Below, piece by piece: positions 1 through 64,000 of a stretch of DNA of 64,000 bases. Positions within the stretch are counted from its first letter, which is position 1; the number at the start of each line of letters is the position of its first letter. The stretch is from Microbacterium sp. JZ31 (GTDB lineage Bacteria > Actinomycetota > Actinomycetes > Actinomycetales > Microbacteriaceae), in NCBI RefSeq assembly GCF_016805985.1, contig NZ_CP017661.1, positions 186,001 through 250,000 of the forward strand. The letters run 5' to 3'. Below the pieces are notes generated by a model. That model did no database searches, was not told the DNA's origin, and saw only the letters and a program-made list of their open reading frames with translations. The position numbers were made by a program, and so were the translations under genes.

Positions 1-369
1 CGCTCGTACCCGCACGAGCTCTCGGGCGGCATGCGCCAGCGCGTCATGATCGCGATGGCCCTCGCCCTGCGGCCGCAGCTCATGGTGATGGACGAGCCGA
101 CGACCGCGCTCGACGTGCTCGTGCAGCGCGAGATCCTGCGCCAGATCTCCGAGCTGCGCCACGAGTTCGGCTTCTCGGTGATCTTCATCACGCACGACCT
201 GCCGCTGCTGCTCGAGATCAGCGACCGCATCGCGATCATGCGCGAGGGCGAGATCGTCGAGCTCGCCGCCTCCCGCGACATCTGGGAGCACCCGCAGCAC
301 GACTACACCCGACGCCTGCTGAGCTCGTTCCCGCGGCTCACCGGAGCGCGAGGGGTGTTGACACGATGA
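1..369 (+). CDS. ABC transporter ATP-binding protein, 3' part only (dipeptide/oligopeptide type)
   Basis: The reading frame is already open at base 1, so the start and the Walker A motif lie outside the window. What remains is the second half of a nucleotide-binding domain: the ABC signature ELSGGMRQR, Walker B (MVMDEPTTALD) and the switch histidine in FITHDLP, followed by the short C-terminal tail usual in Opp/Dpp-family ATPases. Its stop overlaps the start of the next ATPase (ATGA at 366-369), so the two are translationally coupled. It would form a heterodimeric motor with that protein. The importer type is known from the family; the substrate is inferred from the GH3 enzyme at the operon end. 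Confidence 0.9.
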   Translation, partial: RSYPHELSGGMRQRVMIAMALALRPQLMVMDEPTTALDVLVQREILRQISELRHEFGFSVIFITHDLPLLLEISDRIAIMREGEIVELAASRDIWEHPQHDYTRRLLSSFPRLTGARGVLTR

Positions 370-1190
370 CCTCGCTCGAGTTCCGCAACGTCACCAAGCG
401 GTACCGCGTGCGCGGCGCGGATCCGATCCTCGCGCTCGACGACGTCAGCTTCACGCTGCGTGAGCGCCAGACCATCGCGCTCGTCGGGCAGTCCGGATCC
501 GGCAAGTCCACGATCGCCAAGATCCTCACCCAGCTCGAGACGCCCACGAGCGGCGAGGTGCTGCTCGACGGCAGGCCCATCCCGCGCCGCGGCCGCGGCC
601 TGCGCGCCTACCGGCAGCGGCTGCGCATGGTGTTCCAGGATCCGTTCGCGTCCCTGAACCCGTACCACTCCATCCGGTACCACCTGGAGCGGCCGCTGCG
701 GCTCGACGAGATCGTGCCCAAGGACGACACGGAGGCCGAGGTTCGGCGCCTGCTCGAGCGCGTGCGCCTCGAGCCGGACGCCGTGATCGACCGGCGCCCG
801 CACGAGCTGTCGGGCGGTCAGCGCCAGCGCGTGGCGATCGCCCGTGCGCTCGCGTCGCGGCCGAGCCTGCTCGTGGCGGACGAACCCGTCTCGATGCTCG
901 ACGTGTCGATCCGCGTCGGCGTGCTGAACCTGCTCGCCGAGTTGCAGCGCGACGAGGGCCTCGGCGTGCTCTACATCACGCACGACCTCGCCACAGCCCG
1001 GCACTTCTCGGACGAGATCATGGTGCTGCACCACGGCCGCGTGGTCGAGGCGGGCCCCGCCGACGACGTCATCCTGAACCCCCAGCACGAGTACACGCGC
1101 GAGCTGCGCGCGGCCTCGCCCGATCCGGAGAAGCACTTCGCCTCGGCACCGGGCCTCTCCGCCGCGTACCCGGACGGAGGCATCGCGTGA
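366..1190 (+). CDS. ABC transporter ATP-binding protein (dipeptide/oligopeptide type)
   Basis: A complete 274-residue nucleotide-binding protein. Walker A (GQSGSGKST) is at residues 41-49, the Q-loop is in VFQDPF, the signature is ELSGGQRQR, Walker B is LLVADEPVSMLD and the H-loop is YITHDLA. The length and the N-terminal RYRVRG-type loop fit the DppF/OppF group. The start ATG overlaps the upstream stop, and its own stop overlaps the GTG start of the permease (1187-1190), giving one tightly coupled operon of two ATPases, two permeases and a glucosidase. It powers import across the cytoplasmic membrane. Confidence 0.92.
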   Translation: MTSLEFRNVTKRYRVRGADPILALDDVSFTLRERQTIALVGQSGSGKSTIAKILTQLETPTSGEVLLDGRPIPRRGRGLRAYRQRLRMVFQDPFASLNPYHSIRYHLERPLRLDEIVPKDDTEAEVRRLLERVRLEPDAVIDRRPHELSGGQRQRVAIARALASRPSLLVADEPVSMLDVSIRVGVLNLLAELQRDEGLGVLYITHDLATARHFSDEIMVLHHGRVVEAGPADDVILNPQHEYTRELRAASPDPEKHFASAPGLSAAYPDGGIA

Positions 1191-2182
1191 GGATCCCGAT
1201 CCGGTTCATCCTGAACCGCGCCGCGTTCTATCTGTTCACCCTGTGGGCCGCCATCACGATCAACTTCCTCGTGCCGCGCATGATGAAGGGCGACCCGGTC
1301 AGCGCGTACATGAACAAGTACCGCGGCCAGATCACGCCCGAGGCGGAGCACGCCATCCGGACGCTCTTCGGCCTCGACAGGGACACGTCGCTGTGGGAGC
1401 AGTACCTCGACTACTGGGGCCTGCTGCTGCGGGGCGATCTGGGCCGCTCGTTCTCCAACGGCCTCGCCCCGGTCGGCGAGGTCATCGCGGTCGCCCTGCC
1501 GTGGACGGTCGGGCTCGTCGGCCTGGCGACCGTGCTGTCGTTCCTTATCGGCACCGTGCTCGGCGCGGTCGTGGGGTGGAAGCGCGGCAGCCGCGCCGAC
1601 GTGATCGTGCCCATCACGACGTTCTTCTCGACCGTGCCGTACTTCTGGCTCGGCCTGATCGCGATCGCGGTGTTCTCATCGACGCTCGGATGGTTCCCCG
1701 CCTCGCACGCGTACGACAAGGGAGCCGCTCCCGAGTTCACGATCGGCTTCGTGGGCCAGGTGATCGCGCACGGCGCGCTGCCGCTCCTCACGATCCTGAT
1801 CGCCTCGCTCGGCGGATGGATCCTCGGCATGCGCAACATGATGCTCACGGTGCTCGACGAGGACTACATCACGGTCGCGCAGGCCAAGGGCATGCCGAAC
1901 CGGCGGGTGCTGTGGCGGTACGCGGCGCGCAACGCGGTGCTGCCGCAGCTGTCGAGCTTCGCGCTGTCGATCGGCTTCATCGTCAGCGGCACGATCGTGA
2001 TGGAGCTCGTCTTCTCCTATCCCGGCGTCGGCAAGATGCTGCTCGACGCGACCGCCGCGAAGGACTATCCGCTGATGCAGGGCCTGTTCCTGATCATCAC
2101 GCTCGCGGTGCTGTGCGCGAACATCCTGGCGGACATCGCGCACGCCGTCCTTGATCCCCGCACCCGTCAGTCGGAGGGCTGA
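1187..2182 (+). CDS. ABC transporter permease, DppB-like
   Basis: 331 residues, starting at a GTG that overlaps the preceding stop. The N-terminal membrane segment (FYLFTLWAAITINFLVPR), the following periplasmic segment with the GDP and FGLD motifs, and about six membrane helices are typical of the first permease of Opp/Dpp importers. The EAA loop that contacts the ATPases is in the region YITVAQAKGMPNRRV. It is followed after one base by the second permease. Confidence 0.93.
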   Translation: MRIPIRFILNRAAFYLFTLWAAITINFLVPRMMKGDPVSAYMNKYRGQITPEAEHAIRTLFGLDRDTSLWEQYLDYWGLLLRGDLGRSFSNGLAPVGEVIAVALPWTVGLVGLATVLSFLIGTVLGAVVGWKRGSRADVIVPITTFFSTVPYFWLGLIAIAVFSSTLGWFPASHAYDKGAAPEFTIGFVGQVIAHGALPLLTILIASLGGWILGMRNMMLTVLDEDYITVAQAKGMPNRRVLWRYAARNAVLPQLSSFALSIGFIVSGTIVMELVFSYPGVGKMLLDATAAKDYPLMQGLFLIITLAVLCANILADIAHAVLDPRTRQSEG

Positions 2183-2183
2183 G

Positions 2184-3223
2184 ATGACCAACACCGCTGC
2201 AGCCGAGATCCCCGCCAGCGGGATCGGCGTGCCCGAGACCGCGACCATCCGCAGCGCGCCGGGAGGCAGGGCGCCGCGTCGCAAGACGGTGGCGGGGCAG
2301 ATCGCCGCGTCGTTCGCGATGTTCCGCAACCCGAAGTCGCTCGCGGGCCTGACCATCATCGGCGTGTTCGTGCTGATCGCCATCTTCGGCGACGTCATCG
2401 CGCCGTTCGGCCCGATGGAGAAGGACTACCAGGCGCTGCGCCAGGGGCCGTCGCCCACGCACCTGCTGGGCACGACCCACATGGGCGAGGACGTCTTCAG
2501 CCAGATCGTGTTCGGCACGCGCGGCGTGCTCATCGTCGGGTTCCTCGCCGGCCTGATGGGCACGGTCATCGCCGTGATCGTCGGCGTCATCGCGGGCTAC
2601 ACGCGCGGCTGGCGCAGCGAGTCGCTCTCGGCGCTCACGAACGTGTTCCTGGTGATCCCCGGCCTGCCACTCATCATCATCGTGGCGTCGTCGTTCGAGG
2701 ACCCGCCCTTGTGGATCATCGCGCTCACACTCGCCGTGACCGGCTGGGCGTGGGGCGCGCGCGTCCTGCGCGCGCAGACCATGTCGCTGCGCAACCGCGA
2801 CTTCATCCAGGCCGCCCGGGCGAACGGCGAGTCGCTGCCGCGGCTCATCTTCGTCGAGATGCTGCCGAACCTGCTCGCGATCATCGCGTCCAGCTTCGTC
2901 GGCACCGTCACGGCCGCCGTGCTGGGGCTCACGACGCTCGCGTTCATCGGCGTGATCCCGATCACGAACCTCAACTGGGGCACGATCCTGTTCTGGGCCC
3001 AGCAGAACGGCGCGTTCCCCGCGTACTGGTGGTGGTACGTCCCCGCCGGCCTGTGCATCGCGATCCTGGGCGTCGCCCTGTCGCTCGTGAACTTCGGCAT
3101 CGACGAATACGTCAACCCCCGTCTGCGGTCGGCGGGCGAGCGCGCCCGCGCCATGAAGAAGCGCGGCCTCAGCGCGACGTCCGCCGTCACCGCGGTGCGC
3201 CCCGCGAGCAAGGAATCCGCCTC

Positions 3224-3227
<4 letters not shown>
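2184..3227 (+). CDS. ABC transporter permease, DppC-like
   Basis: 347 residues from the ATG at 2184, chosen because GGAGGG (2173-2178) lies at a normal distance and the ATG follows the upstream stop directly. An in-frame upstream start at 2151 would extend it into the previous gene and has no ribosome site. A short N-terminal cytoplasmic arm is followed by about six membrane helices; the EAA loop is around DFIQAARANGES. It is the partner of the DppB-like protein. Its stop overlaps the start of the glucosidase (ATGA, 3224-3227). Confidence 0.93.
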
Positions 3228-5530
<2,303 letters not shown>

Positions 5531-5535
5531 GATGG

Positions 5536-5571
5536 CCGTCCGGCGGCGGGTCACTCGCCGCCGCCGGACGG
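5536..5571. terminator. Bidirectional hairpin between convergent genes
   Basis: A 13-bp perfect stem (5536-5548 with 5559-5571, arm CCGTCCGGCGGCG) with a 10-base loop sits between the stops of the glucosidase and the convergent ATP-grasp gene. There is no U-run, as is common for high-GC actinobacterial terminators. Confidence 0.65.
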
Positions 5572-6498
5572 TCATACGCGCGCGGGCGCCTCGGTGGCCA
5601 GCAGCGCGCCGAGGAAGCGGGCGATCTGGCCCGGTCCCGAGCGCGGCGCGACCGTCTCGACATCCGGGTTGTAGTTCGTGTTCGTGTTGAGGTCGTACGT
5701 GACGAGCCGGCCGTCCTGGGTCTCGGCGAACTCCAGTCCCGCGATCCGGATGCCGGACCTCTCGAGGAACGCGCGGTGCTGCGCGACGAGCGGATGCTCC
5801 GCCGTGATCTCGGCGCGCAGCGCGAACGGCGGGAACGCCGCGCCGTCGACCGCGCACGCATCGGCCGGGCACAGCTCGAAGCTGCCCGCGCTGGTGTCGA
5901 CGCGCACGGCGTACACGAACTCCCCGCCCACGTACTCGGCGCGCGTGATGAACGGCTCGCGGGTCGCGAGGAACTCCTGGATCAGCGTGATGCCGTCCGG
6001 CGACGGCTCGAAGCCGGGGCCGTCGACCCACGCGTCGAACTCGTCGTGCGTGTCCCAGCGCCGCACGCCCAGGCCCTTGCCGCCCTGGTTGTGCTTGCTG
6101 ATGAACGGCGCCTCGAAGGCACGGGCCCGCTGCTTCAGGTCGGTCGTGCCGAAGACCGCGGCGGTGCGCGGCACGTCGATCCCGGCCGCCCGCAGCGCGG
6201 CGTGCTGGGCGACCTTGCTCATCTCGAACTCGAGCGTGCCGCTGCCGCCGATCACGGTGCGGCCCCACGACTCGAGCCAGCGGAGCACGGCGCGGCCGTA
6301 CTCCTTCGAGGCGGCATGGTCGCGCGTGTGCGCGGATGCCGACAGTCGCGACCAGAACACGCCCTCCGGAGGCTCCGACGACAGATCGATCGAGCCGTCG
6401 GTCAGCAGCCACTGCTCCGCCGGCACGCCCTCGCGCTCGAACGCGGCCGCGAAAGGCGGCCACCACTCGGGGTTCTCGTGGATCGCAAACACCTTCAC
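5572..6498 (-). CDS. ATP-grasp domain protein (RimK-like ligase fold)
   Basis: 308 residues on the minus strand. The ATP-grasp lysine and glycine-rich loop are seen at PFISKHNQGGKGLG (131-144). The acidic and Asn residues that bind magnesium are at GLEFAETQDGRLVTYDLNTN (254-273), and the adenine-binding strand is around TLIQEF. These proteins join an amino or other nucleophile to an acyl phosphate; RimK-like members add glutamate or make small peptides. The N-terminal part (MKVFAIHENPEWW) does not point to a known substrate. It stands alone, divergent from the cysteine operon and convergent with the glucosidase, so context gives no function. Confidence 0.8.
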   Translation of the reverse strand: MKVFAIHENPEWWPPFAAAFEREGVPAEQWLLTDGSIDLSSEPPEGVFWSRLSASAHTRDHAASKEYGRAVLRWLESWGRTVIGGSGTLEFEMSKVAQHAALRAAGIDVPRTAAVFGTTDLKQRARAFEAPFISKHNQGGKGLGVRRWDTHDEFDAWVDGPGFEPSPDGITLIQEFLATREPFITRAEYVGGEFVYAVRVDTSAGSFELCPADACAVDGAAFPPFALRAEITAEHPLVAQHRAFLERSGIRIAGLEFAETQDGRLVTYDLNTNTNYNPDVETVAPRSGPGQIARFLGALLATEAPARV

Positions 6499-6571
6499 CC
6501 CCTCATTGTGTCCGGCCCGCGCGGGGTCGGTCCGATCCGCGCAGGGATTGGCGGATCCGGCGGGCGCGCGT

Positions 6572-6577
6572 TAGCGT
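6572..6577 (+). promoter_or_regulatory. -10 box of a leaderless transcript for the cysteine leader
   Basis: TAGCGT fits the actinobacterial TANNNT -10 consensus. Six bases separate it from a GTG (6584), the spacing at which transcription would begin on the start codon itself. No clear -35 is seen. Confidence 0.55.
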
Positions 6578-6583
6578 GGTCGC

Positions 6584-6610
6584 GTGCACACCTGTCGCTG
6601 TTGTCGCTGA
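6584..6610 (+). CDS. Leaderless cysteine-rich leader peptide (8 residues)
   Basis: GTG CAC ACC TGT CGC TGT TGT CGC TGA reads M-H-T-C-R-C-C-R-stop. Three of eight codons are Cys, against a usual frequency near one percent. It starts six bases after a TANNNT box, ends 99 bases before the cystathionine beta-synthase start, and needs no ribosome site because the transcript would be leaderless. Polycysteine leaderless reading frames that act as cysteine-responsive attenuators are known from mycobacteria, and this has the same design. It is too short to test by homology; the case rests on codon content, promoter spacing and the downstream operon. Confidence 0.7.
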   Translation: MHTCRCCR

Positions 6611-6658
6611 GGCCCGCCCGCTCCACTCGGGAGCGCGCCCCAGAACGACCACCGACAG
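6592..6658 (+). promoter_or_regulatory. Putative cysteine attenuator RNA structure
   Basis: The Cys codons of the leader lie in CTGTCG (6592-6597) and TGTCG (6602-6606). Both can pair with CGACAG at 6653-6658. Between them is a local hairpin with arms CGCTCC (6619-6624) and GGAGCG (6630-6635). Ribosome stalling at Cys codons would block the long-range pairing, so two folds of the leader are possible. The pairing is read directly; the switching is inferred. Confidence 0.45.
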
Positions 6659-6709
6659 CTTCCATGGCGACGCGCATGCCGCCGTGAACCATCCCTGAGG
6701 ACACCTCTC

Positions 6710-7777
6710 TTGCGTTACGCACATTCCGTCGCCGACCTCGTCGGCCACACCCCGCTCGTCCGTCTGAACCGCGTCACGGAGGGCATCGCCGCCACCGTGC
6801 TCGCGAAGGTCGAGTACTTCAATCCGGGCGGATCGTCGAAGGACCGGATCGCCGCCAACATCATCGAGGCCGCGGAGCGCGAGGGGAAGCTCGCCCCGGG
6901 CGGCGTGATCGTCGAGCCGACGAGCGGCAACACCGGCGTGGGGCTCGCCCTCGTCGCCCAGCAGCGCGGCTACCGCATGGTGTTCGTGGTGCCCGACAAG
7001 GTGTCTGAGGACAAGCGCAACGTGCTGCGCGCGTACGGCGCCGAGGTAGTCGTGACGCCGACGAACGTCGAGCCCGACGACGCGCGCTCGTACTACAGCG
7101 TGTCCGACCGGCTCGTGCGCGAGATCCCCGGCGCCTACAAGCCCGACCAGTACTCGAACCCGAACGCGCCGCGCAGCCACTTCGGCTCGACGGGCCCGGA
7201 GATCTGGCAGGACACCGATCGCCGCGTGACGCACTTCGTCGCGGGCGTCGGAACGGGCGGCACCATCACGGGAACGGGACGCTTCCTGAAGCAGGCGTCG
7301 GAGGGACGCGTGCGCATCGTCGGCGCCGATCCGGTCGGATCCATCTACTCGGCCGACGACGCCGCCGGCGTGCACGGGTACCTCGTCGAGGGCGTGGGCG
7401 AGGACTTCTGGCCCGGCGCCTACGACCCGACCGTCGTCGACGAGATCCACCGGATCTCCGACGCCGAGTCGTTCGCCATGACGCGCCGGCTCGCGCGCGA
7501 GGAGGGCCTGCTCGTGGGCGGATCCAGCGGCATGGCGGTCGTCGCCGCGCTGCGCGCGGCGCGCGACCTGCCCGCCGACGCCGTCGTGGTCGTGCTGCTG
7601 CCCGACCACGGCCGCGGGTACCTCGGCAAGGTGTTCGACGACGACTGGATGCGCGCGCAGGGCTTCGAGGTCGCGAACCCCGAGCCGCTCGTCTCGCCCG
7701 CGCTGCACGCCGAGCTCGCGGGCGCATCCGCCGCGACCGAGACAGCTGACGACGCCACCGAGGGGAGCATCGCATGA
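6710..7777 (+). CDS. Cystathionine beta-synthase (catalytic core without CBS domains)
   Basis: 355 residues from a TTG preceded by GAGGA (6697-6701). It is a PLP fold-type II enzyme that condenses serine with homocysteine, or makes cysteine from an activated serine. The PLP lysine is Lys44 in NPGGSSKDR, the substrate loop is TSGNTGVG (71-78) and the phosphate loop is GTGGTITG (181-188). The length stops after the catalytic domain, so the C-terminal regulatory CBS pair of longer family members is absent. It overlaps the gamma-lyase gene by four bases, which favours cystathionine beta-synthase over cysteine synthase. A cysteine-rich leader lies upstream. Confidence 0.88.
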   Translation: MRYAHSVADLVGHTPLVRLNRVTEGIAATVLAKVEYFNPGGSSKDRIAANIIEAAEREGKLAPGGVIVEPTSGNTGVGLALVAQQRGYRMVFVVPDKVSEDKRNVLRAYGAEVVVTPTNVEPDDARSYYSVSDRLVREIPGAYKPDQYSNPNAPRSHFGSTGPEIWQDTDRRVTHFVAGVGTGGTITGTGRFLKQASEGRVRIVGADPVGSIYSADDAAGVHGYLVEGVGEDFWPGAYDPTVVDEIHRISDAESFAMTRRLAREEGLLVGGSSGMAVVAALRAARDLPADAVVVVLLPDHGRGYLGKVFDDDWMRAQGFEVANPEPLVSPALHAELAGASAATETADDATEGSIA

Positions 7778-8925
7778 GCACCGAGCACCGATTCGACACG
7801 AACGCCGTCCACGCGGGACAGGAGCCGGACGAGACGACGGGGGCCGTGATCCCGCCCGTCCACTTCTCGACGACCTACGCGCAGGACGGCATCGGCGGTC
7901 TGCGCGCCGGCTACGAGTACGCGCGCGCGGGCAACCCCACGCGCACGGCGCTCGAGACGCAGCTGGCCGCGATCGAGGGCGGCGCCCGCGCGCTGTCGTT
8001 CGCGTCGGGGCTCGCGGCGGAGGACGCGCTGCTGCGCGCCCTGCTGCGCCCCGGCGACGAGGTGCTCATGGGCAACGACGTGTACGGCGGCACGTACCGC
8101 CTGCTCGCGCGCGTGCTCGGCCCGTGGGGCGTGCAGCTGCGGGTGACGGACCTCAGCGACCCCGCCGCGGTCGACGCCGCGCTCGCCGAGCGGACCCCGA
8201 AGATCGTGTGGGTCGAGACGCCCAGCAACCCGCTGCTGCGCGTGACCGACATCCGCTCGCTCGCCGACAAGGCGCACGCGGCCGGCGCGCTCGTGGTCGT
8301 CGACAACACCTTCGCGTCGCCGGCGCTGCAGCGGCCGATCGCACTCGGCGCCGACGTGGTCGTGCACTCGACGACGAAGTACCTCGGCGGGCACTCGGAC
8401 GTCGTGGGCGGCGCGCTCGTGTTCGCCGATGCGGCCCTGGCCGAGCAGCCGCAGTTCCTGCAGTTCGCCGCCGGGGCGGTGTCGGGGCCGCTCGACGCGT
8501 GGCTCACGACTCGCGGCATCAAGACGCTCGCGGTGCGCATGGAGCGGCACTCGTCCAACGGCCAGGCCGTCGCCGAGTTCCTCGAGGGCCACGACCGCGT
8601 CGCGCGGGTCTACTACCCGGGCCTGCCGTCGCACCCCGGACACGAGATCGCCGCATCGCAGATGGCGGGCTTCGGCGGCATCGTCTCGCTCGCACTGGCC
8701 GACGCGGCGGCGGCCCGCCGCTTCGCGGAGTCGACCAGGCTGTTCATGCTCGCGGAGTCGCTGGGCGGCGTCGAGTCGCTCGTGAACTACCCCGATGAGA
8801 TGACGCACGCGTCCGTGCGCGGCACCGAGCTGGCCGTGCCGGCCGAGGTCGTGCGCCTGTCCGTGGGCATCGAGCACATCGAGGATCTGCTCGCCGACCT
8901 CGAGCAGGCGCTGAAGGGGCTCTGA
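7774..8925 (+). CDS. Cystathionine gamma-lyase / gamma-synthase
   Basis: 383 residues, a PLP enzyme of the Cys/Met metabolism family. The PLP lysine is Lys202 in HSTTKYLGGHSD; ASGLAAEDA (78-86), DVYGGTYRL and VWVETPSNPLL are the usual cofactor and substrate motifs. The start overlaps the synthase stop (ATGA), so the two make an operon for converting homocysteine to cysteine through cystathionine. Sequence alone does not separate lyase from synthase in this family; the synthase partner and the Cys-rich leader argue for cysteine formation. It ends about 70 bases before an unrelated membrane protein gene. Confidence 0.9.
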   Translation: MSTEHRFDTNAVHAGQEPDETTGAVIPPVHFSTTYAQDGIGGLRAGYEYARAGNPTRTALETQLAAIEGGARALSFASGLAAEDALLRALLRPGDEVLMGNDVYGGTYRLLARVLGPWGVQLRVTDLSDPAAVDAALAERTPKIVWVETPSNPLLRVTDIRSLADKAHAAGALVVVDNTFASPALQRPIALGADVVVHSTTKYLGGHSDVVGGALVFADAALAEQPQFLQFAAGAVSGPLDAWLTTRGIKTLAVRMERHSSNGQAVAEFLEGHDRVARVYYPGLPSHPGHEIAASQMAGFGGIVSLALADAAAARRFAESTRLFMLAESLGGVESLVNYPDEMTHASVRGTELAVPAEVVRLSVGIEHIEDLLADLEQALKGL

Positions 8926-8953
8926 CCCGGGCGGTCGCTCAGATTCGCGCAAC

Positions 8954-8959
8954 TAGACT
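8954..8959 (+). promoter_or_regulatory. Possible -10 box before the membrane-protein pair
   Basis: TAGACT fits TANNNT. It is followed by two copies of CTGGATCCGTC (8958-8968 and 8985-8995), the second touching the ATG of the next gene. Confidence 0.4.
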
Positions 8960-8995
8960 GGATCCGTCCCTGTTGAGCCTCATCCTGGATCCGTC

Positions 8996-9640
8996 ATGCC
9001 CAGCGCCCCCTCGCGAGTGACCGCCCGTCACATCCAGCTGCTGCGCGCGCTGTTCCTGGCCGTCGCGGCGCTCATGATCACCTTCTCGCCCGACCATTCG
9101 GCCGAGGTGGGGCTCGCGGTCTTCGGCGGCTTCGGGATCGCCACGGCGCTCGTGTTCGCCCTCGCGGCGTGGCTCGTCGCGCCCGCGGGACACCGCGGAT
9201 CCCCGATCCTGCTCGCCGCCGTCCATCTGGTCGCGGGAATGGCCGCGAGCGTGGTCGCGCTGCGCTCCGCGACGCTGTTCCTCGTCCTGGTGATCGCGTG
9301 GGCGCTCGTCGCGGGCCTCGTCGAGCTGCTGAGCGGCATCCGGCAGCGCGCGCGTCTGGGACGAAGCGACGCGCGCGATGCGATCGTGGTGGGCGCGCTG
9401 ACGATGCTGCTCGGGCTGGCGCTGCTGTTCGTGTCGCCGGCGTACGAGCTGCGCTACTTCATCGAGGAGGCCGGCCGCGAGTTCGCGCTGACCGGCACGA
9501 CGATCGCGGTCGGGCTGCTCGGCGGCTACGCGGCGATCGCGGCCGTGTACCTCGGCATCGCGGGGCTGTCGCCCCAGCCCGCGGCCTCGGCCGACCCCGA
9601 CACCGCGCGCGTCGTGACCGCGCAGGAGGAACACCCGTGA
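8996..9640 (+). CDS. Multi-pass membrane protein, HdeD/DUF308-like
   Basis: 214 residues with about six hydrophobic segments (for example LLRALFLAVAALMITF, VGLAVFGGFGIATALVF and LFLVLVIAWALVAGLVELL) and short charged loops. The pattern of paired helices, with an R-Q-R-A-R loop after the fourth, resembles the HdeD/DUF308 group, whose role in actinobacteria is unknown. It ends in a 35-residue polar tail. Its stop overlaps the GTG of the following small membrane protein, so the two probably act together. No catalytic motif is visible. Confidence 0.75.
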   Translation: MPSAPSRVTARHIQLLRALFLAVAALMITFSPDHSAEVGLAVFGGFGIATALVFALAAWLVAPAGHRGSPILLAAVHLVAGMAASVVALRSATLFLVLVIAWALVAGLVELLSGIRQRARLGRSDARDAIVVGALTMLLGLALLFVSPAYELRYFIEEAGREFALTGTTIAVGLLGGYAAIAAVYLGIAGLSPQPAASADPDTARVVTAQEEHP

Positions 9641-9948
9641 CCGACAAGCCCACCCGCCGCGACCTGATGCGTCCTGCCCAGCTGCTGGGCATCGCGTTCA
9701 CGGCCGCCCTCTTCTCCGGGTTCGTCACGGCCGTCACGATGGGCGCGTTCCAGGCGCTGCCCGGCGATGCCGTCGTGCGCGCGTGGTCGGTCGCCGCGAT
9801 CGCCGCGGGCATCGCGTTCATCGTGGTTCTCCTCGGCCTGTCGATGCTGCTGCTCGTGGTCGATCCGGCGGGGCAGTCGAAGACCGTCGACCGTCCGGTG
9901 CTGCTGCCGAAGCGCGACGCGGCGGACGACGACGAGCCGGAGCGCTGA
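9637..9948 (+). CDS. Small two-helix membrane protein, unknown function
   Basis: 103 residues from a GTG that overlaps the previous stop, with AGGAGGA just upstream. Two membrane segments (ILG-type stretch IAFTAALFSGFVTAVTMGAF, and AGIAFIVVLLGLSMLLLVV) are followed by a polar C-terminus ending in a cluster of Asp. I do not recognise a family. Coupling to the DUF308-like gene suggests a shared envelope role. Confidence 0.75.
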   Translation: MTDKPTRRDLMRPAQLLGIAFTAALFSGFVTAVTMGAFQALPGDAVVRAWSVAAIAAGIAFIVVLLGLSMLLLVVDPAGQSKTVDRPVLLPKRDAADDDEPER

Positions 9949-10076
9949 GCGCACCCGGGTCCGCGCAACCGGGCAGCTCTTCCCCTTCGGGTGCCTGAGC
10001 GACGGGTGCGCCCTCCCCGCTGAGTAGTGTTGACGCAGTCGCTGACGGCATGGGCTCAGGGGAGGGATCCGACGGC

Positions 10077-11468
10077 GTGATCTGGGAGATCGACGAGGAG
10101 AAGCGGACGATCGAGGGGGTCGACGCCTCCGGGCGTCCCGATCCCGCGTACGCCGCGGCCCTCGGTCTGGTGCGCGCCCCTTTCGGACGCCGCGCGCTGG
10201 CAGCCGTGTGCGACCTCGCGAGCTGGCTCGTGCTGCAGCTGCCCCTCCTGCTGGGGGCGGTCCCGCTGCTGCTGAAGCTCGCGACCGGCTCGATCTCGGC
10301 GTACGGGTTCCTGAACCACCCCGACTTCGTGCTCGCCGTCGTCATGGCCAGCGCGACGGCGGCCCTCACGCTCGCCCTCGGCATCGTGCAGCTGGTGCTG
10401 CACGGACGCAAGGGGCTCACGATCGGCAAGGCCGTGGCGGGCATCCGCACCGTGAACGTGCGCACGCTCGAGCGGCCCGGCGCCGGTCCCGTGCTCCTGC
10501 GGTTCCTGATCCTGGTGGGCGCGGCGATCCTGCCGCTGGGACTCGCGATCTTCTTCCTCTCGCCCGTGCTCGACCCCGACGGGCGCGGTCGCGGCTGGCA
10601 CGACAAGGCGACCAGGGTGTGGCTCGTCGACGTGCGCAAGGGCCTGAACCCGTACGACGAGAAGCGGATGCGCGTGGCGCGCAAGGTGGTCAAGGCCGAG
10701 CCGGCGCCCGAGCGGGCGCCGCTGCCCTCGCTCGCGACGCCGGTGGACCCGTCCGCCCAGCCCGCGTACCGGCCCGGCGGACGCGTCAGCGCGGGCGTGA
10801 TCGGCGTCGCCCGGCCTCACGACCCGCGCGAGCGTCCCGTGGTCGGCCTGGCCGAGATCGCCCCCGCGCCCGTCGTCGTCGCGGGCGAGAGCGGCAGGCC
10901 CGTGCTCGGCGGGTACCGCCTGCGAGGAGACACGGATCCGACCCCGGATGCGCCCTCGGCCGAGGCCGAACGCGGCCAGTCCGCGCCGCGACCCGCCGCT
11001 GCGCCACCCACCACGCCGTTCGCCGCAGAGTCCGTCGCCGCGCCGCCCGCAGCGGTGACGCCTCCCGCCGCGCCGGCCGTGCCGCCGCAGGTGGTGCTGA
11101 CGGGGTCGGACGCCCGCGCGGCAGAGCCGATCCCGCCCGCCGCGCGCTTCATGCTGCGCCTCGACACGGGCGAGGACCTGCTGGTCTCCGCGCCCGTCGT
11201 GCTCGGTCGCCGGCCGGATGCGAGCGAGATCCCGGGCGGCGCGCACCCCGTCGCCCTCGAGGACGACAGCAGGTCGCTGTCGAAGACGCACCTGCTCGTG
11301 CGTCCCGCGGAGGGCGGCCTCGAGGTCGTCGACCTGGGCTCGACGAACGGGTCGGCGCTGATCCGGGGCGGCGTCGAGCATCCGATGACGGCGGGCGTGC
11401 CGCTCACGGCGGCAGACTCCGACACCATCCGCTTCGGCGACCGCACCGCGGTCGTCACCCGGCTGTGA
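10077..11468 (+). CDS. RDD-family membrane protein with C-terminal FHA domain
   Basis: 463 residues from the GTG at 10077, chosen because GGAGGG lies at 10061-10066; an in-frame ATG at 10050 has no ribosome site and is the alternative. The first half is an RDD domain (RRALAAVCDLASW, three to four membrane helices, HGRKGLTIGKAVAGIR, and WHDKATRVWLV). The middle is a long Pro/Ala linker. The last ninety residues are an FHA domain (LGRRPDASE, SLSKTHLLV, DLGSTNGS), which binds phosphothreonine peptides. It sits directly upstream of the EssC-like ATPase, so it is likely an accessory membrane part of the type VII secretion system. A TAGTGT -10-like box is at 10025-10030. Confidence 0.85.
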   Translation: MIWEIDEEKRTIEGVDASGRPDPAYAAALGLVRAPFGRRALAAVCDLASWLVLQLPLLLGAVPLLLKLATGSISAYGFLNHPDFVLAVVMASATAALTLALGIVQLVLHGRKGLTIGKAVAGIRTVNVRTLERPGAGPVLLRFLILVGAAILPLGLAIFFLSPVLDPDGRGRGWHDKATRVWLVDVRKGLNPYDEKRMRVARKVVKAEPAPERAPLPSLATPVDPSAQPAYRPGGRVSAGVIGVARPHDPRERPVVGLAEIAPAPVVVAGESGRPVLGGYRLRGDTDPTPDAPSAEAERGQSAPRPAAAPPTTPFAAESVAAPPAAVTPPAAPAVPPQVVLTGSDARAAEPIPPAARFMLRLDTGEDLLVSAPVVLGRRPDASEIPGGAHPVALEDDSRSLSKTHLLVRPAEGGLEVVDLGSTNGSALIRGGVEHPMTAGVPLTAADSDTIRFGDRTAVVTRL

Positions 11469-11536
11469 GCGATGACGATGGCATCCGGATCCAGGACGAT
11501 TGTCTCTGACGTGACGTCAGGGAACGGGGGAGACGC

Positions 11537-14500
11537 ATGAGGCTGAAGCTGACGCTGCATCGCCAGGGGATCGACCCGGTCGACATCGTCATCACGACCG
11601 ATTCGACCGCGACGACGGGCGACGTCGCCCGGTACGTGGCGGAGTCGGACCCCGCGCGCTCGGTGCAGGTGACGGAGGACGACGTCGTCACGCTGGCCGT
11701 CGCGCCGCCGACCGGCGAGCGGCTCGTGCCGCTGCAGCCCGACGTGCCGATCGGAGAGGCCCCGATCGGCTCCGGCTTCGCCGCGTCGATCGTCAATCTC
11801 GGCCCCGTCCCGGCCGCGGTGTTCGACGACGGCCAGCGCGACGCGATCGCCGTGCTGCGCGCGGTCGACGGAGCGCTGGCGGGGCAGGAGTTCCGCATCT
11901 CGGCCGGACACGTCTTCCTCGGGCGCGACGCCGCCAACGACGTCGTCCTCGCCGATCCGATGGTGTCCAAGCGCCACGCCCGGATCGAGATCGGCACGCA
12001 CATCGAGGTCATCGACCTGAACTCCGCGAACGGCGTGCTGGTCGACGGCGTCGCGGCGCAGCGCGTCCGCATCGAGGAGGGCAAGCCGTTCGTGATCGGC
12101 GGCACCACCCTCGTCGCCTATCTCGTGCGCTCGTTCGACGGCAGCGCGAGCGAGGACCCCGTCATCGAGCGCGGCGGGGGACTGCTGTTCAACCGCAGCC
12201 CGCGCGTCGAGGTGCGCTATCCGGGCACGGCGTTCAAGCCGCCGCGCCTGCCCACCGAGAAGCTCGCGCGGCTGTTCCCGTGGCCGATCCTCATCGCGCC
12301 GATCCTGCTGGGCGTGGCGCTGTACCTGATGAACAACAACCCGCGCGCGCTGCTGATGATCTTCATGACGCCGCTGATGATGTTCGGCAACATCATCAAT
12401 CAGAAGTCGCAGGGGCGGAACCAGCAGAACCACGAGTTCCTGCTGTTCGAGCGGCAGTTCGAGAAGCTCGAGGAGGACTTCTTCCACGGCAAGCCCGAGG
12501 AGGAGCGCGCGCGCAACGCCGAGGCCCCGCCCGTCGCCGAGGTCTTCGAGCACGCCATGCGGCTCGGCCCCATGCTCTGGACGCGCCGGCCCGAGCACTG
12601 GAACTTCCTGGGCCTGCGGCTCGGCAGCTGCCGGCTGCCCGCGCGCAACTCGGTCGACGATTCCGACGTGCCGGACGGCCTTCCCGAGTTCATCGATCGC
12701 GTCGACCGGCTGCGCGAGCGGTACGCGTTCGTCGACGACGTGCCGGTCTTCGACACGCTCGCGGACGCGGGCTCCGTCGGCATCGCCGGCCCGCCCGCGC
12801 CCGTGGCCGACGCGATGCGCGGCATCGCGGTGCAGCTGTTCGGGCTGCACGCGCCGAACGACGTCGTCGCCGTCGCGTTCGCCGACTCGATGTGGACGGG
12901 CGAGCTCGACTGGCTGAAGTGGATGCCCCACACGTCGAGCGAGAAGAGCCCGTTCCGGGATGTGGCGCTCGCCGACTCCGCCCCGACCGCGGCGGCGCTG
13001 CTGAGCGCGCTCGAGGAGTACGTCCTGCGGGCCGGCGGCGGGGGCGAGCCGCGCGGACCGTTCAAGGAGGACTGGAACCCGCTGCTGTACGGCACGGACG
13101 TCGCCCGCGCGGCGAACGACCACAAGGCCACGCCGCCGCTGTCGGTGGTCGTGTTCGTCACGAGCGACGCTCCCGTCGACCGCGGCCGCCTCACGGACGT
13201 GCTCGAGCGCGGCGCCGACCGGGGCGTGCACGCCGTGTTCGTGTCGCCGACGGTCGAGTCGCTGCCCGCCGTGTGCCGCAGCTACATCGACGTCACGCCG
13301 GGCCTGGAGGACGCGCAGGTCGGCCTCGTGCGCAACGGCGAGCTGTTCGAGCACGTCCGCGTGGAGGGCGTCTCGAACGCCTACATGCAGATGCTCGCCC
13401 GCCGGCTCGCCCCCGTGGTCGACGCGAGCACCGTCGTGCACGACGCGTCGGACATCCCGAGCTCCGTGATGTTCCTGCAGCTCGTGGACCCGGCGATCGC
13501 GCAGGATCCGCACGTCGTGATCGAGCGCTGGCGGCAGAACAACACGATCATGGACAGGTCGGCCGCGCCCCGCCCGCGGCTCAAGAAGGCCGGCACGCTG
13601 CGCGCCATCATCGGTCAGGGCGCGAGCGACGCCATGGCGCTCGACCTGCGCACGCAGGGGCCTCACGCGCTCGTGGGCGGCACGACGGGCGCGGGGAAGT
13701 CGGAGTTCCTGCAGGCGTGGGTGCTCGGCATGGCCGCCGCCCACAGCCCCGACCGGGTCACGTTCCTGTTCGTCGACTACAAGGGCGGCTCCGCCTTCGC
13801 CGACTGCGTCGAGCTGCCGCACTGCGTGGGCCTCGTGACCGACCTCAGCCCGCACCTCGTGCGCCGCGCGCTCACGAGCCTGCGCGCCGAGCTGCAGCAT
13901 CGCGAGCACCTGCTCAACCGCAAGAAGGCGAAGGATCTGCTCGAGCTCGAGAAGCGCCAGGACCCCGAGTGCCCGCCCGCGCTCGTCCTGGTGATCGACG
14001 AGTTCGCGGCGCTCGCGTCCGAGATGCCCGAGTTCGTCGACGGCGTCGTGGACATCGCGCAGCGCGGCCGCTCGCTCGGCATCCACCTGATCATGGCGAC
14101 GCAGCGTCCCGCGGGCGTCATCAAGGACAACCTGCGCGCCAACACGAACCTGCGCATCGCCCTGCGGATGGCGGACGAGTCCGACTCGCGCGACGTGGTC
14201 GACGACGAGATCGCGGCGTCGTTCCCCGCGTCGCTGCCCGGCCGCGCGATCGCCAAGACCGGTCCCGGCCGCCTCGTGCCGTTCCAGTCGGCCTACGCGG
14301 GCGGCTGGACCGCGATGGACGAGACGCCCGTGGCCGACGTGCGCGTGACCGAGCTGCGCTTCGGGGCGCGCGGCGACTGGGAGCCGGATCGCCCGGCCGA
14401 GTCGGAGGCGCACGAGGAGGACCTCGGCCCGAACGACCAGAAGCGCATCGTGTCGACCCTGATCCGCGCGAGCGACGTGGCGGGGCTGCCGCGTCCGCGC

Positions 14501-16261
14501 CGGCCCTGGCTCGACGACCTCGCACCGCTCGTTGACCTGCGGGACCTGGCCAGCGAGGGCGACACGCGCATCCCGTTCGCGCTCGTCGACGTCCCGGAGA
14601 GGCAGCTGCAGGAGCCGGCCGCGTTCGTGCCCGATCGCGACGGCTCCATGGTCATCTACGGCACGTCCGGCTCGGGCAAGTCCACGGTGCTGAAGACCAT
14701 CGGCACGGCGGCGGGCATGCGCCCCGACCTCGGACGCGTGCAGGTGTACTGCCTCGACTTCGCCTCGGGTGCGCTGGGCGCGCTCGCCGCGCTGCCGCAT
14801 GTCGGCTCGGTCGTGGACGGCGCGGATGTCGAGCGCATCCAGCGCCTGTTCCGCACGCTCGACGGCGAGCTGGATCGCCGCGCCGCGGCGTTCTCGGCGG
14901 CCAGCGCCGCGACCGTGCAGGAGTACCGCGAGCTCGTCGATCCGACCATGCCGCGCATCGTGCTGCTGATCGACAACTACCCCGAGTTCAAGAAGGACTG
15001 GGAGGTGGCGCCGGGCCGCGGGCCCTTCTACCGGACCTTCATGCGCATCCTGGGCGAGGGCCGCCCCCTGGGCGTCCACACCGTCATCACGGCCGACCGC
15101 GGCAACGCGGTGCCGAGCGCCGTCGCGGCGAACATCTCGCGCCGCGTGGTGCTGCGCATGGGCGAGACGAGCCAGTACATGCTGCTGGGCGTGCCGCGCG
15201 ACATCCTCGACGAGCAGTCCGCGCCGGGGCGCGCGGTCGTCGACGGGCACGAGGCGCAGATCGCCGTGCTGGGCGGCACCGCGAACGTCGTCGAGCAGAC
15301 CAAGCTGCTGGGCGAGCTCGGGAACCGGCTCCGGGCGCAGGGCGTGCGCGACCTGCCCGAGATCGGCGCGCTGCCGACCATGGTGCCCGCCGACGAGATG
15401 CCGGCACAGGTCGAGGGCATGCCGGTGTTCGGCGTCGCGGACGACACGCTCGCGCCGCGCGGCTTCGAGCCGCTCGGATCGTTCGTCGTGACGGGCCCGC
15501 CGGCGTCGGGGAAGACGAACGCGCTGAAGGCGCTCGTCGTCGCCATGGAGCGCTTCGACCCGGACGTGCGGCTGTACCACTTCGGCAGCCGCAGGGCCGA
15601 GCTCAAGGAGTTCCGCCCGTGGCTCGCGAGCGCGACGCGTCCGGAGGAGGAGAAGGAGCTCGCGACCGAGCTGGCGGAGCTCGTGACGCGGGAGTCGCCG
15701 GACGGCCGGATCATGATCGTCATCGAGGACATGCCGCACCTCGCCGACGGGCCCGCGGACCGGCCGATGCGCGCGCTGCTGCAGGCGATGAACAACAGCG
15801 ACCACCTGCTCGTCGGCGAGGCGGAGATCAGCCGCGCCTCGGGCAGCATCGGCGTGCTCGGCGAGTGGAAGACGGGCCGCCAGGGGATCGTGCTCAAGCC
15901 CGACACGTACGACGGCGACGCGATCTTCAAGACGCCGTTCGGGCGCGTGAAGCGCTCGGACTTCCCCGTGGGCCGCGGCATCTTCGTACAGGCGGGGCAG
16001 AGCGTCACGATGCAGCTCCCGTTCGTGCCCGACACCCCGGCGCCGGCGGCGCACGCGGCGGCGCCCGTCGCGGAGCCAGGCACGACGCCCGCGCCGGCGG
16101 GTGACGTCGCGCTGGCCGGTGAGACCGCGTCGGCGGGTGAGGCCGCGTCGGCGGGCGATGCCGCGCCGGCGGGCGCCTCCCGGCGCGCGCGGAGGGCCGC
16201 CGAGCCTGCGTCCGCCGACACCGTGGTGAGTCCGGTCACGACGTCCGCACACGGGGAGTGA
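11537..16261 (+). CDS. essC: Type VII secretion ATPase, EssC-like (FHA plus three FtsK/SpoIIIE domains)
   Basis: 1574 residues. After an N-terminal beta-rich part, an FHA domain covers about residues 95-190 (FLGRDAANDVVLADP, SKRHARIEI, NSANGVLVDG). Two adjacent membrane helices follow at about 249-291. Three P-loop domains follow: D1 Walker A GGTTGAGKSEF near 714-723 with Walker B LVLVIDEF near 815-822; D2 GTSGSGKST near 1042-1050; D3 GPPASGKTN near 1320-1328. Only D1 keeps the catalytic DE; D2 reads LLIDNYP and D3 IVIEDMP. FHA, then two helices, then three P-loops in one chain is the EssC plan of Firmicute systems rather than the mycobacterial EccC plan. ATG 11537 follows a GGGGGAGA ribosome site. 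It drives export of WXG100-type proteins. Confidence 0.92.
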   Translation: MRLKLTLHRQGIDPVDIVITTDSTATTGDVARYVAESDPARSVQVTEDDVVTLAVAPPTGERLVPLQPDVPIGEAPIGSGFAASIVNLGPVPAAVFDDGQRDAIAVLRAVDGALAGQEFRISAGHVFLGRDAANDVVLADPMVSKRHARIEIGTHIEVIDLNSANGVLVDGVAAQRVRIEEGKPFVIGGTTLVAYLVRSFDGSASEDPVIERGGGLLFNRSPRVEVRYPGTAFKPPRLPTEKLARLFPWPILIAPILLGVALYLMNNNPRALLMIFMTPLMMFGNIINQKSQGRNQQNHEFLLFERQFEKLEEDFFHGKPEEERARNAEAPPVAEVFEHAMRLGPMLWTRRPEHWNFLGLRLGSCRLPARNSVDDSDVPDGLPEFIDRVDRLRERYAFVDDVPVFDTLADAGSVGIAGPPAPVADAMRGIAVQLFGLHAPNDVVAVAFADSMWTGELDWLKWMPHTSSEKSPFRDVALADSAPTAAALLSALEEYVLRAGGGGEPRGPFKEDWNPLLYGTDVARAANDHKATPPLSVVVFVTSDAPVDRGRLTDVLERGADRGVHAVFVSPTVESLPAVCRSYIDVTPGLEDAQVGLVRNGELFEHVRVEGVSNAYMQMLARRLAPVVDASTVVHDASDIPSSVMFLQLVDPAIAQDPHVVIERWRQNNTIMDRSAAPRPRLKKAGTLRAIIGQGASDAMALDLRTQGPHALVGGTTGAGKSEFLQAWVLGMAAAHSPDRVTFLFVDYKGGSAFADCVELPHCVGLVTDLSPHLVRRALTSLRAELQHREHLLNRKKAKDLLELEKRQDPECPPALVLVIDEFAALASEMPEFVDGVVDIAQRGRSLGIHLIMATQRPAGVIKDNLRANTNLRIALRMADESDSRDVVDDEIAASFPASLPGRAIAKTGPGRLVPFQSAYAGGWTAMDETPVADVRVTELRFGARGDWEPDRPAESEAHEEDLGPNDQKRIVSTLIRASDVAGLPRPRRPWLDDLAPLVDLRDLASEGDTRIPFALVDVPERQLQEPAAFVPDRDGSMVIYGTSGSGKSTVLKTIGTAAGMRPDLGRVQVYCLDFASGALGALAALPHVGSVVDGADVERIQRLFRTLDGELDRRAAAFSAASAATVQEYRELVDPTMPRIVLLIDNYPEFKKDWEVAPGRGPFYRTFMRILGEGRPLGVHTVITADRGNAVPSAVAANISRRVVLRMGETSQYMLLGVPRDILDEQSAPGRAVVDGHEAQIAVLGGTANVVEQTKLLGELGNRLRAQGVRDLPEIGALPTMVPADEMPAQVEGMPVFGVADDTLAPRGFEPLGSFVVTGPPASGKTNALKALVVAMERFDPDVRLYHFGSRRAELKEFRPWLASATRPEEEKELATELAELVTRESPDGRIMIVIEDMPHLADGPADRPMRALLQAMNNSDHLLVGEAEISRASGSIGVLGEWKTGRQGIVLKPDTYDGDAIFKTPFGRVKRSDFPVGRGIFVQAGQSVTMQLPFVPDTPAPAAHAAAPVAEPGTTPAPAGDVALAGETASAGEAASAGDAAPAGASRRARRAAEPASADTVVSPVTTSAHGE

Positions 16262-16288
16262 TACCCGGGGTACCCCTCCCCGTGTGCG
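16246..16288 (+). terminator. Large hairpin holding the essC stop codon in its loop
   Basis: A perfect 13-bp stem pairs CGCACACGGGGAG (16246-16258) with CTCCCCGTGTGCG (16276-16288). The TGA stop of essC is in the loop, which itself contains the palindrome GGGGTACCCC. It probably reduces read-through into the esx gene, which has its own promoter box just downstream. Confidence 0.6.
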
Positions 16289-16311
16289 AGACGGCGAAGG
16301 TTCGTTAGCCT
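16278..16311 (+). promoter_or_regulatory. Promoter of the esx gene with upstream CCCCGT element
   Basis: TAGCCT (16306-16311) is a TANNNT -10 box. Twenty-two bases upstream is CCCCGT (16278-16283). A nearly identical element at 22-23 bases precedes the -10 box of all three toxin-island units downstream. Confidence 0.45.
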
Positions 16312-16365
16312 CGTCGCAGAGGCCATGGGGGCCTGGAGAACGAAGAACGCTGGGAGGCGATTTTC

Positions 16366-16662
16366 ATGGCCGGACACGATTTCGGTGCAACGTACAGCGA
16401 GATGGAGGGCGCGGCCGCGAAGCTGCGCGACGGTCGCAGCACGATCGGCGACACGCTGAAGGAGCTGCAGGGCATCATCGACGAGCTCGTCGAGGACGGG
16501 TTCAAGACCGAGAACGCCTCGGGCGCGTACCAGACCGCCTACCAGGAGCTCACGAGCAGCCTCGACGACGCGTCGGAGGCCGTGAACGACATGGCCGAGG
16601 CGCTCGATAAGATGGCGGACCAGATCCGCGACACGGACGCCAGCATGGCGGGCGGCGCCTGA
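16366..16662 (+). CDS. WXG100-type secreted protein (ESAT-6 family) with variant motif
   Basis: 98 residues, almost entirely helical with a central break, the right size and shape for an ESAT-6-like helical hairpin. The Trp-X-Gly turn is replaced by D-G-F (IDELVEDGFKTENASGAY, near residue 45), so it belongs to the divergent ESAT-6 group. The ATG has GGGAGG upstream. It follows the EssC-like ATPase and precedes a strong terminator, so it is expressed as a single gene, as abundant Esx substrates usually are. It is the expected core substrate or secretion partner of this system. Confidence 0.85.
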   Translation: MAGHDFGATYSEMEGAAAKLRDGRSTIGDTLKELQGIIDELVEDGFKTENASGAYQTAYQELTSSLDDASEAVNDMAEALDKMADQIRDTDASMAGGA

Positions 16663-16676
16663 GCCCAGCCTGCGCC

Positions 16677-16719
16677 GAGGGCCGTGGTGCCCGGTCACGA
16701 GACCGGCACCACGGCCCTC
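16677..16719 (+). terminator. Strong intrinsic terminator after esx
   Basis: A 14-bp stem (16677-16690 with 16706-16719, GAGGGCCGTGGTGC) is extended by CGGTC/GACCG (16692-16696 with 16701-16705) across one bulged C, with loop ACGA. It starts 15 bases after the esx stop. Confidence 0.8.
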
Positions 16720-16749
16720 GCATTTCCGCGGGGCGGCGAGCGCGCTGAA

Positions 16750-16755
16750 TAGGAT
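16750..16755 (+). promoter_or_regulatory. -10 box of a leaderless gene
   Basis: TAGGAT, then seven bases, then the ATG of the next gene with no separate ribosome site; a typical leaderless layout. Confidence 0.5.
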
Positions 16756-16762
16756 CGGGGAC

Positions 16763-16984
16763 ATGAGCGGGTCACAGAGCTACTGGTACAACTTGCGCAC
16801 GCAGGCGGTGGAGCGCGCCGACGAGCGCCCGTCCGACGAGGTGATCGGCCCGTTCGCCACCGCGCAGGAGGCGGAGGACTCGCCGGCGGTGCTGATCGAG
16901 CACGCCCGTGCCTGGCTCGAGAGCGATGAGAGCGAGCCGTATCGCGCCATGGCGGAGAACGACGACAGCACCGGCCTCGCATAG
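16763..16984 (+). CDS. Small SPOR-like protein
   Basis: 73 residues. The N-terminus SYWYNLRTQAVER followed by IGPFATAQEAE matches the pattern of small actinobacterial SPOR-like proteins, in which a Tyr-Trp-Tyr-Asn-Leu strand leads to a G-P-(F/Y)-x-T turn. The C-terminal third is acidic (LESDESEP). Such proteins lack the membrane anchor of true SPOR proteins, and their function is not known to me. It is probably leaderless. The lipoprotein gene starts 10 bases after its stop, so the two may be co-transcribed. Confidence 0.7.
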   Translation: MSGSQSYWYNLRTQAVERADERPSDEVIGPFATAQEAEDSPAVLIEHARAWLESDESEPYRAMAENDDSTGLA

Positions 16985-16994
16985 CGGCGGCCCG

Positions 16995-18764
16995 ATGAGA
17001 GCACATCGCGCGCTCGCGGCGCCCCTCGCTCTGGTGCTCGCGGCGGCTCTGGCCGGCTGTGCGCCCGCGCTGCCCGACTCCGTGGTGGCGGGCACCGAGA
17101 TCGCCGTCGGCTGGGACGAGCGGTTCACCGCCGCGAACGCCGCATCCGTCGCGACCGCGACGCCCGGCAACATCGACATCGCGGAGATGACCCGCGCCGA
17201 CTTCGGGGACAGCGTCGACGGCGAGATCGAGCCGGACCCGAGCTTCGGAGCCGTCACGATCACGAGCGAGGATCCGTTCACGGTGCGCTACGACCTCGCC
17301 GAGCCCGCGTGGTCCGACGGCATCCCGCTCGACGCCGCCGACCTGCTGCTCGGCTGGGCGGCGGCTTCGAGCTACTTCGCGCCCGACGGCTTCGACGCCG
17401 ACGAGCATCGCGACGGCGAGGGCGTCTTCCAGCCCGTCGCAGGCGTGCCCTGGTTCGACGCGGTGCCGGGCGACCTGCGCAGGTCCGACGAGCTGCCCGA
17501 GATCGACGAGTTCGCCCGTTCGATCGATGTGACGTTCACCGAGCCGGTGCGCGACTGGCAGGGCGCCCTGACCGTGCCCGTGCCGGCTCACGTGGCCGGG
17601 CGTCTGGCGTTCGGGATCGACGACGACATGGAGGCGAAGCAGGCCGTCATCCGGGCGATCCGGGACGAGGACCTCGACGCGCTCGAGGATCTCGCGGCCG
17701 TCTGGAACGAGGGCTTCGCGATCGACCCGTCCGCCGAGGTCGCCGGCGATCTTCTCGTCTCCAGCGGCCCGTTCCGCGTCGAGAGCATCGGCAGCGCGGA
17801 CGGCGCCCAGACCGTGACGCTCGTGCCCAACGCAGCGTTCCGCGGCGCGGTCACGCCGCAGGTCGCCCGGATCGACCTCGTGCCGCCCGGCGACGATGCG
17901 GTCGCGGCGATCGGCGAGGGCCTCGACGTGGCGCAGGTCGCACCGGTCGGCGCCAACCGCGCGGCGATCCGCGAGCTCGAGCGCACCGACCACCTGGTCG
18001 AGACCCAGCATGACGGCAGCCTGTGGGCGATGCTGCTGAACCCCTCCGGCATCTTCGCGCAGCACCGCGTGCGCACCGCGTTCATCCATGCGGTCCCGGC
18101 GAACGCCCTCATCGAGGGCGGAGCGGGGGAATGGGCGCAGGCGTACGCCGCCTCCACGTCCATGGTCTCCGCTCCGGGATCCGCCGCCTACGACATCGTG
18201 AGCGAGGACGCCGGCTTCGCCGAGGCGCTCGCCTCGCCGGACGGTCAGCCCGAGGAGGAGCGGCAGGCGGCGGGTGTCGCGGCTGGATCCCGGGTCTGCG
18301 TGCTGTACGACCGCGGCAGCGAGTTCGCGGCGGGAGCGTTCGCGGCCCTCAGCGCCGCCGCGCGCGAGGGCGGCTGGGGCGTGACCGACTGCGGCGCCGA
18401 CGACTTCGACGCGGCCCTCGCGGAGCGCACGTGGGACGCCGTGATCGCGCGCGTGCCGATCCCGATCACGCCCGCGCAGATCGCGACGCAGTGGGGCACG
18501 GACGGCGCCGAGGCGATCACGCGCCACGCCGATCCGGAGCGGGACGAGCTGATCACCGCGCTGTCGCGCACGTCCGACGTGTACGAGGCGCGGGCGGTGC
18601 GCGCGCGGATCGAGGCCACGATCGTCCGCGCGGCCGTCGCGCTGCCGATCGCGGCGAACCCGCGCGTGACGATCGTGGACCGCGACGTCACGGGCGTCTC
18701 CCCGCGTCCCGGTGCGCTGGGCTCCCTGACGTCCCGCGCCGCGCAGTGGTCGGTGGTCCCGTGA
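16995..18764 (+). CDS. Lipoprotein, family 5 extracellular solute-binding-like
   Basis: 589 residues from the ATG at 16995, chosen because it begins a classic lipoprotein signal (MRAHRALAAPLALVLAAALAGC, lipobox LAGC). The mature part follows the peptide/nickel-binding protein plan: a paired GTEIAVGWDERFTAANAAS start, W-S-D-G-I-P-L-D-A-A-D, which resembles the family motif WSDGxPxTAxD, and a C-terminal lobe. No transporter genes are adjacent. The gene lies between secretion-system components and the toxin island, so a role as a surface accessory rather than importer subunit is possible. That is inference. Confidence 0.78.
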   Translation: MRAHRALAAPLALVLAAALAGCAPALPDSVVAGTEIAVGWDERFTAANAASVATATPGNIDIAEMTRADFGDSVDGEIEPDPSFGAVTITSEDPFTVRYDLAEPAWSDGIPLDAADLLLGWAAASSYFAPDGFDADEHRDGEGVFQPVAGVPWFDAVPGDLRRSDELPEIDEFARSIDVTFTEPVRDWQGALTVPVPAHVAGRLAFGIDDDMEAKQAVIRAIRDEDLDALEDLAAVWNEGFAIDPSAEVAGDLLVSSGPFRVESIGSADGAQTVTLVPNAAFRGAVTPQVARIDLVPPGDDAVAAIGEGLDVAQVAPVGANRAAIRELERTDHLVETQHDGSLWAMLLNPSGIFAQHRVRTAFIHAVPANALIEGGAGEWAQAYAASTSMVSAPGSAAYDIVSEDAGFAEALASPDGQPEEERQAAGVAAGSRVCVLYDRGSEFAAGAFAALSAAAREGGWGVTDCGADDFDAALAERTWDAVIARVPIPITPAQIATQWGTDGAEAITRHADPERDELITALSRTSDVYEARAVRARIEATIVRAAVALPIAANPRVTIVDRDVTGVSPRPGALGSLTSRAAQWSVVP

Positions 18765-18790
18765 CGGGGTGCGCTTCCCGGGGTCAAGGT

Positions 18791-18825
18791 CCCCATCGCG
18801 AGCCGCTCGCGCCAGCGCCTAGTGT
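18791..18825 (+). promoter_or_regulatory. Island promoter A: CCCCAT element and -10 box
   Basis: CCCCAT (18791-18796) lies 23 bases before TAGTGT (18820-18825), which is six bases before the AGGGAGG ribosome site. GGGG (18780-18783) makes an inverted repeat with the CCCC. The same arrangement precedes the two other paralogues. Confidence 0.45.
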
Positions 18826-18842
18826 CTCCGAGGGAGGTGTTC

Positions 18843-19717
18843 CGCCGTGGGGATGATGTTGCCGAATGAGCTTGTCTGGGTGATGGAGAAGCTGGGTTTC
18901 GAGTGGCCGGATATCGATGAGGACGAGGTGCGTAAGGGTGCGGTTCTGCTGCGCGCTTATGGGTCGGATCTGGAGGCGGCGATTCAGGCGGTGGATCGGA
19001 AGGTCAATGGGGATCTGGCGTCGGCGTTGGTGGGGCAGACGGGTCCGGCGTATGTGAGTGCGTGGAATGCGAATCGGTCGCAGAATCTGCAGAAGCTGGT
19101 GGATCTGATGCCGCCGGCGGCGACGGCGATGGATGTCGGGGCGGATGCGATCTTCGCGTTGAAGATCAAGGTGATCGCGGATGTGACGACGACGATGATC
19201 GCGTTGGTGGCGATGCTGACCAATCCGCTGACGGCGGTGGGTGCGGGGGCGATGTTGATCGTCAAGAAGAAGATGCTCAATGCGGCGGTGGATGTGGCGG
19301 TGGAGCAGTTGTTGAATCAGCTGCTGCCGATGGCGGTGGAGCCGTTGGGGAGCAGTTGCCTGCGGTGGTGGATGCGGTGCTGGATGCGCCGTTGGTGGAG
19401 GCGTCGGCGGGGGATTCGGATCAGTTCCAGGCGGATCTGGCGGCGTTGGAGCAGGGGCAGGCGGACATGCGGATGCATGGGGAGGACATTCAGACGGTGA
19501 CGTCGCGGTTCTTCAGTGAGTTCTCGGCGTTGAACTTCGGGGGGGATTGATCGTGGGGAAGTTCAAGCCGATCTTCGACAGCTTGTCCGAGGCGGCGTTG
19601 CGGGGGGCGCGGCATGCGGATGCGAAGCTGCCGCAGCTGGCGCGCAATCATGGTGATCAGCTGGATGACTGGGTCCGGCGGGTCCGGGGCGAGGACCGCT
19701 TCGACGACAAACCCGAC
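18843..19717 (+). repeat. 875-bp direct repeat, copy A
   Basis: This stretch matches 22931-23805 base for base as far as I can read, apart from two one-base length differences in G runs (four against five G at 19347; seven against six G at 19539). It spans a whole helical secreted-protein gene and the first 55 codons of the following toxin gene. Codons such as GAT, GGT, GTT and TTG are frequent here, unlike the flanking genes, which suggests a foreign origin. Confidence 0.95.
18847..19550 (+). pseudogene. Type VII-linked helical protein, copy A, frameshifted
   Basis: The intact sister genes encode about 235 residues beginning G-M-M-L-P-(N/D)-E-L, with the block EWPDIDEDEVR, a W-N-x-N-R-S-Q-N motif near residue 75, ALKIKVIADVT and a C-terminal acidic helix ending in G-D. 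They look like helical export partners of type VII toxins, similar in size and context to LXG or PPE-like targeting domains, though I do not recognise the family. In this copy one G is missing at 19347-19350, so the frame leaves the conserved sequence at about residue 168 and stops at 19500. Adding one G restores it to the stop at 19548-19550. GTG start, AGGGAGG ribosome site. Confidence 0.8.
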
Positions 19718-20170
19718 ACCCCCACCAAGCCCGACACGGTGGAGCCCCAGGAGAGTCAGGCTCGTCCGGGCTTCAACGCCGACGGAACGGTGAATCCCGA
19801 GGACTTCCGCACCCGGCGCGACGGAGCGTTCTACTGGTCCGGCATGTGGCCTCGCGACGGGCAGGCGATCGCCGGGCGGATCGCGGCGGACAATCACGGC
19901 ACGACGCTCGAGATGCTCATCGAATCGCGCAGGATCGAGATGCCCGAGTGGAACGCGGACGACCCGGCGGTCGTCGAGACCTGGACACGGGTTTCGGAGG
20001 CGTACGCGAACGGCGCGTCCGGCGTCGTGCGCGCCGTGCTCGGCGACGGCATCCGACCGAATGCGGTGTGGTGGGCGGAGCTGGAGCGGCTGAAGGCGAA
20101 TCCCGACGTGACGCAGGTGATCCGGATCCATCCGGATACTCTCGAGGAGACGGTGGTCTGGCCGACATGA
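19553..20170 (+). CDS. Putative secreted NADase toxin, CD38/ADP-ribosyl-cyclase-like C-terminus
   Basis: 205 residues from the GTG at 19553 (a TTG at 19547 is the alternative). Residues 1-55 are identical to the start of the nuclease toxin at 23641, after which the two diverge completely: the mark of a polymorphic toxin. The C-terminal 120 residues match the human CD38 catalytic layout residue for residue: Trp95 in FYWSG (CD38 Trp125), Glu120 in TTLE (Glu146), Trp144 in ETWTRVSEAYANGA (Trp189, in a block like FWKTVSRRFAEAA) and Glu176 in WWAEL (the catalytic Glu226). CD38-type enzymes hydrolyse or cyclise NAD. The alignment is from memory of the CD38 sequence. The next gene overlaps the stop and is the likely immunity gene. 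Confidence 0.75.
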   Translation: MGKFKPIFDSLSEAALRGARHADAKLPQLARNHGDQLDDWVRRVRGEDRFDDKPDTPTKPDTVEPQESQARPGFNADGTVNPEDFRTRRDGAFYWSGMWPRDGQAIAGRIAADNHGTTLEMLIESRRIEMPEWNADDPAVVETWTRVSEAYANGASGVVRAVLGDGIRPNAVWWAELERLKANPDVTQVIRIHPDTLEETVVWPT

Positions 20171-20487
20171 ACGCGATGGGAAATGCCGTGGAGGATCGAG
20201 AGCTCAGTCAGGCGGTCATCGCCTATCTGGCGAAGGGCCGGTCGCCCTTCCCGAAGAGCGACGCCGAGGCTGCGAAGGGGGCGGCGACCGAGAGCGATCC
20301 CGACGACCTGCTGACGCGCGTGACCGACATCGTGGCCGAGTGCATGTCGGTCGAGATCGACTGGTCGTCGAGCACGCTCGTGGAGGCGGGGCGTCACGCG
20401 CAGCGCGAGATGGCCGCACGGCACCCCGAGCTGGGAGCGGACGCGCTCGAGGCGCTCTACTGGGCCTTCACGTACAACTGGCGCTGA
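20167..20487 (+). CDS. Putative immunity protein for the NADase-like toxin
   Basis: 106 residues, starting at an ATG that overlaps the toxin stop (ATGA). It is acidic and has no signal peptide or membrane segment, as expected for a cytosolic antidote. I do not recognise a family; the C-terminal part (LVEAGRHAQREMAARHPELGADALEALYWAFTYNWR) is probably two helices. An in-frame ATG three codons in is an equally possible start. The assignment rests on position, size and overlap. Confidence 0.6.
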   Translation: MNAMGNAVEDRELSQAVIAYLAKGRSPFPKSDAEAAKGAATESDPDDLLTRVTDIVAECMSVEIDWSSSTLVEAGRHAQREMAARHPELGADALEALYWAFTYNWR

Positions 20488-20597
20488 TGGCACACGAGGA
20501 ACTGGCCGCGGCGCTCGAAGCCGTCGACCGGTACGCGCGCCTGCGACTCGGATCGGACTACCTCGAGGCGCACGCCGCCGCCTACGGTTCGCGCTGA
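20487..20597 (+). CDS. Very small reading frame (36 residues) after the immunity gene
   Basis: TGATG overlap with the immunity gene; encodes MAHEELAAALEAVDRYARLRLGS and a short tail. It reads like the first helix of a longer acidic protein, so it may be a remnant or a genuine small coupled gene. No ribosome site is visible apart from coupling. Confidence 0.35.
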   Translation: MAHEELAAALEAVDRYARLRLGSDYLEAHAAAYGSR

Positions 20598-20639
20598 GCA
20601 CCGTTCGACGGTGGTCGTCAGCGCGGGGGATGAACGACG

Positions 20640-20893
20640 ATGGACATCGAGGAGCTCACGCGGGTCGTCGACGAAGAGAGCTCGACCCGCCGGTGATCTA
20701 CGGCGCCGGCCGTCTCCACGATGACGCGGTCGTGCTGGATCGCGACGGCGATCAGTGGGCGGTGTACCTCGTCAATGAGCGCGCGAGCATGATCGAGTCG
20801 ACGCTGCGGAGGTTCGACGGCGAATCGGACGCGCTCGAGCACGTCCTGAAGAAGCTGCGCCAGGTGGCCAGGGCCCGCCGTTCACTCGGGTGA
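20640..20893 (+). pseudogene. Small immunity-like gene, probably frameshifted
   Basis: From the ATG at 20640 (GGGGGA upstream) the frame reads MDIEELTRVVDEESSTRR and stops at 20696. A well-formed continuation in another frame runs from about 20690 to 20893: PPVIYGAGRLHDDAVVLDRD, then DQWAVYLVNERASMIESTLR and an Ala/Arg-rich end. Adding one C in the run ACCCGCCGG would join them into about 84 residues. An uninterrupted alternative from the ATG at 20630 has an Arg-rich, unnatural start. The type of small protein and its place between toxin units suggest an orphan immunity gene; family not recognised. Confidence 0.5.
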
Positions 20894-20964
20894 CCCGTGC
20901 CCGCGCCGCGTGCTGAGCGGCTCTTCCGACCGTGCGCATGGGCAGTCGGCCCCGGGGGCGGCCT

Positions 20965-20998
20965 CCCCATTGGAGCCGTGCCGGCGGGTGCGTAGCGT
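20965..20998 (+). promoter_or_regulatory. Island promoter C: CCCCAT element and -10 box
   Basis: CCCCAT (20965-20970) lies 22 bases before TAGCGT (20993-20998), with GGGG (20955-20958) as the inverted partner. GGGAGG (21005-21010) follows as the ribosome site. Confidence 0.4.
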
Positions 20999-21018
20999 CC
21001 GGGTGGGAGGTGGTCGGC

Positions 21019-21726
21019 GTGGGGATGATGCTGCCGGACGAGCTGATCTGGATCATGGACAAGATGGGCCTCGAGTGGCCCGACATCGACGAGGACGAGG
21101 TCCGGCGGGCCGCCGACCTCGTGCGCGCCTACCGCGACGACATGGAGGCGCTCGTCCAGACCGCCGATCGCCGCATCAACGGCGAGTTCGCGGCCGTCAT
21201 GCGCGGCACAGCGGGGGGCGCGCACATCAACGGATGGAACCTGAACCGCTCGCAGAACGTCCAGCAGCTCCTCGACGTGCTGAGCCCGGCGGCGATCGGC
21301 ATCGACATCGCCGCCGACATCGTGCTGGCCCTGAAGATCAAGGTCATCGCGGACGTCACGATCACGCTCGCCCAGCTCGTGCCGCTGCTCGCCGCGGGGC
21401 CGTTCGGCGCGGGCGGTGCCGCGGTGCTGATCCTCGCGCGCAAGAAGCTGTTCGACATGGCGATGGAGGCGACGCTCGAGAAGGTCATCGACCAGGTCCT
21501 GCCGCTCGCCGTCGAGCCGCTCGCCGAGCGGGTGCCCGGCATGGTCGTGGCCCTGCTGGACGCGCCGGTCGTCGAGGCGACGTTCGGCGACGTCGACGAG
21601 CTGTACGCCGATCTCGACGCGCTCGACCAGATCGCGGCCGACATGGATGCGCACGCCGCGGACGTCGAGGAGCTGACAGACCGGCTGCTCGCCGACCTCG
21701 CGAACCTGCAGATCTCGGGGGACTGA
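21019..21726 (+). CDS. Type VII-linked helical protein, intact divergent paralogue
   Basis: 235 residues from a GTG eight bases after GGGAGG. It shares the plan of the two repeat copies: GMMLPDELIWIMDKMGLEWP, DIDEDEVRRA, then NGWNLNRSQNVQQLL, ALKIKVIADVTIT, AVEPLAERVPG, LLDAPVVEA, ending in S-G-D. Mostly helical with two hydrophobic stretches (VPLLAAGPFGAGGAAVLIL). Unlike the repeats it uses the GC-rich codons of the surrounding genome, so it is the resident version. It gives the reference for where the reading frame should end and shows that both repeat copies are damaged. The toxin-like gene starts three bases downstream. Confidence 0.8.
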   Translation: MGMMLPDELIWIMDKMGLEWPDIDEDEVRRAADLVRAYRDDMEALVQTADRRINGEFAAVMRGTAGGAHINGWNLNRSQNVQQLLDVLSPAAIGIDIAADIVLALKIKVIADVTITLAQLVPLLAAGPFGAGGAAVLILARKKLFDMAMEATLEKVIDQVLPLAVEPLAERVPGMVVALLDAPVVEATFGDVDELYADLDALDQIAADMDAHAADVEELTDRLLADLANLQISGD

Positions 21727-21729
21727 ACG

Positions 21730-22362
21730 GTGATGTTGAAGAGCGTGATGCGCGAGATCATCGACGCCGTCGACGGCGCGGGGCGGGAGTTCAAGCGCGG
21801 TTTCGCGGGGACGTTCCGCGCGCGCGGAGGCAAGCACCGCGCGGACGCCGACGCCATCCGGGGCTGGGATCGCCGGAACGCGGATCACGATCCGAGGCAC
21901 CGGGCAGACGCGCCCGCGTCGCACAGGAAGGACTACGACATCCGTGAGGACGCCGCGCGCGGCTGGGAGACGCGTGGTCACGTCCCGAAGCACCGCGACC
22001 CCGACTACGACCTCGCTCGAGACCTGGGGCGCTCCGTCGGCAAGGAGATCCACGCGGTGCCCGGCGATGTCCTCGACGAGGTGAAGGGCGTGCCGAAGAA
22101 GGTGCCGAGCCAGGTCATGGAGGAGCTCTACGAGGACGCGATCGGTCAGAGCAGCCCCGACGAGTACGGCGAGACGGCCGCGGGCGACATGAGGTTCCTC
22201 GCTCCCGCCGGCGAGGCGGGGGACCTGCGCGCGCTCAGCACCATCCAGCTCGAGGCCCGGCTCGGGCTTGCGCCGGGCTCCCTCACCGGCGCGGAGATCA
22301 CGGTGAAGTCGCTTCCCGGCTCTCGCTTCGCGAGCATCGAGATCGACCGCCCCCGCGACTGA
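21730..22362 (+). CDS. Putative polymorphic toxin, unknown activity
   Basis: 210 residues (GTG 21730, or ATG 21733) placed exactly where the NADase-like and nuclease toxins sit in the sister units. The N-terminus (MMLKSVMREIIDAVDGAGREF) is helical but not the same as in the repeat units. Residues 35-85 hold a repeated motif of the form R-G-W-(D/E)-x-R-x-x-x-x-x-P-(R/K)-H-R, rich in Asp, His and Arg. The last 65 residues (from YGETAAGDMRFLAP) form a compact domain I do not recognise. Ends in a hairpin (22383-22403). The toxin role is inferred from position only. Confidence 0.55.
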   Translation: MMLKSVMREIIDAVDGAGREFKRGFAGTFRARGGKHRADADAIRGWDRRNADHDPRHRADAPASHRKDYDIREDAARGWETRGHVPKHRDPDYDLARDLGRSVGKEIHAVPGDVLDEVKGVPKKVPSQVMEELYEDAIGQSSPDEYGETAAGDMRFLAPAGEAGDLRALSTIQLEARLGLAPGSLTGAEITVKSLPGSRFASIEIDRPRD

Positions 22363-22382
22363 TCACGTGAGGATGGAAGCCG

Positions 22383-22403
22383 GGCTCCTTCTCGGAAGGA
22401 GCC
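22383..22403 (+). terminator. Hairpin between the putative toxin and its partner
   Basis: Perfect 8-bp stem GGCTCCTT / AAGGAGCC with loop CTCGG. The right arm contains the only ribosome site for a possible GTG start at 22408, so that start would be occluded in the folded RNA. Confidence 0.5.
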
Positions 22404-22440
22404 AGCTGTGGCACGCTCGGCAGGCGGGAGGACAGAGCGA

Positions 22441-22818
22441 ATGGTCGAGCAGGTTTCCGTCTTCCAGGCCGGCGCGATCCCGCTGGCCGCCGGCGAGCGG
22501 CCGCTGCTGAACGAGGCGCGGCTCTCCGAGGAGGAGAGAGTCCTGGTCGGCGCCTACCTGGAGGCCGGCGCCGTGGTGATGCACACCACCGCGCGCGGCA
22601 TCGACATCCTGCGTGGCGATGAGCGGGTCGTCCCGCTGACCATCAGGACGGACGGCGAGTACGTGTGGGCGGGCCCCGTGACCTACTACGTGCAGACGTA
22701 CGGCGTCGCCCCCGACGCCGACTTCCTGGAGCACGTGCGTGCGCGCGGCTACGAGATCCGCGTGCCGGATGCCGCCGAGATTCAGGCCGCCGGCGAGGTC
22801 TTCGCGCCCCGCGGCTGA
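22441..22818 (+). CDS. Putative immunity protein of the second unit
   Basis: 125 residues from ATG 22441 with GGGAGGA at 22426-22432; an in-frame GTG at 22408 would add 11 residues but its ribosome site is inside a hairpin. The sequence alternates strand and helix (VVMHTTARGIDILR, YVWAGPVTYYVQTYG, FLEHVRARGYEIRVPDAAEI) and has no export signal. I do not recognise a family. Its position, between the unknown toxin and the next island promoter, suggests an antidote. Confidence 0.55.
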   Translation: MVEQVSVFQAGAIPLAAGERPLLNEARLSEEERVLVGAYLEAGAVVMHTTARGIDILRGDERVVPLTIRTDGEYVWAGPVTYYVQTYGVAPDADFLEHVRARGYEIRVPDAAEIQAAGEVFAPRG

Positions 22819-22882
22819 ACCCGCCTGCCGCGCTCCGCCCGAGAGCGCGGCCCGATGGGCAGCCCTGCCCCGCGGCGGGGTG

Positions 22883-22915
22883 CCCATGGTCCCCGCCGCG
22901 GCCCGACCGTACAGT
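22883..22915 (+). promoter_or_regulatory. Island promoter B: CCCAT element and -10 box
   Basis: CCCAT (22883-22887) lies 22 bases before TACAGT (22910-22915); GGGG (22877-22880) precedes it. GGAGG (22923-22927) is the ribosome site. Confidence 0.4.
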
Positions 22916-22930
22916 CGGGCGTGGAGGTGG

Positions 22931-23805
22931 CGCCGTGGGGATGATGTTGCCGAATGAGCTTGTCTGGGTGATGGAGAAGCTGGGTTTCGAGTGGCCGGAT
23001 ATCGATGAGGACGAGGTGCGTAAGGGTGCGGTTCTGCTGCGCGCTTATGGGTCGGATCTGGAGGCGGCGATTCAGGCGGTGGATCGGAAGGTCAATGGGG
23101 ATCTGGCGTCGGCGTTGGTGGGGCAGACGGGTCCGGCGTATGTGAGTGCGTGGAATGCGAATCGGTCGCAGAATCTGCAGAAGCTGGTGGATCTGATGCC
23201 GCCGGCGGCGACGGCGATGGATGTCGGGGCGGATGCGATCTTCGCGTTGAAGATCAAGGTGATCGCGGATGTGACGACGACGATGATCGCGTTGGTGGCG
23301 ATGCTGACCAATCCGCTGACGGCGGTGGGTGCGGGGGCGATGTTGATCGTCAAGAAGAAGATGCTCAATGCGGCGGTGGATGTGGCGGTGGAGCAGTTGT
23401 TGAATCAGCTGCTGCCGATGGCGGTGGAGCCGTTGGGGGAGCAGTTGCCTGCGGTGGTGGATGCGGTGCTGGATGCGCCGTTGGTGGAGGCGTCGGCGGG
23501 GGATTCGGATCAGTTCCAGGCGGATCTGGCGGCGTTGGAGCAGGGGCAGGCGGACATGCGGATGCATGGGGAGGACATTCAGACGGTGACGTCGCGGTTC
23601 TTCAGTGAGTTCTCGGCGTTGAACTTCGGGGGGATTGATCGTGGGGAAGTTCAAGCCGATCTTCGACAGCTTGTCCGAGGCGGCGTTGCGGGGGGCGCGG
23701 CATGCGGATGCGAAGCTGCCGCAGCTGGCGCGCAATCATGGTGATCAGCTGGATGACTGGGTCCGGCGGGTCCGGGGCGAGGACCGCTTCGACGACAAAC
23801 CCGAC
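22931..23805 (+). repeat. 875-bp direct repeat, copy B
   Basis: Second copy of the sequence at 18843-19717, 4088 bases downstream. Net length is equal because each copy has one G more and one G less at different runs. The repeat ends seven codons after the conserved WVRRVRGEDRF block, exactly where the toxin domains begin to differ. Confidence 0.95.
22935..23744 (+). CDS. Type VII-linked helical protein, copy B, with frameshifted end
   Basis: GTG start with GGAGG upstream. The first 233 or so residues are intact and identical to the repaired copy A, including the stretch around residue 168 that copy A loses. At the end a G run has six instead of seven G (23628-23633), so the expected N-F-G-G-D-stop is missed and the frame runs 36 codons into the toxin gene, finishing at 23744. 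With seven G the stop would fall near 23638. The mostly complete product may still work. Probable role: helical export partner of the nuclease toxin encoded next. Confidence 0.75.
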   Translation: MGMMLPNELVWVMEKLGFEWPDIDEDEVRKGAVLLRAYGSDLEAAIQAVDRKVNGDLASALVGQTGPAYVSAWNANRSQNLQKLVDLMPPAATAMDVGADAIFALKIKVIADVTTTMIALVAMLTNPLTAVGAGAMLIVKKKMLNAAVDVAVEQLLNQLLPMAVEPLGEQLPAVVDAVLDAPLVEASAGDSDQFQADLAALEQGQADMRMHGEDIQTVTSRFFSEFSALNFGGIDRGEVQADLRQLVRGGVAGGAACGCEAAAAGAQSW

Positions 23806-24276
23806 GACGCGTCGCGCACCGACGCGGTGACGACCACGCGCGGCCGCAATGCGAAGACGACGGTCTACGACACCGACAGTGGCCGCCCGGTGTATGAGGA
23901 CGGCAAGATCCTCGAGGACTTCGGGGGTGGCAAGCGCGGCGACAACGCCACGGCGATCGGGCGCCTCGGCAACAAGGGCGACGATGGCGGCCATCTCGGC
24001 GCGCACCGGTTCTTCGGTGACACGCCCGACCAGGGGATCGTCCCGCAGATCGCCAACCTCAACCGAGGCGCATGGAAGCGGATGGAGAACCACTGGGCCC
24101 AGCTCGTGCAGGGCGGTGCCCAGGTCGATTACAGCATCGACGTCTTCCCGCCCGGGTCGATCCGGCCCGAGCGCTTCGACGTGCATTACATCGTGAGCGA
24201 CCCGGAGACCGGGGATATCATCAGCGAGCACACGCCGTCGTTCCCGAACGAGCATGGCGCCACGTTCACACCCTGA
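23641..24276 (+). CDS. Secreted DNA/RNA non-specific endonuclease toxin
   Basis: 211 residues from GTG 23641 (TTG 23635 possible). Residues 1-55 are the shared N-terminal block (KFKPIFDSLSEAALRG, LPQLARNHGDQLDDWVRRV). The C-terminal part is a His-Met finger nuclease of the Endonuclease_NS_2 type: GNKGDDGGHLGAHRFFG with the catalytic His118, then IVPQIANLNRGAWKRMENHW with the metal-binding Asn, then a strand-rich end (FDVHYIVSDPETGDI). It degrades nucleic acid in target cells. It must be kept inactive in the producer, and two antidote-like genes follow. Confidence 0.88.
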   Translation: MGKFKPIFDSLSEAALRGARHADAKLPQLARNHGDQLDDWVRRVRGEDRFDDKPDDASRTDAVTTTRGRNAKTTVYDTDSGRPVYEDGKILEDFGGGKRGDNATAIGRLGNKGDDGGHLGAHRFFGDTPDQGIVPQIANLNRGAWKRMENHWAQLVQGGAQVDYSIDVFPPGSIRPERFDVHYIVSDPETGDIISEHTPSFPNEHGATFTP

Positions 24277-24299
24277 TCAGAACCCGAATGAGGAGCCCC

Positions 24300-24686
24300 A
24301 TGTCCGAAGACGCCTCCGTCGCTCTCGTCCGCGCGCTCATCGAGAACCTGCAGGGGTCGCAGTTGCGGGACGATTGGTCGTCGTTTGCGCTCGTGCTGGC
24401 CTTCGAGGATGGCGACCTGGCTGACACCTACGGATATGCGTACTCGCCGGGCGGCGAGGTCTCCGCCGCGTCCGTGCGGTCGTCGTGGGTTCGGGAGGCG
24501 GTGTTCGACTACCTGAGGGGTTACTTCGGGCCCGAGGACGACCTGCCTAAGAAGACCCTCGTGCAGTTCGACCGCACGTCGGGCCGCTACGGTGTGACGT
24601 TCGAAGACGAGGATGCGAGTCGCTGGGACGTGACGCCGGCGAACTACAAGGACGTGCGCGAGCAGCTTCGACCGTCGTTCGACTGA
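24300..24686 (+). CDS. Immunity protein, YezG/DUF600-like
   Basis: 128 residues from ATG 24300, preceded by AGGAG. The C-terminal run SGRYGVTFEDEDASRWDVTP, together with an upstream V-F-D-Y-L-R-G-Y-F strand-helix, is the usual pattern of YezG-type antitoxins that guard against nuclease toxins in Gram-positive bacteria. It is acidic and cytosolic. It lies 23 bases after the nuclease gene, so it is the first candidate antidote. Confidence 0.75.
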   Translation: MSEDASVALVRALIENLQGSQLRDDWSSFALVLAFEDGDLADTYGYAYSPGGEVSAASVRSSWVREAVFDYLRGYFGPEDDLPKKTLVQFDRTSGRYGVTFEDEDASRWDVTPANYKDVREQLRPSFD

Positions 24687-24703
24687 TCGACGGGCAGTCG
24701 CGC

Positions 24704-25264
24704 ATGGTGGACATCGCAGACTTCGTGCCGCACAGCTCGGTCCCGCCGGAGACGACCGCTGAGTACCGGGGCCGCGTTCCGGACGAGCTCGTGGAGATCT
24801 GGGAGCAGTACGGATACGGGACCTTCGCGGAAGGCTTCCTACGTGTCGTCGATCCGAAGCAGTTCGAGGCGGAGCTCGCCGACTGCATCGGCAAGACGCA
24901 GGGCGACGGCATCGCGATCCCGATCATGGTGACCGGCCTCGGCGACCTGATCACGTGGGAGCCCGGCCTCGGGCTGGTCGCGATCCTCTACCGCGCGGGC
25001 CGCGTCGCCGGGCTGGGAACCAAGCTGAAGACGTTTCTCACCCTGGTCAAGGCCGGCGGAGCGGCGCATCTGTCGCGCACGCTCGAGTGGGACGTCTTCC
25101 CGCAGGCCGTCGCGGTGCAGGGCGAGCCCGCATACGAGGAGTCCTTCATCTTCGTGCCGCTGCTGTCGCTGGGTGGCCAGGTGCGAGCGGAGAATCTCCA
25201 CCGGCGCGAGACGATCCCCGCGATCCGCATGATGGTGGAGACGCAGGGAGTGATCGGGCACTGA
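24704..25264 (+). CDS. GAD-like / DUF1851 immunity protein (Tdi1-like)
   Basis: 186 residues. The N-terminal part (VPDELVEIWEQYGYGTFAEGFLRVVDP) is the GAD-like module and the C-terminal part (FIFVPLLSLGG, RAENLHRRETIPAIRMMV) is DUF1851. This pair is known in antidotes of interbacterial toxins. It follows the YezG-like gene by 17 bases. The usual toxin partner of this family is not a nuclease, so it may be an orphan antidote against toxins of competitors. No strong ribosome site; probably coupled expression. Confidence 0.78.
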   Translation: MVDIADFVPHSSVPPETTAEYRGRVPDELVEIWEQYGYGTFAEGFLRVVDPKQFEAELADCIGKTQGDGIAIPIMVTGLGDLITWEPGLGLVAILYRAGRVAGLGTKLKTFLTLVKAGGAAHLSRTLEWDVFPQAVAVQGEPAYEESFIFVPLLSLGGQVRAENLHRRETIPAIRMMVETQGVIGH

Positions 25265-25347
25265 GGGCCGGAGGCCCTCCCCCGGGCAACGGTGTCACGC
25301 TGCCACAAGCTCGACCCGCACGTCTGCCGGGCGTCGACACGCGCGGC

Positions 25348-25362
25348 GTGACAATATGTCAC
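25348..25362 (+). promoter_or_regulatory. Palindromic operator before the FHA protein gene
   Basis: GTGACA-ATA-TGTCAC is a perfect 6+3+6 inverted repeat, unusual here for its AT-rich centre. It ends two bases before the ribosome site GGAGGGGG (25365-25372) of the next gene, so a bound protein would cover the promoter or initiation region. Confidence 0.6.
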
Positions 25363-25380
25363 GTGGAGGGGGTCGATCTT

Positions 25381-26169
25381 TTGACAGAGGTGAATACGTC
25401 GACGGGTACGTTCGACGAGGTCGAGGTCAATACGATGCCGGGCAGGATCGCGCCGCTGCGCGTCGAGTTCGCGGGCGAATGGCACGAGGTGCCGATGGGG
25501 CGTCCTTTCGTGATCGGCCGCGAGGGCGATCTCGAGATCGACGACAACCAGTATCTGCACCGCCAGTTCCTCGAACTGCAGTACCACGACGGTCTGTGGT
25601 GGCTCGCGAACGTGGGCTCGCGCCTCGCGGCGACCATTTCGAGTGCGGGCGGCGCCGTGCAGTCGTGGCTGTCCCCCGGAGCACGCATGCCCGTCGTCTT
25701 CGCCCAGAGCGTGATCGTCTTCACCGCCGGCCCCACGACGTACGAGCTGACGCTGTACACCGAGGAGGCGCAGTACGCGGTCTCGAGCCAGATCGAGGCC
25801 TCGATGAGCGGCGAGACGACGGTCATGCCCGTCAGCTTCACGCCGCTGCAGAAGCTGCTGATCGTCGCGCTCGCCGAGCCGATGCTGCGCCGCGAGGGCG
25901 TCAGCGTGAGCGAGCTGCCGTCGTCGAGCGCCGCCGCGCAGCGCCTCGGCTGGACCATGAGCAAGTTCAACCGCAAGCTCGACAACGTGTGCGACAAGCT
26001 CGACCGGATGGGCGTGCAGGGGCTGCGCGGCGGCCCGGGCAAGCTCGCCACGAACCGCCGCGCGCGGCTCGTCGAGTACGCGGTCACGTCGCAGCTCGTC
26101 ACGCGTGCCGACCTCGCCCTGCTGGACGACGAGGCGCTGCGCAACCAGAGCGAGAGCGACGAGGACTGA
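25381..26169 (+). CDS. FHA-domain protein of the type VII region
   Basis: 262 residues from TTG 25381, eight bases after GGAGGGGG; an in-frame GTG at 25363 is the alternative. Residues 20-110 are an FHA domain (RPFVIGREGDLEIDDNQYLHRQFLEL) that lacks the usual S-x-x-H spacing but keeps the fold pattern, and continues with LANVGSRLAATI. The C-terminal 110 residues are helical and look like a winged-helix DNA-binding part (PLQKLLIVALAEPMLRREG, AAQRLGWTMSKFNRKLDNVC). It may read phosphorylation and control the region. The neighbouring palindrome could be its own site. The function is inferred. Confidence 0.7.
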   Translation: MTEVNTSTGTFDEVEVNTMPGRIAPLRVEFAGEWHEVPMGRPFVIGREGDLEIDDNQYLHRQFLELQYHDGLWWLANVGSRLAATISSAGGAVQSWLSPGARMPVVFAQSVIVFTAGPTTYELTLYTEEAQYAVSSQIEASMSGETTVMPVSFTPLQKLLIVALAEPMLRREGVSVSELPSSSAAAQRLGWTMSKFNRKLDNVCDKLDRMGVQGLRGGPGKLATNRRARLVEYAVTSQLVTRADLALLDDEALRNQSESDED

Positions 26170-26191
26170 CCCGAGCGGCGTCAGCCGCCGC

Positions 26192-26243
26192 GCGCTGGTG
26201 CGGCCGAACGTTGCCGAACGACTGCGCAGGCGGCCGCCAGCGC
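26192..26243. terminator. Possible bidirectional hairpin before purB
   Basis: GCGCTGG (26192-26198) plus CGGCCG (26201-26206) pair with CGGCCG (26231-26236) plus CCAGCGC (26237-26243), leaving a two-base bulge and a 24-base loop, between convergent genes. A 13-base direct repeat GCGCAGGCGGCCG also lies here. Confidence 0.35.
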
Positions 26244-26268
26244 ACGATCGCGCAGGCGGCCGGTGCCG

Positions 26269-27651
26269 TCAGAGCTTCGAGCGCGTGAGCTGCTCCGCGA
26301 GGCCGGTGTAGGTCGCGGGCGTGAGCTCCAGCAGGCGCTGCTTCGCCTCATCGCCGATCTCGAGACCCTTCACGAACTCGGCGAGGTCGGTGGCGCCGAC
26401 GCGGCGGCCGCGCGTGAGCTCCTTGAGCAGGGCGTACGGGTCCTCGATGGTCGACCGGCCGGCCGTGACCTCGGCGCGCACGACGGTCTGGATCGCCTCG
26501 CCCAGCACCTCCCAGTTCGCGTCGAGGTCGGCGAGCAGCACGTCGCGGGACAGGGAGATCTCGCCCAGGCCGCGCGTGAGGTTGTCCAGCGCGAGCAGCG
26601 AGTGCCCGAAGGCCACGCCGATGTTGCGCTGCGTCGTCGAGTCGGTCAGGTCGCGCTGCAGGCGCGAGGTGACGAGGGTCGAGCTCAGCGAGGCAAGCAG
26701 CGCGCCCGACAGCTCGAGGTTCGCCTCGGCGTTCTCGAAGCGGATCGGGTTGATCTTGTGCGGCATGGTCGACGAGCCGGTCGCCCCCGCCACGGGGATC
26801 TGCGCGAAGTAGCCGAGCGAGATGTACGTCCAGACGTCGGTCGCCAGGTTGTGCAGGATGCCGCCCGCATGCCGGATGCGGTCGTACAGCTCGACCTGCC
26901 AGTCGTGCGACTCGATCTGCGTCGTGAGCGGGTTGAAGGTCAGGTCGAGCGACTCGACGAACTCGCGCGCGATGTTCGGCCACGCGACCTGCGGCGCTGC
27001 CGCCAGGTGCGCCGACCACGTGCCGGTCGCGCCCGAGAACTTGCCGAGGTACTCGCTGCTGTCGATCTGCGTGAGGACGCGCTCGAGGCGCCATACGAAG
27101 ACGCCGAGCTCCTTGCCCATCGTCGTGGGCGTCGCGGGCTGGCCGTGCGTGCGCGACAGCATCGCGGCATCCGCGTGCTCGAGGGCGAGATCCCGCAGGC
27201 GCTGGATCACGCCGCGGAACGCGGGCAGCCACACGTCGGTCATAGCGCGCTTGACCGTGAGGGCGTACGCGAGCGAGTTGACGTCCTCGCTCGTGCAGCC
27301 GAAGTGGGTGAGCTCGGCGACGCGATCGAGGCCGAGCGTGCTCAGGCGATCGCGCACGAGGTACTCGACGGCCTTCACGTCGTGGCGCGTGACGGCCTCG
27401 CGCTCGGCGAGCCAGTCGATCTCCGCCTGGCCGAACGTCAGGTACAGCGCGCGCAGCTGGTGCTTCTCGTCCTGCGTCAGGGGAGTGGTGCCGAACAGCG
27501 AGTGGTTCGTGAGGGTGATGATCCACTCGACCTCGACCTCGACGCGGGCCCGGTTCAGGCCCGCCTCCGACAGGTACTCGCCGAGGGGCGAGACCGCGGC
27601 GCGGTAGCGGCCGTCGAGGGGGCTGAGCGGCTGGGACGGAAGAGCGGTCAC
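26269..27651 (-). CDS. purB: Adenylosuccinate lyase
   Basis: 460 residues. Cleaves adenylosuccinate and SAICAR in purine synthesis. The family signature GSSTMPHKINPIRFEN is present, along with the active-site blocks THFGCTSEDVNSLA and LSRTHGQPATPTTMGKE. The length and the N-terminus (LSPLDGRYRAAVSPLGEYLSE) match the longer enterobacterial-type purB group. The start ATG at 27651 lies 19 bases from the phosphatase gene on the same strand, so the two may be co-transcribed. Confidence 0.96.
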   Translation of the reverse strand: MTALPSQPLSPLDGRYRAAVSPLGEYLSEAGLNRARVEVEVEWIITLTNHSLFGTTPLTQDEKHQLRALYLTFGQAEIDWLAEREAVTRHDVKAVEYLVRDRLSTLGLDRVAELTHFGCTSEDVNSLAYALTVKRAMTDVWLPAFRGVIQRLRDLALEHADAAMLSRTHGQPATPTTMGKELGVFVWRLERVLTQIDSSEYLGKFSGATGTWSAHLAAAPQVAWPNIAREFVESLDLTFNPLTTQIESHDWQVELYDRIRHAGGILHNLATDVWTYISLGYFAQIPVAGATGSSTMPHKINPIRFENAEANLELSGALLASLSSTLVTSRLQRDLTDSTTQRNIGVAFGHSLLALDNLTRGLGEISLSRDVLLADLDANWEVLGEAIQTVVRAEVTAGRSTIEDPYALLKELTRGRRVGATDLAEFVKGLEIGDEAKQRLLELTPATYTGLAEQLTRSKL

Positions 27652-27670
27652 GCGAGACCTCCGGTCGGGG

Positions 27671-28180
27671 TCAGGGGGCGGATCGAGGCGGCCGGATCGC
27701 CGGTTCGAGTTGACGGAACAGGGCCCGGCTGGCGCTCTCGATCATACCGAGCACGTCGTCGAACGCCCGGTCGTCGGCGTAATAGGGGTCGGGGACGTCC
27801 GGCATCGCGGCCGTCGGGTCGAAGGACGTCAGCAGCGAGATGCGGTCGCGATGGTCGTCGTCCTGCGCCCAGCTGCGCAGGATGCGCTCGTGCGTGCGGT
27901 CGAGGGCGACGACCAGGTCGTTGTCGTGGAAGGCGGTGACCGTGAACTGCTTCGCGCGGTGCGCGGAGCCGTCGTAGCCGCGGCGCTCGAGGGCCGCGAG
28001 CGTGCGGGCGTCGGCGCGCTCGCCGACGTGCCAGTCGCCGGTGCCCGCGCTCGAGGAGTGCACGCGGCCACCCAGCCCTGCGCCCGTCGCGAGGGTGCGC
28101 AGGACGACCTCCGCCATGGGCGAGCGGCAGATGTTCCCGGTGCAGACGAAGACGACGCGGAACGGGTCCGGATCGGGCAT
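27671..28180 (-). CDS. Low-molecular-weight protein-tyrosine phosphatase
   Basis: 169 residues from ATG 28180; a longer frame upstream would overlap the divergent promoter region. The P-loop is VFVCTGNICRSPMAE with catalytic Cys13 and Arg19, and the general acid Asp131 is in DVPDPYY. Cytosolic LMW-PTPs of this group dephosphorylate tyrosines, often on capsule or signalling kinases. It is upstream of purB on the minus strand and divergent from the secreted lipase-like pair; no functional link is evident. Confidence 0.93.
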   Translation of the reverse strand: MPDPDPFRVVFVCTGNICRSPMAEVVLRTLATGAGLGGRVHSSSAGTGDWHVGERADARTLAALERRGYDGSAHRAKQFTVTAFHDNDLVVALDRTHERILRSWAQDDDHRDRISLLTSFDPTAAMPDVPDPYYADDRAFDDVLGMIESASRALFRQLEPAIRPPRSAP

Positions 28181-28310
28181 GCGCCCATTCTGCCCGCGCG
28201 CGGCGGCTTGTCCAGGCGGGGCGTCGTCCACAGGAGGCAGCGCGTCCCACCTGTTCGGGATCGGCCGGGGACGGACGATCGTCCACCCGCGTCGACGGAA
28301 GAGTCGGGGC

Positions 28311-28577
28311 ATGGCGGAACTGGACGGCTGCGGATTCCCCGTGGCGGCGTGCGCGCAGCTGGATGCCGCCCACGGCGAGCTGGGCGCGGCGCGCGACGAG
28401 CTGGCCGCGGTGCAGGACGTGGTGGCCTGGGTCGCCTCGGCGGCCGATGCGTTCCGCGACGCCGCCGCCGCGCAGTGGCGGGAGGCGACGTCGCTCGCCG
28501 ACGCCTCCGCGAGCGCTGCCGCGGGCTTGCGGCAGCAGGGCGTCCATCTCGCGACGGGCGCGCGGTGTCATGGCTGA
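28311..28577 (+). CDS. WXG100-like helical protein
   Basis: 88 residues, Ala-rich and nearly all helix, with a central V-V-A-W-V-A-S turn that could stand in for the Trp-X-Gly bend and a hydrophobic heptad pattern on both sides. Its end overlaps the start of the lipase-like gene by eight bases. Size, helicity and coupling to a larger protein with a helical N-terminus suggest a type VII secretion partner. No Pfam-level match can be claimed by eye. Confidence 0.65.
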   Translation: MAELDGCGFPVAACAQLDAAHGELGAARDELAAVQDVVAWVASAADAFRDAAAAQWREATSLADASASAAAGLRQQGVHLATGARCHG

Positions 28578-29898
28578 GGGGTACGAAATCCGGTCGGGTG
28601 GCGCGATCGCGGTCGCGACGCACCTGCTGCGGGAGGCGGCCGCGCGTTTCGACGCGGTGGCGGGGCGGATGACCGCCGCGGCGAATCACGCGATGTCCGC
28701 GTGGTTCGGCATCGCGCCGCCGTACCGCCGCGACCCCGCGTGGGACGTCTCCGCGCGCGCATCGCAGGCGTCGCTCGCGGCACAGGCCACGGCGGGTGAC
28801 CTGCGCCGTGCGGCCGACGTCTACGACGCCGCCGACACCGAGGCGCGTCTGGCGCTGCTGCGCACCTCCGATGCCGCGCACACGGACATCGCGCGCGACG
28901 CCCGCCTGCTGGAGAGGCGGTTGGACGGCATCGAGGCGCGCAGCCCGGGAGCGCGGGAGGAGGCACGGGCGCTGCTCGAGGAGTGGGACGCGAGCTGGCT
29001 GTCGGGGTTCGAGTGGCTGCTTCCGCTCGCGCCGGACGCGCCGCCGCACGCCCCCGCCGCGATGTCGGACGAGTACGCGTTCGGCGAGATCCTCGGTGCG
29101 GCGATCGGCTCGGTCAGGGCGGCCCGTGCCGCCCGGTCGCGCGGCGCGACGCCGACGCCGAGGAGCGATCCGGTCGAGGTGTGGGCGCGCCCGGTCGCCT
29201 CCGCGCCCCCGCCGACGTCGCTGCGCGAGCGCGCGGCGCGGATCCCGTACGGCGCGGGCGCGGCGCGCGTGCGGATCGAGAAGCTCACGTTCGGGGACGG
29301 ATCCAGGCGCTTCGGCGTCTACATCACCGGCACCCGCGACATGCGGGAGAGCGATCCCGAGGAGACGTTCGACATGGAATCCAACCTCCGACAGCACGCC
29401 GGGGAGGAGGGCACCTCATCCGACGTCGTCGAGGAGGCGCTGCGGCAAGCCGGGGCGAAGCCGGGCGACGTGATCGACCTGACGGGGCACTCGCAGGGGG
29501 TGATGGCCGCCAACGTCGTCGCGCTCAAGGGCGAGTACCAGGTCGCCTCGGTCCTCGCGCTCGGTCACCCCGCGGTCGTGCCGCACGATCCCGCCACGCT
29601 CACGATGCACGTCGCGTTCGAGGACGACCTCGTCGGATCACTGAGCGGGGGCGGCATCCCCGGCGTCGTCGGCTCGCCCGACAGCCTCGACGTCCGCGGC
29701 GACTACGGCGGAGATGGCGAGCCGGGGCGGTGGCCGGACCCCGGCGCGCACGCGTTCGGCGGCTACCTCGCGCTCCTGGAGGAGGTGGAGGCCAGCGGCG
29801 ACGCTCGCATGGCGCCGTTCCGGGAGCACCTGGCCGCGCTCGCCGAGGCCGAGACCGTCGACGTCACCGAGTACAGCGCCAACCGGCTGCCCGAATGA
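28570..29898 (+). CDS. Helical N-terminus plus lipase-like domain; putative type VII effector
   Basis: 442 residues. Residues 1-170 are Ala-rich helices with an A-W-F-G motif near residue 42 (MSAWFGIAPP) and heptad-like repeats, resembling the targeting domains of type VII substrates. The C-terminal half, from about residue 230, is an alpha/beta hydrolase: KLTFGDGSRRFGVYITGTRD, then VIDLTGHSQGVMAANVVAL with the nucleophile Ser308 in GHSQG, a likely acid in VAFEDDLVGS and a His in DPGAHAFGGY. It has no classical signal peptide. With the small helical gene it overlaps, it looks like a secreted lipase or esterase exported by the EssC-like system 13 kb away. Confidence 0.7.
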   Translation: MAEGYEIRSGGAIAVATHLLREAAARFDAVAGRMTAAANHAMSAWFGIAPPYRRDPAWDVSARASQASLAAQATAGDLRRAADVYDAADTEARLALLRTSDAAHTDIARDARLLERRLDGIEARSPGAREEARALLEEWDASWLSGFEWLLPLAPDAPPHAPAAMSDEYAFGEILGAAIGSVRAARAARSRGATPTPRSDPVEVWARPVASAPPPTSLRERAARIPYGAGAARVRIEKLTFGDGSRRFGVYITGTRDMRESDPEETFDMESNLRQHAGEEGTSSDVVEEALRQAGAKPGDVIDLTGHSQGVMAANVVALKGEYQVASVLALGHPAVVPHDPATLTMHVAFEDDLVGSLSGGGIPGVVGSPDSLDVRGDYGGDGEPGRWPDPGAHAFGGYLALLEEVEASGDARMAPFREHLAALAEAETVDVTEYSANRLPE

Positions 29899-29899
29899 G

Positions 29900-30295
29900 T
29901 CAGTCCTTCTTCCGCTGGGGTCGCAGGATGATGCCGAACAGCCAGTTGATGACGCTGATCACGAATGCCGCCACGACGCCCCACCAGAAGTCCCCCACCG
30001 TCAGGCCCCAGCTCCACGCCCCCGTGATCACGGCGGTCAGCCACAGCAGGAAGCCGTTCACGACGAGCGAGATGAGCCCGAGCGTCAGGATGTACAGCGG
30101 GAACGCGACGATCCGGATGATGGTGCCGATGATCGTGTTCACGATCGCGAAGATCGCCGCCACGACCAGCAGGGTCAGGACGAGCTGCAGGTCGCCGCCC
30201 GGGGCGAACGGCGTCACGCTCACCTGCAGCACGGGCATCAGCGTCACGACCCAGATGGCGAACGCGTTCACGACGACGCGGATGAGGAAGCGCAT
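29900..30295 (-). CDS. Phage holin family 4 / YvlD-like membrane protein
   Basis: 131 residues from ATG 30295 with four membrane segments in the family order (LIRVVVNAFAIWVVTLM; LTLLVVAAIFAIVNTIIG; ILTLGLISLVVNGFLLWLT; GVVAAFVISVINWLFGIIL) and a basic tail RPQRKKD. Despite the family name these are ordinary envelope proteins in bacteria. It is convergent with the lipase-like gene, stops two bases from it, and no terminator separates them. Confidence 0.88.
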   Translation of the reverse strand: MRFLIRVVVNAFAIWVVTLMPVLQVSVTPFAPGGDLQLVLTLLVVAAIFAIVNTIIGTIIRIVAFPLYILTLGLISLVVNGFLLWLTAVITGAWSWGLTVGDFWWGVVAAFVISVINWLFGIILRPQRKKD

Positions 30296-30413
30296 GCCCC
30301 GAGTCTCGCACCGCGTCGCCGCTGAGCGCACCCGATGCATCCCGATGAGGGGACGCTCGGAGCGTCGTCAGCGCGATGATGGACGTCGGCCGCGGGCAGG
30401 AGAGAATCGACGC

Positions 30414-31502
30414 ATGACCACGCTGCCTCGCATCCGGCCCGAGATCGCGGCGCTGCCGCCGTACAAGCAGGGGCGCGCCGCCGATCCGAGCGGCTTCAAG
30501 CTCTCGAGCAACGAGAATCCGTTCCCGCCGCTGCCCGGCGTGGTCGAGGCCGCGCGAGCCGCTGCCGACTTCAACCGCTACCCGGACGCCACGGCCGCGA
30601 ACCTGCGGGCCGCGCTCGGTGCCAAGTACGGCGTCGAGCCCGAGGCCGTGCTCGTGGGGGCGGGCAGCGTCGCGCTGCTGCAGGCCTTCATCCAGGCCGC
30701 CGCCACCGTGGGTGACGAGATCGTCTACTCCTGGCGCTCGTTCGAGGCGTATCCCGGCCTGGCGCTGATCGCCGGCGCCACCAGCGTGGAGGTGGCGAAC
30801 CTGCCCGACGGCCGGCACGATCTCGACGCGATGGCGGCCGCCGTCACCGAGCGCACCCGGGTCATCCTGCTGTGCACGCCGAACAACCCGACCGGCCCGG
30901 TGATCACGAGCGCCGAGTTCCACGCGTTCGTCGAGAAGGTGCCGGCCGACGTGCTCATCCTTCTGGACGAGGCGTACGCCGAGTTCGTGCGTGACGACGC
31001 CGCTGTCGACGGTCTGGGGGAGCGCATGTTCGAGGCGCACCCGAACGTGGTCGTGCTGCGCACGTTCTCGAAGGCGTACGGCCTGGCGGCCCTGCGTGTG
31101 GGCTACGCGATCGGGCACCCGCGTGTGCTCGACGCCGGCCGCAGCACCGTGACGCCGCTGTCGGTCACGGCCACCGCCGTGGCCGCGGCGGTCGCCAGCC
31201 TCACGCATCAGGCTGAGCTCGATGAGCGCGTCGACGAGCTGGTCTCCCGCCGCTCGGCGCTCGTCGAGGGGCTGCGCGCGCAGGGCTGGGGCGTGCCGGA
31301 CGCGCAGGGCAACTTCGTGTGGCTTCCGGCCTCCGAGACGCTGGAGTCCACGGCCGTCGCGGCGGCCTTCGACGCCGCCGGGATCATCGTCCGGCCCTTC
31401 CCCGAAGGCGTGCGCATATCCATCGGCGAGCATGAGTCTGTGGAGAAGGTACTGCGGATCGCCGGATCCGTTGTCCCGACCCTTCCCTCTGCGGAGCGCT
31501 GA
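30414..31502 (+). CDS. HisC-type aminotransferase (histidinol-phosphate or aromatic amino acid)
   Basis: 362 residues, PLP fold-type I. SNENPFPPLPGV at the N-terminus, CTPNNPTGPV (154-163), the PLP lysine Lys220 in TFSKAYGLAALRVGY and the phosphate-binding Arg there are all typical of the HisC subfamily. In actinobacteria a second HisC-like gene often encodes an aromatic aminotransferase; no other his genes are near, and a 2-oxo acid dehydrogenase follows, which favours that reading. ATG 30414 with AGGAGAG upstream. Confidence 0.88.
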   Translation: MTTLPRIRPEIAALPPYKQGRAADPSGFKLSSNENPFPPLPGVVEAARAAADFNRYPDATAANLRAALGAKYGVEPEAVLVGAGSVALLQAFIQAAATVGDEIVYSWRSFEAYPGLALIAGATSVEVANLPDGRHDLDAMAAAVTERTRVILLCTPNNPTGPVITSAEFHAFVEKVPADVLILLDEAYAEFVRDDAAVDGLGERMFEAHPNVVVLRTFSKAYGLAALRVGYAIGHPRVLDAGRSTVTPLSVTATAVAAAVASLTHQAELDERVDELVSRRSALVEGLRAQGWGVPDAQGNFVWLPASETLESTAVAAAFDAAGIIVRPFPEGVRISIGEHESVEKVLRIAGSVVPTLPSAER

Positions 31503-31519
31503 CCCGCGGTTAGCGTGGA

Positions 31520-32668
31520 ATGGTGACTTCGCCAGGAGCTCTCCCCGAGCCTGAGATCGACCGCACCGTCCGCATCCTGTCGGCAGACGGCGCCATCGCG
31601 CCGTCGGAATCCGCCGAGCGGTACCTGCCGCTGATCGACGCGCTGAGCGACGCCGAGCTCGAGCAGTTCTACCGGGACATGGCGGTCATCCGCGCCTTCG
31701 ACCGGCAGGCGACGCTGCTGCAGCGGCAGGGTCAGCTCGCGCTGTGGCCGCCGTCCCAGGGGCAGGAGGCCGCGCAGGTCGGCTCGGCCCGCGCCGCCCG
31801 TCCGCAGGACCACATCTTCCCGTCGTACCGCGAGCACGTCGTGTGCAGGATCCGCGGCGTGGACCCCGTCGACATCATCAAGCTCATGCGCGGCGTGAGC
31901 CACGGCGGCTGGGATCCGACCGACCCGAAGAACGGCAACACGCACATCTACACGCTCGTGTTGGGCTCGCAGACCTTGCACGCCACGGGCTACGCGATGG
32001 GGCTGGCGTTCGACGGGCGATCCGCTTCCGGCGATCCCGAGAAGGACGAGGCCGTCATCGTCTACTACGGCGACGGCGCGTCGAGCCAGGGAGACGTGCA
32101 CGAGGCCATGGTGTTCGCGGTGAGCTACCAGACGCCGCAGGTCTTCTTCCTGCAGAACAACCACTGGGCCATCTCGGTGCCGGTCGCGACGCAGTCGCCC
32201 GTCCCGCTCGCCGAGCGCGCGGCCGGCTACGGCATGCCGAGCATCCGCGTCGACGGCAACGACGTGCTCGCGAGCTACGCCGTCTCGAAGGTCGCGCTCG
32301 AGGAGGCCCGCGCGGGCGGCGGACCGCGCGCGATCGAGGCCGTGACGTACCGGATGGGCGCGCACACCACGAGCGACGACCCCACCAAGTACCGCACGAG
32401 CGACGAGGAGCAGTCCTGGATCGCGCGCGACCCGATCACGCGCATGCGGACGTATCTGGAGACCCGCGGGGCCTCCGAGGCGTTCTTCGCCGACGTCGAC
32501 GCGGAGGCCGCGGCGCTCGCCGCGGACGTGCGCACGCGCACGACGCAGCTGGAGGCGCCGTCGGCGGATTCGATGTTCGCGCACGTGTACTCCGAGCCGC
32601 ATCCGCTCGTGGACGCGCAGCGCACGTGGCTCGCCGACTACGAGGCGTCGTTCGAGGCAGGGGAGTGA
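31520..32668 (+). CDS. 2-oxo acid dehydrogenase E1 alpha subunit
   Basis: 382 residues (ATG 31520; or leaderless GTG 31523, which is seven bases after a TAGCGT -10 box at 31511). Thiamine-diphosphate motif GDGASSQGDVHEAMVFAV with VFFLQNNHWAIS, and the substrate-channel block HIFPSYREH. It forms an alpha2beta2 decarboxylase with the next gene. The substrate is either pyruvate or branched-chain 2-oxo acids; sequence by eye does not decide. It is the first gene of a three-gene E1alpha-E1beta-E2 operon without a local E3. Confidence 0.93.
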   Translation: MVTSPGALPEPEIDRTVRILSADGAIAPSESAERYLPLIDALSDAELEQFYRDMAVIRAFDRQATLLQRQGQLALWPPSQGQEAAQVGSARAARPQDHIFPSYREHVVCRIRGVDPVDIIKLMRGVSHGGWDPTDPKNGNTHIYTLVLGSQTLHATGYAMGLAFDGRSASGDPEKDEAVIVYYGDGASSQGDVHEAMVFAVSYQTPQVFFLQNNHWAISVPVATQSPVPLAERAAGYGMPSIRVDGNDVLASYAVSKVALEEARAGGGPRAIEAVTYRMGAHTTSDDPTKYRTSDEEQSWIARDPITRMRTYLETRGASEAFFADVDAEAAALAADVRTRTTQLEAPSADSMFAHVYSEPHPLVDAQRTWLADYEASFEAGE

Positions 32669-32670
32669 GC

Positions 32671-33690
32671 ATGACCATCCAGACGGCAGAGACCATGCCC
32701 CAGACGGAGTCCGGGCTCACGACGATGAGCTTCGGCAAGGCCCTGGGCGCGGGCCTGCGGAAGGCGATGGCCGACAGCGACCGAGTGCTCATGATGGGCG
32801 AGGACATCGGACGCCTCGGCGGCGTGTTCCGCGTCACGGAGGGCCTGCTCGCCGAGTTCGGCGACCGCCGCGTGCTCGACACGCCGCTGGCGGAGTCGGG
32901 CATCGTCGGCACCGCGATCGGCCTCGCCATGACCGGCTTCCGGCCGGTCGTGGAGATCCAGTTCGACGGCTTCGTGTTCCCCGCGTTCGACCAGATCACG
33001 ACCCAGCTCGCCAAGCTCACCAACCGGCACGAGGGCTCGCTGTCGCTGCCGGTCGTCATCCGGATCCCTTACGGCGGCCACATCGGCGCCGTCGAGCACC
33101 ACCAGGAGAGCCCCGAGGCGTACTTCGCGCACACCCCCGGCCTGCGCGTGGTCAGCCCGTCGACGCCGAACGATGCGTACTGGATGATCCAGGACGCGAT
33201 CGCGTCGAACGATCCGGTGGTCTTCCTCGAGCCGAAGTCGCGCTACTGGCACAAGGGCGAGGTCGACCCCTCGGGTCGCGCCGCGCCGCTGCACGCCTCG
33301 CGCGTTGTGCGCAAGGGCACCGACATCACGCTCGTCGGCCACGGCGCGATGGTCACGACGCTGCTGCAGGCCGCGGCGCTCGCCGAGGCCGAGGGCACGA
33401 GCTGCGAGGTCGTCGACCTGCGCTCGCTGTCGCCCCTCGATTACGGCCCGATCCTCGACTCCGTGCGCTCGACCGGCCGCGTCGTCGTCGCGCAGGAGGC
33501 ACCCGGCAACGTCAGCGTCGGCAGCGAGATCGCCGCGACGATCGCGGAGCGCGCGTTCTACTCGCTCGAGGCGCCCGTGCTGCGGGTGTCCGGCTTCGAC
33601 GTGCCGTTCCCGGCCGCCAAGCTGGAGGGCGCGTACCTGCCCGACGCCGATCGCGTGCTGGAAGCCGTCGACCGCGCGCTCGCCTACTGA
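32671..33690 (+). CDS. 2-oxo acid dehydrogenase E1 beta subunit
   Basis: 339 residues from ATG 32671, two bases after the alpha stop, with AGGGGAG upstream. MGEDIGRLGGVFRVTEGL, DTPLAESGIVGTAIGLAMTG and PYGGHIGAVEHHQESPEAYF are the conserved thiamine and subunit-contact blocks, and the C-terminal transketolase domain ends in FPAAKLEGAYLPD. It pairs with the preceding alpha subunit and feeds the E2 protein encoded next. Confidence 0.94.
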   Translation: MTIQTAETMPQTESGLTTMSFGKALGAGLRKAMADSDRVLMMGEDIGRLGGVFRVTEGLLAEFGDRRVLDTPLAESGIVGTAIGLAMTGFRPVVEIQFDGFVFPAFDQITTQLAKLTNRHEGSLSLPVVIRIPYGGHIGAVEHHQESPEAYFAHTPGLRVVSPSTPNDAYWMIQDAIASNDPVVFLEPKSRYWHKGEVDPSGRAAPLHASRVVRKGTDITLVGHGAMVTTLLQAAALAEAEGTSCEVVDLRSLSPLDYGPILDSVRSTGRVVVAQEAPGNVSVGSEIAATIAERAFYSLEAPVLRVSGFDVPFPAAKLEGAYLPDADRVLEAVDRALAY

Positions 33691-33720
33691 CACACCGCCC
33701 ACGCAACGCAAGGAGCGATC

Positions 33721-35043
33721 ATGCAGACCTTCCATCTCCCCGACGTGGGCGAGGGCCTCACCGAGGCCGAGATCGTCTCGTGGCACGTCGCGCCGGGCGA
33801 CGCCGTCGCGGTCGACGACGTGATCGCCGAGATCGAGACCGCCAAGTCGCTCGTCGAGCTGCCCTCGCCGTTCGCCGGCACCGTGGGCGAGCTGCTCGTC
33901 GCCGAGGGTGACACCGTGAACGTCGGCGCGCCGATCATCACGGTCGCGGCCGCGGAAGCGCCGGCGGTCGGCGGCCCGGATGCGCACGAGCCGACCGGTC
34001 CCGGACAGCACCCCGAGGGCGACGCGGGCGGCGCCGTGCTCGTCGGATACGGCACGGGCGGCGAGGCGCAGACGCGCCGCCGCAAGAAGCCCGAGAAGCC
34101 GGTCGCGTCGGCGGTCGGCGTGATCGCGAAGCCCCCGATCCGAAAGCTCGCGCGCGACCTGGGGGTGGACCTCTCGGAGGTGCGTCCGAGCGGCGCCGCG
34201 AGCGAGGTGACACGCGAGGACGTGCTCGCGCACGCGCAGCAGGCGAGCGTGTTCCGCAACATCTCGACGCCCGAGTGGCCGGCCGTGCGGGACGAGGAGA
34301 TCCCGGTGCCGGCGCCCGCCGCCGCGCCCGCGGCCGTCGACGCGCGCGTGGAGGAGGTGCCGGTCAAGGGCGTGCGCAAGGCGACGGCCTCCGCCATGAC
34401 CGGATCCGCGCACACCGCGCCGCACGTGTCGGTGTGGACCGACGTCGACGCGACCCGCACGATGGAGTTCGTCAAGCGGCTGAAGGCCTCGCCCGATTTC
34501 GCGGACATCAAGATCTCTCCGCTGCTGATCGTCGCGCGCGCCGTGATCTGGGCCGTGCGCCGCACGCCCATGATCAACTCGGCGTGGGTCGACGGCGAGG
34601 ACGGCGCGAAGATCCACGTGCGTCACTACGTCAACCTCGGCATCGCGGCGGCGACGCCGCGCGGCCTGCTCGTGCCGAACATCAAGGACGCGCACGAGCT
34701 GTCGATGCGCGACCTCGCGAAGTCGCTCGAGCGCCTGACCATCACCGCGCGCGAGGGCAAGACCACGCCCGCTGACCAGCAGGGCGGCACGATCACGATC
34801 ACCAACATCGGCGTGTTCGGGATGGACGCGGGAACGCCGATCATCAACCCCGGCCAGTCGGCGATCGTCGCGATGGGCGCCATCCGGCAGAAGCCGTGGG
34901 TCGTCGACGGCGAGGTGCGGCCGCGCTGGGTCACCACGGTCTCGGGCTCGTTCGACCATCGCGTGGTCGACGGCGACGCCATCAGCCGCTTCCTCGCCGA
35001 CATCGCCTCGGTGCTCGAGGAGCCCGCGCTCCTGCTCGACTGA
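33721..35043 (+). CDS. 2-oxo acid dehydrogenase E2, dihydrolipoamide acyltransferase
   Basis: 440 residues. One lipoyl domain with the modified Lys42 in [14 protein letters not shown]; a Gly/Pro/Arg linker; a peripheral subunit-binding domain at about 136-172 ([22 protein letters not shown]); and a catalytic domain from about 215 with the active-site His413 in [10 protein letters not shown]. It carries acyl groups from E1 to coenzyme A. The GAGCG ribosome site before ATG 33721 is weak. The operon ends with a strong terminator 15 bases after the stop. Confidence 0.94.
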
Positions 35044-35057
35044 CACGCGCTCCTCCT

Positions 35058-35093
35058 GACGGCAGCCTCGGCCCTTCGGCCGGGGCTGCCGTC
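35058..35093 (+). terminator. Terminator of the 2-oxo acid dehydrogenase operon
   Basis: GACGGCAGCC (35058-35067) pairs with GGCTGCCGTC (35084-35093), with a further inner GGCC/GGCC pairing and a CTTC loop. Confidence 0.75.
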
Positions 35094-35119
35094 GTTCACG
35101 CGGGGCGGGTGACAGGCAG

Positions 35120-35151
35120 GGGTGATTTTTGCGACCGCAAGGGTGATTTTT
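35120..35151 (+). promoter_or_regulatory. Twin direct repeat before the surface protein gene
   Basis: GGGTGATTTTT occurs at 35120-35130 and again at 35141-35151, exactly 21 bases apart, two turns of the helix. Such a T-rich element is rare in this genome. It lies 93 bases before the start of the surface protein gene and is a good candidate for a regulator site or an UP-like element. Confidence 0.5.
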
Positions 35152-35243
35152 CTCCCTGAGTGGCTCCTGCGCGCGGTCGCACCGGAATACTCAAGCCGGA
35201 TCTGTCTCGACGTCCCAGGTCGAGCAGTGGGGGAAGGAAAAGC

Positions 35244-38200
35244 ATGGCTGGCCTGTCTGCGCCCAAACGCCCGGATCACCGTCAGCGCGGCAACGCGCGC
35301 TCCCGCTCGGGAGGTGGTCGGCGGACGGGCGCGCGACCCAACGCCGGTCGCGGTCCGGTGCGCAAGGTCGTCGGTATCTTCGCGACGCTCCTGGCCGTCG
35401 CCGGTGCGACGCTCGTCCCGGCGCTTCCGGCCGCCGCCGCTCCCGTGTACGAGATCACCGCGCGTTGGGCGGAAGAGCCGCCGGCGACGGTGGCCAGCGG
35501 CGACGTGCTCAATGCGGAGTGGCGTGTGAACGTCAACGACGACGCGGCTGCTCCGTCGAACGAGCCGGTCGACAACGTCAACTTCACACTGACGATCGAG
35601 AACGGCGTCTTCGAGGAGCTGCCCGACTCCTGTCTGGTCGACGGCGTGACGCCCGCGTCGAGCATCTCCGAGGACGGCAAGACCCTCGTCTGCAACATCG
35701 GCACACAGAATCAGGGCACCTCTCACCTGCTGCAGACGCCCATCCGCGTCGACGGCGCGACCGGGTCGCAGCTGACGGGAACCGGGGCGATCGAGGGCGC
35801 GACGGCGGATCTCACTCCGGTCGACATCACGAACCCGTTCGGGATGGACATCCGCTGGTCCGTGGCCACCAGCAACTGGACGCTCAACAACTACCCCGCG
35901 AGCCCCACGGTCGACATGGATCTGCAGTGGACGCTGAGCAGGGACAACCGTAGCGAGCCTGGACCGCAGACCGTCACGTACGACCTGAACATCACCTCTG
36001 GAGCGGGGTCGACCATCAGCATCGGCGGTCAGCGGTGCACACCGTTCACGGCGGGAGCAGCCAACGGGCACCCGTGGTCCGGCGGTGACCACCCTGCCGA
36101 GCAGACGGTGTCTCCGGTGGACACCTGCACCATCCAGCAGCTCGGCCCGAACAGCTTCCGGCTGACGCTGACGGGCATCGACTACGAGCCGGTGAACCCG
36201 CCCACCAGGGACTCCACGGGCGCCGCGTTGCCGGCCGACCAGGTCGCGGTCGCGAGCGGCTCGATCTGGCTACGCGTCGTGCCCGGCTCTGGTGCTTCGC
36301 TCACGCTCCAGTCCTCGGCGCCCACGTATACGGCGCCGTCGGGTGAGACCGCACAGGACGATCCTGCCAACAACAGCGTCACGAAGACCTGGACCTACCC
36401 CGGCGCGTTCACCTCTCCCTGGGTCCGGGGCTACACGGGATCGGGTGGCACCAACTACGACGCCTCGTACCAGGTCTCCCCGGGAACGGAGATCCAACAA
36501 GTGCTGGTCACCGGCTACCCCGGAATCGACCGAGCCGACAACCTGCCCGTCGGGCTGTGTACAGCCGTGGACACCCGCTATCTCACCTTCGCGGGGGTCG
36601 AGACCACTGCGGCCTCGGTACCGGGCGCGGTTATCCAGTACTTCGTCGGCAACCACGCCTCGGTCGACCCTGCCAACGCGGCGTACGACCCGCAGGCCTT
36701 CCCCTGCGGCATCGCAGGCGGCTGGACCACAACCGCGCCGGCGGACCCGAGCACCGTCAAGGCCGTGCGCATCACCATGACGCAGGGGCAGGCGGAGGCG
36801 ATCGACGGCATCAACGCCGGCTGGAACGTGGGCTACACGGTCAAGCAGGACGTCGCCGCCGGCCAGGACATCTGGAACTTCGGCTTCCACCAGGCAGCCG
36901 ATGGCACATGGAGCGGCGTCCCGACCACCTGCTCGACTCCCACGCCTGGGCTGCGTTACCCGTGCACGGTCGGTGCCCTCCGTGACCTGGTGCGCATCGC
37001 CTCCACCACCCCGTACATCGAGAAGTCGGCGGACCGGTCGACGGTCGTCCCCGGCACCCCCGCGACGTTCTCGCTGACGTACTCCGCGAATGTGCCGAGC
37101 AACCTGCCCGAGTCGGTGGACGACTACCAGATCGTCGACACCCTGCCCGCCGGTGTCACCTACGTGGCGGGGTCCGCATCTCCGGAGCCGACTGTGGCCA
37201 CGAACGGTTCCGGGCAGCAGGTGCTGACCTGGAACATCGATGGCGTCACTACCAACAGGAACCACGTTCTCACCTACCAGGCTGTGGCCGACTCCAGCGT
37301 GGAGCCGGGATCGACGCTGACCAACTCGGCTGTCGCGTCGGTCTCCGGCGTCACATCACTGCCCGCGCGAGCACAGGTGACGGTCTCGACCAACGGCTAC
37401 ACCGCGATCGGCAAGACCGCCGATATGGCGTATGTGCCGAACGTGAACGGCGACGGCGTGGGCGAGGGCTCGTGGACGGTGACGCTGCGGTCGTTCGACC
37501 CGCTGGCGCAGGCGTTCACCGACACGATCGACATCCTGCCCTTCAACGGCGACGAGCGCGGCACCGACTTCGCCGGTGACTATGCGCTGACCGAGGTCAA
37601 CGCAGCTGCCGGGGCGACGGTGTACTACACGACTGCTGACCCGGCCTCCCTGTCGGACGACCCGGCGGACGACTCCAACGGCGCCGCGGGTGACCCGACC
37701 GGCAACACCGTCGGCTGGTCGACGACCTTCACGCCCGACGCGACCGCGGTCCGTGTGATCGGTCCGGAGCTCGCCCCCGGTGCGACGCAGCAGTTCCAGG
37801 TCGTGTTCGCCACCGACGGCGTCGAGGGCGGCGACCGGCTCGTGAACCGCGCCCAGGCCCGCGACGAGCACACCGAGCTGGTGATGCGGACGTCTGCGCC
37901 GATCACCGTGGCGAACTACTACTCGGCCTCGCTGAAGAAGTACGTGCTCGGCAAGGACGGGGAGTGGCACGACGCCAACGACGCGGTCGAGTACCCGAGC
38001 TACCGCCCGGGTGAGACGGTGCCGTACCGGATCGTGATCGAGAACACCGGCCAGGGCACGATCACCGACCTCGAGATCACCGACGACCTGTTCCCCGAGG
38101 GCTCGTTCACGGTGGACGAGCTGGCGCCCGGAGAGGAGCAGGCGCACGAGTTCGAGATGGTGCTCGAAGAGGGCGGCCTGGACACGGTGGTGAACACCGC

Positions 38201-41200
38201 CTGCGCTGCGGCCGCCATCCCGGCCGACTCGGAGATCCCGCCGACGATCAACTGCGACCCCGCTGGCATTGAGGTGGACGGCGACCCGACCCACGTCAAG
38301 GAGCTGGTCTCGGCAACGCCGATCGGCAATGGCCAGTGGGAGGTCGTGTACGGCCTCGACGTGACCAACTCATCGACGCATGCGACGTCGTACGACCTGG
38401 CGGATACGCTGCACTTCACGGACGAGGCGACCATCGTCTCGGCCGAGGTGACGGAGGCACCGGACGGCATCACCCTCGCCACCCCGGCTTGGAACGGTCA
38501 GGACGCGACGGTCATCGCGGGCGACGTGCCGCTGCTCGGCACAGACGACGCTGGCTACGCGCCGCACCGATACGAGGTGACGGTGGTCGCCGAGGTGCCG
38601 CTGCAGCTGCCGGGTGCCGGAACCGCGGACGATCCGACGCAGTGCGGCCCCGACGGAGATGACGCCGATCGCGCGTTCAACAACACCTCGGCGCTGACGG
38701 ACGAGGCCGGTGACGTCGAGGAGGACCAGGCGTGCGCCGTGATCCCCTCGATTGACATCACCAAGACGGTGGCCGGTGGCCCGACCCCGAACGGTGACGG
38801 CACGTGGACGGTGACGTACGAGATCGTCGCCACCAACACCGGTGCCGCGGCGGGGGAGTACGAGGTCCGCGACCGCATGACCGCCGACGGCGACCTGGTC
38901 GTCGAGTCCGGCGAGGTGACGTCGGCGCCGGAGGGCGTGACGGTCTCGCCCGCCTGGACGGGACTGGGCGCCGAGGGCGCTCCGGAGAACGTGATCGCCA
39001 GCGGCATCACGCTCCCGGCCGGTGGCACCCACACCTACGAGGTGGAGGTCGTGCTGTCCTTCGACGCCGCCGACGGTGTGCCGGTCATCACCCCGTGTGA
39101 CGCCACCGGAGGTGGAGAGGCCGGTGGGCTGTCCAACGCCGCCGAGATCGAGCACAACGATCTGACGGACGACGCGGCGGCGTGCGTGACGGTCACGGAC
39201 ATCACGGTCGACAAGACGATCGCTTCGGGCCCGGCCGAGAACGGCGACGGGACGTGGACGATCGTGTACGAGATCGTGGCGGAGAACGTCGGCCCCGAGG
39301 CGGGTGACTACGACGTCTACGACCAGCTCCGCTTCGGCGAGGGCATCACGATCGAGGACACGGACGTCACCGGCCCGGCCGGCGTGACGCTCGCCGGCGG
39401 CTGGACCGGTCTCGGTGCCGCTGCTGACGCTGCGGAGAACCTGATCGCCGAGGGCGTCACCCTCGAGTCGGGTGCCTCGCACACCTACGGCGTGGAGGTC
39501 GTCGTCTCGCTCGACGAGGCGACCATCGACCCCTCCGACCTCGCCTGCCCGCCGCCGGGCTCCGGCCTGTCGGGTGCACTGGCGAACGGGACGCTGCTGG
39601 ATCACAACGGCATCCCCGCCGCCGACGAGGTGTGCGCGACGCTGCCGCTGATCGAGGTGGACAAGTCCATCTCGGATGGTCCGACGGCGAACGGGGATGG
39701 CACGTGGACGATCACGTACGACCTGGTCGCGACGAACACCGGTGCGGCTGAGGGCGTGTACGACATTGCCGATGAGCTGCGGTTCGGTGAGGGCATCGTG
39801 ATCGAGTCCGCCGAGGTCATCACCACCCCCGACGGCGTCACCGCCGGCGAGGCGTGGAACGGCCAGGGCGAGAACACGATCGCTACGGACGTCGCCCTCG
39901 AGGCCGGCGGCACCCACACCTACCAGGTGCAGGTCGTGGTGTCCCTCGACCTCGAGACCGTCACCCCGAGCGACCTCGCCTGCCCGCCCCCGGGCTCAGG
40001 CGAGAACGGCGGCCTGGCCAACACGGTAGAGCTGACCCACAACGGCGAGACGCAGTCGGATGACGACTGCGCCCCGCTGCCGCTGGTCGACATCACCAAG
40101 TCCCTCTCGGGCGCGGTGGTGCCGGTCGAGGGTGAGGAGGGCGTGTACGACGCGACCTACGAGATCACCGTGACCAACCGCGGCCCCGCGAGCACGGTGT
40201 ACGACCTGGACGACCGCCTCGCGGTCGGCGAGGGCGTGACAGTGGTCAGCGTGCAGGACGTCACCACGGACGCCCCGGACTCGGTGGGCATCAACCCCGA
40301 CTTCGGAACGGACGGCAACACCCGGATCGTGACCGCCCAGTCGATCGCCGCAGCGACCGGTGGCCCCGTGGTGCACACCTACTCGGTCACCATCCGCTAC
40401 GCCCTCGACCTCACCGCGGTGGACGGCCCCGTGGCTGACACCTGCACCACGGGTGACGGTGGCGTCGCCGACGGCGCGCTGCACAACGTGGCCGCGGTGT
40501 CGTGGAACGGCATCCCCGGTGAGGACGACGAGTGCGTCCTGCCGAGCAAGCCGACCCTGGACAAGCAGCTCGTCTCCGCCGAGCCGGCGGGCGAGGGGCA
40601 GTGGGACGTCGTTTACGACCTGATCGTCGGCAACACCGGCGACGAGGCCACCACCTATGACCTGGACGACGAGTTCCTGTTCGCCCGCCAGGTGACGGTC
40701 GACACCGTCACGGTCACCGGACCCGAGGGTGTGGAGGTCGACGACGCGTTCGACGGTGCGGAGAACCAGCGGATCGCCACCGACGTGGAGATCGCCGGTC
40801 TGGACGACGCGGGCTACGCCCCGCACGTGTACACCGTGACGGTGCGGGTGAACGTGCCGGTGCACTTCGACGAGGCCGACGCCGACGGCACCGGGGCCCC
40901 CGGTTGCACGGTTCCGGCTGGGGGGAACTTCCTCGAGCAGGGTCTGAACAACGCCGCGACGCTGACGGATGAGACCGGTGGCACGCAGACCGACACGGAC
41001 TGCGCCCCGCTGCCGTCGATCGACATCACCAAGCAGATCGTCGGCGCACCGGTCCAGGCAGACGACGGCGAGTGGTCGGTGACGTACGAGATCGTCGCGG
41101 TCAACGACGGCGGTGCCGCCGGTGACTACCAGGTGGTCGATCGCCTCCGCTACGGCGCCGGCATCGAGGTCACCGGCGCGAGGATCACCGAGGCGCCCGA

Positions 41201-41597
41201 GGGCGTCACGCTCGCGGAGGGCTGGACGGGGCTCGGTGAGGAAGGCGCGGCGGAGAACGTCGTCGCCGACGGCATCCTCGCCGCAGGCGGCACCCACACC
41301 TACCGGGTGGTGGTGACCTCCACGCTCGACACCGGCGCGGCGGATGCGTCCACGCTGGCCTGCCCCGAGCCTGGCTCGGACGCAGCCGGTGGCTTCGCCA
41401 ACACCGCCGGCATCACGCACAACGGGCTCGCCGACGCCGCTGCCGCGTGCGACGTGCCGGAGTGGCCGGAGGATGTCCCGCCGCCGCTGGCCTCTACGGG
41501 AGGTGCCGTCTCCGTGGGTCTCCTGGGCGGTGCGCTGCTCCTGCTGATCGCAGGCGGCGTGCTCCTCGTCGCACGCCGGCGAACCGCTCGAGGCTGA
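35244..41597 (+). CDS. Cell-wall-anchored DUF11-repeat surface protein with LAxTG sorting signal
   Basis: 2117 residues from ATG 35244, five bases after GGAAGGA. A long basic N-terminus leads to a signal peptide (VVGIFATLLAVAGATLVPALPAAAA). After a beta-rich first third come at least seven copies of a 150-residue repeat starting near 38284, 38750, 39200, 39652, 40086, 40555 and 41022. Each opens like DITK-x(8)-NGDGTWTVTYEIVATN and carries paired Cys near its end. The C-terminus has the sorting motif LASTG (2082-2086), a membrane helix (GLLGGALLLLIAGGVLLVA) and RRRTARG, the pattern for class E sortases. It is likely an adhesin or stalk; no sortase gene is in the window. Confidence 0.9.
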   Translation: MAGLSAPKRPDHRQRGNARSRSGGGRRTGARPNAGRGPVRKVVGIFATLLAVAGATLVPALPAAAAPVYEITARWAEEPPATVASGDVLNAEWRVNVNDDAAAPSNEPVDNVNFTLTIENGVFEELPDSCLVDGVTPASSISEDGKTLVCNIGTQNQGTSHLLQTPIRVDGATGSQLTGTGAIEGATADLTPVDITNPFGMDIRWSVATSNWTLNNYPASPTVDMDLQWTLSRDNRSEPGPQTVTYDLNITSGAGSTISIGGQRCTPFTAGAANGHPWSGGDHPAEQTVSPVDTCTIQQLGPNSFRLTLTGIDYEPVNPPTRDSTGAALPADQVAVASGSIWLRVVPGSGASLTLQSSAPTYTAPSGETAQDDPANNSVTKTWTYPGAFTSPWVRGYTGSGGTNYDASYQVSPGTEIQQVLVTGYPGIDRADNLPVGLCTAVDTRYLTFAGVETTAASVPGAVIQYFVGNHASVDPANAAYDPQAFPCGIAGGWTTTAPADPSTVKAVRITMTQGQAEAIDGINAGWNVGYTVKQDVAAGQDIWNFGFHQAADGTWSGVPTTCSTPTPGLRYPCTVGALRDLVRIASTTPYIEKSADRSTVVPGTPATFSLTYSANVPSNLPESVDDYQIVDTLPAGVTYVAGSASPEPTVATNGSGQQVLTWNIDGVTTNRNHVLTYQAVADSSVEPGSTLTNSAVASVSGVTSLPARAQVTVSTNGYTAIGKTADMAYVPNVNGDGVGEGSWTVTLRSFDPLAQAFTDTIDILPFNGDERGTDFAGDYALTEVNAAAGATVYYTTADPASLSDDPADDSNGAAGDPTGNTVGWSTTFTPDATAVRVIGPELAPGATQQFQVVFATDGVEGGDRLVNRAQARDEHTELVMRTSAPITVANYYSASLKKYVLGKDGEWHDANDAVEYPSYRPGETVPYRIVIENTGQGTITDLEITDDLFPEGSFTVDELAPGEEQAHEFEMVLEEGGLDTVVNTACAAAAIPADSEIPPTINCDPAGIEVDGDPTHVKELVSATPIGNGQWEVVYGLDVTNSSTHATSYDLADTLHFTDEATIVSAEVTEAPDGITLATPAWNGQDATVIAGDVPLLGTDDAGYAPHRYEVTVVAEVPLQLPGAGTADDPTQCGPDGDDADRAFNNTSALTDEAGDVEEDQACAVIPSIDITKTVAGGPTPNGDGTWTVTYEIVATNTGAAAGEYEVRDRMTADGDLVVESGEVTSAPEGVTVSPAWTGLGAEGAPENVIASGITLPAGGTHTYEVEVVLSFDAADGVPVITPCDATGGGEAGGLSNAAEIEHNDLTDDAAACVTVTDITVDKTIASGPAENGDGTWTIVYEIVAENVGPEAGDYDVYDQLRFGEGITIEDTDVTGPAGVTLAGGWTGLGAAADAAENLIAEGVTLESGASHTYGVEVVVSLDEATIDPSDLACPPPGSGLSGALANGTLLDHNGIPAADEVCATLPLIEVDKSISDGPTANGDGTWTITYDLVATNTGAAEGVYDIADELRFGEGIVIESAEVITTPDGVTAGEAWNGQGENTIATDVALEAGGTHTYQVQVVVSLDLETVTPSDLACPPPGSGENGGLANTVELTHNGETQSDDDCAPLPLVDITKSLSGAVVPVEGEEGVYDATYEITVTNRGPASTVYDLDDRLAVGEGVTVVSVQDVTTDAPDSVGINPDFGTDGNTRIVTAQSIAAATGGPVVHTYSVTIRYALDLTAVDGPVADTCTTGDGGVADGALHNVAAVSWNGIPGEDDECVLPSKPTLDKQLVSAEPAGEGQWDVVYDLIVGNTGDEATTYDLDDEFLFARQVTVDTVTVTGPEGVEVDDAFDGAENQRIATDVEIAGLDDAGYAPHVYTVTVRVNVPVHFDEADADGTGAPGCTVPAGGNFLEQGLNNAATLTDETGGTQTDTDCAPLPSIDITKQIVGAPVQADDGEWSVTYEIVAVNDGGAAGDYQVVDRLRYGAGIEVTGARITEAPEGVTLAEGWTGLGEEGAAENVVADGILAAGGTHTYRVVVTSTLDTGAADASTLACPEPGSDAAGGFANTAGITHNGLADAAAACDVPEWPEDVPPPLASTGGAVSVGLLGGALLLLIAGGVLLVARRRTARG

Positions 41598-41608
41598 GAG
41601 CCCGCTGA

Positions 41609-41645
41609 GGCCGCCTCCGCAGCACCCGGTGCTGCGGAGGCGGCC
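41609..41645 (+). terminator. Strong terminator after the surface protein gene
   Basis: A 17-bp perfect stem (41609-41625 with 41629-41645, GGCCGCCTCCGCAGCAC) with loop CCG, followed by TTC. Confidence 0.85.
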
Positions 41646-41726
41646 TTCGGCTCAGGCGGTTGCGCGATGACCTCCCTCGCCGCCGAGCGGGATGCGTCGT
41701 CGGTGAGAGCAGCCAGGAAAGGAACC

Positions 41727-41795
41727 ATGCGACGAAAGAACATCCGGGCCGCCCTCCCGGCTCCTGGCACCGTGCACGTGGACGAGCGGCCTTGA
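41727..41795 (+). CDS. Short reading frame coupled to, or the true start of, the next gene
   Basis: ATG 41727 follows an excellent ribosome site (GGAAAGGA, 41714-41721) and encodes 22 residues, MRRKNIRAALPAPGTVHV and DERP, ending at TGA 41793-41795 inside the TTG of the next frame. One extra C in GGCCTTG would fuse both into a single protein with a continuous proline-rich N-terminus. So this is either a coupled leader or the displaced start of a frameshifted gene. Confidence 0.4.
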   Translation: MRRKNIRAALPAPGTVHVDERP

Positions 41796-42427
41796 CGTCC
41801 CCACCTGCTGACACGCGATCGCGCGAGGAGATCTTGCCGCCGCCGTTGCTCGAGCAGCGTGGTCGAAGGAGCCACTCTTCCCGGAGGGAACGGAGCCGTG
41901 CCGCTTCGCGTGTGCGACGCAGCCGGACGATCCTGCGCACGCTCGGCGTGGCCCTGCTGGTCGCCGGCGCCGTTCTCGCGGCGGCCGCACTCCTGATGCC
42001 GCAAGCGGTCGAGAAGGCCTATGGCGAGGCCAGGACCGCTGTGATCCAGCAGGTGGATCAGGTGCGCCAGGATGTGTTCTCCGAACTGCCTTCGGTGGCG
42101 CTCGGCGCGCGCGGCGGGATCCCCGAGCTCGACCGCTGCGACGGCACCTTCACGGAGATGCTCTCGTACGAGCGCGAGGACGTCCCTCCGGTGTGGGCAG
42201 CGCACAACAACTGCGCAGGTGACGTGATCCTCGGGTGGGGGGGCGGGCAGCAGGTGCGGATCGACGGGCGCGATGAGATCTACGAGGTCACCGACATCCG
42301 GTACACGTCGAAGATCTGGTCGAGCACGGACGACCTCGTCGGGCTCGGCGGCGAACTCGCGCTGCAGACGTGCTTCTACGGCGAGGACCGGATGAAGTTC
42401 GTCGCGCTCACAGAGGTCTCCGGATGA
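41792..42427 (+). CDS. Single-helix membrane protein next to the surface protein
   Basis: 211 residues from TTG 41792 (GGACGAG upstream). A 45-residue basic and proline-rich cytosolic part is followed by one membrane helix (TLGVALLVAGAVLAAAALL) and a 130-residue external domain with paired cysteines (DRCDGTF, HNNCAGDVILGWGGG, QTCFYGEDRM). I do not recognise the external domain. It follows the wall-anchored protein after a terminator and precedes a regulator, so a role in surface assembly or sensing is plausible but unproven. The start may be at 41727 if a base is missing. Confidence 0.6.
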   Translation: MTSPPADTRSREEILPPPLLEQRGRRSHSSRRERSRAASRVRRSRTILRTLGVALLVAGAVLAAAALLMPQAVEKAYGEARTAVIQQVDQVRQDVFSELPSVALGARGGIPELDRCDGTFTEMLSYEREDVPPVWAAHNNCAGDVILGWGGGQQVRIDGRDEIYEVTDIRYTSKIWSSTDDLVGLGGELALQTCFYGEDRMKFVALTEVSG

Positions 42428-42593
42428 GGCGGTCGACGTCGCCAGCCTTCCTCGGCAGCCGGTCGGCATCGTGGCCCTACACCGGAGGCGCCGGTCCGCT
42501 CCCGCGTCGCCCGCCGGGCCGGGACCCCACGGCCTGGTCGCCGTGAAGAATGGGAATCGCAACGCTCAGCATGCAATTCGGGGGAATAGCAAG

Positions 42594-44138
42594 ATGAGGG
42601 ACCCGGTCGACACGACCCTGGTCGAATCTCTCACCGCAGCGCAGGAGTCGCAGGACTGGGACCGCGTGCTCGTGTTCATGAGGGAGCACTGGAGCGACCT
42701 CTTCCAGCACGCGCCGGACGCTCTGCTCGACGTGATCGAGGCGCTGCCGCCGCAGGTGCTCGCCCAGAACTCGCGCCTGCGACTCGCCGACGACTACCTT
42801 CGCCGCACCCGCGACCGACGACCCGAGACGCGCGCCTACCGGGACATCATCGCGGACGATCCCGCCGCGGCGCCCCTCGATCGCCTCGCCGCCCTCACCG
42901 GCCGGATCGCGGTGCTGCGCCAAGCCGGTCGGCACCGGGACGCCGTCGCCGCGACCGATCTCGCGGTCTCGGCCCTGCGTGGCATGCCCGTCGAGATCAT
43001 TCCGACATTCACGAACGCGCTGCCCGAGTTCCACTACCACTGGGGGATCGCCTACCTCCTGGTCAGCCGTTTCGACGACGCGCTCGAGCAGTTCGTGCAG
43101 AGCCATGACTGGGCCGCCTCGGTGGGCAACCACATCGTGACGGCGCGGGCGGCGGGGGGAGCGGCGCTGATCCATGCCGTGCATGGCAGGGGCCGAGATG
43201 CGGAGGACTGGCTCGCGAAGCTCCCCGCGGTCCCGGAGGACGCCTGGTGGGCCGCCGACGCCTCGACGCCGTCGCGGCTCGCCGAGGCGATCCTCCACAC
43301 CGAGCGCCTGGAGGCGGACGCCGCCCGCGTCGTGCTCTCGTCCATCGACATCCGCCTGTCGCTGGACTACTGGGGACCGTACTTCGCCATGCGCGCCTTC
43401 CTCACTCCGGATCACCCCGCAGATGCGCAGGCGCTGCTCACCGAGTTCGACGCATTCGTGAGCGGGCTCGCGCCCGCGTACGCCAACGCGCCGCTGAATG
43501 CCGAGTACACGGCTCTCGTGCGCTATCTCCTCCTGCAGATCCTGCATCAGCCCGACCGCGCGATGAGGGCACTCGGCGACGCGCGCGTGGACGCGGACGC
43601 CAACGTCACCCGCCAGACGAGCGCGACGCTGCTCGCCATCCGCCTCGTGCAGCTCGATCGCGGCGCAGAGGCACGCAAGCTCATCGCGCCGCTGCTGCAC
43701 GTTTCGAGCGCCCGCCCACGCGTGCTCATCCCCGCGCTGCTCATCGCGGCCGAGACCGACGCGGTCGACCACCGCGAGGCGCTGCTGCAGCGCGCCACGG
43801 CCCTCGCGGTCTGGAACCACTGCCATTCGGCGCTGACGTTCGGCCCCGCCGGTGTCCGCCAGCGCCTGGCGGCGCTGCTGCGCGAGCGCGGCGAGGGCGA
43901 GGTCGCCGACCGCCTGCTCGGCGTCGCGGCGAGCACCCCCATCGCAGGAACCGACGCCCTCACGAAGCGTGAGACGGCGGTCGTGCGCGCCGCGCTCGCC
44001 GGGCGCTCGAACATCGAGATCGCGGAAGAGCAGCACGTCAGCGTGAACACGGTGAAGACGCATCTGCGCACCGCCTACCGCAAGCTTCAGGTCTCGAACC
44101 GCGAGCAGCTCCATCAGTTGTTCCAGCTCGGGCGCTGA
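42594..44138 (+). CDS. LuxR-family transcriptional regulator
   Basis: 514 residues from ATG 42594, eight bases after GGGGGAA; earlier in-frame starts give an unlikely Arg/Pro-rich extension. The C-terminal 60 residues are a LuxR helix-turn-helix (DALTKRETAVVRAALAGRSN, IEIAEEQHVSVNTVKTHLRT). The long N-terminal part is all helix with TPR-like hairpins and lacks a P-loop, so this is a MalT-like regulator without the ATPase module. It lies directly downstream of the surface-protein pair and may control it. The signal is unknown. Confidence 0.85.
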   Translation: MRDPVDTTLVESLTAAQESQDWDRVLVFMREHWSDLFQHAPDALLDVIEALPPQVLAQNSRLRLADDYLRRTRDRRPETRAYRDIIADDPAAAPLDRLAALTGRIAVLRQAGRHRDAVAATDLAVSALRGMPVEIIPTFTNALPEFHYHWGIAYLLVSRFDDALEQFVQSHDWAASVGNHIVTARAAGGAALIHAVHGRGRDAEDWLAKLPAVPEDAWWAADASTPSRLAEAILHTERLEADAARVVLSSIDIRLSLDYWGPYFAMRAFLTPDHPADAQALLTEFDAFVSGLAPAYANAPLNAEYTALVRYLLLQILHQPDRAMRALGDARVDADANVTRQTSATLLAIRLVQLDRGAEARKLIAPLLHVSSARPRVLIPALLIAAETDAVDHREALLQRATALAVWNHCHSALTFGPAGVRQRLAALLRERGEGEVADRLLGVAASTPIAGTDALTKRETAVVRAALAGRSNIEIAEEQHVSVNTVKTHLRTAYRKLQVSNREQLHQLFQLGR

Positions 44139-44171
44139 GCGCGGCCCGGGCGCGGGCCGGTTGCTGCGTTC

Positions 44172-44189
44172 TGAAAACGATTCTCATTA
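44172..44189 (+). promoter_or_regulatory. Zur-type operator before znuA
   Basis: TGAAAACGATTCTCATTA fits the Fur/Zur-type inverted repeat TGA-A-x-x-x-x-T-x-x-TCA. It lies just upstream of the -10 box of znuA, so bound regulator would block transcription. Confidence 0.75.
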
Positions 44190-44192
44190 CGG

Positions 44193-44198
44193 TACGAT
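44193..44198 (+). promoter_or_regulatory. -10 box of leaderless znuA
   Basis: TACGAT, seven bases before the ATG of znuA, directly after the Zur-type box. Confidence 0.55.
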
Positions 44199-44205
44199 CG
44201 AGATC

Positions 44206-45270
44206 ATGCCTCGTCGCCTCGTGCTCGCCTCCGCTCTCGCCGTCCCCGCGCTCGTCCTGGCGGGCTGCTCCTCCACCGATGCCCCCGACGCCGGGGCCGA
44301 GGACGGCGCCGGCTTCTCGATCGTCGCGTCGACGAGCGTCTACGCATCGCTCCTGTCAGAGCTCGTGGGCGATGCGGCCGACGTGACCGCGATCGTCGAC
44401 TCGCCCACGCAGGATCCGCACTCGTACGAGGCGACGACCCGTGACCAGCTCGCCGTGCAGCAGGCCGATCTCGTCGTGCGCAACGGCGGCGGCTACGACC
44501 CCTTCATGGATCAGCTGACCGAGGAGGCCGGCACCGAGCACGTCATCACGGTCGTCGAGTACTCGCACGACTACCCCGGTGCCGAGTCGCACGCGGAGGG
44601 CGAGCACGCAGAGGACGAGCACGCCGAGGACGAGCACGCAGAGGACGAGCAGGCGGAGACCGCCACGCCCGAGACGGCCGCCCCCGAGAGCGAGGCGACC
44701 GAGGAGGCGCACGACCACGAGCACGAGGGCCACGACCACATCGAGGGCTTCAACGAGCACGTCTGGTACGACCCGCACACCATCGCGCACCTGGTCGAGG
44801 AGCTCGGTGCCGAGCTCGGCGAGCTGCTTCCCGACGCGGCCTCGGACATCCAGGTCGCTCAGGAGGAGCTGCTGGCCGACATCGACGGCCTCGAGTCTGC
44901 GCTGGACGAGGTCGCGACCGCGCACGAGGGTGCCCACGTGTTCTTCACCGAGCCCGTCGGCGGCTACCTCGCGGCCGCCGCGGGGCTGGAGGACGCGACC
45001 ACAGAGGGCTTCGCCGAGGCGGTCGAGGAGGGGCAGGATGTCGCTCCCGCGACGCTGCTCGCCGCGCTCGACGCGATCGAGGGCGGCGAGATCGACGTGC
45101 TCATCACCAACACGCAGACCGCGGGCGCCGAGACCCAGCGCGTGATCGAAGCGGCTGAGGGCGCGGGCGTGCCGGTCATCGAGTACGCCGAGACGCTGCC
45201 CGACGGCGACACCTACGTCAGCTGGATGACCGCCAACATCGAAGCGCTCGAGCAGGCGCTCGCCGGCTGA
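44206..45270 (+). CDS. znuA: Zinc-binding lipoprotein of a ZnuABC importer
   Basis: 354 residues from ATG 44206, giving a lipoprotein signal with lipobox LAGC. It is a cluster A-I metal-binding protein: STSVYASLLSELVGD, DSPTQDPHSYEAT with a metal His, and FNEHVWYDPHT with another. Between these is a long charged loop with H-A-E-D-E tandem repeats (residues about 127-150) and a second cluster HDHEHEGHDH (about 167-176), typical of zinc rather than manganese proteins. The Zur-type box and neighbouring zur gene agree. It captures zinc outside the membrane and passes it to the permease encoded downstream. Confidence 0.92.
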   Translation: MPRRLVLASALAVPALVLAGCSSTDAPDAGAEDGAGFSIVASTSVYASLLSELVGDAADVTAIVDSPTQDPHSYEATTRDQLAVQQADLVVRNGGGYDPFMDQLTEEAGTEHVITVVEYSHDYPGAESHAEGEHAEDEHAEDEHAEDEQAETATPETAAPESEATEEAHDHEHEGHDHIEGFNEHVWYDPHTIAHLVEELGAELGELLPDAASDIQVAQEELLADIDGLESALDEVATAHEGAHVFFTEPVGGYLAAAAGLEDATTEGFAEAVEEGQDVAPATLLAALDAIEGGEIDVLITNTQTAGAETQRVIEAAEGAGVPVIEYAETLPDGDTYVSWMTANIEALEQALAG

Positions 45271-45317
45271 CGCGTTCGCGTCCGTCGGCCGTGAGCGGGC
45301 GGAGGTCTGGCCGTCCA

Positions 45318-45335
45318 CGAGAACGATTATCAGTC
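45318..45335 (+). promoter_or_regulatory. Zur-type operator before znuC
   Basis: CGAGAACGATTATCAGTC matches the znuA box at 12 of 18 positions, including the core GA-x-AACGATT-x-TCA. It is just upstream of the -10 box TACACT. Confidence 0.7.
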
Positions 45336-45342
45336 GCCGATC

Positions 45343-45348
45343 TACACT
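45343..45348 (+). promoter_or_regulatory. -10 box of leaderless znuC
   Basis: TACACT, six bases before the ATG of znuC. Confidence 0.55.
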
Positions 45349-45354
45349 GGATCC

Positions 45355-46176
45355 ATGACCACCGCACCCGTGCTCGAGATCTCCGGCGCCGGCCTGAGCC
45401 TGCGCGGGCGCGAGCTCTGGGCGGGGCTCAATCTCGCGGTGCGGCCCGGCGAGTTCGTCGCGGTGCTGGGGCCGAGCGGCTCGGGCAAGACGACTCTCCT
45501 GCGGGCCATCCTCGGGCTGCAGGAGCTCAGCGCGGGAGAGATCCGGGTGGCGGGTGGGGCGGTGCGCCGCGGCGACCGGCGCATCGGCTACATCCCGCAG
45601 CAGCTGCCGCTGCCGCCGGGGACCAGCATGCGCGCGCGCGACCTCGTCGCGCTCGGCATCCAGGGCACGCGCTTCGGCATCCCCTTCCCGCGCCGCGGTG
45701 ACCGGCACCGCGTCGACGCGCTGCTCGAGGCCGTCGGCGCCTCCGCCTACGCCGAACGGCCCGTGGGACTGCTGAGCGGCGGAGAGCAGCAGCGGCTGCG
45801 CGTCGCGCAGGCGCTCGCCGACGGGCCCGCGCTGCTGCTGTGCGACGAGCCGCTGTCAAGCCTCGACCTCGCGAACCAACAGGCCGTCACCGCGATCATC
45901 GACCGCGAGCGTCGCGAGCACGACGCGGCCGTGCTGTTCGTCACGCACGACGTGAACCCGATCCTGGACCACGTCGACCGCGTCCTGTACATCGCGGGCG
46001 GCCGCTTCACGCTCGGGACGCCCGAGGAGGTGCTGCGCTCCGACGTGCTCACCGACCTGTACGGCGCACCCGTGCACGTGCTCCGCACGGGCGGACGGCT
46101 CGTCGTCGTGGGCGCGCCCGACGCCGACGACCACTGCCACGTGCCCGCGCTGCCCGTCGAGGTGGGCGCCGCGTGA
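45355..46176 (+). CDS. znuC: Zinc ABC transporter ATP-binding protein
   Basis: 273 residues. Walker A GPSGSGKTT, signature LLSGGEQQRLRVAQAL, Walker B ALLLCDEPLSSLD and the switch His in VTHDVN. The C-terminal His/Cys pair (DDHCHVPALP) resembles other metal importers. It starts without a ribosome site right after a TANNNT box, so it is probably leaderless and separately controlled from znuA by its own Zur-type box. Its stop overlaps the GTG of znuB. Confidence 0.93.
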   Translation: MTTAPVLEISGAGLSLRGRELWAGLNLAVRPGEFVAVLGPSGSGKTTLLRAILGLQELSAGEIRVAGGAVRRGDRRIGYIPQQLPLPPGTSMRARDLVALGIQGTRFGIPFPRRGDRHRVDALLEAVGASAYAERPVGLLSGGEQQRLRVAQALADGPALLLCDEPLSSLDLANQQAVTAIIDRERREHDAAVLFVTHDVNPILDHVDRVLYIAGGRFTLGTPEEVLRSDVLTDLYGAPVHVLRTGGRLVVVGAPDADDHCHVPALPVEVGAA

Positions 46177-47063
46177 TCGTCCCGGCTCTCGACTGGAGCG
46201 ACGTGTTCTCGTTCCAGGACTACGGCGCGCTGCTGCAGCTCGTCGGCAACTCGGTGATCGCCGGCGCGGTGCTCGGCGTCGTCGGGGGTCTGATCGGCGT
46301 GTTCATCATGCAGCGCGACATGGCCTTCGCGGTGCACGGGGTCAGCGAGCTGTCCTTCGCGGGCGCCGCCGCGGCGCTGCTGTTCGGCGGCAGCGTCGTG
46401 ATGGGATCGCTCGTCGGCGCGGTCGCGGCGGCGCTGCTGATCGGGCTGCTCGGCTCCCGGGCGCGCGACCGCAACTCGATCGTGGGCGTGCTGATGCCCT
46501 TCGGGCTGGGACTCGGGATCCTGTTCCTGTCGCTGTACGAGGGTCGCAGCGCCAACCGGTTCAGCCTGCTGACGGGGCAGATCGTCTCGGTGTCGAGCCC
46601 CGACCTCGGCTGGCTGATCGCCATCTCCCTGATCGTCCTGATCGGGCTGCTGATGGTGTGGAACCCGCTGCGCTTCGACTCGCTCGACGGCCAGGCCGCC
46701 GCCGCTCGCGGCGTGCCGACCAGCGCGGTGAGCATCGTCTTCATGCTGCTGCTGGGCCTGATCGTGGCCGTCGCGGTGCACATCATCGGGGCGCTGCTCG
46801 TGATGGCCCTGCTCGTGACGCCGGCCGCCGCGGCCATGCGCGTCAGTCACGGCCCCGTCGCGGTGCCGCTGCTGGCGGCGGCGTTCGGCTTCGCGTCGGC
46901 CGTCGGCGGCATCCTGCTCGCGATCGCCGGCACGCTGCCGGTGAGCCCCTACATCACCACGATCTCGTTCCTGATCTACGTCGTCTGCCGCCTCATCGCA
47001 TGGCGCCGCGACCGCGCCCTGGCGCTGTCCGCCGCCCAGGAGCCGCTGAGGGTCGCGGCCTAG
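46173..47063 (+). CDS. znuB: Zinc ABC transporter permease
   Basis: 296 residues, starting at a GTG that overlaps the znuC stop. About eight to nine membrane segments of the ABC-3 family, with the conserved GVFIMQRDMAFAVHGVSELSFAG block near the start and HIIGALLVMALLVTPAAAAM near the end. It forms the membrane channel of the ZnuABC importer. The TAG stop is also part of the -10 box of zur. Confidence 0.93.
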   Translation: MIVPALDWSDVFSFQDYGALLQLVGNSVIAGAVLGVVGGLIGVFIMQRDMAFAVHGVSELSFAGAAAALLFGGSVVMGSLVGAVAAALLIGLLGSRARDRNSIVGVLMPFGLGLGILFLSLYEGRSANRFSLLTGQIVSVSSPDLGWLIAISLIVLIGLLMVWNPLRFDSLDGQAAAARGVPTSAVSIVFMLLLGLIVAVAVHIIGALLVMALLVTPAAAAMRVSHGPVAVPLLAAAFGFASAVGGILLAIAGTLPVSPYITTISFLIYVVCRLIAWRRDRALALSAAQEPLRVAA

Positions 47064-47066
47064 AAT
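47061..47066 (+). promoter_or_regulatory. -10 box of zur, overlapping the znuB stop
   Basis: TAGAAT, seven bases before the ATG of zur; its first three bases are the stop codon of znuB. It would allow zur to be made independently of the transporter. Confidence 0.5.
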
Positions 47067-47073
47067 CGGTCTC

Positions 47074-47469
47074 ATGGTCCAGCGGAACACGTGGCAGCGC
47101 GAGCGCGTGCGCGATGCGCTCTCCGACGCGCGCGGCTTCGTGAGCGCGCAGAGCCTGCACGCCGCCCTGCGCGACGAGAACACGGGCATCGGCCTCGCGA
47201 CCGTGTACCGCGCGCTCGCCGGCCTCGCGGCCTCGGGCGAGGCCGACTCGCTGCAGAGCCCGGAGGGCGAGGCGCTCTACCGCGCCTGTGCCATGAGCGG
47301 TCACCACCACCACCTGATCTGCCGCAACTGCGGGCTCACCGTCGAGATCGAGGCCACCGCGGTCGAGCAGTGGGCGCAGGAGACCGCCTCGCGTCACGGC
47401 TTCCGCGACGCCGAGCACGTGGTCGACATCTTCGGCCTGTGCGAGGCCTGCGCGGCCGCGAAGGCATGA
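47074..47469 (+). CDS. zur: Fur-family zinc uptake regulator
   Basis: 131 residues. The winged helix (RERVRDALSDARGFVSAQSL, GLATVYRALAGL) is followed by the metal-binding and dimer domain with GHHHHLICRNCG and a final C-E-A-C, the two Cys pairs of the structural zinc site. With zinc bound it would repress znuA and znuC through the two boxes upstream. Zur rather than Fur is inferred from the neighbours. The next gene overlaps its stop. Confidence 0.9.
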   Translation: MVQRNTWQRERVRDALSDARGFVSAQSLHAALRDENTGIGLATVYRALAGLAASGEADSLQSPEGEALYRACAMSGHHHHLICRNCGLTVEIEATAVEQWAQETASRHGFRDAEHVVDIFGLCEACAAAKA

Positions 47470-48479
47470 CGCAGACCGCGACGGCCGTCCGGCGACCGGG
47501 GTCGCGCGTGCTCGCGGGCCTCGGGCTCGGGCTGGGCGCCGTCGCGTTGCTCGTCGCGCTCGACGTGTTCGCACCGAGCCTGTTCCCGGACGGCCTGCCC
47601 ACGCGCGCGCAGGACGGGCTGACGCTCGCGCTCAGCGTGCTGATCGAGTCGCTGCCGTTCGTGATGCTGGGCGTCATCCTGTCGATCGCCGTGCAGGTGT
47701 GGCTGCCGGCCGGCGTGATCGAGCGCTTCATGCCGCGCCGGGCATGGGCGCGTCGCGCCGTCCTGTCGCTGCTCGGCATGCTCATCCCGGTGTGCGAGTG
47801 CGGCAACGTGCCGTTCGCGCGCGGCCTGCTGATGCGCGGCGTCTCCCCCGCCGAGACGCTCACCTTCCTGGTGGCGGCCCCGATCGTGAATCCGATCGTG
47901 ATCGTCACGACGCACGCCGCGTTCGGATGGGACGGCGGCATCCTCGTCGCGCGGATCGTGGGCGGCTGGCTCATCGCGAACCTCATCGGCTGGATCTACA
48001 GCCGGCATCCGGACCCCGCGAGCCTGCTGACCGGACGCTTCCTCGACACGTGCGAGGTCGTGACGCACGAGACGGGCGGTCGCGGGCGCCGCAGCCTCGC
48101 CCAGTTCGTCGTCGAGCTGCGCGCCGTGATGCCCGCGCTCGTCATCGGCTCGGCGATCGCCGGAGCCGTGCAGGTGATCGTGCCGCGCGACGCGCTGCTG
48201 GCGATCGGATCCAACCCCGTGCTGTCGATCGTCGCGATGACGGCCCTCGCGATGACGGTCGCGATCTGCTCGAACGTCGACGCGTTCTTCGCGCTGTCGT
48301 TCGCCTCGACGTTCTCGCCCGGATCGCTCGTGGTGTTCCTGCTCGTCGGCCCCCTCGTCGACGTCAAGATGCTCGCGCTCATGCGCACGACGTTCACGTG
48401 GCGCACGCTCGCGGGCATCGTCGCGGTCGTGCTGCTGGCGGCGTTCGGGATCGGGATCGGGGTGAACCTCGTTGCGTAG
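47466..48479 (+). CDS. Permease of the DUF318 / UPF0718 family
   Basis: 337 residues, ATG overlapping the zur stop. About eight membrane segments, with the family block PVCECGNVPFARGLL in the middle and VAICSNVDAFFALSF near the end; the Cys-x-Cys and the acidic residue in the membrane suggest metal or metalloid handling. Homologues occur next to TIGR03943 genes, as here. In this operon it is likely part of the zinc response, but no transported ion has been proven for the family to my knowledge. Confidence 0.88.
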   Translation: MTQTATAVRRPGSRVLAGLGLGLGAVALLVALDVFAPSLFPDGLPTRAQDGLTLALSVLIESLPFVMLGVILSIAVQVWLPAGVIERFMPRRAWARRAVLSLLGMLIPVCECGNVPFARGLLMRGVSPAETLTFLVAAPIVNPIVIVTTHAAFGWDGGILVARIVGGWLIANLIGWIYSRHPDPASLLTGRFLDTCEVVTHETGGRGRRSLAQFVVELRAVMPALVIGSAIAGAVQVIVPRDALLAIGSNPVLSIVAMTALAMTVAICSNVDAFFALSFASTFSPGSLVVFLLVGPLVDVKMLALMRTTFTWRTLAGIVAVVLLAAFGIGIGVNLVA

Positions 48480-49266
48480 CGCGTGGGGATCCGCGGGGAC
48501 CCGGTGGCTGGGTGTGGGTCTGGCCGCCGTGCTCGCCGTCGTCACACTCGGGCTCGCGGCCACGGGACGCCTGGCGCTCTACATCAACCCGGATCAGGCG
48601 TGGTTCGCGGTCGGAATGGCCGTGCTCGCGCTCGTCGGCGCCGTCGCGTCGTTCGCGCTGCCGCTCGGCGCCGAGGCCGATCACGGCCACGACCACGGCG
48701 ACCACGAGCCGCACGAGCGCCCGGACGGTTCCGACTCGGTCGCTTCGCTCCCTCGCTGGACCGGGAGCGGGGTCGGCTCGGTCGCCGTCTGGGTCGGCGG
48801 CGTCGCCGCATCGGCCGTCGCGGTGACGGCGCTCGTGCTGCCGCCCGCGTCGCTGTCGGTCGAGCTCGCGATGGCGCGCGACACCGGCACGGCGCCGCTG
48901 TTCGCCGGAGCGGACGAGGTGCTGCTGGCCGCGGCCGACACGAGCACGTTCGGCGTGGGCGACTGGGCATCCGTGTTCTCGAGCGCGACGAGCCCCGACT
49001 CCTTCGAGGGCACGCAGGTCACGCTGACCGGCTTCGTCGCGCCGGCGGACGACGGCTCGCTGCGCGTGGGCCGCCTCGTCGTCACCCACTGCGTGATCGA
49101 CGCGCAGCCCGCGACCGTGCCCGTCGCGGCGGAGCAGGATGCCCTCGAGGCCGGCGCGTGGGTCGAGGTCGACGGCGTCGTCACGACCGACGCCGCCGGT
49201 GCCCTCGTGATCCAGCCGCGCGAGATCACCGCGATCGACGCCCCGGACGATCCGTATGAGTACTGA
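48472..49266 (+). CDS. TIGR03943 / UPF0703 family membrane protein
   Basis: 264 residues from a TTG overlapping the permease stop. Two or three N-terminal membrane segments, a His-rich loop (DHGHDHGDHEPHE), another membrane segment, then a C-terminal beta-rich domain with GTQVTLTGFVAP and LVVTHCVIDAQP. This is the usual partner of the DUF318 permease. The His cluster is consistent with zinc handling. It probably forms a complex with the preceding gene product. Confidence 0.85.
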   Translation: MRSAWGSAGTRWLGVGLAAVLAVVTLGLAATGRLALYINPDQAWFAVGMAVLALVGAVASFALPLGAEADHGHDHGDHEPHERPDGSDSVASLPRWTGSGVGSVAVWVGGVAASAVAVTALVLPPASLSVELAMARDTGTAPLFAGADEVLLAAADTSTFGVGDWASVFSSATSPDSFEGTQVTLTGFVAPADDGSLRVGRLVVTHCVIDAQPATVPVAAEQDALEAGAWVEVDGVVTTDAAGALVIQPREITAIDAPDDPYEY

Positions 49267-50674
49267 CACCACCCGGCGCCGCACGCGCCGCCGCGCAGGC
49301 GTGCGCCGCTTCGCGCTGACGCTCGTGGGCGTGCTCGCCGCGCTCGCCGTCCTCGGTGGGGCGGGTGCGGCCGTGAGCCTCGCGCAGGGCCCGCGTGTGA
49401 CCGAGGTGCAGGTCGATCCCGGCGCGGCGATCGAGGTGGCCGGCGCGCGCGCCATCCTGACCGTGAACCAGGCCCTCGCCGATGTCGACCCGGAGCAGGT
49501 CAGTGTCACGCCCGCCGCCCCGTTCACGGTGGACGCCGCGGGACGCAGCGTCGGCGTGCGCTTCACGGTGCCGCTCGATGACGACACCGAGTACACCGTT
49601 CGCGTCGACGGCGCGCGAGCCGTCGGAGGCGGCCCGGAGACCACGCTCGAGACGACGTTCACGACGCCGCCCGCCGAGGTCTTCCTGCTGCAGCGCGACC
49701 CGGACGGCGACGACACGATCTTCCGCTCGACGCTGGACGGCGAGAACGCCGTACCGGTCTACACCGCGCCGACGATCGAGGACTTCCGCGCGACCTCCAC
49801 GCGGCTCGTGGTGGCGACCGCGGAGGGCGGCGTCTCCGGACTGCAGGTGATGAACCGCGACGGATCCGACGTCGCGGCCGTGACGCTGCCGGGCGAGGGC
49901 ATCGTGCAGGCGCTGCAGGTGTCGCAGCGCGGCGACCTCGCGGGCTTCACGTACTCCGATCCCGGCGGTCAGGGCGACGCGAGCGTGCTGTACACGGCCC
50001 GGCTGCGCGAGCCCGCCGCCGATCCGGTGCCGATCGAGGTGGGCGGCGAGGCCGTGAGCGTCGACCGCTGGCGCTTCGTGCCCGACTCCTCCGCGCTGCT
50101 GCTGATCGACTTCGACGGCGAGCTGATCCTGACGGATCCGGAGACGGATGCCGATCCCACGCTGCTGGGCGGCGCGGTCACGATCGACGCGATCGCGCGG
50201 GGCACCTACACGGCCATCGTCGAGCGCGTCGAGCAGGGCATCCGGCAGCTCGACCTCCGCACGGGCGAGGAGACCGCGCTCGTCGAGCCGGATCGGGACC
50301 TCGGCATGCTCGGAGCGGTCACCCCCGTCACGGCGGGCGGCGAGGGTCGGGCGGGCACGATCCGGCAGTACCAGCGGATGCTCGACAGCGGCCGTCCCGA
50401 GGCGCAGCTGCTCGCCCACGTGGCGGAGGACGGCGTGGCGCGCGTGCTGTTCGAGGTGGGCGCCGAGGACGCGCTGCTGCAGGGCTGCGTGTCGCCGAGC
50501 GGACGCTACGTCGCCGCGCTCGTCGCGCCCGACATCCTGACGAACCCGTACGACGTGGGCGGCCAGCCGATCCCCGGCACCGTGCAGACGCACATCGTCG
50601 AGGTCGACTCGGGCGAGGAGGTGTCGGTGCTGTCCGGCTTCGACATCTCGTGGTGTACGACGGGACCGTGGTGA
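49256..50674 (+). CDS. Membrane-anchored propeller-like protein, unknown function
   Basis: 472 residues, overlapping the previous gene by 11 bases. One N-terminal membrane helix (RFALTLVGVLAALAVLGGAGAAVSL) is followed by an Ig-like domain (VSVTPAAPFTVDAAGRSVGVRFTV) and then repeated four-stranded blades (for example VFLLQRDPDGDDTIFRSTLDG, LVVATAEGGVSGLQVMNRDG, DSSALLLIDFDGELILTDP). It looks like a surface beta-propeller. I do not know a function; position in the zur operon is the only clue. Confidence 0.75.
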   Translation: MSTDTTRRRTRRRAGVRRFALTLVGVLAALAVLGGAGAAVSLAQGPRVTEVQVDPGAAIEVAGARAILTVNQALADVDPEQVSVTPAAPFTVDAAGRSVGVRFTVPLDDDTEYTVRVDGARAVGGGPETTLETTFTTPPAEVFLLQRDPDGDDTIFRSTLDGENAVPVYTAPTIEDFRATSTRLVVATAEGGVSGLQVMNRDGSDVAAVTLPGEGIVQALQVSQRGDLAGFTYSDPGGQGDASVLYTARLREPAADPVPIEVGGEAVSVDRWRFVPDSSALLLIDFDGELILTDPETDADPTLLGGAVTIDAIARGTYTAIVERVEQGIRQLDLRTGEETALVEPDRDLGMLGAVTPVTAGGEGRAGTIRQYQRMLDSGRPEAQLLAHVAEDGVARVLFEVGAEDALLQGCVSPSGRYVAALVAPDILTNPYDVGGQPIPGTVQTHIVEVDSGEEVSVLSGFDISWCTTGPW

Positions 50675-51360
50675 GCGCGATGGCGACGCACCGCCCCGCG
50701 CGCCGGGAGGACCTTGCGGGCCTGCCCGTCGACGTCGCGCCGACGCTGCTCGGCGCGCTGCTGGAGACGACACTGCCGGACGGCCCCGCGGGGATCGGCG
50801 GGGACGTGACGGTGCGGATCACCGAGGTCGAGGCGTACCACGGGCGCGGATCGGGCGAGGTCGCGGATCCCGGATCCCACGCGCGCATGGGCCCGACCGC
50901 GCGCAACGCCACGATGTGGGGCGAGGCCGGGCACCTGTACGTCTACCTCAGCCACGGCATCCATTCGTGCGTGAACGTCGTGTGCGGTCCCGCCGGGCGC
51001 GGGGACGGCATCCTGCTGCGCGCGGGGGAGATCGTCGAGGGCGCGGATGTCGCCCGTCGGCGCCGCGAGGCGAAGGGCGTCGCACGCACCGACCGCGACC
51101 TGGCCCGCGGACCCGGGCGGCTGGGCGATGCGATCGGCCTGCGTCACGCGCTCCACGACGGCATCGACGCCGTGACGGGAGAGCCGCGGGAGGGCGCCGT
51201 GGCACGCCTGCACCTGCGCGCGGAGCCGCTCGCCGACATCGCGACCGGCCCGCGCGTCGGGGTCGCGGGCATCGCCGGCACGGCGGCGTATCCGTGGCGC
51301 TTCTGGATCCCCGGGGACCCGACCGTGTCGGCGTTCCGGCCCGGGCGCGGCGCGGTCTAG
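50671..51360 (+). CDS. 3-methyladenine DNA glycosylase (AAG/MPG family)
   Basis: 229 residues from the GTG that overlaps the previous stop (an ATG three codons later is the alternative). Removes alkylated purines from DNA. The family core is present: VRITEVEAYHGRG with the catalytic Glu, SHARMGPTARNATMWGEAGHLYVYLSHGIHSCVNVVCG and DGILLRAGEIVEG. The short N-terminus is usual for bacterial members. It is convergent with the FUSC gene, the two stops overlapping by three bases. Confidence 0.93.
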   Translation: MSAMATHRPARREDLAGLPVDVAPTLLGALLETTLPDGPAGIGGDVTVRITEVEAYHGRGSGEVADPGSHARMGPTARNATMWGEAGHLYVYLSHGIHSCVNVVCGPAGRGDGILLRAGEIVEGADVARRRREAKGVARTDRDLARGPGRLGDAIGLRHALHDGIDAVTGEPREGAVARLHLRAEPLADIATGPRVGVAGIAGTAAYPWRFWIPGDPTVSAFRPGRGAV

Positions 51361-52439
51361 CCGATGATGCGGCGGGGGTGCAGCACGCCCGTGACCGCGC
51401 CGAGCGCCGCCCCCACGAGCGTGTCGACGATGCGCTCGAGCGCGATCCCGGGGGAGTGCATGTCGCCCGTCGCGGCGCCCGTGAGCAGCAGCACCAGCGG
51501 CGTGATGAACGCGAGCGCCAGGGCGTAGTTGCGCACGACGACGAGCTCGATCGCGAACTGCAGCGCGCCGAGCACGAGGGCGACCCGGAAGCCCGCCCAC
51601 GGGTCGTCCCAGGGCAGCGCCCCGAGCACGAGGAACAGCCCCGCGCCGACGACGGTGCCGGCGGTGCGGTGCACGCCGCGCAGCAGCGCGGTGCCGCGAT
51701 CGGCCGCGACGCCGATGACGCCGATCGCCGCGGTCACGATCCAGTACGCGCGATCCGGGTCCACCCACAGCGCGGCGAGCGTGCCGACCACCGCGACCAC
51801 CGCGACACGGGCGAGCAGGAGGCGCGCGTCGGGCGACCAGCGCGGCCCGGGCAGCAGTTCGCGCAGGGGGCGCCGCGGGGTCCGCCGCGCGTCCACGCGC
51901 AGCAGCGGGAGCGCCGACAGCAGCCACGCGAACACCGTGCCGGCCGCGATCGCGGCGACGGATGCGACACGGTCGACGCCGGCGGCGGCGAGGTGCGCCG
52001 ACAGGCCGAAGACGAGGACGAAGAACAGCGGACCGGGCGGGCCGAGCGAGAAGCCGAAGGCGAGCGCCGCGCTCACCACGGCGACGAGCACGCCGCCGAT
52101 GAGGGTCGCGGGCGCCGAGAGGCCGGCCAGTGCGCCGAGCGCGGCCGACGCGACGAGCCCCGCGGCGGCCACGGGGATCACGCCCACCCGGTCGACGGGC
52201 GGCAGATGGGAGCCGAACAGGAGGGCGAACGCGCCGCTCGCCGCCTGCAGCCCGAGGTCGGTGCGGCCCAGCGCGGTCATGACGACGATCGGCACCGCGA
52301 TCGCGAGGGCCGCCTGCGTCGCGATGGGCAGACGCGGGCCCGGGGACGGCGGAAGCCGCACGAGGCTCGTGAACGCGTGCCGCAGATCCGACCTCCAGTG
52401 CGGCGGACGGTCGGGTGCGGCGCTGTTCATCCCCTCCAT
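51357..52439 (-). CDS. FUSC-family membrane protein (aromatic acid exporter type)
   Basis: 360 residues with two sets of about five to six membrane helices separated by a basic cytosolic loop ([18 protein letters not shown]). The second half has the FUSC pattern ([37 protein letters not shown], then [15 protein letters not shown]). Members export organic acids or small toxic compounds. No partner genes are adjacent; it is divergent from the ribosomal protein operon. Confidence 0.87.
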
Positions 52440-52490
52440 TGTCTCCGACCCGCGGTTCCCGCGCGGGGCGAGGAGACACGCCCGGGTGTG

Positions 52491-52637
52491 CTAGGCTGGG
52501 CGATTGTCTGCGTGCACTCCTGTGCGCAGTTCGTACATCCCCTCCCGAACACAGCCCGCAAGGGTCGGCTGGGACATGTGCAGACAAGAGACCTTGGGTG
52601 GCGTCGTCCGACGCCACGGTATTGAAGGAGAACCATC
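52491..52637 (+). promoter_or_regulatory. Promoter and structured leader of the rpmB operon
   Basis: TAGGCT (52491-52496) is the -10 box. The roughly 135-base leader can fold: CTGCGTGCA pairs with TGTGCGCAG near 52507-52530 (with G-U pairs), and GTGGCGTC (52598-52605) pairs exactly with GACGCCAC (52610-52617) just before the ribosome site GAAGGAG (52624-52630). No Zur-type box like those at znuA and znuC is present. Confidence 0.5.
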
Positions 52638-52874
52638 ATGGCTGCTGTGTGCCAGGTGACCGGTGCCGTTCCCGGCTTCGGTCACAACATCTCGCACTCG
52701 CACCGCCGGACGAAGCGCCGCTTCGACCCGAACGTGCAGAAGAAGACCTACTACGTTCCGTCGCTCGGTCGCAAGATCACGCTGAACGTGTCGGCCAAGG
52801 GTATCAAGGTCATCGACGCCCGTGGCATCGAGTCGGTCGTCAAGGACCTGATCGCGAAGGGTGTGAAGCTCTAA
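52638..52874 (+). CDS. rpmB: Ribosomal protein L28, zinc-free form
   Basis: 78 residues: [20 protein letters not shown], then [16 protein letters not shown] and the L28 fold. Only one Cys remains of the four-Cys zinc ribbon, so this is the C-minus form. The stop overlaps the start of rpmG (TAATG). Confidence 0.97.
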
Positions 52875-53044
52875 TGGCCAAGAAGGCTCAGGACATCCGT
52901 CCGATCATCAAGCTGCGCTCGACGGCGGGCACCGGTTACACCTACGTGACCAAGAAGAACCGCCGCAACACCCCCGACCGCCTCGTGCTCAAGAAGTACG
53001 ACCCGGTGGTCCGCAAGCACGTCGACTTCCGCGAGGAGCGTTAA
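52874..53044 (+). CDS. rpmG: Ribosomal protein L33, zinc-free form
   Basis: 56 residues: [40 protein letters not shown]. No Cys at all, so the zinc ribbon is absent (C-minus type). It overlaps rpmB by one base and is followed two bases later by rpsN. Confidence 0.97.
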
Positions 53045-53046
53045 TC

Positions 53047-53352
53047 ATGGCCAAGAAGAGCAAGATCGCGCGCAACGAGCAGCGCAAGGAGATCGTCGCC
53101 CGCTACGCCGAGAAGCGCGCGACCCTCAAGAAGCAGCTCATCGACCCCAACGCGACCGACGAGGAGCGCGAGGCCGCCCGCGTGGGCCTGCAGAAGCTGC
53201 CCCGCAACGCGTCGCCGATCCGCGTCCGCTCGCGCGACGTCATCGACGGCCGTCCCCGCGGCGTCCTGACGAAGTTCGGCATCTCCCGTGTCCGCTTCCG
53301 CGACATGGCGCACCGTGGCGAGCTGCCCGGCGTGACCAAGTCGAGCTGGTAA
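53047..53352 (+). CDS. rpsN: Ribosomal protein S14, long zinc-free form
   Basis: 101 residues, the long S14 form without Cys-x-x-Cys: [20 protein letters not shown] and [20 protein letters not shown]. All three members of this operon lack zinc sites. In mycobacteria such sets are back-ups made only in zinc starvation; here no Zur box is visible, so they may be the main copies. Confidence 0.97.
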
Positions 53353-53370
53353 GCACTCCAGACGCACGGA

Positions 53371-53403
53371 AAGGGGCGAGGATCCATCGGATCCTCGCCC
53401 CTT
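53371..53403 (+). terminator. Terminator of the ribosomal protein operon
   Basis: A 15-bp perfect stem (53371-53385 with 53389-53403, AAGGGGCGAGGATCC) with loop ATC, ending in TTT. Confidence 0.9.
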
Positions 53404-53446
53404 TCGCATGCCGGGCGTGGGCGCCGACGACGAGGCCCCGTCACCG

Positions 53447-53481
53447 TACCTATGGCGAGAGGCTATGAGCATAGGTATGCT
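53447..53481 (+). promoter_or_regulatory. Inverted-repeat operator and -10 box of the MFS gene
   Basis: TACCTATG (53447-53454) and CATAGGTA (53470-53477) form a perfect 8-bp inverted repeat with a 15-base spacer; CTATG-AG-CATAG nests inside. The -10-like TATGCT (53476-53481) overlaps the right arm, so a repressor bound here would block transcription of the transporter. Confidence 0.55.
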
Positions 53482-53535
53482 GGCGACCGGCGCGACGACG
53501 CGCCGCGTCGAGTAACCGATGAAGGCTGCAGCGAT

Positions 53536-54873
53536 ATGACCACCTCTTCCGCCCGCGCATCCGACCTGCGCGACCACCTCGAGCACTCCCGGATGACGCC
53601 CTACCAGTGGGCGATCGTCGCGGCGGCGGTGCTCCTGAACGCGCTCGACGGCTTCGACGTCGCCGCGATGTCCTTCGTCTCCGCACGCGTCGAGCAGGAG
53701 TTCGGGCTGACCGGCACGGTGCTCGGCGTCGTGATCAGCGCGACCCTCGTCGGCATGGCCGTCGGCTCGCTCGCGCTCGGCCGCGTCGCGGATCTGATCG
53801 GCCGCCGCGTCACCGTCCTGGGGTCCGTGGCGCTCGCGACGGCCGGCATGTACCTCGCGGCGACCGCGCAGGACGTCGTGCAGCTCGGCATCTGGCGGGT
53901 GCTGACCGGCCTCGGCGTCGGCGGCATCCTGACGAGCATCACGGTGATCACGGCGGAGTTCTCGTCCGCGCGCTGGCGCGGCCTCGCGCTCGGCATCTAC
54001 ACCGCCGGGTACGGCGTCGGTGCCACGCTGGGCGGGCTGGCGGCGGTGGGCCTCCAGGAGGAGGCCGGATGGCGCGCGGTCTTCCTGACGGGCGCGATCG
54101 CCAGCACCGTCCTGCTCGCGGTCCTGCTGTTCCTGCTGCCCGAGTCCGTGCACTTCCTGCAGCTGCGCGGCGCACGCGCCCACGCGGCGCTGCGGCGCAT
54201 CGCGACGCGCGTCGGATTCGATCCCGACCGCGTCGGCGAAGCCGGGGCCCGCACGCGATCCGACGCAACGCGGTCCGGAGCCGGCGGGCTGTTCGCGCGG
54301 GACATGCTCGCGGCGACGCTGCTGCTGTGGGCGGCGTTCTTCACCGTGATGTTCGCGTTCTATTTCGTGAACTCGTGGACGCCGCGCCTGATGGTCGAGG
54401 CGGGCATGACGGTGGACCAGGGCGTGATCGTGGGGATGGCGCTCGCGATCGGCGGCGCGGCCGGCTCCGTGCTGTACGGCGCCCTGGCCGCGCGGACCTC
54501 CCGCGAGCGACTGCTGCTCGTGTTCCTGCTGCTGAGCGCGGCGGCGATCGTGGCGTTCGTGCTGTCCACGGTCTTCCTCGCGGTCGCCTTCGCCCTGGGT
54601 GTCGTCGTCGGGCTGCTGGTCAACGGCTGCATCGCGGGCCTCTACACCGTCGCGCCCGCGCGCTACGGGACGCAGGTGCGGGCGACGGGTGTCGGCGCCG
54701 CGCTCGGCGTGGGGCGCGCCGGCGCGATCCTCGCCCCGATCGCCGCCGGCGCCCTGCTGGATGCCGGCTGGACGAACGTCGCGCTGTACTCGTCCACGGC
54801 GGCCCTGCTCGTCGTGGGCGGGGTCGCGATCCTGCTCCTGTCCCGGCGCCCCGCGGTCGACGCGGAGCGCTGA
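53536..54873 (+). CDS. MFS transporter, aromatic-acid:H+ symporter type
   Basis: 445 residues from ATG 53536. Twelve predicted membrane helices; the loop between helices 2 and 3 has GRVADLIGRRVTVLG, the MFS signature, and helix 1 has the D-G-F-D motif (LNALDGFDVAAMSF), which marks the AAHS group that takes up benzoate-like acids. The gene is alone with its own operator and terminator. No degradation genes are next to it, so the substrate is uncertain. Confidence 0.9.
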   Translation: MTTSSARASDLRDHLEHSRMTPYQWAIVAAAVLLNALDGFDVAAMSFVSARVEQEFGLTGTVLGVVISATLVGMAVGSLALGRVADLIGRRVTVLGSVALATAGMYLAATAQDVVQLGIWRVLTGLGVGGILTSITVITAEFSSARWRGLALGIYTAGYGVGATLGGLAAVGLQEEAGWRAVFLTGAIASTVLLAVLLFLLPESVHFLQLRGARAHAALRRIATRVGFDPDRVGEAGARTRSDATRSGAGGLFARDMLAATLLLWAAFFTVMFAFYFVNSWTPRLMVEAGMTVDQGVIVGMALAIGGAAGSVLYGALAARTSRERLLLVFLLLSAAAIVAFVLSTVFLAVAFALGVVVGLLVNGCIAGLYTVAPARYGTQVRATGVGAALGVGRAGAILAPIAAGALLDAGWTNVALYSSTAALLVVGGVAILLLSRRPAVDAER

Positions 54874-54886
54874 GGGCGCGCGAGAA

Positions 54887-54914
54887 GGGGCGAGGATCCT
54901 CAGATCCTCGCCCC
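54887..54914 (+). terminator. Terminator of the MFS gene
   Basis: Stem GGGGCGAGGATC (54887-54898) with GATCCTCGCCCC (54903-54914), loop CTCA. The arms are the same 12 bases as the core of the terminator after rpsN. The following 200 bases to 55128 hold nothing I recognise. Confidence 0.8.
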
Positions 54915-55128
54915 CTCCGCATGCCCGCTCAGGCGGTCACCGCCTGCTGGTGCGCGACAAGCCACGGTTCGCCGGCTTTGGCACGATGGGAGGAACAAGG
55001 ACGACGGGACCGATCGGCCGAGCTTTGCGGCACGACTGAGCCACCCATCGCGCATGAGGCGTCGCTCGTCGCGACCAGGGTGGGCGGCGAGCGAGCGAGG
55101 ATGACACCCGGGACTGAAGGAGGTTGGC

Positions 55129-56277
55129 ATGCCGCTCGATCCGTTCTTCGCCGAGCGTCTGCGTCGGCAGCGGAAGTACATGATCGCGCAGGGCCTCGAG
55201 GGACTGAAGCAGCGCCTCGGCTGGCCGTGGTTCATGCGTCCCGCCGCGGAGGCAGCCGTGAAGGGGGCCCCGGCCGAGGAGAAGGCGCGTGCGCACGCCG
55301 CCGCGAAGGCCGAGTCCCGTGACGGCGCCGAGTCGCCCGCCCGGCACGAGCCCGCCGCCGATGCGCACCGCCCGAGCCGGCGCCGGGCCGAGCATCGCAA
55401 GATCGCGCTGTCCTGGGATCGCACGGAGCAGCGCAAGAACGGCGTGCCCGGGCCGCGCGTGCACACGATCGACCGCGTCGTGCCGGTGCCCGGCCAGCCC
55501 GACGTGCTTCTGCGCATCTACTACCCCACGACGGGGGAGCGTCCCGCGCAGCCCGTTCCCGCGTGCCTCGCGTTCTTCGGCGGCGCCTTCCGGATCGGCG
55601 GTCTCGACTTCCCGACGACGGATGCCGCCAATCGCCGCCGGGCCGCGGAGGCGGGGATCGCGATCGTCGGCGTCGGCTACGCGCTCGCGCCCGAGCACAA
55701 GTACCCGACGCAGGTGATGCAGGGCCACGCGGCACTCGAGTACGTGTTCGCGCACGCCGAGGAGCTGGGGATCGATCCCGGCCGCGTGGGCCTCGCCGGC
55801 ACGTCGGCGGGCGGGAACATCGCGGCGGCGGTGGCGCTCATGAACCGCGACCGCGGCAAGCTGCCGCTGCGCCTCCAGCTGCTGGAGGTGCCCGTCGTCG
55901 ACCTCACGGGGCGTCACATCGACTTCCGGGCGTCCCGCGCACTCGGCATCCCCACCCTCCTGATGGCGCGAGAGCTGGCGTCCGTCGCCCGCACCTACCT
56001 GCGCCACCGGAAGGACGCACGCGAGCCGTATGCCTCACCGATCCGGGCGGAGTCGCTCGAGGGGCTGCCGCCAGCCGTGATCCTCACGGCGGAGTACGAC
56101 CCGCTGCGGGGCGACGGCGTCGCCTACGCCGCGGCGCTGCGCCAGGCCGGCGTCGAGGCGAGCGCCGTGCAGTACCTCGGCGCGACTCACGACACCGGCA
56201 TCTTCGCGCGCGTCCTGGCCGTGTCGCGGCGCTGGCACGACGACGTCGTGGCCGCGCTGCGCACGCTGCACGCGTGA
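55129..56277 (+). CDS. Alpha/beta hydrolase, HSL-type esterase with altered oxyanion motif
   Basis: 382 residues from ATG 55129 with GGAGG upstream. A 105-residue charged, Ala/Arg-rich N-terminal extension precedes the catalytic domain. Nucleophile Ser226 in GTSAGGN, acid in TAEYDPLRGDG, His in ATHDTGIF, and the HSL-type GYALAPEHKYPTQ. The usual His-Gly-Gly-Gly oxyanion loop reads F-F-G-G-A-F (149-154), so the first His and third Gly are lost. It probably hydrolyses short acyl esters, but the altered loop may change activity. It stands alone. Confidence 0.87.
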   Translation: MPLDPFFAERLRRQRKYMIAQGLEGLKQRLGWPWFMRPAAEAAVKGAPAEEKARAHAAAKAESRDGAESPARHEPAADAHRPSRRRAEHRKIALSWDRTEQRKNGVPGPRVHTIDRVVPVPGQPDVLLRIYYPTTGERPAQPVPACLAFFGGAFRIGGLDFPTTDAANRRRAAEAGIAIVGVGYALAPEHKYPTQVMQGHAALEYVFAHAEELGIDPGRVGLAGTSAGGNIAAAVALMNRDRGKLPLRLQLLEVPVVDLTGRHIDFRASRALGIPTLLMARELASVARTYLRHRKDAREPYASPIRAESLEGLPPAVILTAEYDPLRGDGVAYAAALRQAGVEASAVQYLGATHDTGIFARVLAVSRRWHDDVVAALRTLHA

Positions 56278-56318
56278 GGCTTCACCGCGCATGCGGCCAC
56301 CCGACGTCCCGCCCCGAA

Positions 56319-56449
56319 CCGCGGAATTCCGCGGGACGCGCCGAAGTTCGCCACAGCAGTCACATCCGTCACTCCAGCACCCGACACGCCAGCCGAATCG
56401 CCCGGATTCCCGCGAGAATCCGCGGAATTCCGGGCCCCGTTGATACATT
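56319..56449 (+). promoter_or_regulatory. Duplicated palindrome and promoter before the HU gene
   Basis: CCGCGGAATTCCGCGG (56319-56334) is a perfect 16-base palindrome. The closely similar CCGCGGAATTCCGG recurs at 56420-56433, 101 bases on, in the -35 region of a -10-like TACATT (56444-56449). The remaining 90 bases before the HU start are a leader with GGAGGA as ribosome site. Confidence 0.5.
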
Positions 56450-56538
56450 CGAGGCGCGATCGACGATCGCCCGGGGGTAAACCGTCTCCGGTCCATTGAT
56501 CACAGCGCGGCGTCCTCGCGGCGCCGCTGGAGGATGAC

Positions 56539-56826
56539 ATGGCCGACAAGTCCATCACTAAGACCGAGCTCGTCGCGAGCATCGCCAGCGCCACGGGCCA
56601 GAGCCAGTCCGCGGTCTCGGGCGTTCTCGACGCCCTCTTCACCACGGTCTCGGAGGCCGTCGCGAAGGGCTCGAAGGTCTCGATCCCGGGCTGGATCGCG
56701 TTCGAGCAGGTCGAGACGGCCGCTCGCACCGGCCGCAACCCGCAGACCGGCGCCGAGATCAAGATCCCGGCCGGCAAGCGCGTCAAGGTGACCGCGGGCT
56801 CCAAGCTGAAGGCCGCCGCCAAGTAA
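56539..56826 (+). CDS. hup: HU-family DNA-binding protein
   Basis: 95 residues: DKSITKTELVASIASATGQS, the beta arm region TGRNPQTGAEIKIPAGKRVK and an Ala/Lys end without the long C-terminal tail of mycobacterial HU. It binds and bends DNA as a nucleoid protein. ATG 56539 follows GGAGGA (56529-56534). A terminator follows. Confidence 0.95.
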   Translation: MADKSITKTELVASIASATGQSQSAVSGVLDALFTTVSEAVAKGSKVSIPGWIAFEQVETAARTGRNPQTGAEIKIPAGKRVKVTAGSKLKAAAK

Positions 56827-56841
56827 TTCCGGCGCAACGGA

Positions 56842-56876
56842 AAAGGGGATGCCTCCACGACGGAGGCATCCCCTTT
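56842..56876 (+). terminator. Terminator of the HU gene
   Basis: A 15-bp stem (56842-56856 with 56862-56876, AAAGGGGATGCCTCC) with loop ACGAC, ending in TTT. Confidence 0.9.
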
Positions 56877-56911
56877 CGCGTCTCTCGGGTCGACGCTTCG
56901 GGTGCTTCAGA

Positions 56912-57160
56912 TCAATAGGGGTCGACGTCGGTGCGACGCTCCGTGACGTTGCCCGCGCCCGGATCGTTGACCGTGCGGGTGCGCTCGACGGCCGAGCGAC
57001 GGCGGGTCAGCAGCACCAGGCCGACGATGAACACGATGACGCCGACCGCCATCAGCAGGTAGCCGATGAAGTCGTCGTCAACGCCAGGGATGTCGATCTC
57101 GAGGCCGAACGCCAGGATGGCACCGATCACGAACAGCACTACTCCGGTTCCGATACTCAT
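56912..57160 (-). CDS. Small two-helix membrane protein, DUF6458-like
   Basis: 82 residues from ATG 57160 (three codons after a less likely ATG). MSIGTGVVLFVIGAILAFGL, then DDFIGYLLMAVGVIVFIVGL, then a basic polar tail RRRSAVERTRTVNDP. This is the usual form of a small actinobacterial membrane protein of unknown role. Convergent with HU. Confidence 0.8.
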   Translation of the reverse strand: MSIGTGVVLFVIGAILAFGLEIDIPGVDDDFIGYLLMAVGVIVFIVGLVLLTRRRSAVERTRTVNDPGAGNVTERRTDVDPY

Positions 57161-57283
57161 GGCCGACACGCTATGGGTCCCCTCAATTCCCGGTCACCGG
57201 GCTTGACTTTTCTCCTCACGCTCGGGTCGGCGCCTCTCGTGAGCGCCCGCGCGGGAGTCAGATCCGTCCCAGGCTCGCGGAAC

Positions 57284-57289
57284 TAGGCT
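57284..57289 (+). promoter_or_regulatory. -10 box of a leaderless gene
   Basis: TAGGCT, six bases before the GTG start of the CopD-CtaG fusion; no ribosome site is present. Confidence 0.55.
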
Positions 57290-57295
57290 GAACGG

Positions 57296-59263
57296 GTGAA
57301 TCCGCGCGCGCTGCGGGCCATCGGGCCCGTGATCCTCGTCGCCGCGGCCGTGCTCACGTGCTTCGCGGCGCTCGCCTACGGCGGGGCGGCCGATCCGCTG
57401 TCGGCCGGCGATCCCGGCCCGTTCGTGCGGTGGGGTCTGCCGGTCGCGAAGCTGATCGTGAACCTGGCGGCCGCCGTCATGGCGGGATCCCTCGTGCTCG
57501 CGCTGTTCGCGCTGAAGGCCGGTGAGCGCGAGTTCGACGGCGCGCTGGATGTCGCCTCGATCGGCGCCGCGGTCTTCACGATCTCGGCCGGCGCGGTCGG
57601 GTTCTTCACCTTCCTCGACTCCTTCAATCCGCAGCTGTCGGCGGGACCGGAGTTCGGCGCCCAGCTCGGGGCGTTCCTGACGGAGGTCGAGCTGGGCCGC
57701 ACCTGGCTCATCACGACCATCGCGGCCGCGGTCGTCACGATCCTGGCGTTCGCGATCCGGTCGTGGACGGCAACGCTGCTCACGGCGATCCTGGCGATCG
57801 CCTCGCTCATCCCGATGGCGACGCAGGGGCACTCGGGCGAGCTGGCGAGCCACGACGCCACGGTGACCGCGATGAGCCTGCACATCGTGGGCGCGGCCGT
57901 GTGGCTCGGCGGCCTCGTGCTGCTCGTCGTCCTGCGGCCCGCACTGTCGGGACGGCTCCTTCCCGACGTGCTGCGCCGCTACTCCTCCATCGCGCTGCTC
58001 GCATTCGTGATCGTGACGCTGTCGGGCTTCGCGCGGACGCTGTCGTCCATCAGCTCGTGGGAGCAGCTGACCACGCCGTACGGCGGCATCCTGTGCCTGA
58101 AGATCGCGGCTCTCGTGTTCATGGGACTGCTCGCGGCCTGGTACCGGCTGCGCCTGATCGACCGCATCGACCGCGCCCGTAAGGCCCGGACGTTCTGGAC
58201 GCTCATCGCGGTCGAGCTCGCGTTCATGGGCGTGGCCTCGGGTGCGGCCGCCGCTCTCGCGCGCACGTCGCCGCCGCTCACCGAGACGCCGTACTCCTCG
58301 ACGCCCGCGGAGATCCTCACCGACGAGCCGCTGCCGCCGGAGCTCACGCTCGAGCGCTGGTTCACGGTGTGGGACGTCGACCTGCTGTGGGCGTTCGTCG
58401 CGGTCTTCGGCATCGCGTTCTACCTGGCGGGCGTGATCCGGCTGCGGCGGCGCGGTGACCGCTGGCCGATCTTCCGCACGGTGCTGTGGGTGCTCGGGAT
58501 GGTGACGCTGTTCTGGGTCACGTCCGGGCCGATCAACGCCTACCAGGACTATCTGTTCAGCCTCCACATGCTCGGGCACATGCTGCTGACGATGGGCATC
58601 CCGCTGATGCTCGTCCCGGGCGCGCCGATCACGCTCGCGCTGCGCGCGATCGCGAAGCGCGACGACGGCACGCGCGGTGGCCGCGAGTGGATCATGTGGG
58701 CCGTGCACAGCCCCTTCGCGCGCGTCGTCACGCATCCGCTCGTCGCCGCCGGCATCTTCGTCGGCTCTCTCTGGGTGTTCTACTACACCGACCTCTTCCG
58801 CTGGTCGCTGTACGACCACCTCGGGCACGTGTGGATGGTCACGCACTTCCTCATCTCGGGCTTCCTGTTCGTGATGACGCTGACGGGGATCGATCCGCTG
58901 CCCTACCGCATGCCCTATCCCGGTCGGCTCGTCACGCTCATCGCGGTCATGGCGATCCACGCGTTCTTCGGCGTCGCGATCATGATGCAGTCGGGGCTGA
59001 TGATCGCCGAGTGGTTCGGCGCGATGGGCCGCACGTGGGGTCCGACACCGCTCGAGGATCAGTACATCGGCGGCGGCGTGGCGTGGTCGATCGGCGAGAT
59101 CCCGACGCTCATCACGGCCATCGTGGTGGCGATCCAGTGGAGCCGCAGCGACGAGCGCCAGCAGCGCCGGTCCGACCGCCACGCCGACCGCACGGACGAC
59201 GCGGAGCTCGCGGCGTACAACGCCCGCCTGGCGAAGCTCGCCGAGCGCGACAGCGTCCGGTAG
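57296..59263 (+). CDS. CopD-CtaG fusion, copper handling and cytochrome oxidase assembly
   Basis: 655 residues. Residues 1-330 have about eight membrane segments and the CopD copper-resistance pattern (GHSGELASHDATVTAMSLHIVGAAVWLGGL, with His and Met in membrane segments). Residues 380-620 are a CtaG/Caa3-type assembly factor (SLHMLGHMLLTMGIPLMLVPGAPITLALRA, HPLVAAGIFVGSLWVFYYTD, HLGHVWMVTHFLISGFLF). Such fusions occur in actinobacteria and deliver copper to the oxidase. GTG start, leaderless. No oxidase genes are adjacent. Confidence 0.9.
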   Translation: MNPRALRAIGPVILVAAAVLTCFAALAYGGAADPLSAGDPGPFVRWGLPVAKLIVNLAAAVMAGSLVLALFALKAGEREFDGALDVASIGAAVFTISAGAVGFFTFLDSFNPQLSAGPEFGAQLGAFLTEVELGRTWLITTIAAAVVTILAFAIRSWTATLLTAILAIASLIPMATQGHSGELASHDATVTAMSLHIVGAAVWLGGLVLLVVLRPALSGRLLPDVLRRYSSIALLAFVIVTLSGFARTLSSISSWEQLTTPYGGILCLKIAALVFMGLLAAWYRLRLIDRIDRARKARTFWTLIAVELAFMGVASGAAAALARTSPPLTETPYSSTPAEILTDEPLPPELTLERWFTVWDVDLLWAFVAVFGIAFYLAGVIRLRRRGDRWPIFRTVLWVLGMVTLFWVTSGPINAYQDYLFSLHMLGHMLLTMGIPLMLVPGAPITLALRAIAKRDDGTRGGREWIMWAVHSPFARVVTHPLVAAGIFVGSLWVFYYTDLFRWSLYDHLGHVWMVTHFLISGFLFVMTLTGIDPLPYRMPYPGRLVTLIAVMAIHAFFGVAIMMQSGLMIAEWFGAMGRTWGPTPLEDQYIGGGVAWSIGEIPTLITAIVVAIQWSRSDERQQRRSDRHADRTDDAELAAYNARLAKLAERDSVR

Positions 59264-59284
59264 CGCGCCCCAGCGGACTCCGGA

Positions 59285-60409
59285 TCAGCGCAGCGCGGGG
59301 CTGCCGATCAGGATCGACGCCGTGCCGTCGGGCAGGACGTCGACCGTGCCGTCGATCACGAACGGCACGTCCTCGCTGACGTGGTAGACGGAGCCGTCGA
59401 ACAGCGAGACGACGTCGGCGTCGAAGTGCGCCGTGCCGGTCGCGGCCGAGATCGCGAAGTACTCGTCGCTGGGCACCACCACGACCGGCGGCTGCGACGG
59501 GATCGTCCAGTCGATCGTGTCGGCGAGCACGCGATCGCCGCCGACGGCGTGCGTGTCCATGCCGAACGGGCAGCCGGTGGGCTGCATCACCTCCTGCGTG
59601 GCGCAGTCGGTGAGGAACGCCGAGACCTTCTCCTCGACCACGTCGACGAAGGCCTTGCTCGGCTCCGCCTGGATGTCCAGCGGCACGCTGTGCAGCGCCG
59701 TGTCGGCGAGCACGTGCACGGGGTCGGCTTCTGCCATCGCCGTGTCGACGTCGACGCTGTAGATGCCGGGGGAGAACACGAGCAGCGAGACCGCGTCCAT
59801 CGGATCGGCCTCGGAGCCGTCGGGGGAGACCTGGCGCTTGTCGAGCTCGAAGCCGTTCACGGCGAACTGCATCGACCCGCGCACCCCCACCCGGAGCTCG
59901 GCGAGCGGGCTCGTCTCAAAGCTCCAGCGCGGCACGAGTCCCTCGGTGCCGATCCGCTCGACGCGGAAGGCGGAGCTGCCGGCCGTGCCGTCGATCCGGT
60001 ACGACGCGGTCACCTCGACGACGCCGTCGACCTCGCGCTCGGACGTGATCTCGACGTCGCTGATGTCGAAGGTCAGAGCCGCCTTGCGCAGCAGAGCGTC
60101 CGACGCGCTCGCCGGCAGGCCCGCCGCCTCCAGGTCCGTGCTGTCGAGCGTGACGCCCGGCACCGCGAGGGCACCCGCGGCGTCGCCCTCGGAGAGCATG
60201 GCGATGTAGCGCTCGACGAACGCGCTCGGGCCCCAGAACTGGCGGTGCAGGGCAGAGAACCCGGCCCAGATGGCCCCCGCGAGCAGCACGCCCACGACGC
60301 CGAGGATCACCAGATCGCCCTTCAGGGAGCCGCCCCTGCCCGCCGGGCGAGCGGGGCCGCCTGCCGCGGGGGCCGCCGACAGCGGGGCGCTCGCGGTGGC
60401 CTGGTCCAT
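59285..60409 (-). CDS. Membrane-anchored protein, unknown function
   Basis: 374 residues: a Pro/Ala-rich cytosolic N-terminus, one membrane helix (LVILGVVGVLLAGAIWAGF) and a large external part of alternating strands with two Cys (TDCATQEVMQPTGCPFG) that could form a disulfide. The pattern V-E-V-T-A-S-Y-R-I-D-G near residue 145 suggests an NTF2- or lipoprotein-like fold. I do not recognise a family. It is convergent with the fusion gene and divergent from the helicase gene. Confidence 0.75.
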   Translation of the reverse strand: MDQATASAPLSAAPAAGGPARPAGRGGSLKGDLVILGVVGVLLAGAIWAGFSALHRQFWGPSAFVERYIAMLSEGDAAGALAVPGVTLDSTDLEAAGLPASASDALLRKAALTFDISDVEITSEREVDGVVEVTASYRIDGTAGSSAFRVERIGTEGLVPRWSFETSPLAELRVGVRGSMQFAVNGFELDKRQVSPDGSEADPMDAVSLLVFSPGIYSVDVDTAMAEADPVHVLADTALHSVPLDIQAEPSKAFVDVVEEKVSAFLTDCATQEVMQPTGCPFGMDTHAVGGDRVLADTIDWTIPSQPPVVVVPSDEYFAISAATGTAHFDADVVSLFDGSVYHVSEDVPFVIDGTVDVLPDGTASILIGSPALR

Positions 60410-60526
60410 TGCGTCAGTCTAAAGAGAGCAGGGTCGGATCATCCTGAGCGTGTCTCGCCGTGACGGTCCCGAAACGCCTGTGCATGGCGCGGATGCGGCG
60501 GCCGACCGGGTGGGAGGATAGAGCCC

Positions 60527-61894
60527 ATGCCCGCGCTGTCCCCCGAGCAGGAAGAGCTCTTCCGCCTCATCGAGGACACGCGCGAGCACGTCTTCGTGAC
60601 CGGGCGCGCGGGAACCGGCAAGTCCACGCTGCTGAACCACCTCGCGTGGAACACGAAGAAGCAGATCGCGGTGTGTGCGCCCACGGGCGTCGCGGCCCTG
60701 AACGTCGAGGGACAGACGATCCACTCGCTGTTCAAACTGCCGATCGGCCTCATCGCCGACAGCGACATCGAGCAGAACGACGCGACGCGGAAGCTGCTGA
60801 ACGCGATCGACACGCTCGTGATCGACGAGATCTCCATGGTCAACGCCGACCTGATGGACGGCATCGACCGATCGCTGCGGCAGGCGCGCGGGCGCCGCGG
60901 CGAGCCGTTCGGCGGCGTGCAGATCGTGATGTTCGGCGATCCGTATCAGCTCGCCCCGGTGCCGCCTCGCGGCGACGAGGCGCGCTACATTCAGGACCAC
61001 TACCGCTCGTTCTGGTTCTTCGACGCGCACGTGTGGGCGGGGCGGGCGCCCGAGGGAGACGGGTTGATCGAGCTCGGCCGGCACGGCGCCGAGCTGCACA
61101 TCCGCGAGCTCACGCAGATCCACCGCCAGGACGACGACGCGTTCAAGGCCATGCTCAACGCGGTGCGCTACGGGCGCGTCACGAAGGAGATCGCCGACAT
61201 CCTGAACGCGACCGGGGCGCGCACGCCGCCCGACGATCCCGAGCACCCCATCATCACGCTCGCCACGCGCAATGACCGCGTGAACGCGATCAACGCGCGT
61301 CATCTGGCGCAGCTGCCCGGACGCGAGCAGACCGCGAAGGCCGACGTGAACGGCGACTTCGGCCGCGGCGACGTGTACCCGGCCGATCAGGAGCTCAAGC
61401 TCAAGATCGGCGCGCAGGTGATGTTCCTGCGCAACGACGCCGGATCGGCGGGCGAGCCGCCCCGCTGGGTGAACGGCACGATCGGCACGGTCACGCGCAT
61501 CGTCGGCGAGACCGTGCGCGTCGACGTCGACGGCGAGGAGTTCGAGGTCGAGCCCGCCGTGTGGGAGAAGTACCGCTACGCGTACGACCCGATCGGCCGC
61601 AAGCTGACGCGCGAGGTCGTGGCCGAGTTCACGCAGTTCCCGCTGCGGCTGGCGTGGGCCGTGACCATCCACAAGTCGCAGGGGAAGACGTACGACCGGG
61701 CGGTCGTCGACCTCGGAGCCGGGGCGTTCGCGCCGGGGCAGACGTACGTGGCCCTCAGTCGCCTGACGTCGCTCGAGGGCCTCTACCTGTCGCGCCCGCT
61801 GCGGCCGAGCGACATCCGCGTCGACCAGGACGTGCGCCGCTTCATGCGCGCCGTGTGGGAGCAGCGCCAGGCCGCCGCCGCCGCGACGTCATAA
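60527..61894 (+). CDS. PIF1/RecD-like ATP-dependent DNA helicase
   Basis: 455 residues. Walker A GRAGTGKST (26-34), VCAPTGVAALNVEGQTIHSLF, Walker B TLVIDEISMVNADLMD, MFGDPYQLAPVPP, and the C-terminal WAVTIHKSQGKTYDRAVVDLG with VALSRLTSLEGLYL are the superfamily 1B helicase motifs in order. It unwinds DNA 5' to 3' by family analogy. It is short for the family, with no extra C-terminal domain. It stands alone. Confidence 0.92.
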   Translation: MPALSPEQEELFRLIEDTREHVFVTGRAGTGKSTLLNHLAWNTKKQIAVCAPTGVAALNVEGQTIHSLFKLPIGLIADSDIEQNDATRKLLNAIDTLVIDEISMVNADLMDGIDRSLRQARGRRGEPFGGVQIVMFGDPYQLAPVPPRGDEARYIQDHYRSFWFFDAHVWAGRAPEGDGLIELGRHGAELHIRELTQIHRQDDDAFKAMLNAVRYGRVTKEIADILNATGARTPPDDPEHPIITLATRNDRVNAINARHLAQLPGREQTAKADVNGDFGRGDVYPADQELKLKIGAQVMFLRNDAGSAGEPPRWVNGTIGTVTRIVGETVRVDVDGEEFEVEPAVWEKYRYAYDPIGRKLTREVVAEFTQFPLRLAWAVTIHKSQGKTYDRAVVDLGAGAFAPGQTYVALSRLTSLEGLYLSRPLRPSDIRVDQDVRRFMRAVWEQRQAAAAATS

Positions 61895-61976
61895 CGATCT
61901 GTCGTTCAGGGATCGCCCGGATCAGGAACGCGCGGGACGGGACATAGACTCGGTGAACGGGCGATCGGGGGTGTCG

Positions 61977-63256
61977 ATGCGGGGTCGATCACAGGTGCGG
62001 CGCGCCGTCAGCGCACTCGCGGCGACGGTGGCGATCGCGATGGCAGTGAGCGGGTGCACAGGCGGGGAAGCCGTGCAGGCGCGCACGCCGGAGCAGGTGA
62101 CCGGGGAGCTGCCGGCCGACATCGTGACCGAGCTGCAGGAGGCCGTCGAGCACGCGATGGCGGCGTCCGGATCGTCCGGCGCGATCGTCGGCGTGTGGGT
62201 GCCGTGGGCCGGCGCCTGGGTCGAGGGTCTCGGAACGACCGCCCCTGGCGGCGATGAGCCCGTCACCACCGACATGGCCTTCCGCATCACGACCATGACG
62301 CGCCCCATGACGTGCGACGTGCTCTACGGGCTCGTGGACGACGGCGTCGTCGCGCTCGACGACCCGGTCTCGCAGTACGTGCCGAGCTCTCCGAATCTGT
62401 CGAACGTGACGCTCCAGCAGCTGTGCGACAACACGTCGGGTCTCGGCCGCTCGACCCCCACGCTGCTGCCCTACGCGCTGCGCACGCCCGCACGCCAGTG
62501 GAACCCGCGCGAGATCGCGGCCGCCGGTCTCGGCCAGGCGAGCACCGAGCCGGGCGTGGCGTTCACGGAGTCGGACACGGGCTACCTCCTGCTCGGCATC
62601 GCGCTGTCGAACGCCGCGCGCGCGACGCCGGCCGAGCTGTTCCGGCAGTACGTCACCGAGCCGCTCGGCCTGCAGGCGACGGCGCTTCCGGGCCGCGAGG
62701 CGGCGGCTCCCGGCGAGCCCGCGCTGCCGGGCTACTTCTCGAACGAGGAGGATCGCGCCGCGGGCTGCGTCGATCCGCGCGAGTACACCGAGATGTCCGC
62801 GAGCTTCGGCTACACGAACGCGGGCGCCGTGTCGACCATCAGCGAGCTCGGCATCTACACCGAGGCCCTGGCCGAGCGGGCGAAGGACGGCGAGTCGTTC
62901 GCGCCGCGCTGGGGCGGTGCCAAGCCCGTCAGCACGGATGCCGACTCCTGGTACCAGTACGCGGGCGGCACGTACATCGCGGGCACGATGATCGGCCAGC
63001 AGGGGGCGATGCCGGGCTACCTGACGAGCGCGTACTCCGACGCCGACAACGGCCTCACCGTGGCGGTCGTGCTGAACAACTCGGCGGCGGGGGACGGGCT
63101 CGTCGGCTCCCTTTCGAAGGAGCTCGCGGCGATCGCGTCGAAGGCGCCCGCGCGGTCGGGCGAGACGGCCCCGAGGCGGCCCTGCCGTGGACGGCGGAGG
63201 CCTACCACCAGGCGATCGCCGATCGGGCCGTGTGCCCGCTCGAGCCCGCCGAGTGA
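61977..63256 (+). pseudogene. Lipoprotein of the serine hydrolase/beta-lactamase fold, frameshifted and lacking catalytic residues
   Basis: From ATG 61977 a lipoprotein signal (VAIAMAVSGC, Cys27) leads to a class C beta-lactamase/DD-peptidase fold of about 395 residues. A missing C in the run at 63169-63172 moves the frame after G-E-T-A-P; adding it restores an end reading P-E-A-A-L-P-W-T-A-E-A and a stop at 63254-63256, overlapping the next start. The nucleophile motif S-x-x-K reads T-M-T-R (Thr106, Arg109), the Y-x-N motif reads E-S-D, and the final His of HxG reads Gln in QQGAMPGY. So even repaired it is unlikely to be an enzyme; it may bind peptidoglycan-like ligands. A TAGACT -10 box is at 61945. 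Confidence 0.75.
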
Positions 63257-64000
63257 CGACCCGCGGCTCCTCCGGCCTGGCGGTCGGGCTCGTCGCGCTG
63301 GGCCTCGCGTGCCAGGAGGTCGGAGCCGCGATCGCGGTGCTGCTGTTCCCGCATGCGGGTCCGCTCGGCATGGTCATGCTGCGCCTCGTGTTCTCGGCGG
63401 TCATCCTGCTCGCGCTCGCGCGGCCCTCGCTGCGCGGGCGCACGCGCGACGAGTGGGGCGCGGTCATCCGGCTCGGCGTCGCGCTCGCCGTGATGAACGG
63501 GTTCTTCTACCTGGCGCTCGAGCGGCTCGCGCTCGGCGTGACCGTCACGATCGAGGTGCTCGGTCCGCTGACGCTGTCGATCCTCGTCGCCGGCACGCGG
63601 GCCGCGTGGGTCTGGGCGGGTCTCGCACTCGCGGGCGTCCTCGCCCTCGGCGGAGGCGGATGGGAGCGCCTCGACCCCGTCGGCGTGCTGTGCGCGCTGG
63701 GTGCGGCCGTGAGCTGGGCGTTCTACATCCGCGGCCAGGCGCGCGTGGGGAGGGCCTTCCCGCGGCTCGAGGGGCTCGCGCTCGCGATGGCGATCGGCGC
63801 CCTGATCTCGCTGCCGTTCGGCATCGTCACGGCCGGTTCCATCCTGCTGCGCCCCGACATCCTTGCGCTGGGCGCGGCCGTCGCGATCCTGTCGTCCACG
63901 ATCCCGTACGCGCTCGAGCTCATCGCGCTGCGCCGCCTCACCGAGGCGGCGTTCGGCATCCTGATGAGTCTCGCGCCCGCGACCGCCGCGGTCGCCGGAT
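63253..64000 (+). CDS. EamA/RhtA-type transporter, 5' part only
   Basis: 249 codons from a GTG overlapping the previous stop; the gene runs off the window. About eight of ten expected membrane segments are present, in two EamA repeats (GPLGMVMLRLVFSAVILLALA; GVTVTIEVLGPLTLSILVAG; PYALELIALRRLTEAAFGIL). The last block is like that of RhtA, an exporter of threonine and homoserine. Substrate unproven. Confidence 0.87.
   Translation, partial: MTTRGSSGLAVGLVALGLACQEVGAAIAVLLFPHAGPLGMVMLRLVFSAVILLALARPSLRGRTRDEWGAVIRLGVALAVMNGFFYLALERLALGVTVTIEVLGPLTLSILVAGTRAAWVWAGLALAGVLALGGGGWERLDPVGVLCALGAAVSWAFYIRGQARVGRAFPRLEGLALAMAIGALISLPFGIVTAGSILLRPDILALGAAVAILSSTIPYALELIALRRLTEAAFGILMSLAPATAAVAG

Follow-up and report, generated by a model that had tools for sequence, protein, structure and literature searches.

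Short leaderless reading frames rich in cysteine codons are known as leaders in mycobacteria (Shell 2015, PMC4633059), and further mycobacterial polycysteine leaders belong to Canestrari 2020, as cited in PMC9094748, PMC9031893 and PMC13236596. As described in PMC4633059, PMC9031893 and PMC13236596, these leaders work by attenuation through the speed of the ribosome on the Cys codons. Seliverstov 2005 had predicted Cys leaders for the cys operons in Mycobacterium and P. acnes, and one for the cbs gene of B. longum (PMC1262725); the mycobacterial set in that survey has no conserved potentially terminating hairpin, and its mode of regulation is called unknown. In Rhodobacterales, ribosome-mediated attenuation is proposed for the uORFC-8-2 motif before cysS (PMC8632094). 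Leader peptides of Streptomyces lividans described in PMC8079986 have TAnnnT promoters, are leaderless and precede amino-acid genes, some of them without a U-tract.

The locus studied here lies in the window, by which we mean the whole 64-kb stretch of DNA analysed, taken from a Microbacterium genome of one contig and 3.19 Mb. Upstream of CBS, four loci of this genus agree in every letter with named Microbacterium loci, which identifies the genus. The box TAGCGT (6572-6577) is followed by the spacer GGTCGC (6578-6583) and then by GTG CAC ACC TGT CGC TGT TGT CGC TGA (6584-6610), which agrees to the letter with the TANNNT box, the six bases and the eight-codon ORF with three Cys codons described in the first-pass annotation. 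The end of this ORF and the TTG start (6710) of the gene for cystathionine beta-synthase (CBS) are 99 nt apart (Table 1). Like the mycobacterial attenuators, the element is a short ORF, here predicted to be leaderless, whose Cys codons are clustered and which stands in front of genes for cysteine or sulfur metabolism, and it is conserved in its group; it differs in belonging to Microbacteriaceae, in its commonest form of 8 codons, in preceding CBS-CGL and in using TGT almost always. With the leaders in PMC1262725 it shares a string of Cys codons close to where a short ORF ahead of cbs ends, and the lack of a terminator. With uORFC-8-2 it shares tandem Cys codons of the uORF within the first stem, whereas that motif (PMC8632094) is found in Alphaproteobacteria, with UGC dominant, an intrinsic terminator and a tRNA synthetase gene. 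The S. lividans leaders are alike in the features named above and differ in that none of the 8 listed there is called cysteine-dependent and some have terminators (PMC8079986).

Table 1. Features of the leader and of the genes behind it, in positions of the window
Feature	Position	Strand	Basis
-35-like hexamer TTGGCG	6548..6553	+	sequence; 18 nt upstream of the -10 box
-10 box TAGCGT (TANNNT), putative	6572..6577	+	sequence; 6 nt upstream of the leader start
predicted leaderless leader ORF MHTCRCCR, three TGT codons	6584..6610	+	sequence, conservation, TGT bias
P1a helix, 5' strand CUGUCG, out of ACC-TGT-CGC	6592..6597	+	window fold, pair counts, swap test
P1b, 5' strand, consensus register (Cys codons 2 and 3)	6600..6604	+	partner 6645-6649
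hairpin P2, 3' of the leader stop codon	6619..6635	+	window fold; 97/109 leaders
P1b, 3' strand	6645..6649	+	consensus fold, pair counts
P1a, 3' strand CGACAG	6653..6658	+	window fold, pair counts, swap test
hairpin P3, 3' of P1 and 5' of the ribosome site	6663..6686	+	window fold; genus alignment
SD-like GAGGA of CBS	6697..6701	+	sequence; motif in 104/109 leader-bearing loci
CBS (cystathionine beta-synthase) of 355 aa, with the catalytic domain alone	6710..7777	+	TIGR01137, PF00291 only
Cys/Met-metabolism PLP enzyme, CGL-type	7774..8925	+	NF005871, PF01053

Our preferred reading, to which we give a probability of about 0.77, is that ribosomes on the leader would attenuate the CBS-CGL operon in response to cysteine. 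For the two genes, the best NCBIfam match of CBS is TIGR01137 with 505.3 bits, just below the cut-off of 510.25, and the second gene, whose ATG at 7774 overlaps the CBS stop, matches NF005871 with 630 bits against a cut-off of 513. The NCBI name of that family is cystathionine gamma-synthase; because of the operon with CBS, we take the product to be probably cystathionine gamma-lyase (CGL).

We then present an overall view of the leader in CBS upstream regions. The scan rule (TANNNT, 5-8 nt, ATG or GTG, and at most 14 codons including at least 2 Cys) fits a single place on both strands of the window, the leader itself, and matches 43 of 110 CBS upstreams of 250 nt, while dinucleotide shuffles of these give a mean of 0.06 matches and at most 1 in 100 rounds. 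On the enlarged set of 185 loci, from which 4 duplicates were taken out, 109 CBS upstreams carry the leader by the rule. The first-pass annotation had proposed asking whether the Cys codons and their spacing are kept in relatives, and they are, in 92 of 105 CBS upstreams of the genus Microbacterium (the window counted) and in 17 of 80 named actinobacterial ones; the share within the genus is probably overstated by sample selection, as 109 of the 183 CBS-bearing genomes of the genus were used, mostly best matches. Among the named loci, 16 of 39 in Microbacteriaceae have the leader (Microbacterium 9/12, Agromyces 2/2, Naasia 2/2, Cryobacterium 2/3 and Herbiconiux 1/1), together with one of two in Promicromonosporaceae, none of 35 in other named families and none of 4 without a family name. 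The rule misses some leaders, such as MSLTCRCCR at L008, which has no TANNNT box. In addition, two more genomes of the family show MTFTCRCCR (L205, by eye) and MSTVKSCCCCR (L208) before CBS, and genome G034 shows MSLTCRCRR before a CBS-like ORF (L204). The occurrence of the leader before CBS is beyond chance, and two traits of the mycobacterial type are found here, namely a cluster of Cys codons close to the stop and a conserved position directly before a cysteine or sulfur gene.

As to the promoter, TAnnnT is the published -10 element of S. lividans (PMC8079986). The TANNNT box stands 6 nt (79 loci) or 7 nt (30 loci) before RTG in the 109 loci, GTG being the start codon in 107, and this box is a part of the search rule; two other observations are independent of it. 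A -35 match of at least 4/6 is found in 38 of the 109 leader loci, compared with 6.7% in shuffles. None of the 109 leader-bearing loci has a TANNNT positioned so as to make CBS leaderless, and 104 of them have an SD-like motif; of the 76 loci without a leader, 41 have such a box and 28 an SD-like motif. This contrast fits a promoter and start at the uORF. A strict consensus promoter scan reported none in 6480-6780. On the whole, the leaderless geometry claimed for the window, TANNNT close to RTG, is supported, with the Cys codons and spacing conserved in relatives, and transcription is predicted to begin at the leader GTG. A separate observation concerns the Microbacterium loci L108, L110, L111, L182, L184, L185, L186, L189 and L191, which have an MKY-type CBS start and no leader; six bases ahead of their CBS ATG stands a TANNNT box, which suggests that the CBS transcript is leaderless there.

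The pairing of the Cys codons with CGACAG at 6653-6658, noted in the first pass on the window, turns out to be co-maintained across genomes, as given by pair counts together with swap and shuffle tests. In the free fold of the window's leader CUGUCG pairs with this segment, and for P1b the window's own best fold takes a neighbouring register rather than the consensus register; the leader RNA has no more than a moderate degree of structure (z -1.74, with its stability equalled or exceeded by 15 of 200 shuffles). In the alignment A1, which holds the 101 leaders from within the genus and none of the 8 from other genera, 86% of the P1 cells are paired. For the whole named structure, with its 18 pairs, the figure is 85%, versus at most 39% once it is slid. 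Its covariation score lies above that of every one of 500 shuffles, and in 7 of its pairs both partners have changed, a number that averages 3.8 in shuffles and is attained by 7 of 500. Examples seen by eye are L097 and L166, with the partner CGACAA or CAACGA against UUGUCG or UCGUUG in the leader, and L066, with CGACAC against GUGUCG. The RNAalifold consensus is weak (8 pairs, -2.03 kcal/mol) and counts against the P1 reading; we attribute the weakness to the shifting register of the partner. The interaction of the leader with its downstream RNA averages -15.8 kcal/mol for native and -13.4 kcal/mol for swapped combinations (sd 0.36), with none of 5000 permutations as low as the native one (42 distinct leaders); in 77 of 101 loci the native interaction is stronger than the average over swapped partners. 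A cruder duplex version of the test gives 94/5000. Against dinucleotide-shuffled downstream RNA the values are -14.7 and -9.6, the native interaction being stronger in 107 of 109 loci, and locus by locus p<0.05 is reached in 53 of 109, with the window at 0.05. The 8 loci of other genera give p<0.05 in none. As for the two hairpins, one of the P2 type starts at the stop codon in 97 of the 109 leaders (mononucleotide shuffles mean 65), and between the window and its nearest relative L113 the pairing of the P2 stem is kept, by eye, through a change from C-G to U-A; in P3 all four core pairs vary on both sides in the genus alignment. Where the mycobacterial set of PMC1262725 lacks a conserved hairpin able to terminate, a helix containing the Cys codons is co-maintained here.

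The codons themselves are also conserved. MLTCRCCR is the commonest leader peptide (51 of 109), while some leaders have two Cys only or have lost the first one. All 70 eight-codon leaders have TGT at codons 4 and 6, and codon 7 is TGT in 62, CGT in 6 and TGC in 2. Of the Cys codons in genus leaders 297 of 319 are TGT, and in the leaders of other genera 15 of 20; in predicted genes (at least 200 aa, picked by codon-position G+C) of the window and of ten further loci the count is 14 of 259. The bias extends to leaders of other genera, in which P1 pairing does not reach significance, and this suggests that the rare TGT codon itself matters. In another reading the conserved peptide, typically MLTCRCCR, would matter beyond its codons, either by arresting the ribosome as a nascent chain or as a product in itself. 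This would agree with the conservation of Thr3, Arg5 and Arg8 in the 70 eight-codon leaders; we hold it to be very unlikely, since most conserved bases fall in P1, the number and placement of Cys vary among leaders from 2 to 5, and the rare TGT codon points to decoding. It is still less probable that the leader sets basal expression only, for example by reinitiation, with no sensing of amino acids. Leaders that raise translation are indeed proposed in PMC4833913, with 10-11 bp where our leaders have about 60-115 nt between their stop and the CBS start, and such a function gives no reason for the clustering of Cys codons and the TGT bias before a cysteine-making operon.

The attenuator we propose would work as follows. 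The transcript would begin at the GTG, and a ribosome would load on the eight-codon leaderless ORF at once. With plentiful cysteine it would run through the three UGU codons and exit at the UGA, and the freed stretch of Cys codons would pair with the CGAC...CGACAG segment to form P1, which would close over P2, ahead of P3 and the CBS ribosome site, and give the low-expression state. With scarce Cys-tRNA it would stall on a UGU codon, P1 would not form, and the expression of CBS-CGL would rise. The last step from P1 to CBS would be exerted on translation initiation or by Rho-type termination. We infer the translation of the leader, its response to cysteine, the sign of the control and this last step; the sign follows from metabolic logic and precedent. 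Two points that speak against the attenuator reading are that a ribosome at the stop codon would block P1 as well, and that in some leaders the Cys codons are down to two or the first is lost.

For the output, the simplest candidate is classical translational attenuation, in which the stretch of Cys codons itself masks the CBS Shine-Dalgarno sequence (SD), the occlusion described for the mycobacterial type in PMC13236596. Pairing of the leader with the ribosome site stays at chance level in the Microbacterium set (p<0.05 in 2 of 101 genus loci; 1615/5000 in the swap test; window p 0.67). Here, unlike in the mycobacterial type, the Cys codons pair mid-leader, and with the SD only at chance level. 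In its favour, CUCUCCUGUU of the Promicromonospora leader L035 pairs with the SD stretch (p 0.003), the only significant occlusion among the 8 loci of other genera. We therefore regard direct masking as unlikely; it was dropped for Microbacterium and retained for Promicromonospora. In Promicromonospora thailandica (L035, 1403-1503) the Ser-Cys-Cys codons of the leader pair directly with the SD stretch of CBS, as in a textbook translational attenuator.

In a model that sets a ribosome, taken to cover about 30 nt, at the first Cys codon, the pairing between the R3 segment and the uORF falls from 0.63 to 0.01 (97 loci), and R3 then pairs mostly with the CDS (0.18) and with itself (0.16), showing no clear switch. 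Under stalling the opening energy of the ribosome site changes from 9.82 to 9.01 kcal/mol, and of the 109 loci 37 open more readily by over 1 kcal/mol and 6 less readily; the mean effect is -0.81 kcal/mol with native CDSs and -0.39 with swapped ones. The unpaired fraction of the site moves from 0.516 to 0.559, with shifts above 0.05 upwards in 36 and downwards in 2 of 109. As the modelled effect is small, accessibility of the ribosome site was set aside as the output. A classical transcription attenuator was likewise rejected, as no intrinsic terminator, that is a GC-rich hairpin with a U-tract, is found in 6480-6780; a U-rich stretch (5 of 7) is present in 25 of the 109 leaders.

A version of the preferred reading keeps the same sensor and takes Rho-dependent termination in the C-rich leader as the output, with stalling altering the length that Rho could bind. 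From the uORF stop to CBS the RNA has 47% C and 24% G, the C/G ratio exceeds 1.5 in 105 of 109 loci versus 1 of 109 on the promoter side, and in the interval -75 to -15 it does so in 100 of 109 leader loci versus 5 of 25 loci with an SD and no leader. Seliverstov 2005 also proposed Rho for Cys leaders, calling the prediction weak (PMC1262725). On the other hand, stalling would expose the C-rich R3 and thereby lower expression under starvation, contrary to what is expected of an operon that makes cysteine, and low G may merely guard the leader against misfolding. We consider the Rho output possible, at clearly less than even odds, and these odds refer to the output alone. As an observation in its own right, the excess of C over G between leader stop and CBS has a median ratio of 2.06 (6611-6709 of the window and 108 other leaders), and it perhaps reflects Rho loading or the avoidance of misfolding.

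The device is, as far as tested, tied to CBS-CGL. The model R1, run on the window's own genome, gives 12 matches up to E 10, among which the CBS leader, at 7.7e-9, is the only strong one and the second-best stands at E 0.015. The 3-kb loci of the other 11 hold no Cys leader by the rule, which would miss leaders of another build. Over 199 genomes of the family, with strict filters and low sensitivity, R1 gives 6 matches, 4 of them before CBS (the window, L204, L205 and L208); the other two, L206 and L207, have no Cys leader and are taken as chance. Ten 15-kb sulfate-assimilation neighbourhoods of other genus genomes show no Cys leader at an identified sulfur gene, which is a difference from the mycobacterial type, and the sole rule match in them stands before a 165-aa ORF that is not an identified sulfur gene. 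Rfam gives no match above the gathering score in the window.

PF01507, which we take to be the PAPS/APS-reductase family, covering CysD as well, has no match in the window's whole genome, while it is found in all 14 control genomes and in 98 of 247 genomes of the genus. With no PF01507 there, transsulfuration may be a main route to cysteine in this genome. A link of the leader to PF01507 (40 of 96 genomes with the leader versus 0 of 13 without) is confounded by kinship and is not used.

The CBS proteins differ along with the leader. Among the 61 leader-bearing CBS read to their stop, the 53 from Microbacterium have 323-392 aa and the 8 from other genera 454-457 aa, while 64 of the 66 CBS without a leader by the rule have 434-625 aa, the exceptions being L036 and L008, the latter having the leader peptide. 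The CBS domain (Pfam PF00571) is present in 5 of 5 long and in 0 of 3 short CBS scanned, two of the short ones perhaps missing their last few residues. In the CBS tree (127 proteins, quick method, midpoint root) the short leader-bearing forms and L008 make one clade (SH-aLRT 100), and six full-length Microbacterium CBS, read to their stop and lacking such a leader, sit elsewhere, near Agromyces and Cryobacterium. The leader-bearing Microbacterium clade has CBS without the C-terminal CBS-domain module, and as this is one event, the association of short CBS with the leader is only suggestive. That the feedback on transsulfuration moved from protein to RNA, the Cys leader replacing the CBS-domain module in one Microbacterium clade, is unlikely; it is made less probable by the place of the six full-length forms elsewhere in the tree, so that the short and long forms may be separate lineages, and by the loss being a single event.

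A literature search, with most subscription papers outside its reach, found no report of such a leader in Microbacteriaceae or before CBS-CGL. Lyubetsky and others are said to have published a paper on sulfur genes in 2014. The first-pass annotation had seen the device as extended both to another family and to the CBS-CGL operon; for the family no earlier report was found in that search, and the second part is weakened, a leader before cbs of B. longum having been predicted in 2005 (PMC1262725). The single Bifidobacterium locus in our set, L077, has no such uORF by the rule.

What we describe is probably an attenuator of a familiar kind that occurs in a group new for it and folds its RNA differently; it would work like the mycobacterial leaders, but masking of the SD was tested and not found. 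If the reading is true, cysteine attenuation by leaderless leaders reaches a second actinobacterial family, and the co-maintained helix would be comparative evidence for a switch built of the Cys codons, where the survey of 2005 found the other attenuator elements to be absent. TGT accounts for 5% of the Cys codons in genes and for 93% in leaders, a contrast that gives a testable hint at the design of a sensitive sensor, and the leaders offer more than 100 natural variants for testing attenuation by leaderless ribosomes without an intrinsic terminator.
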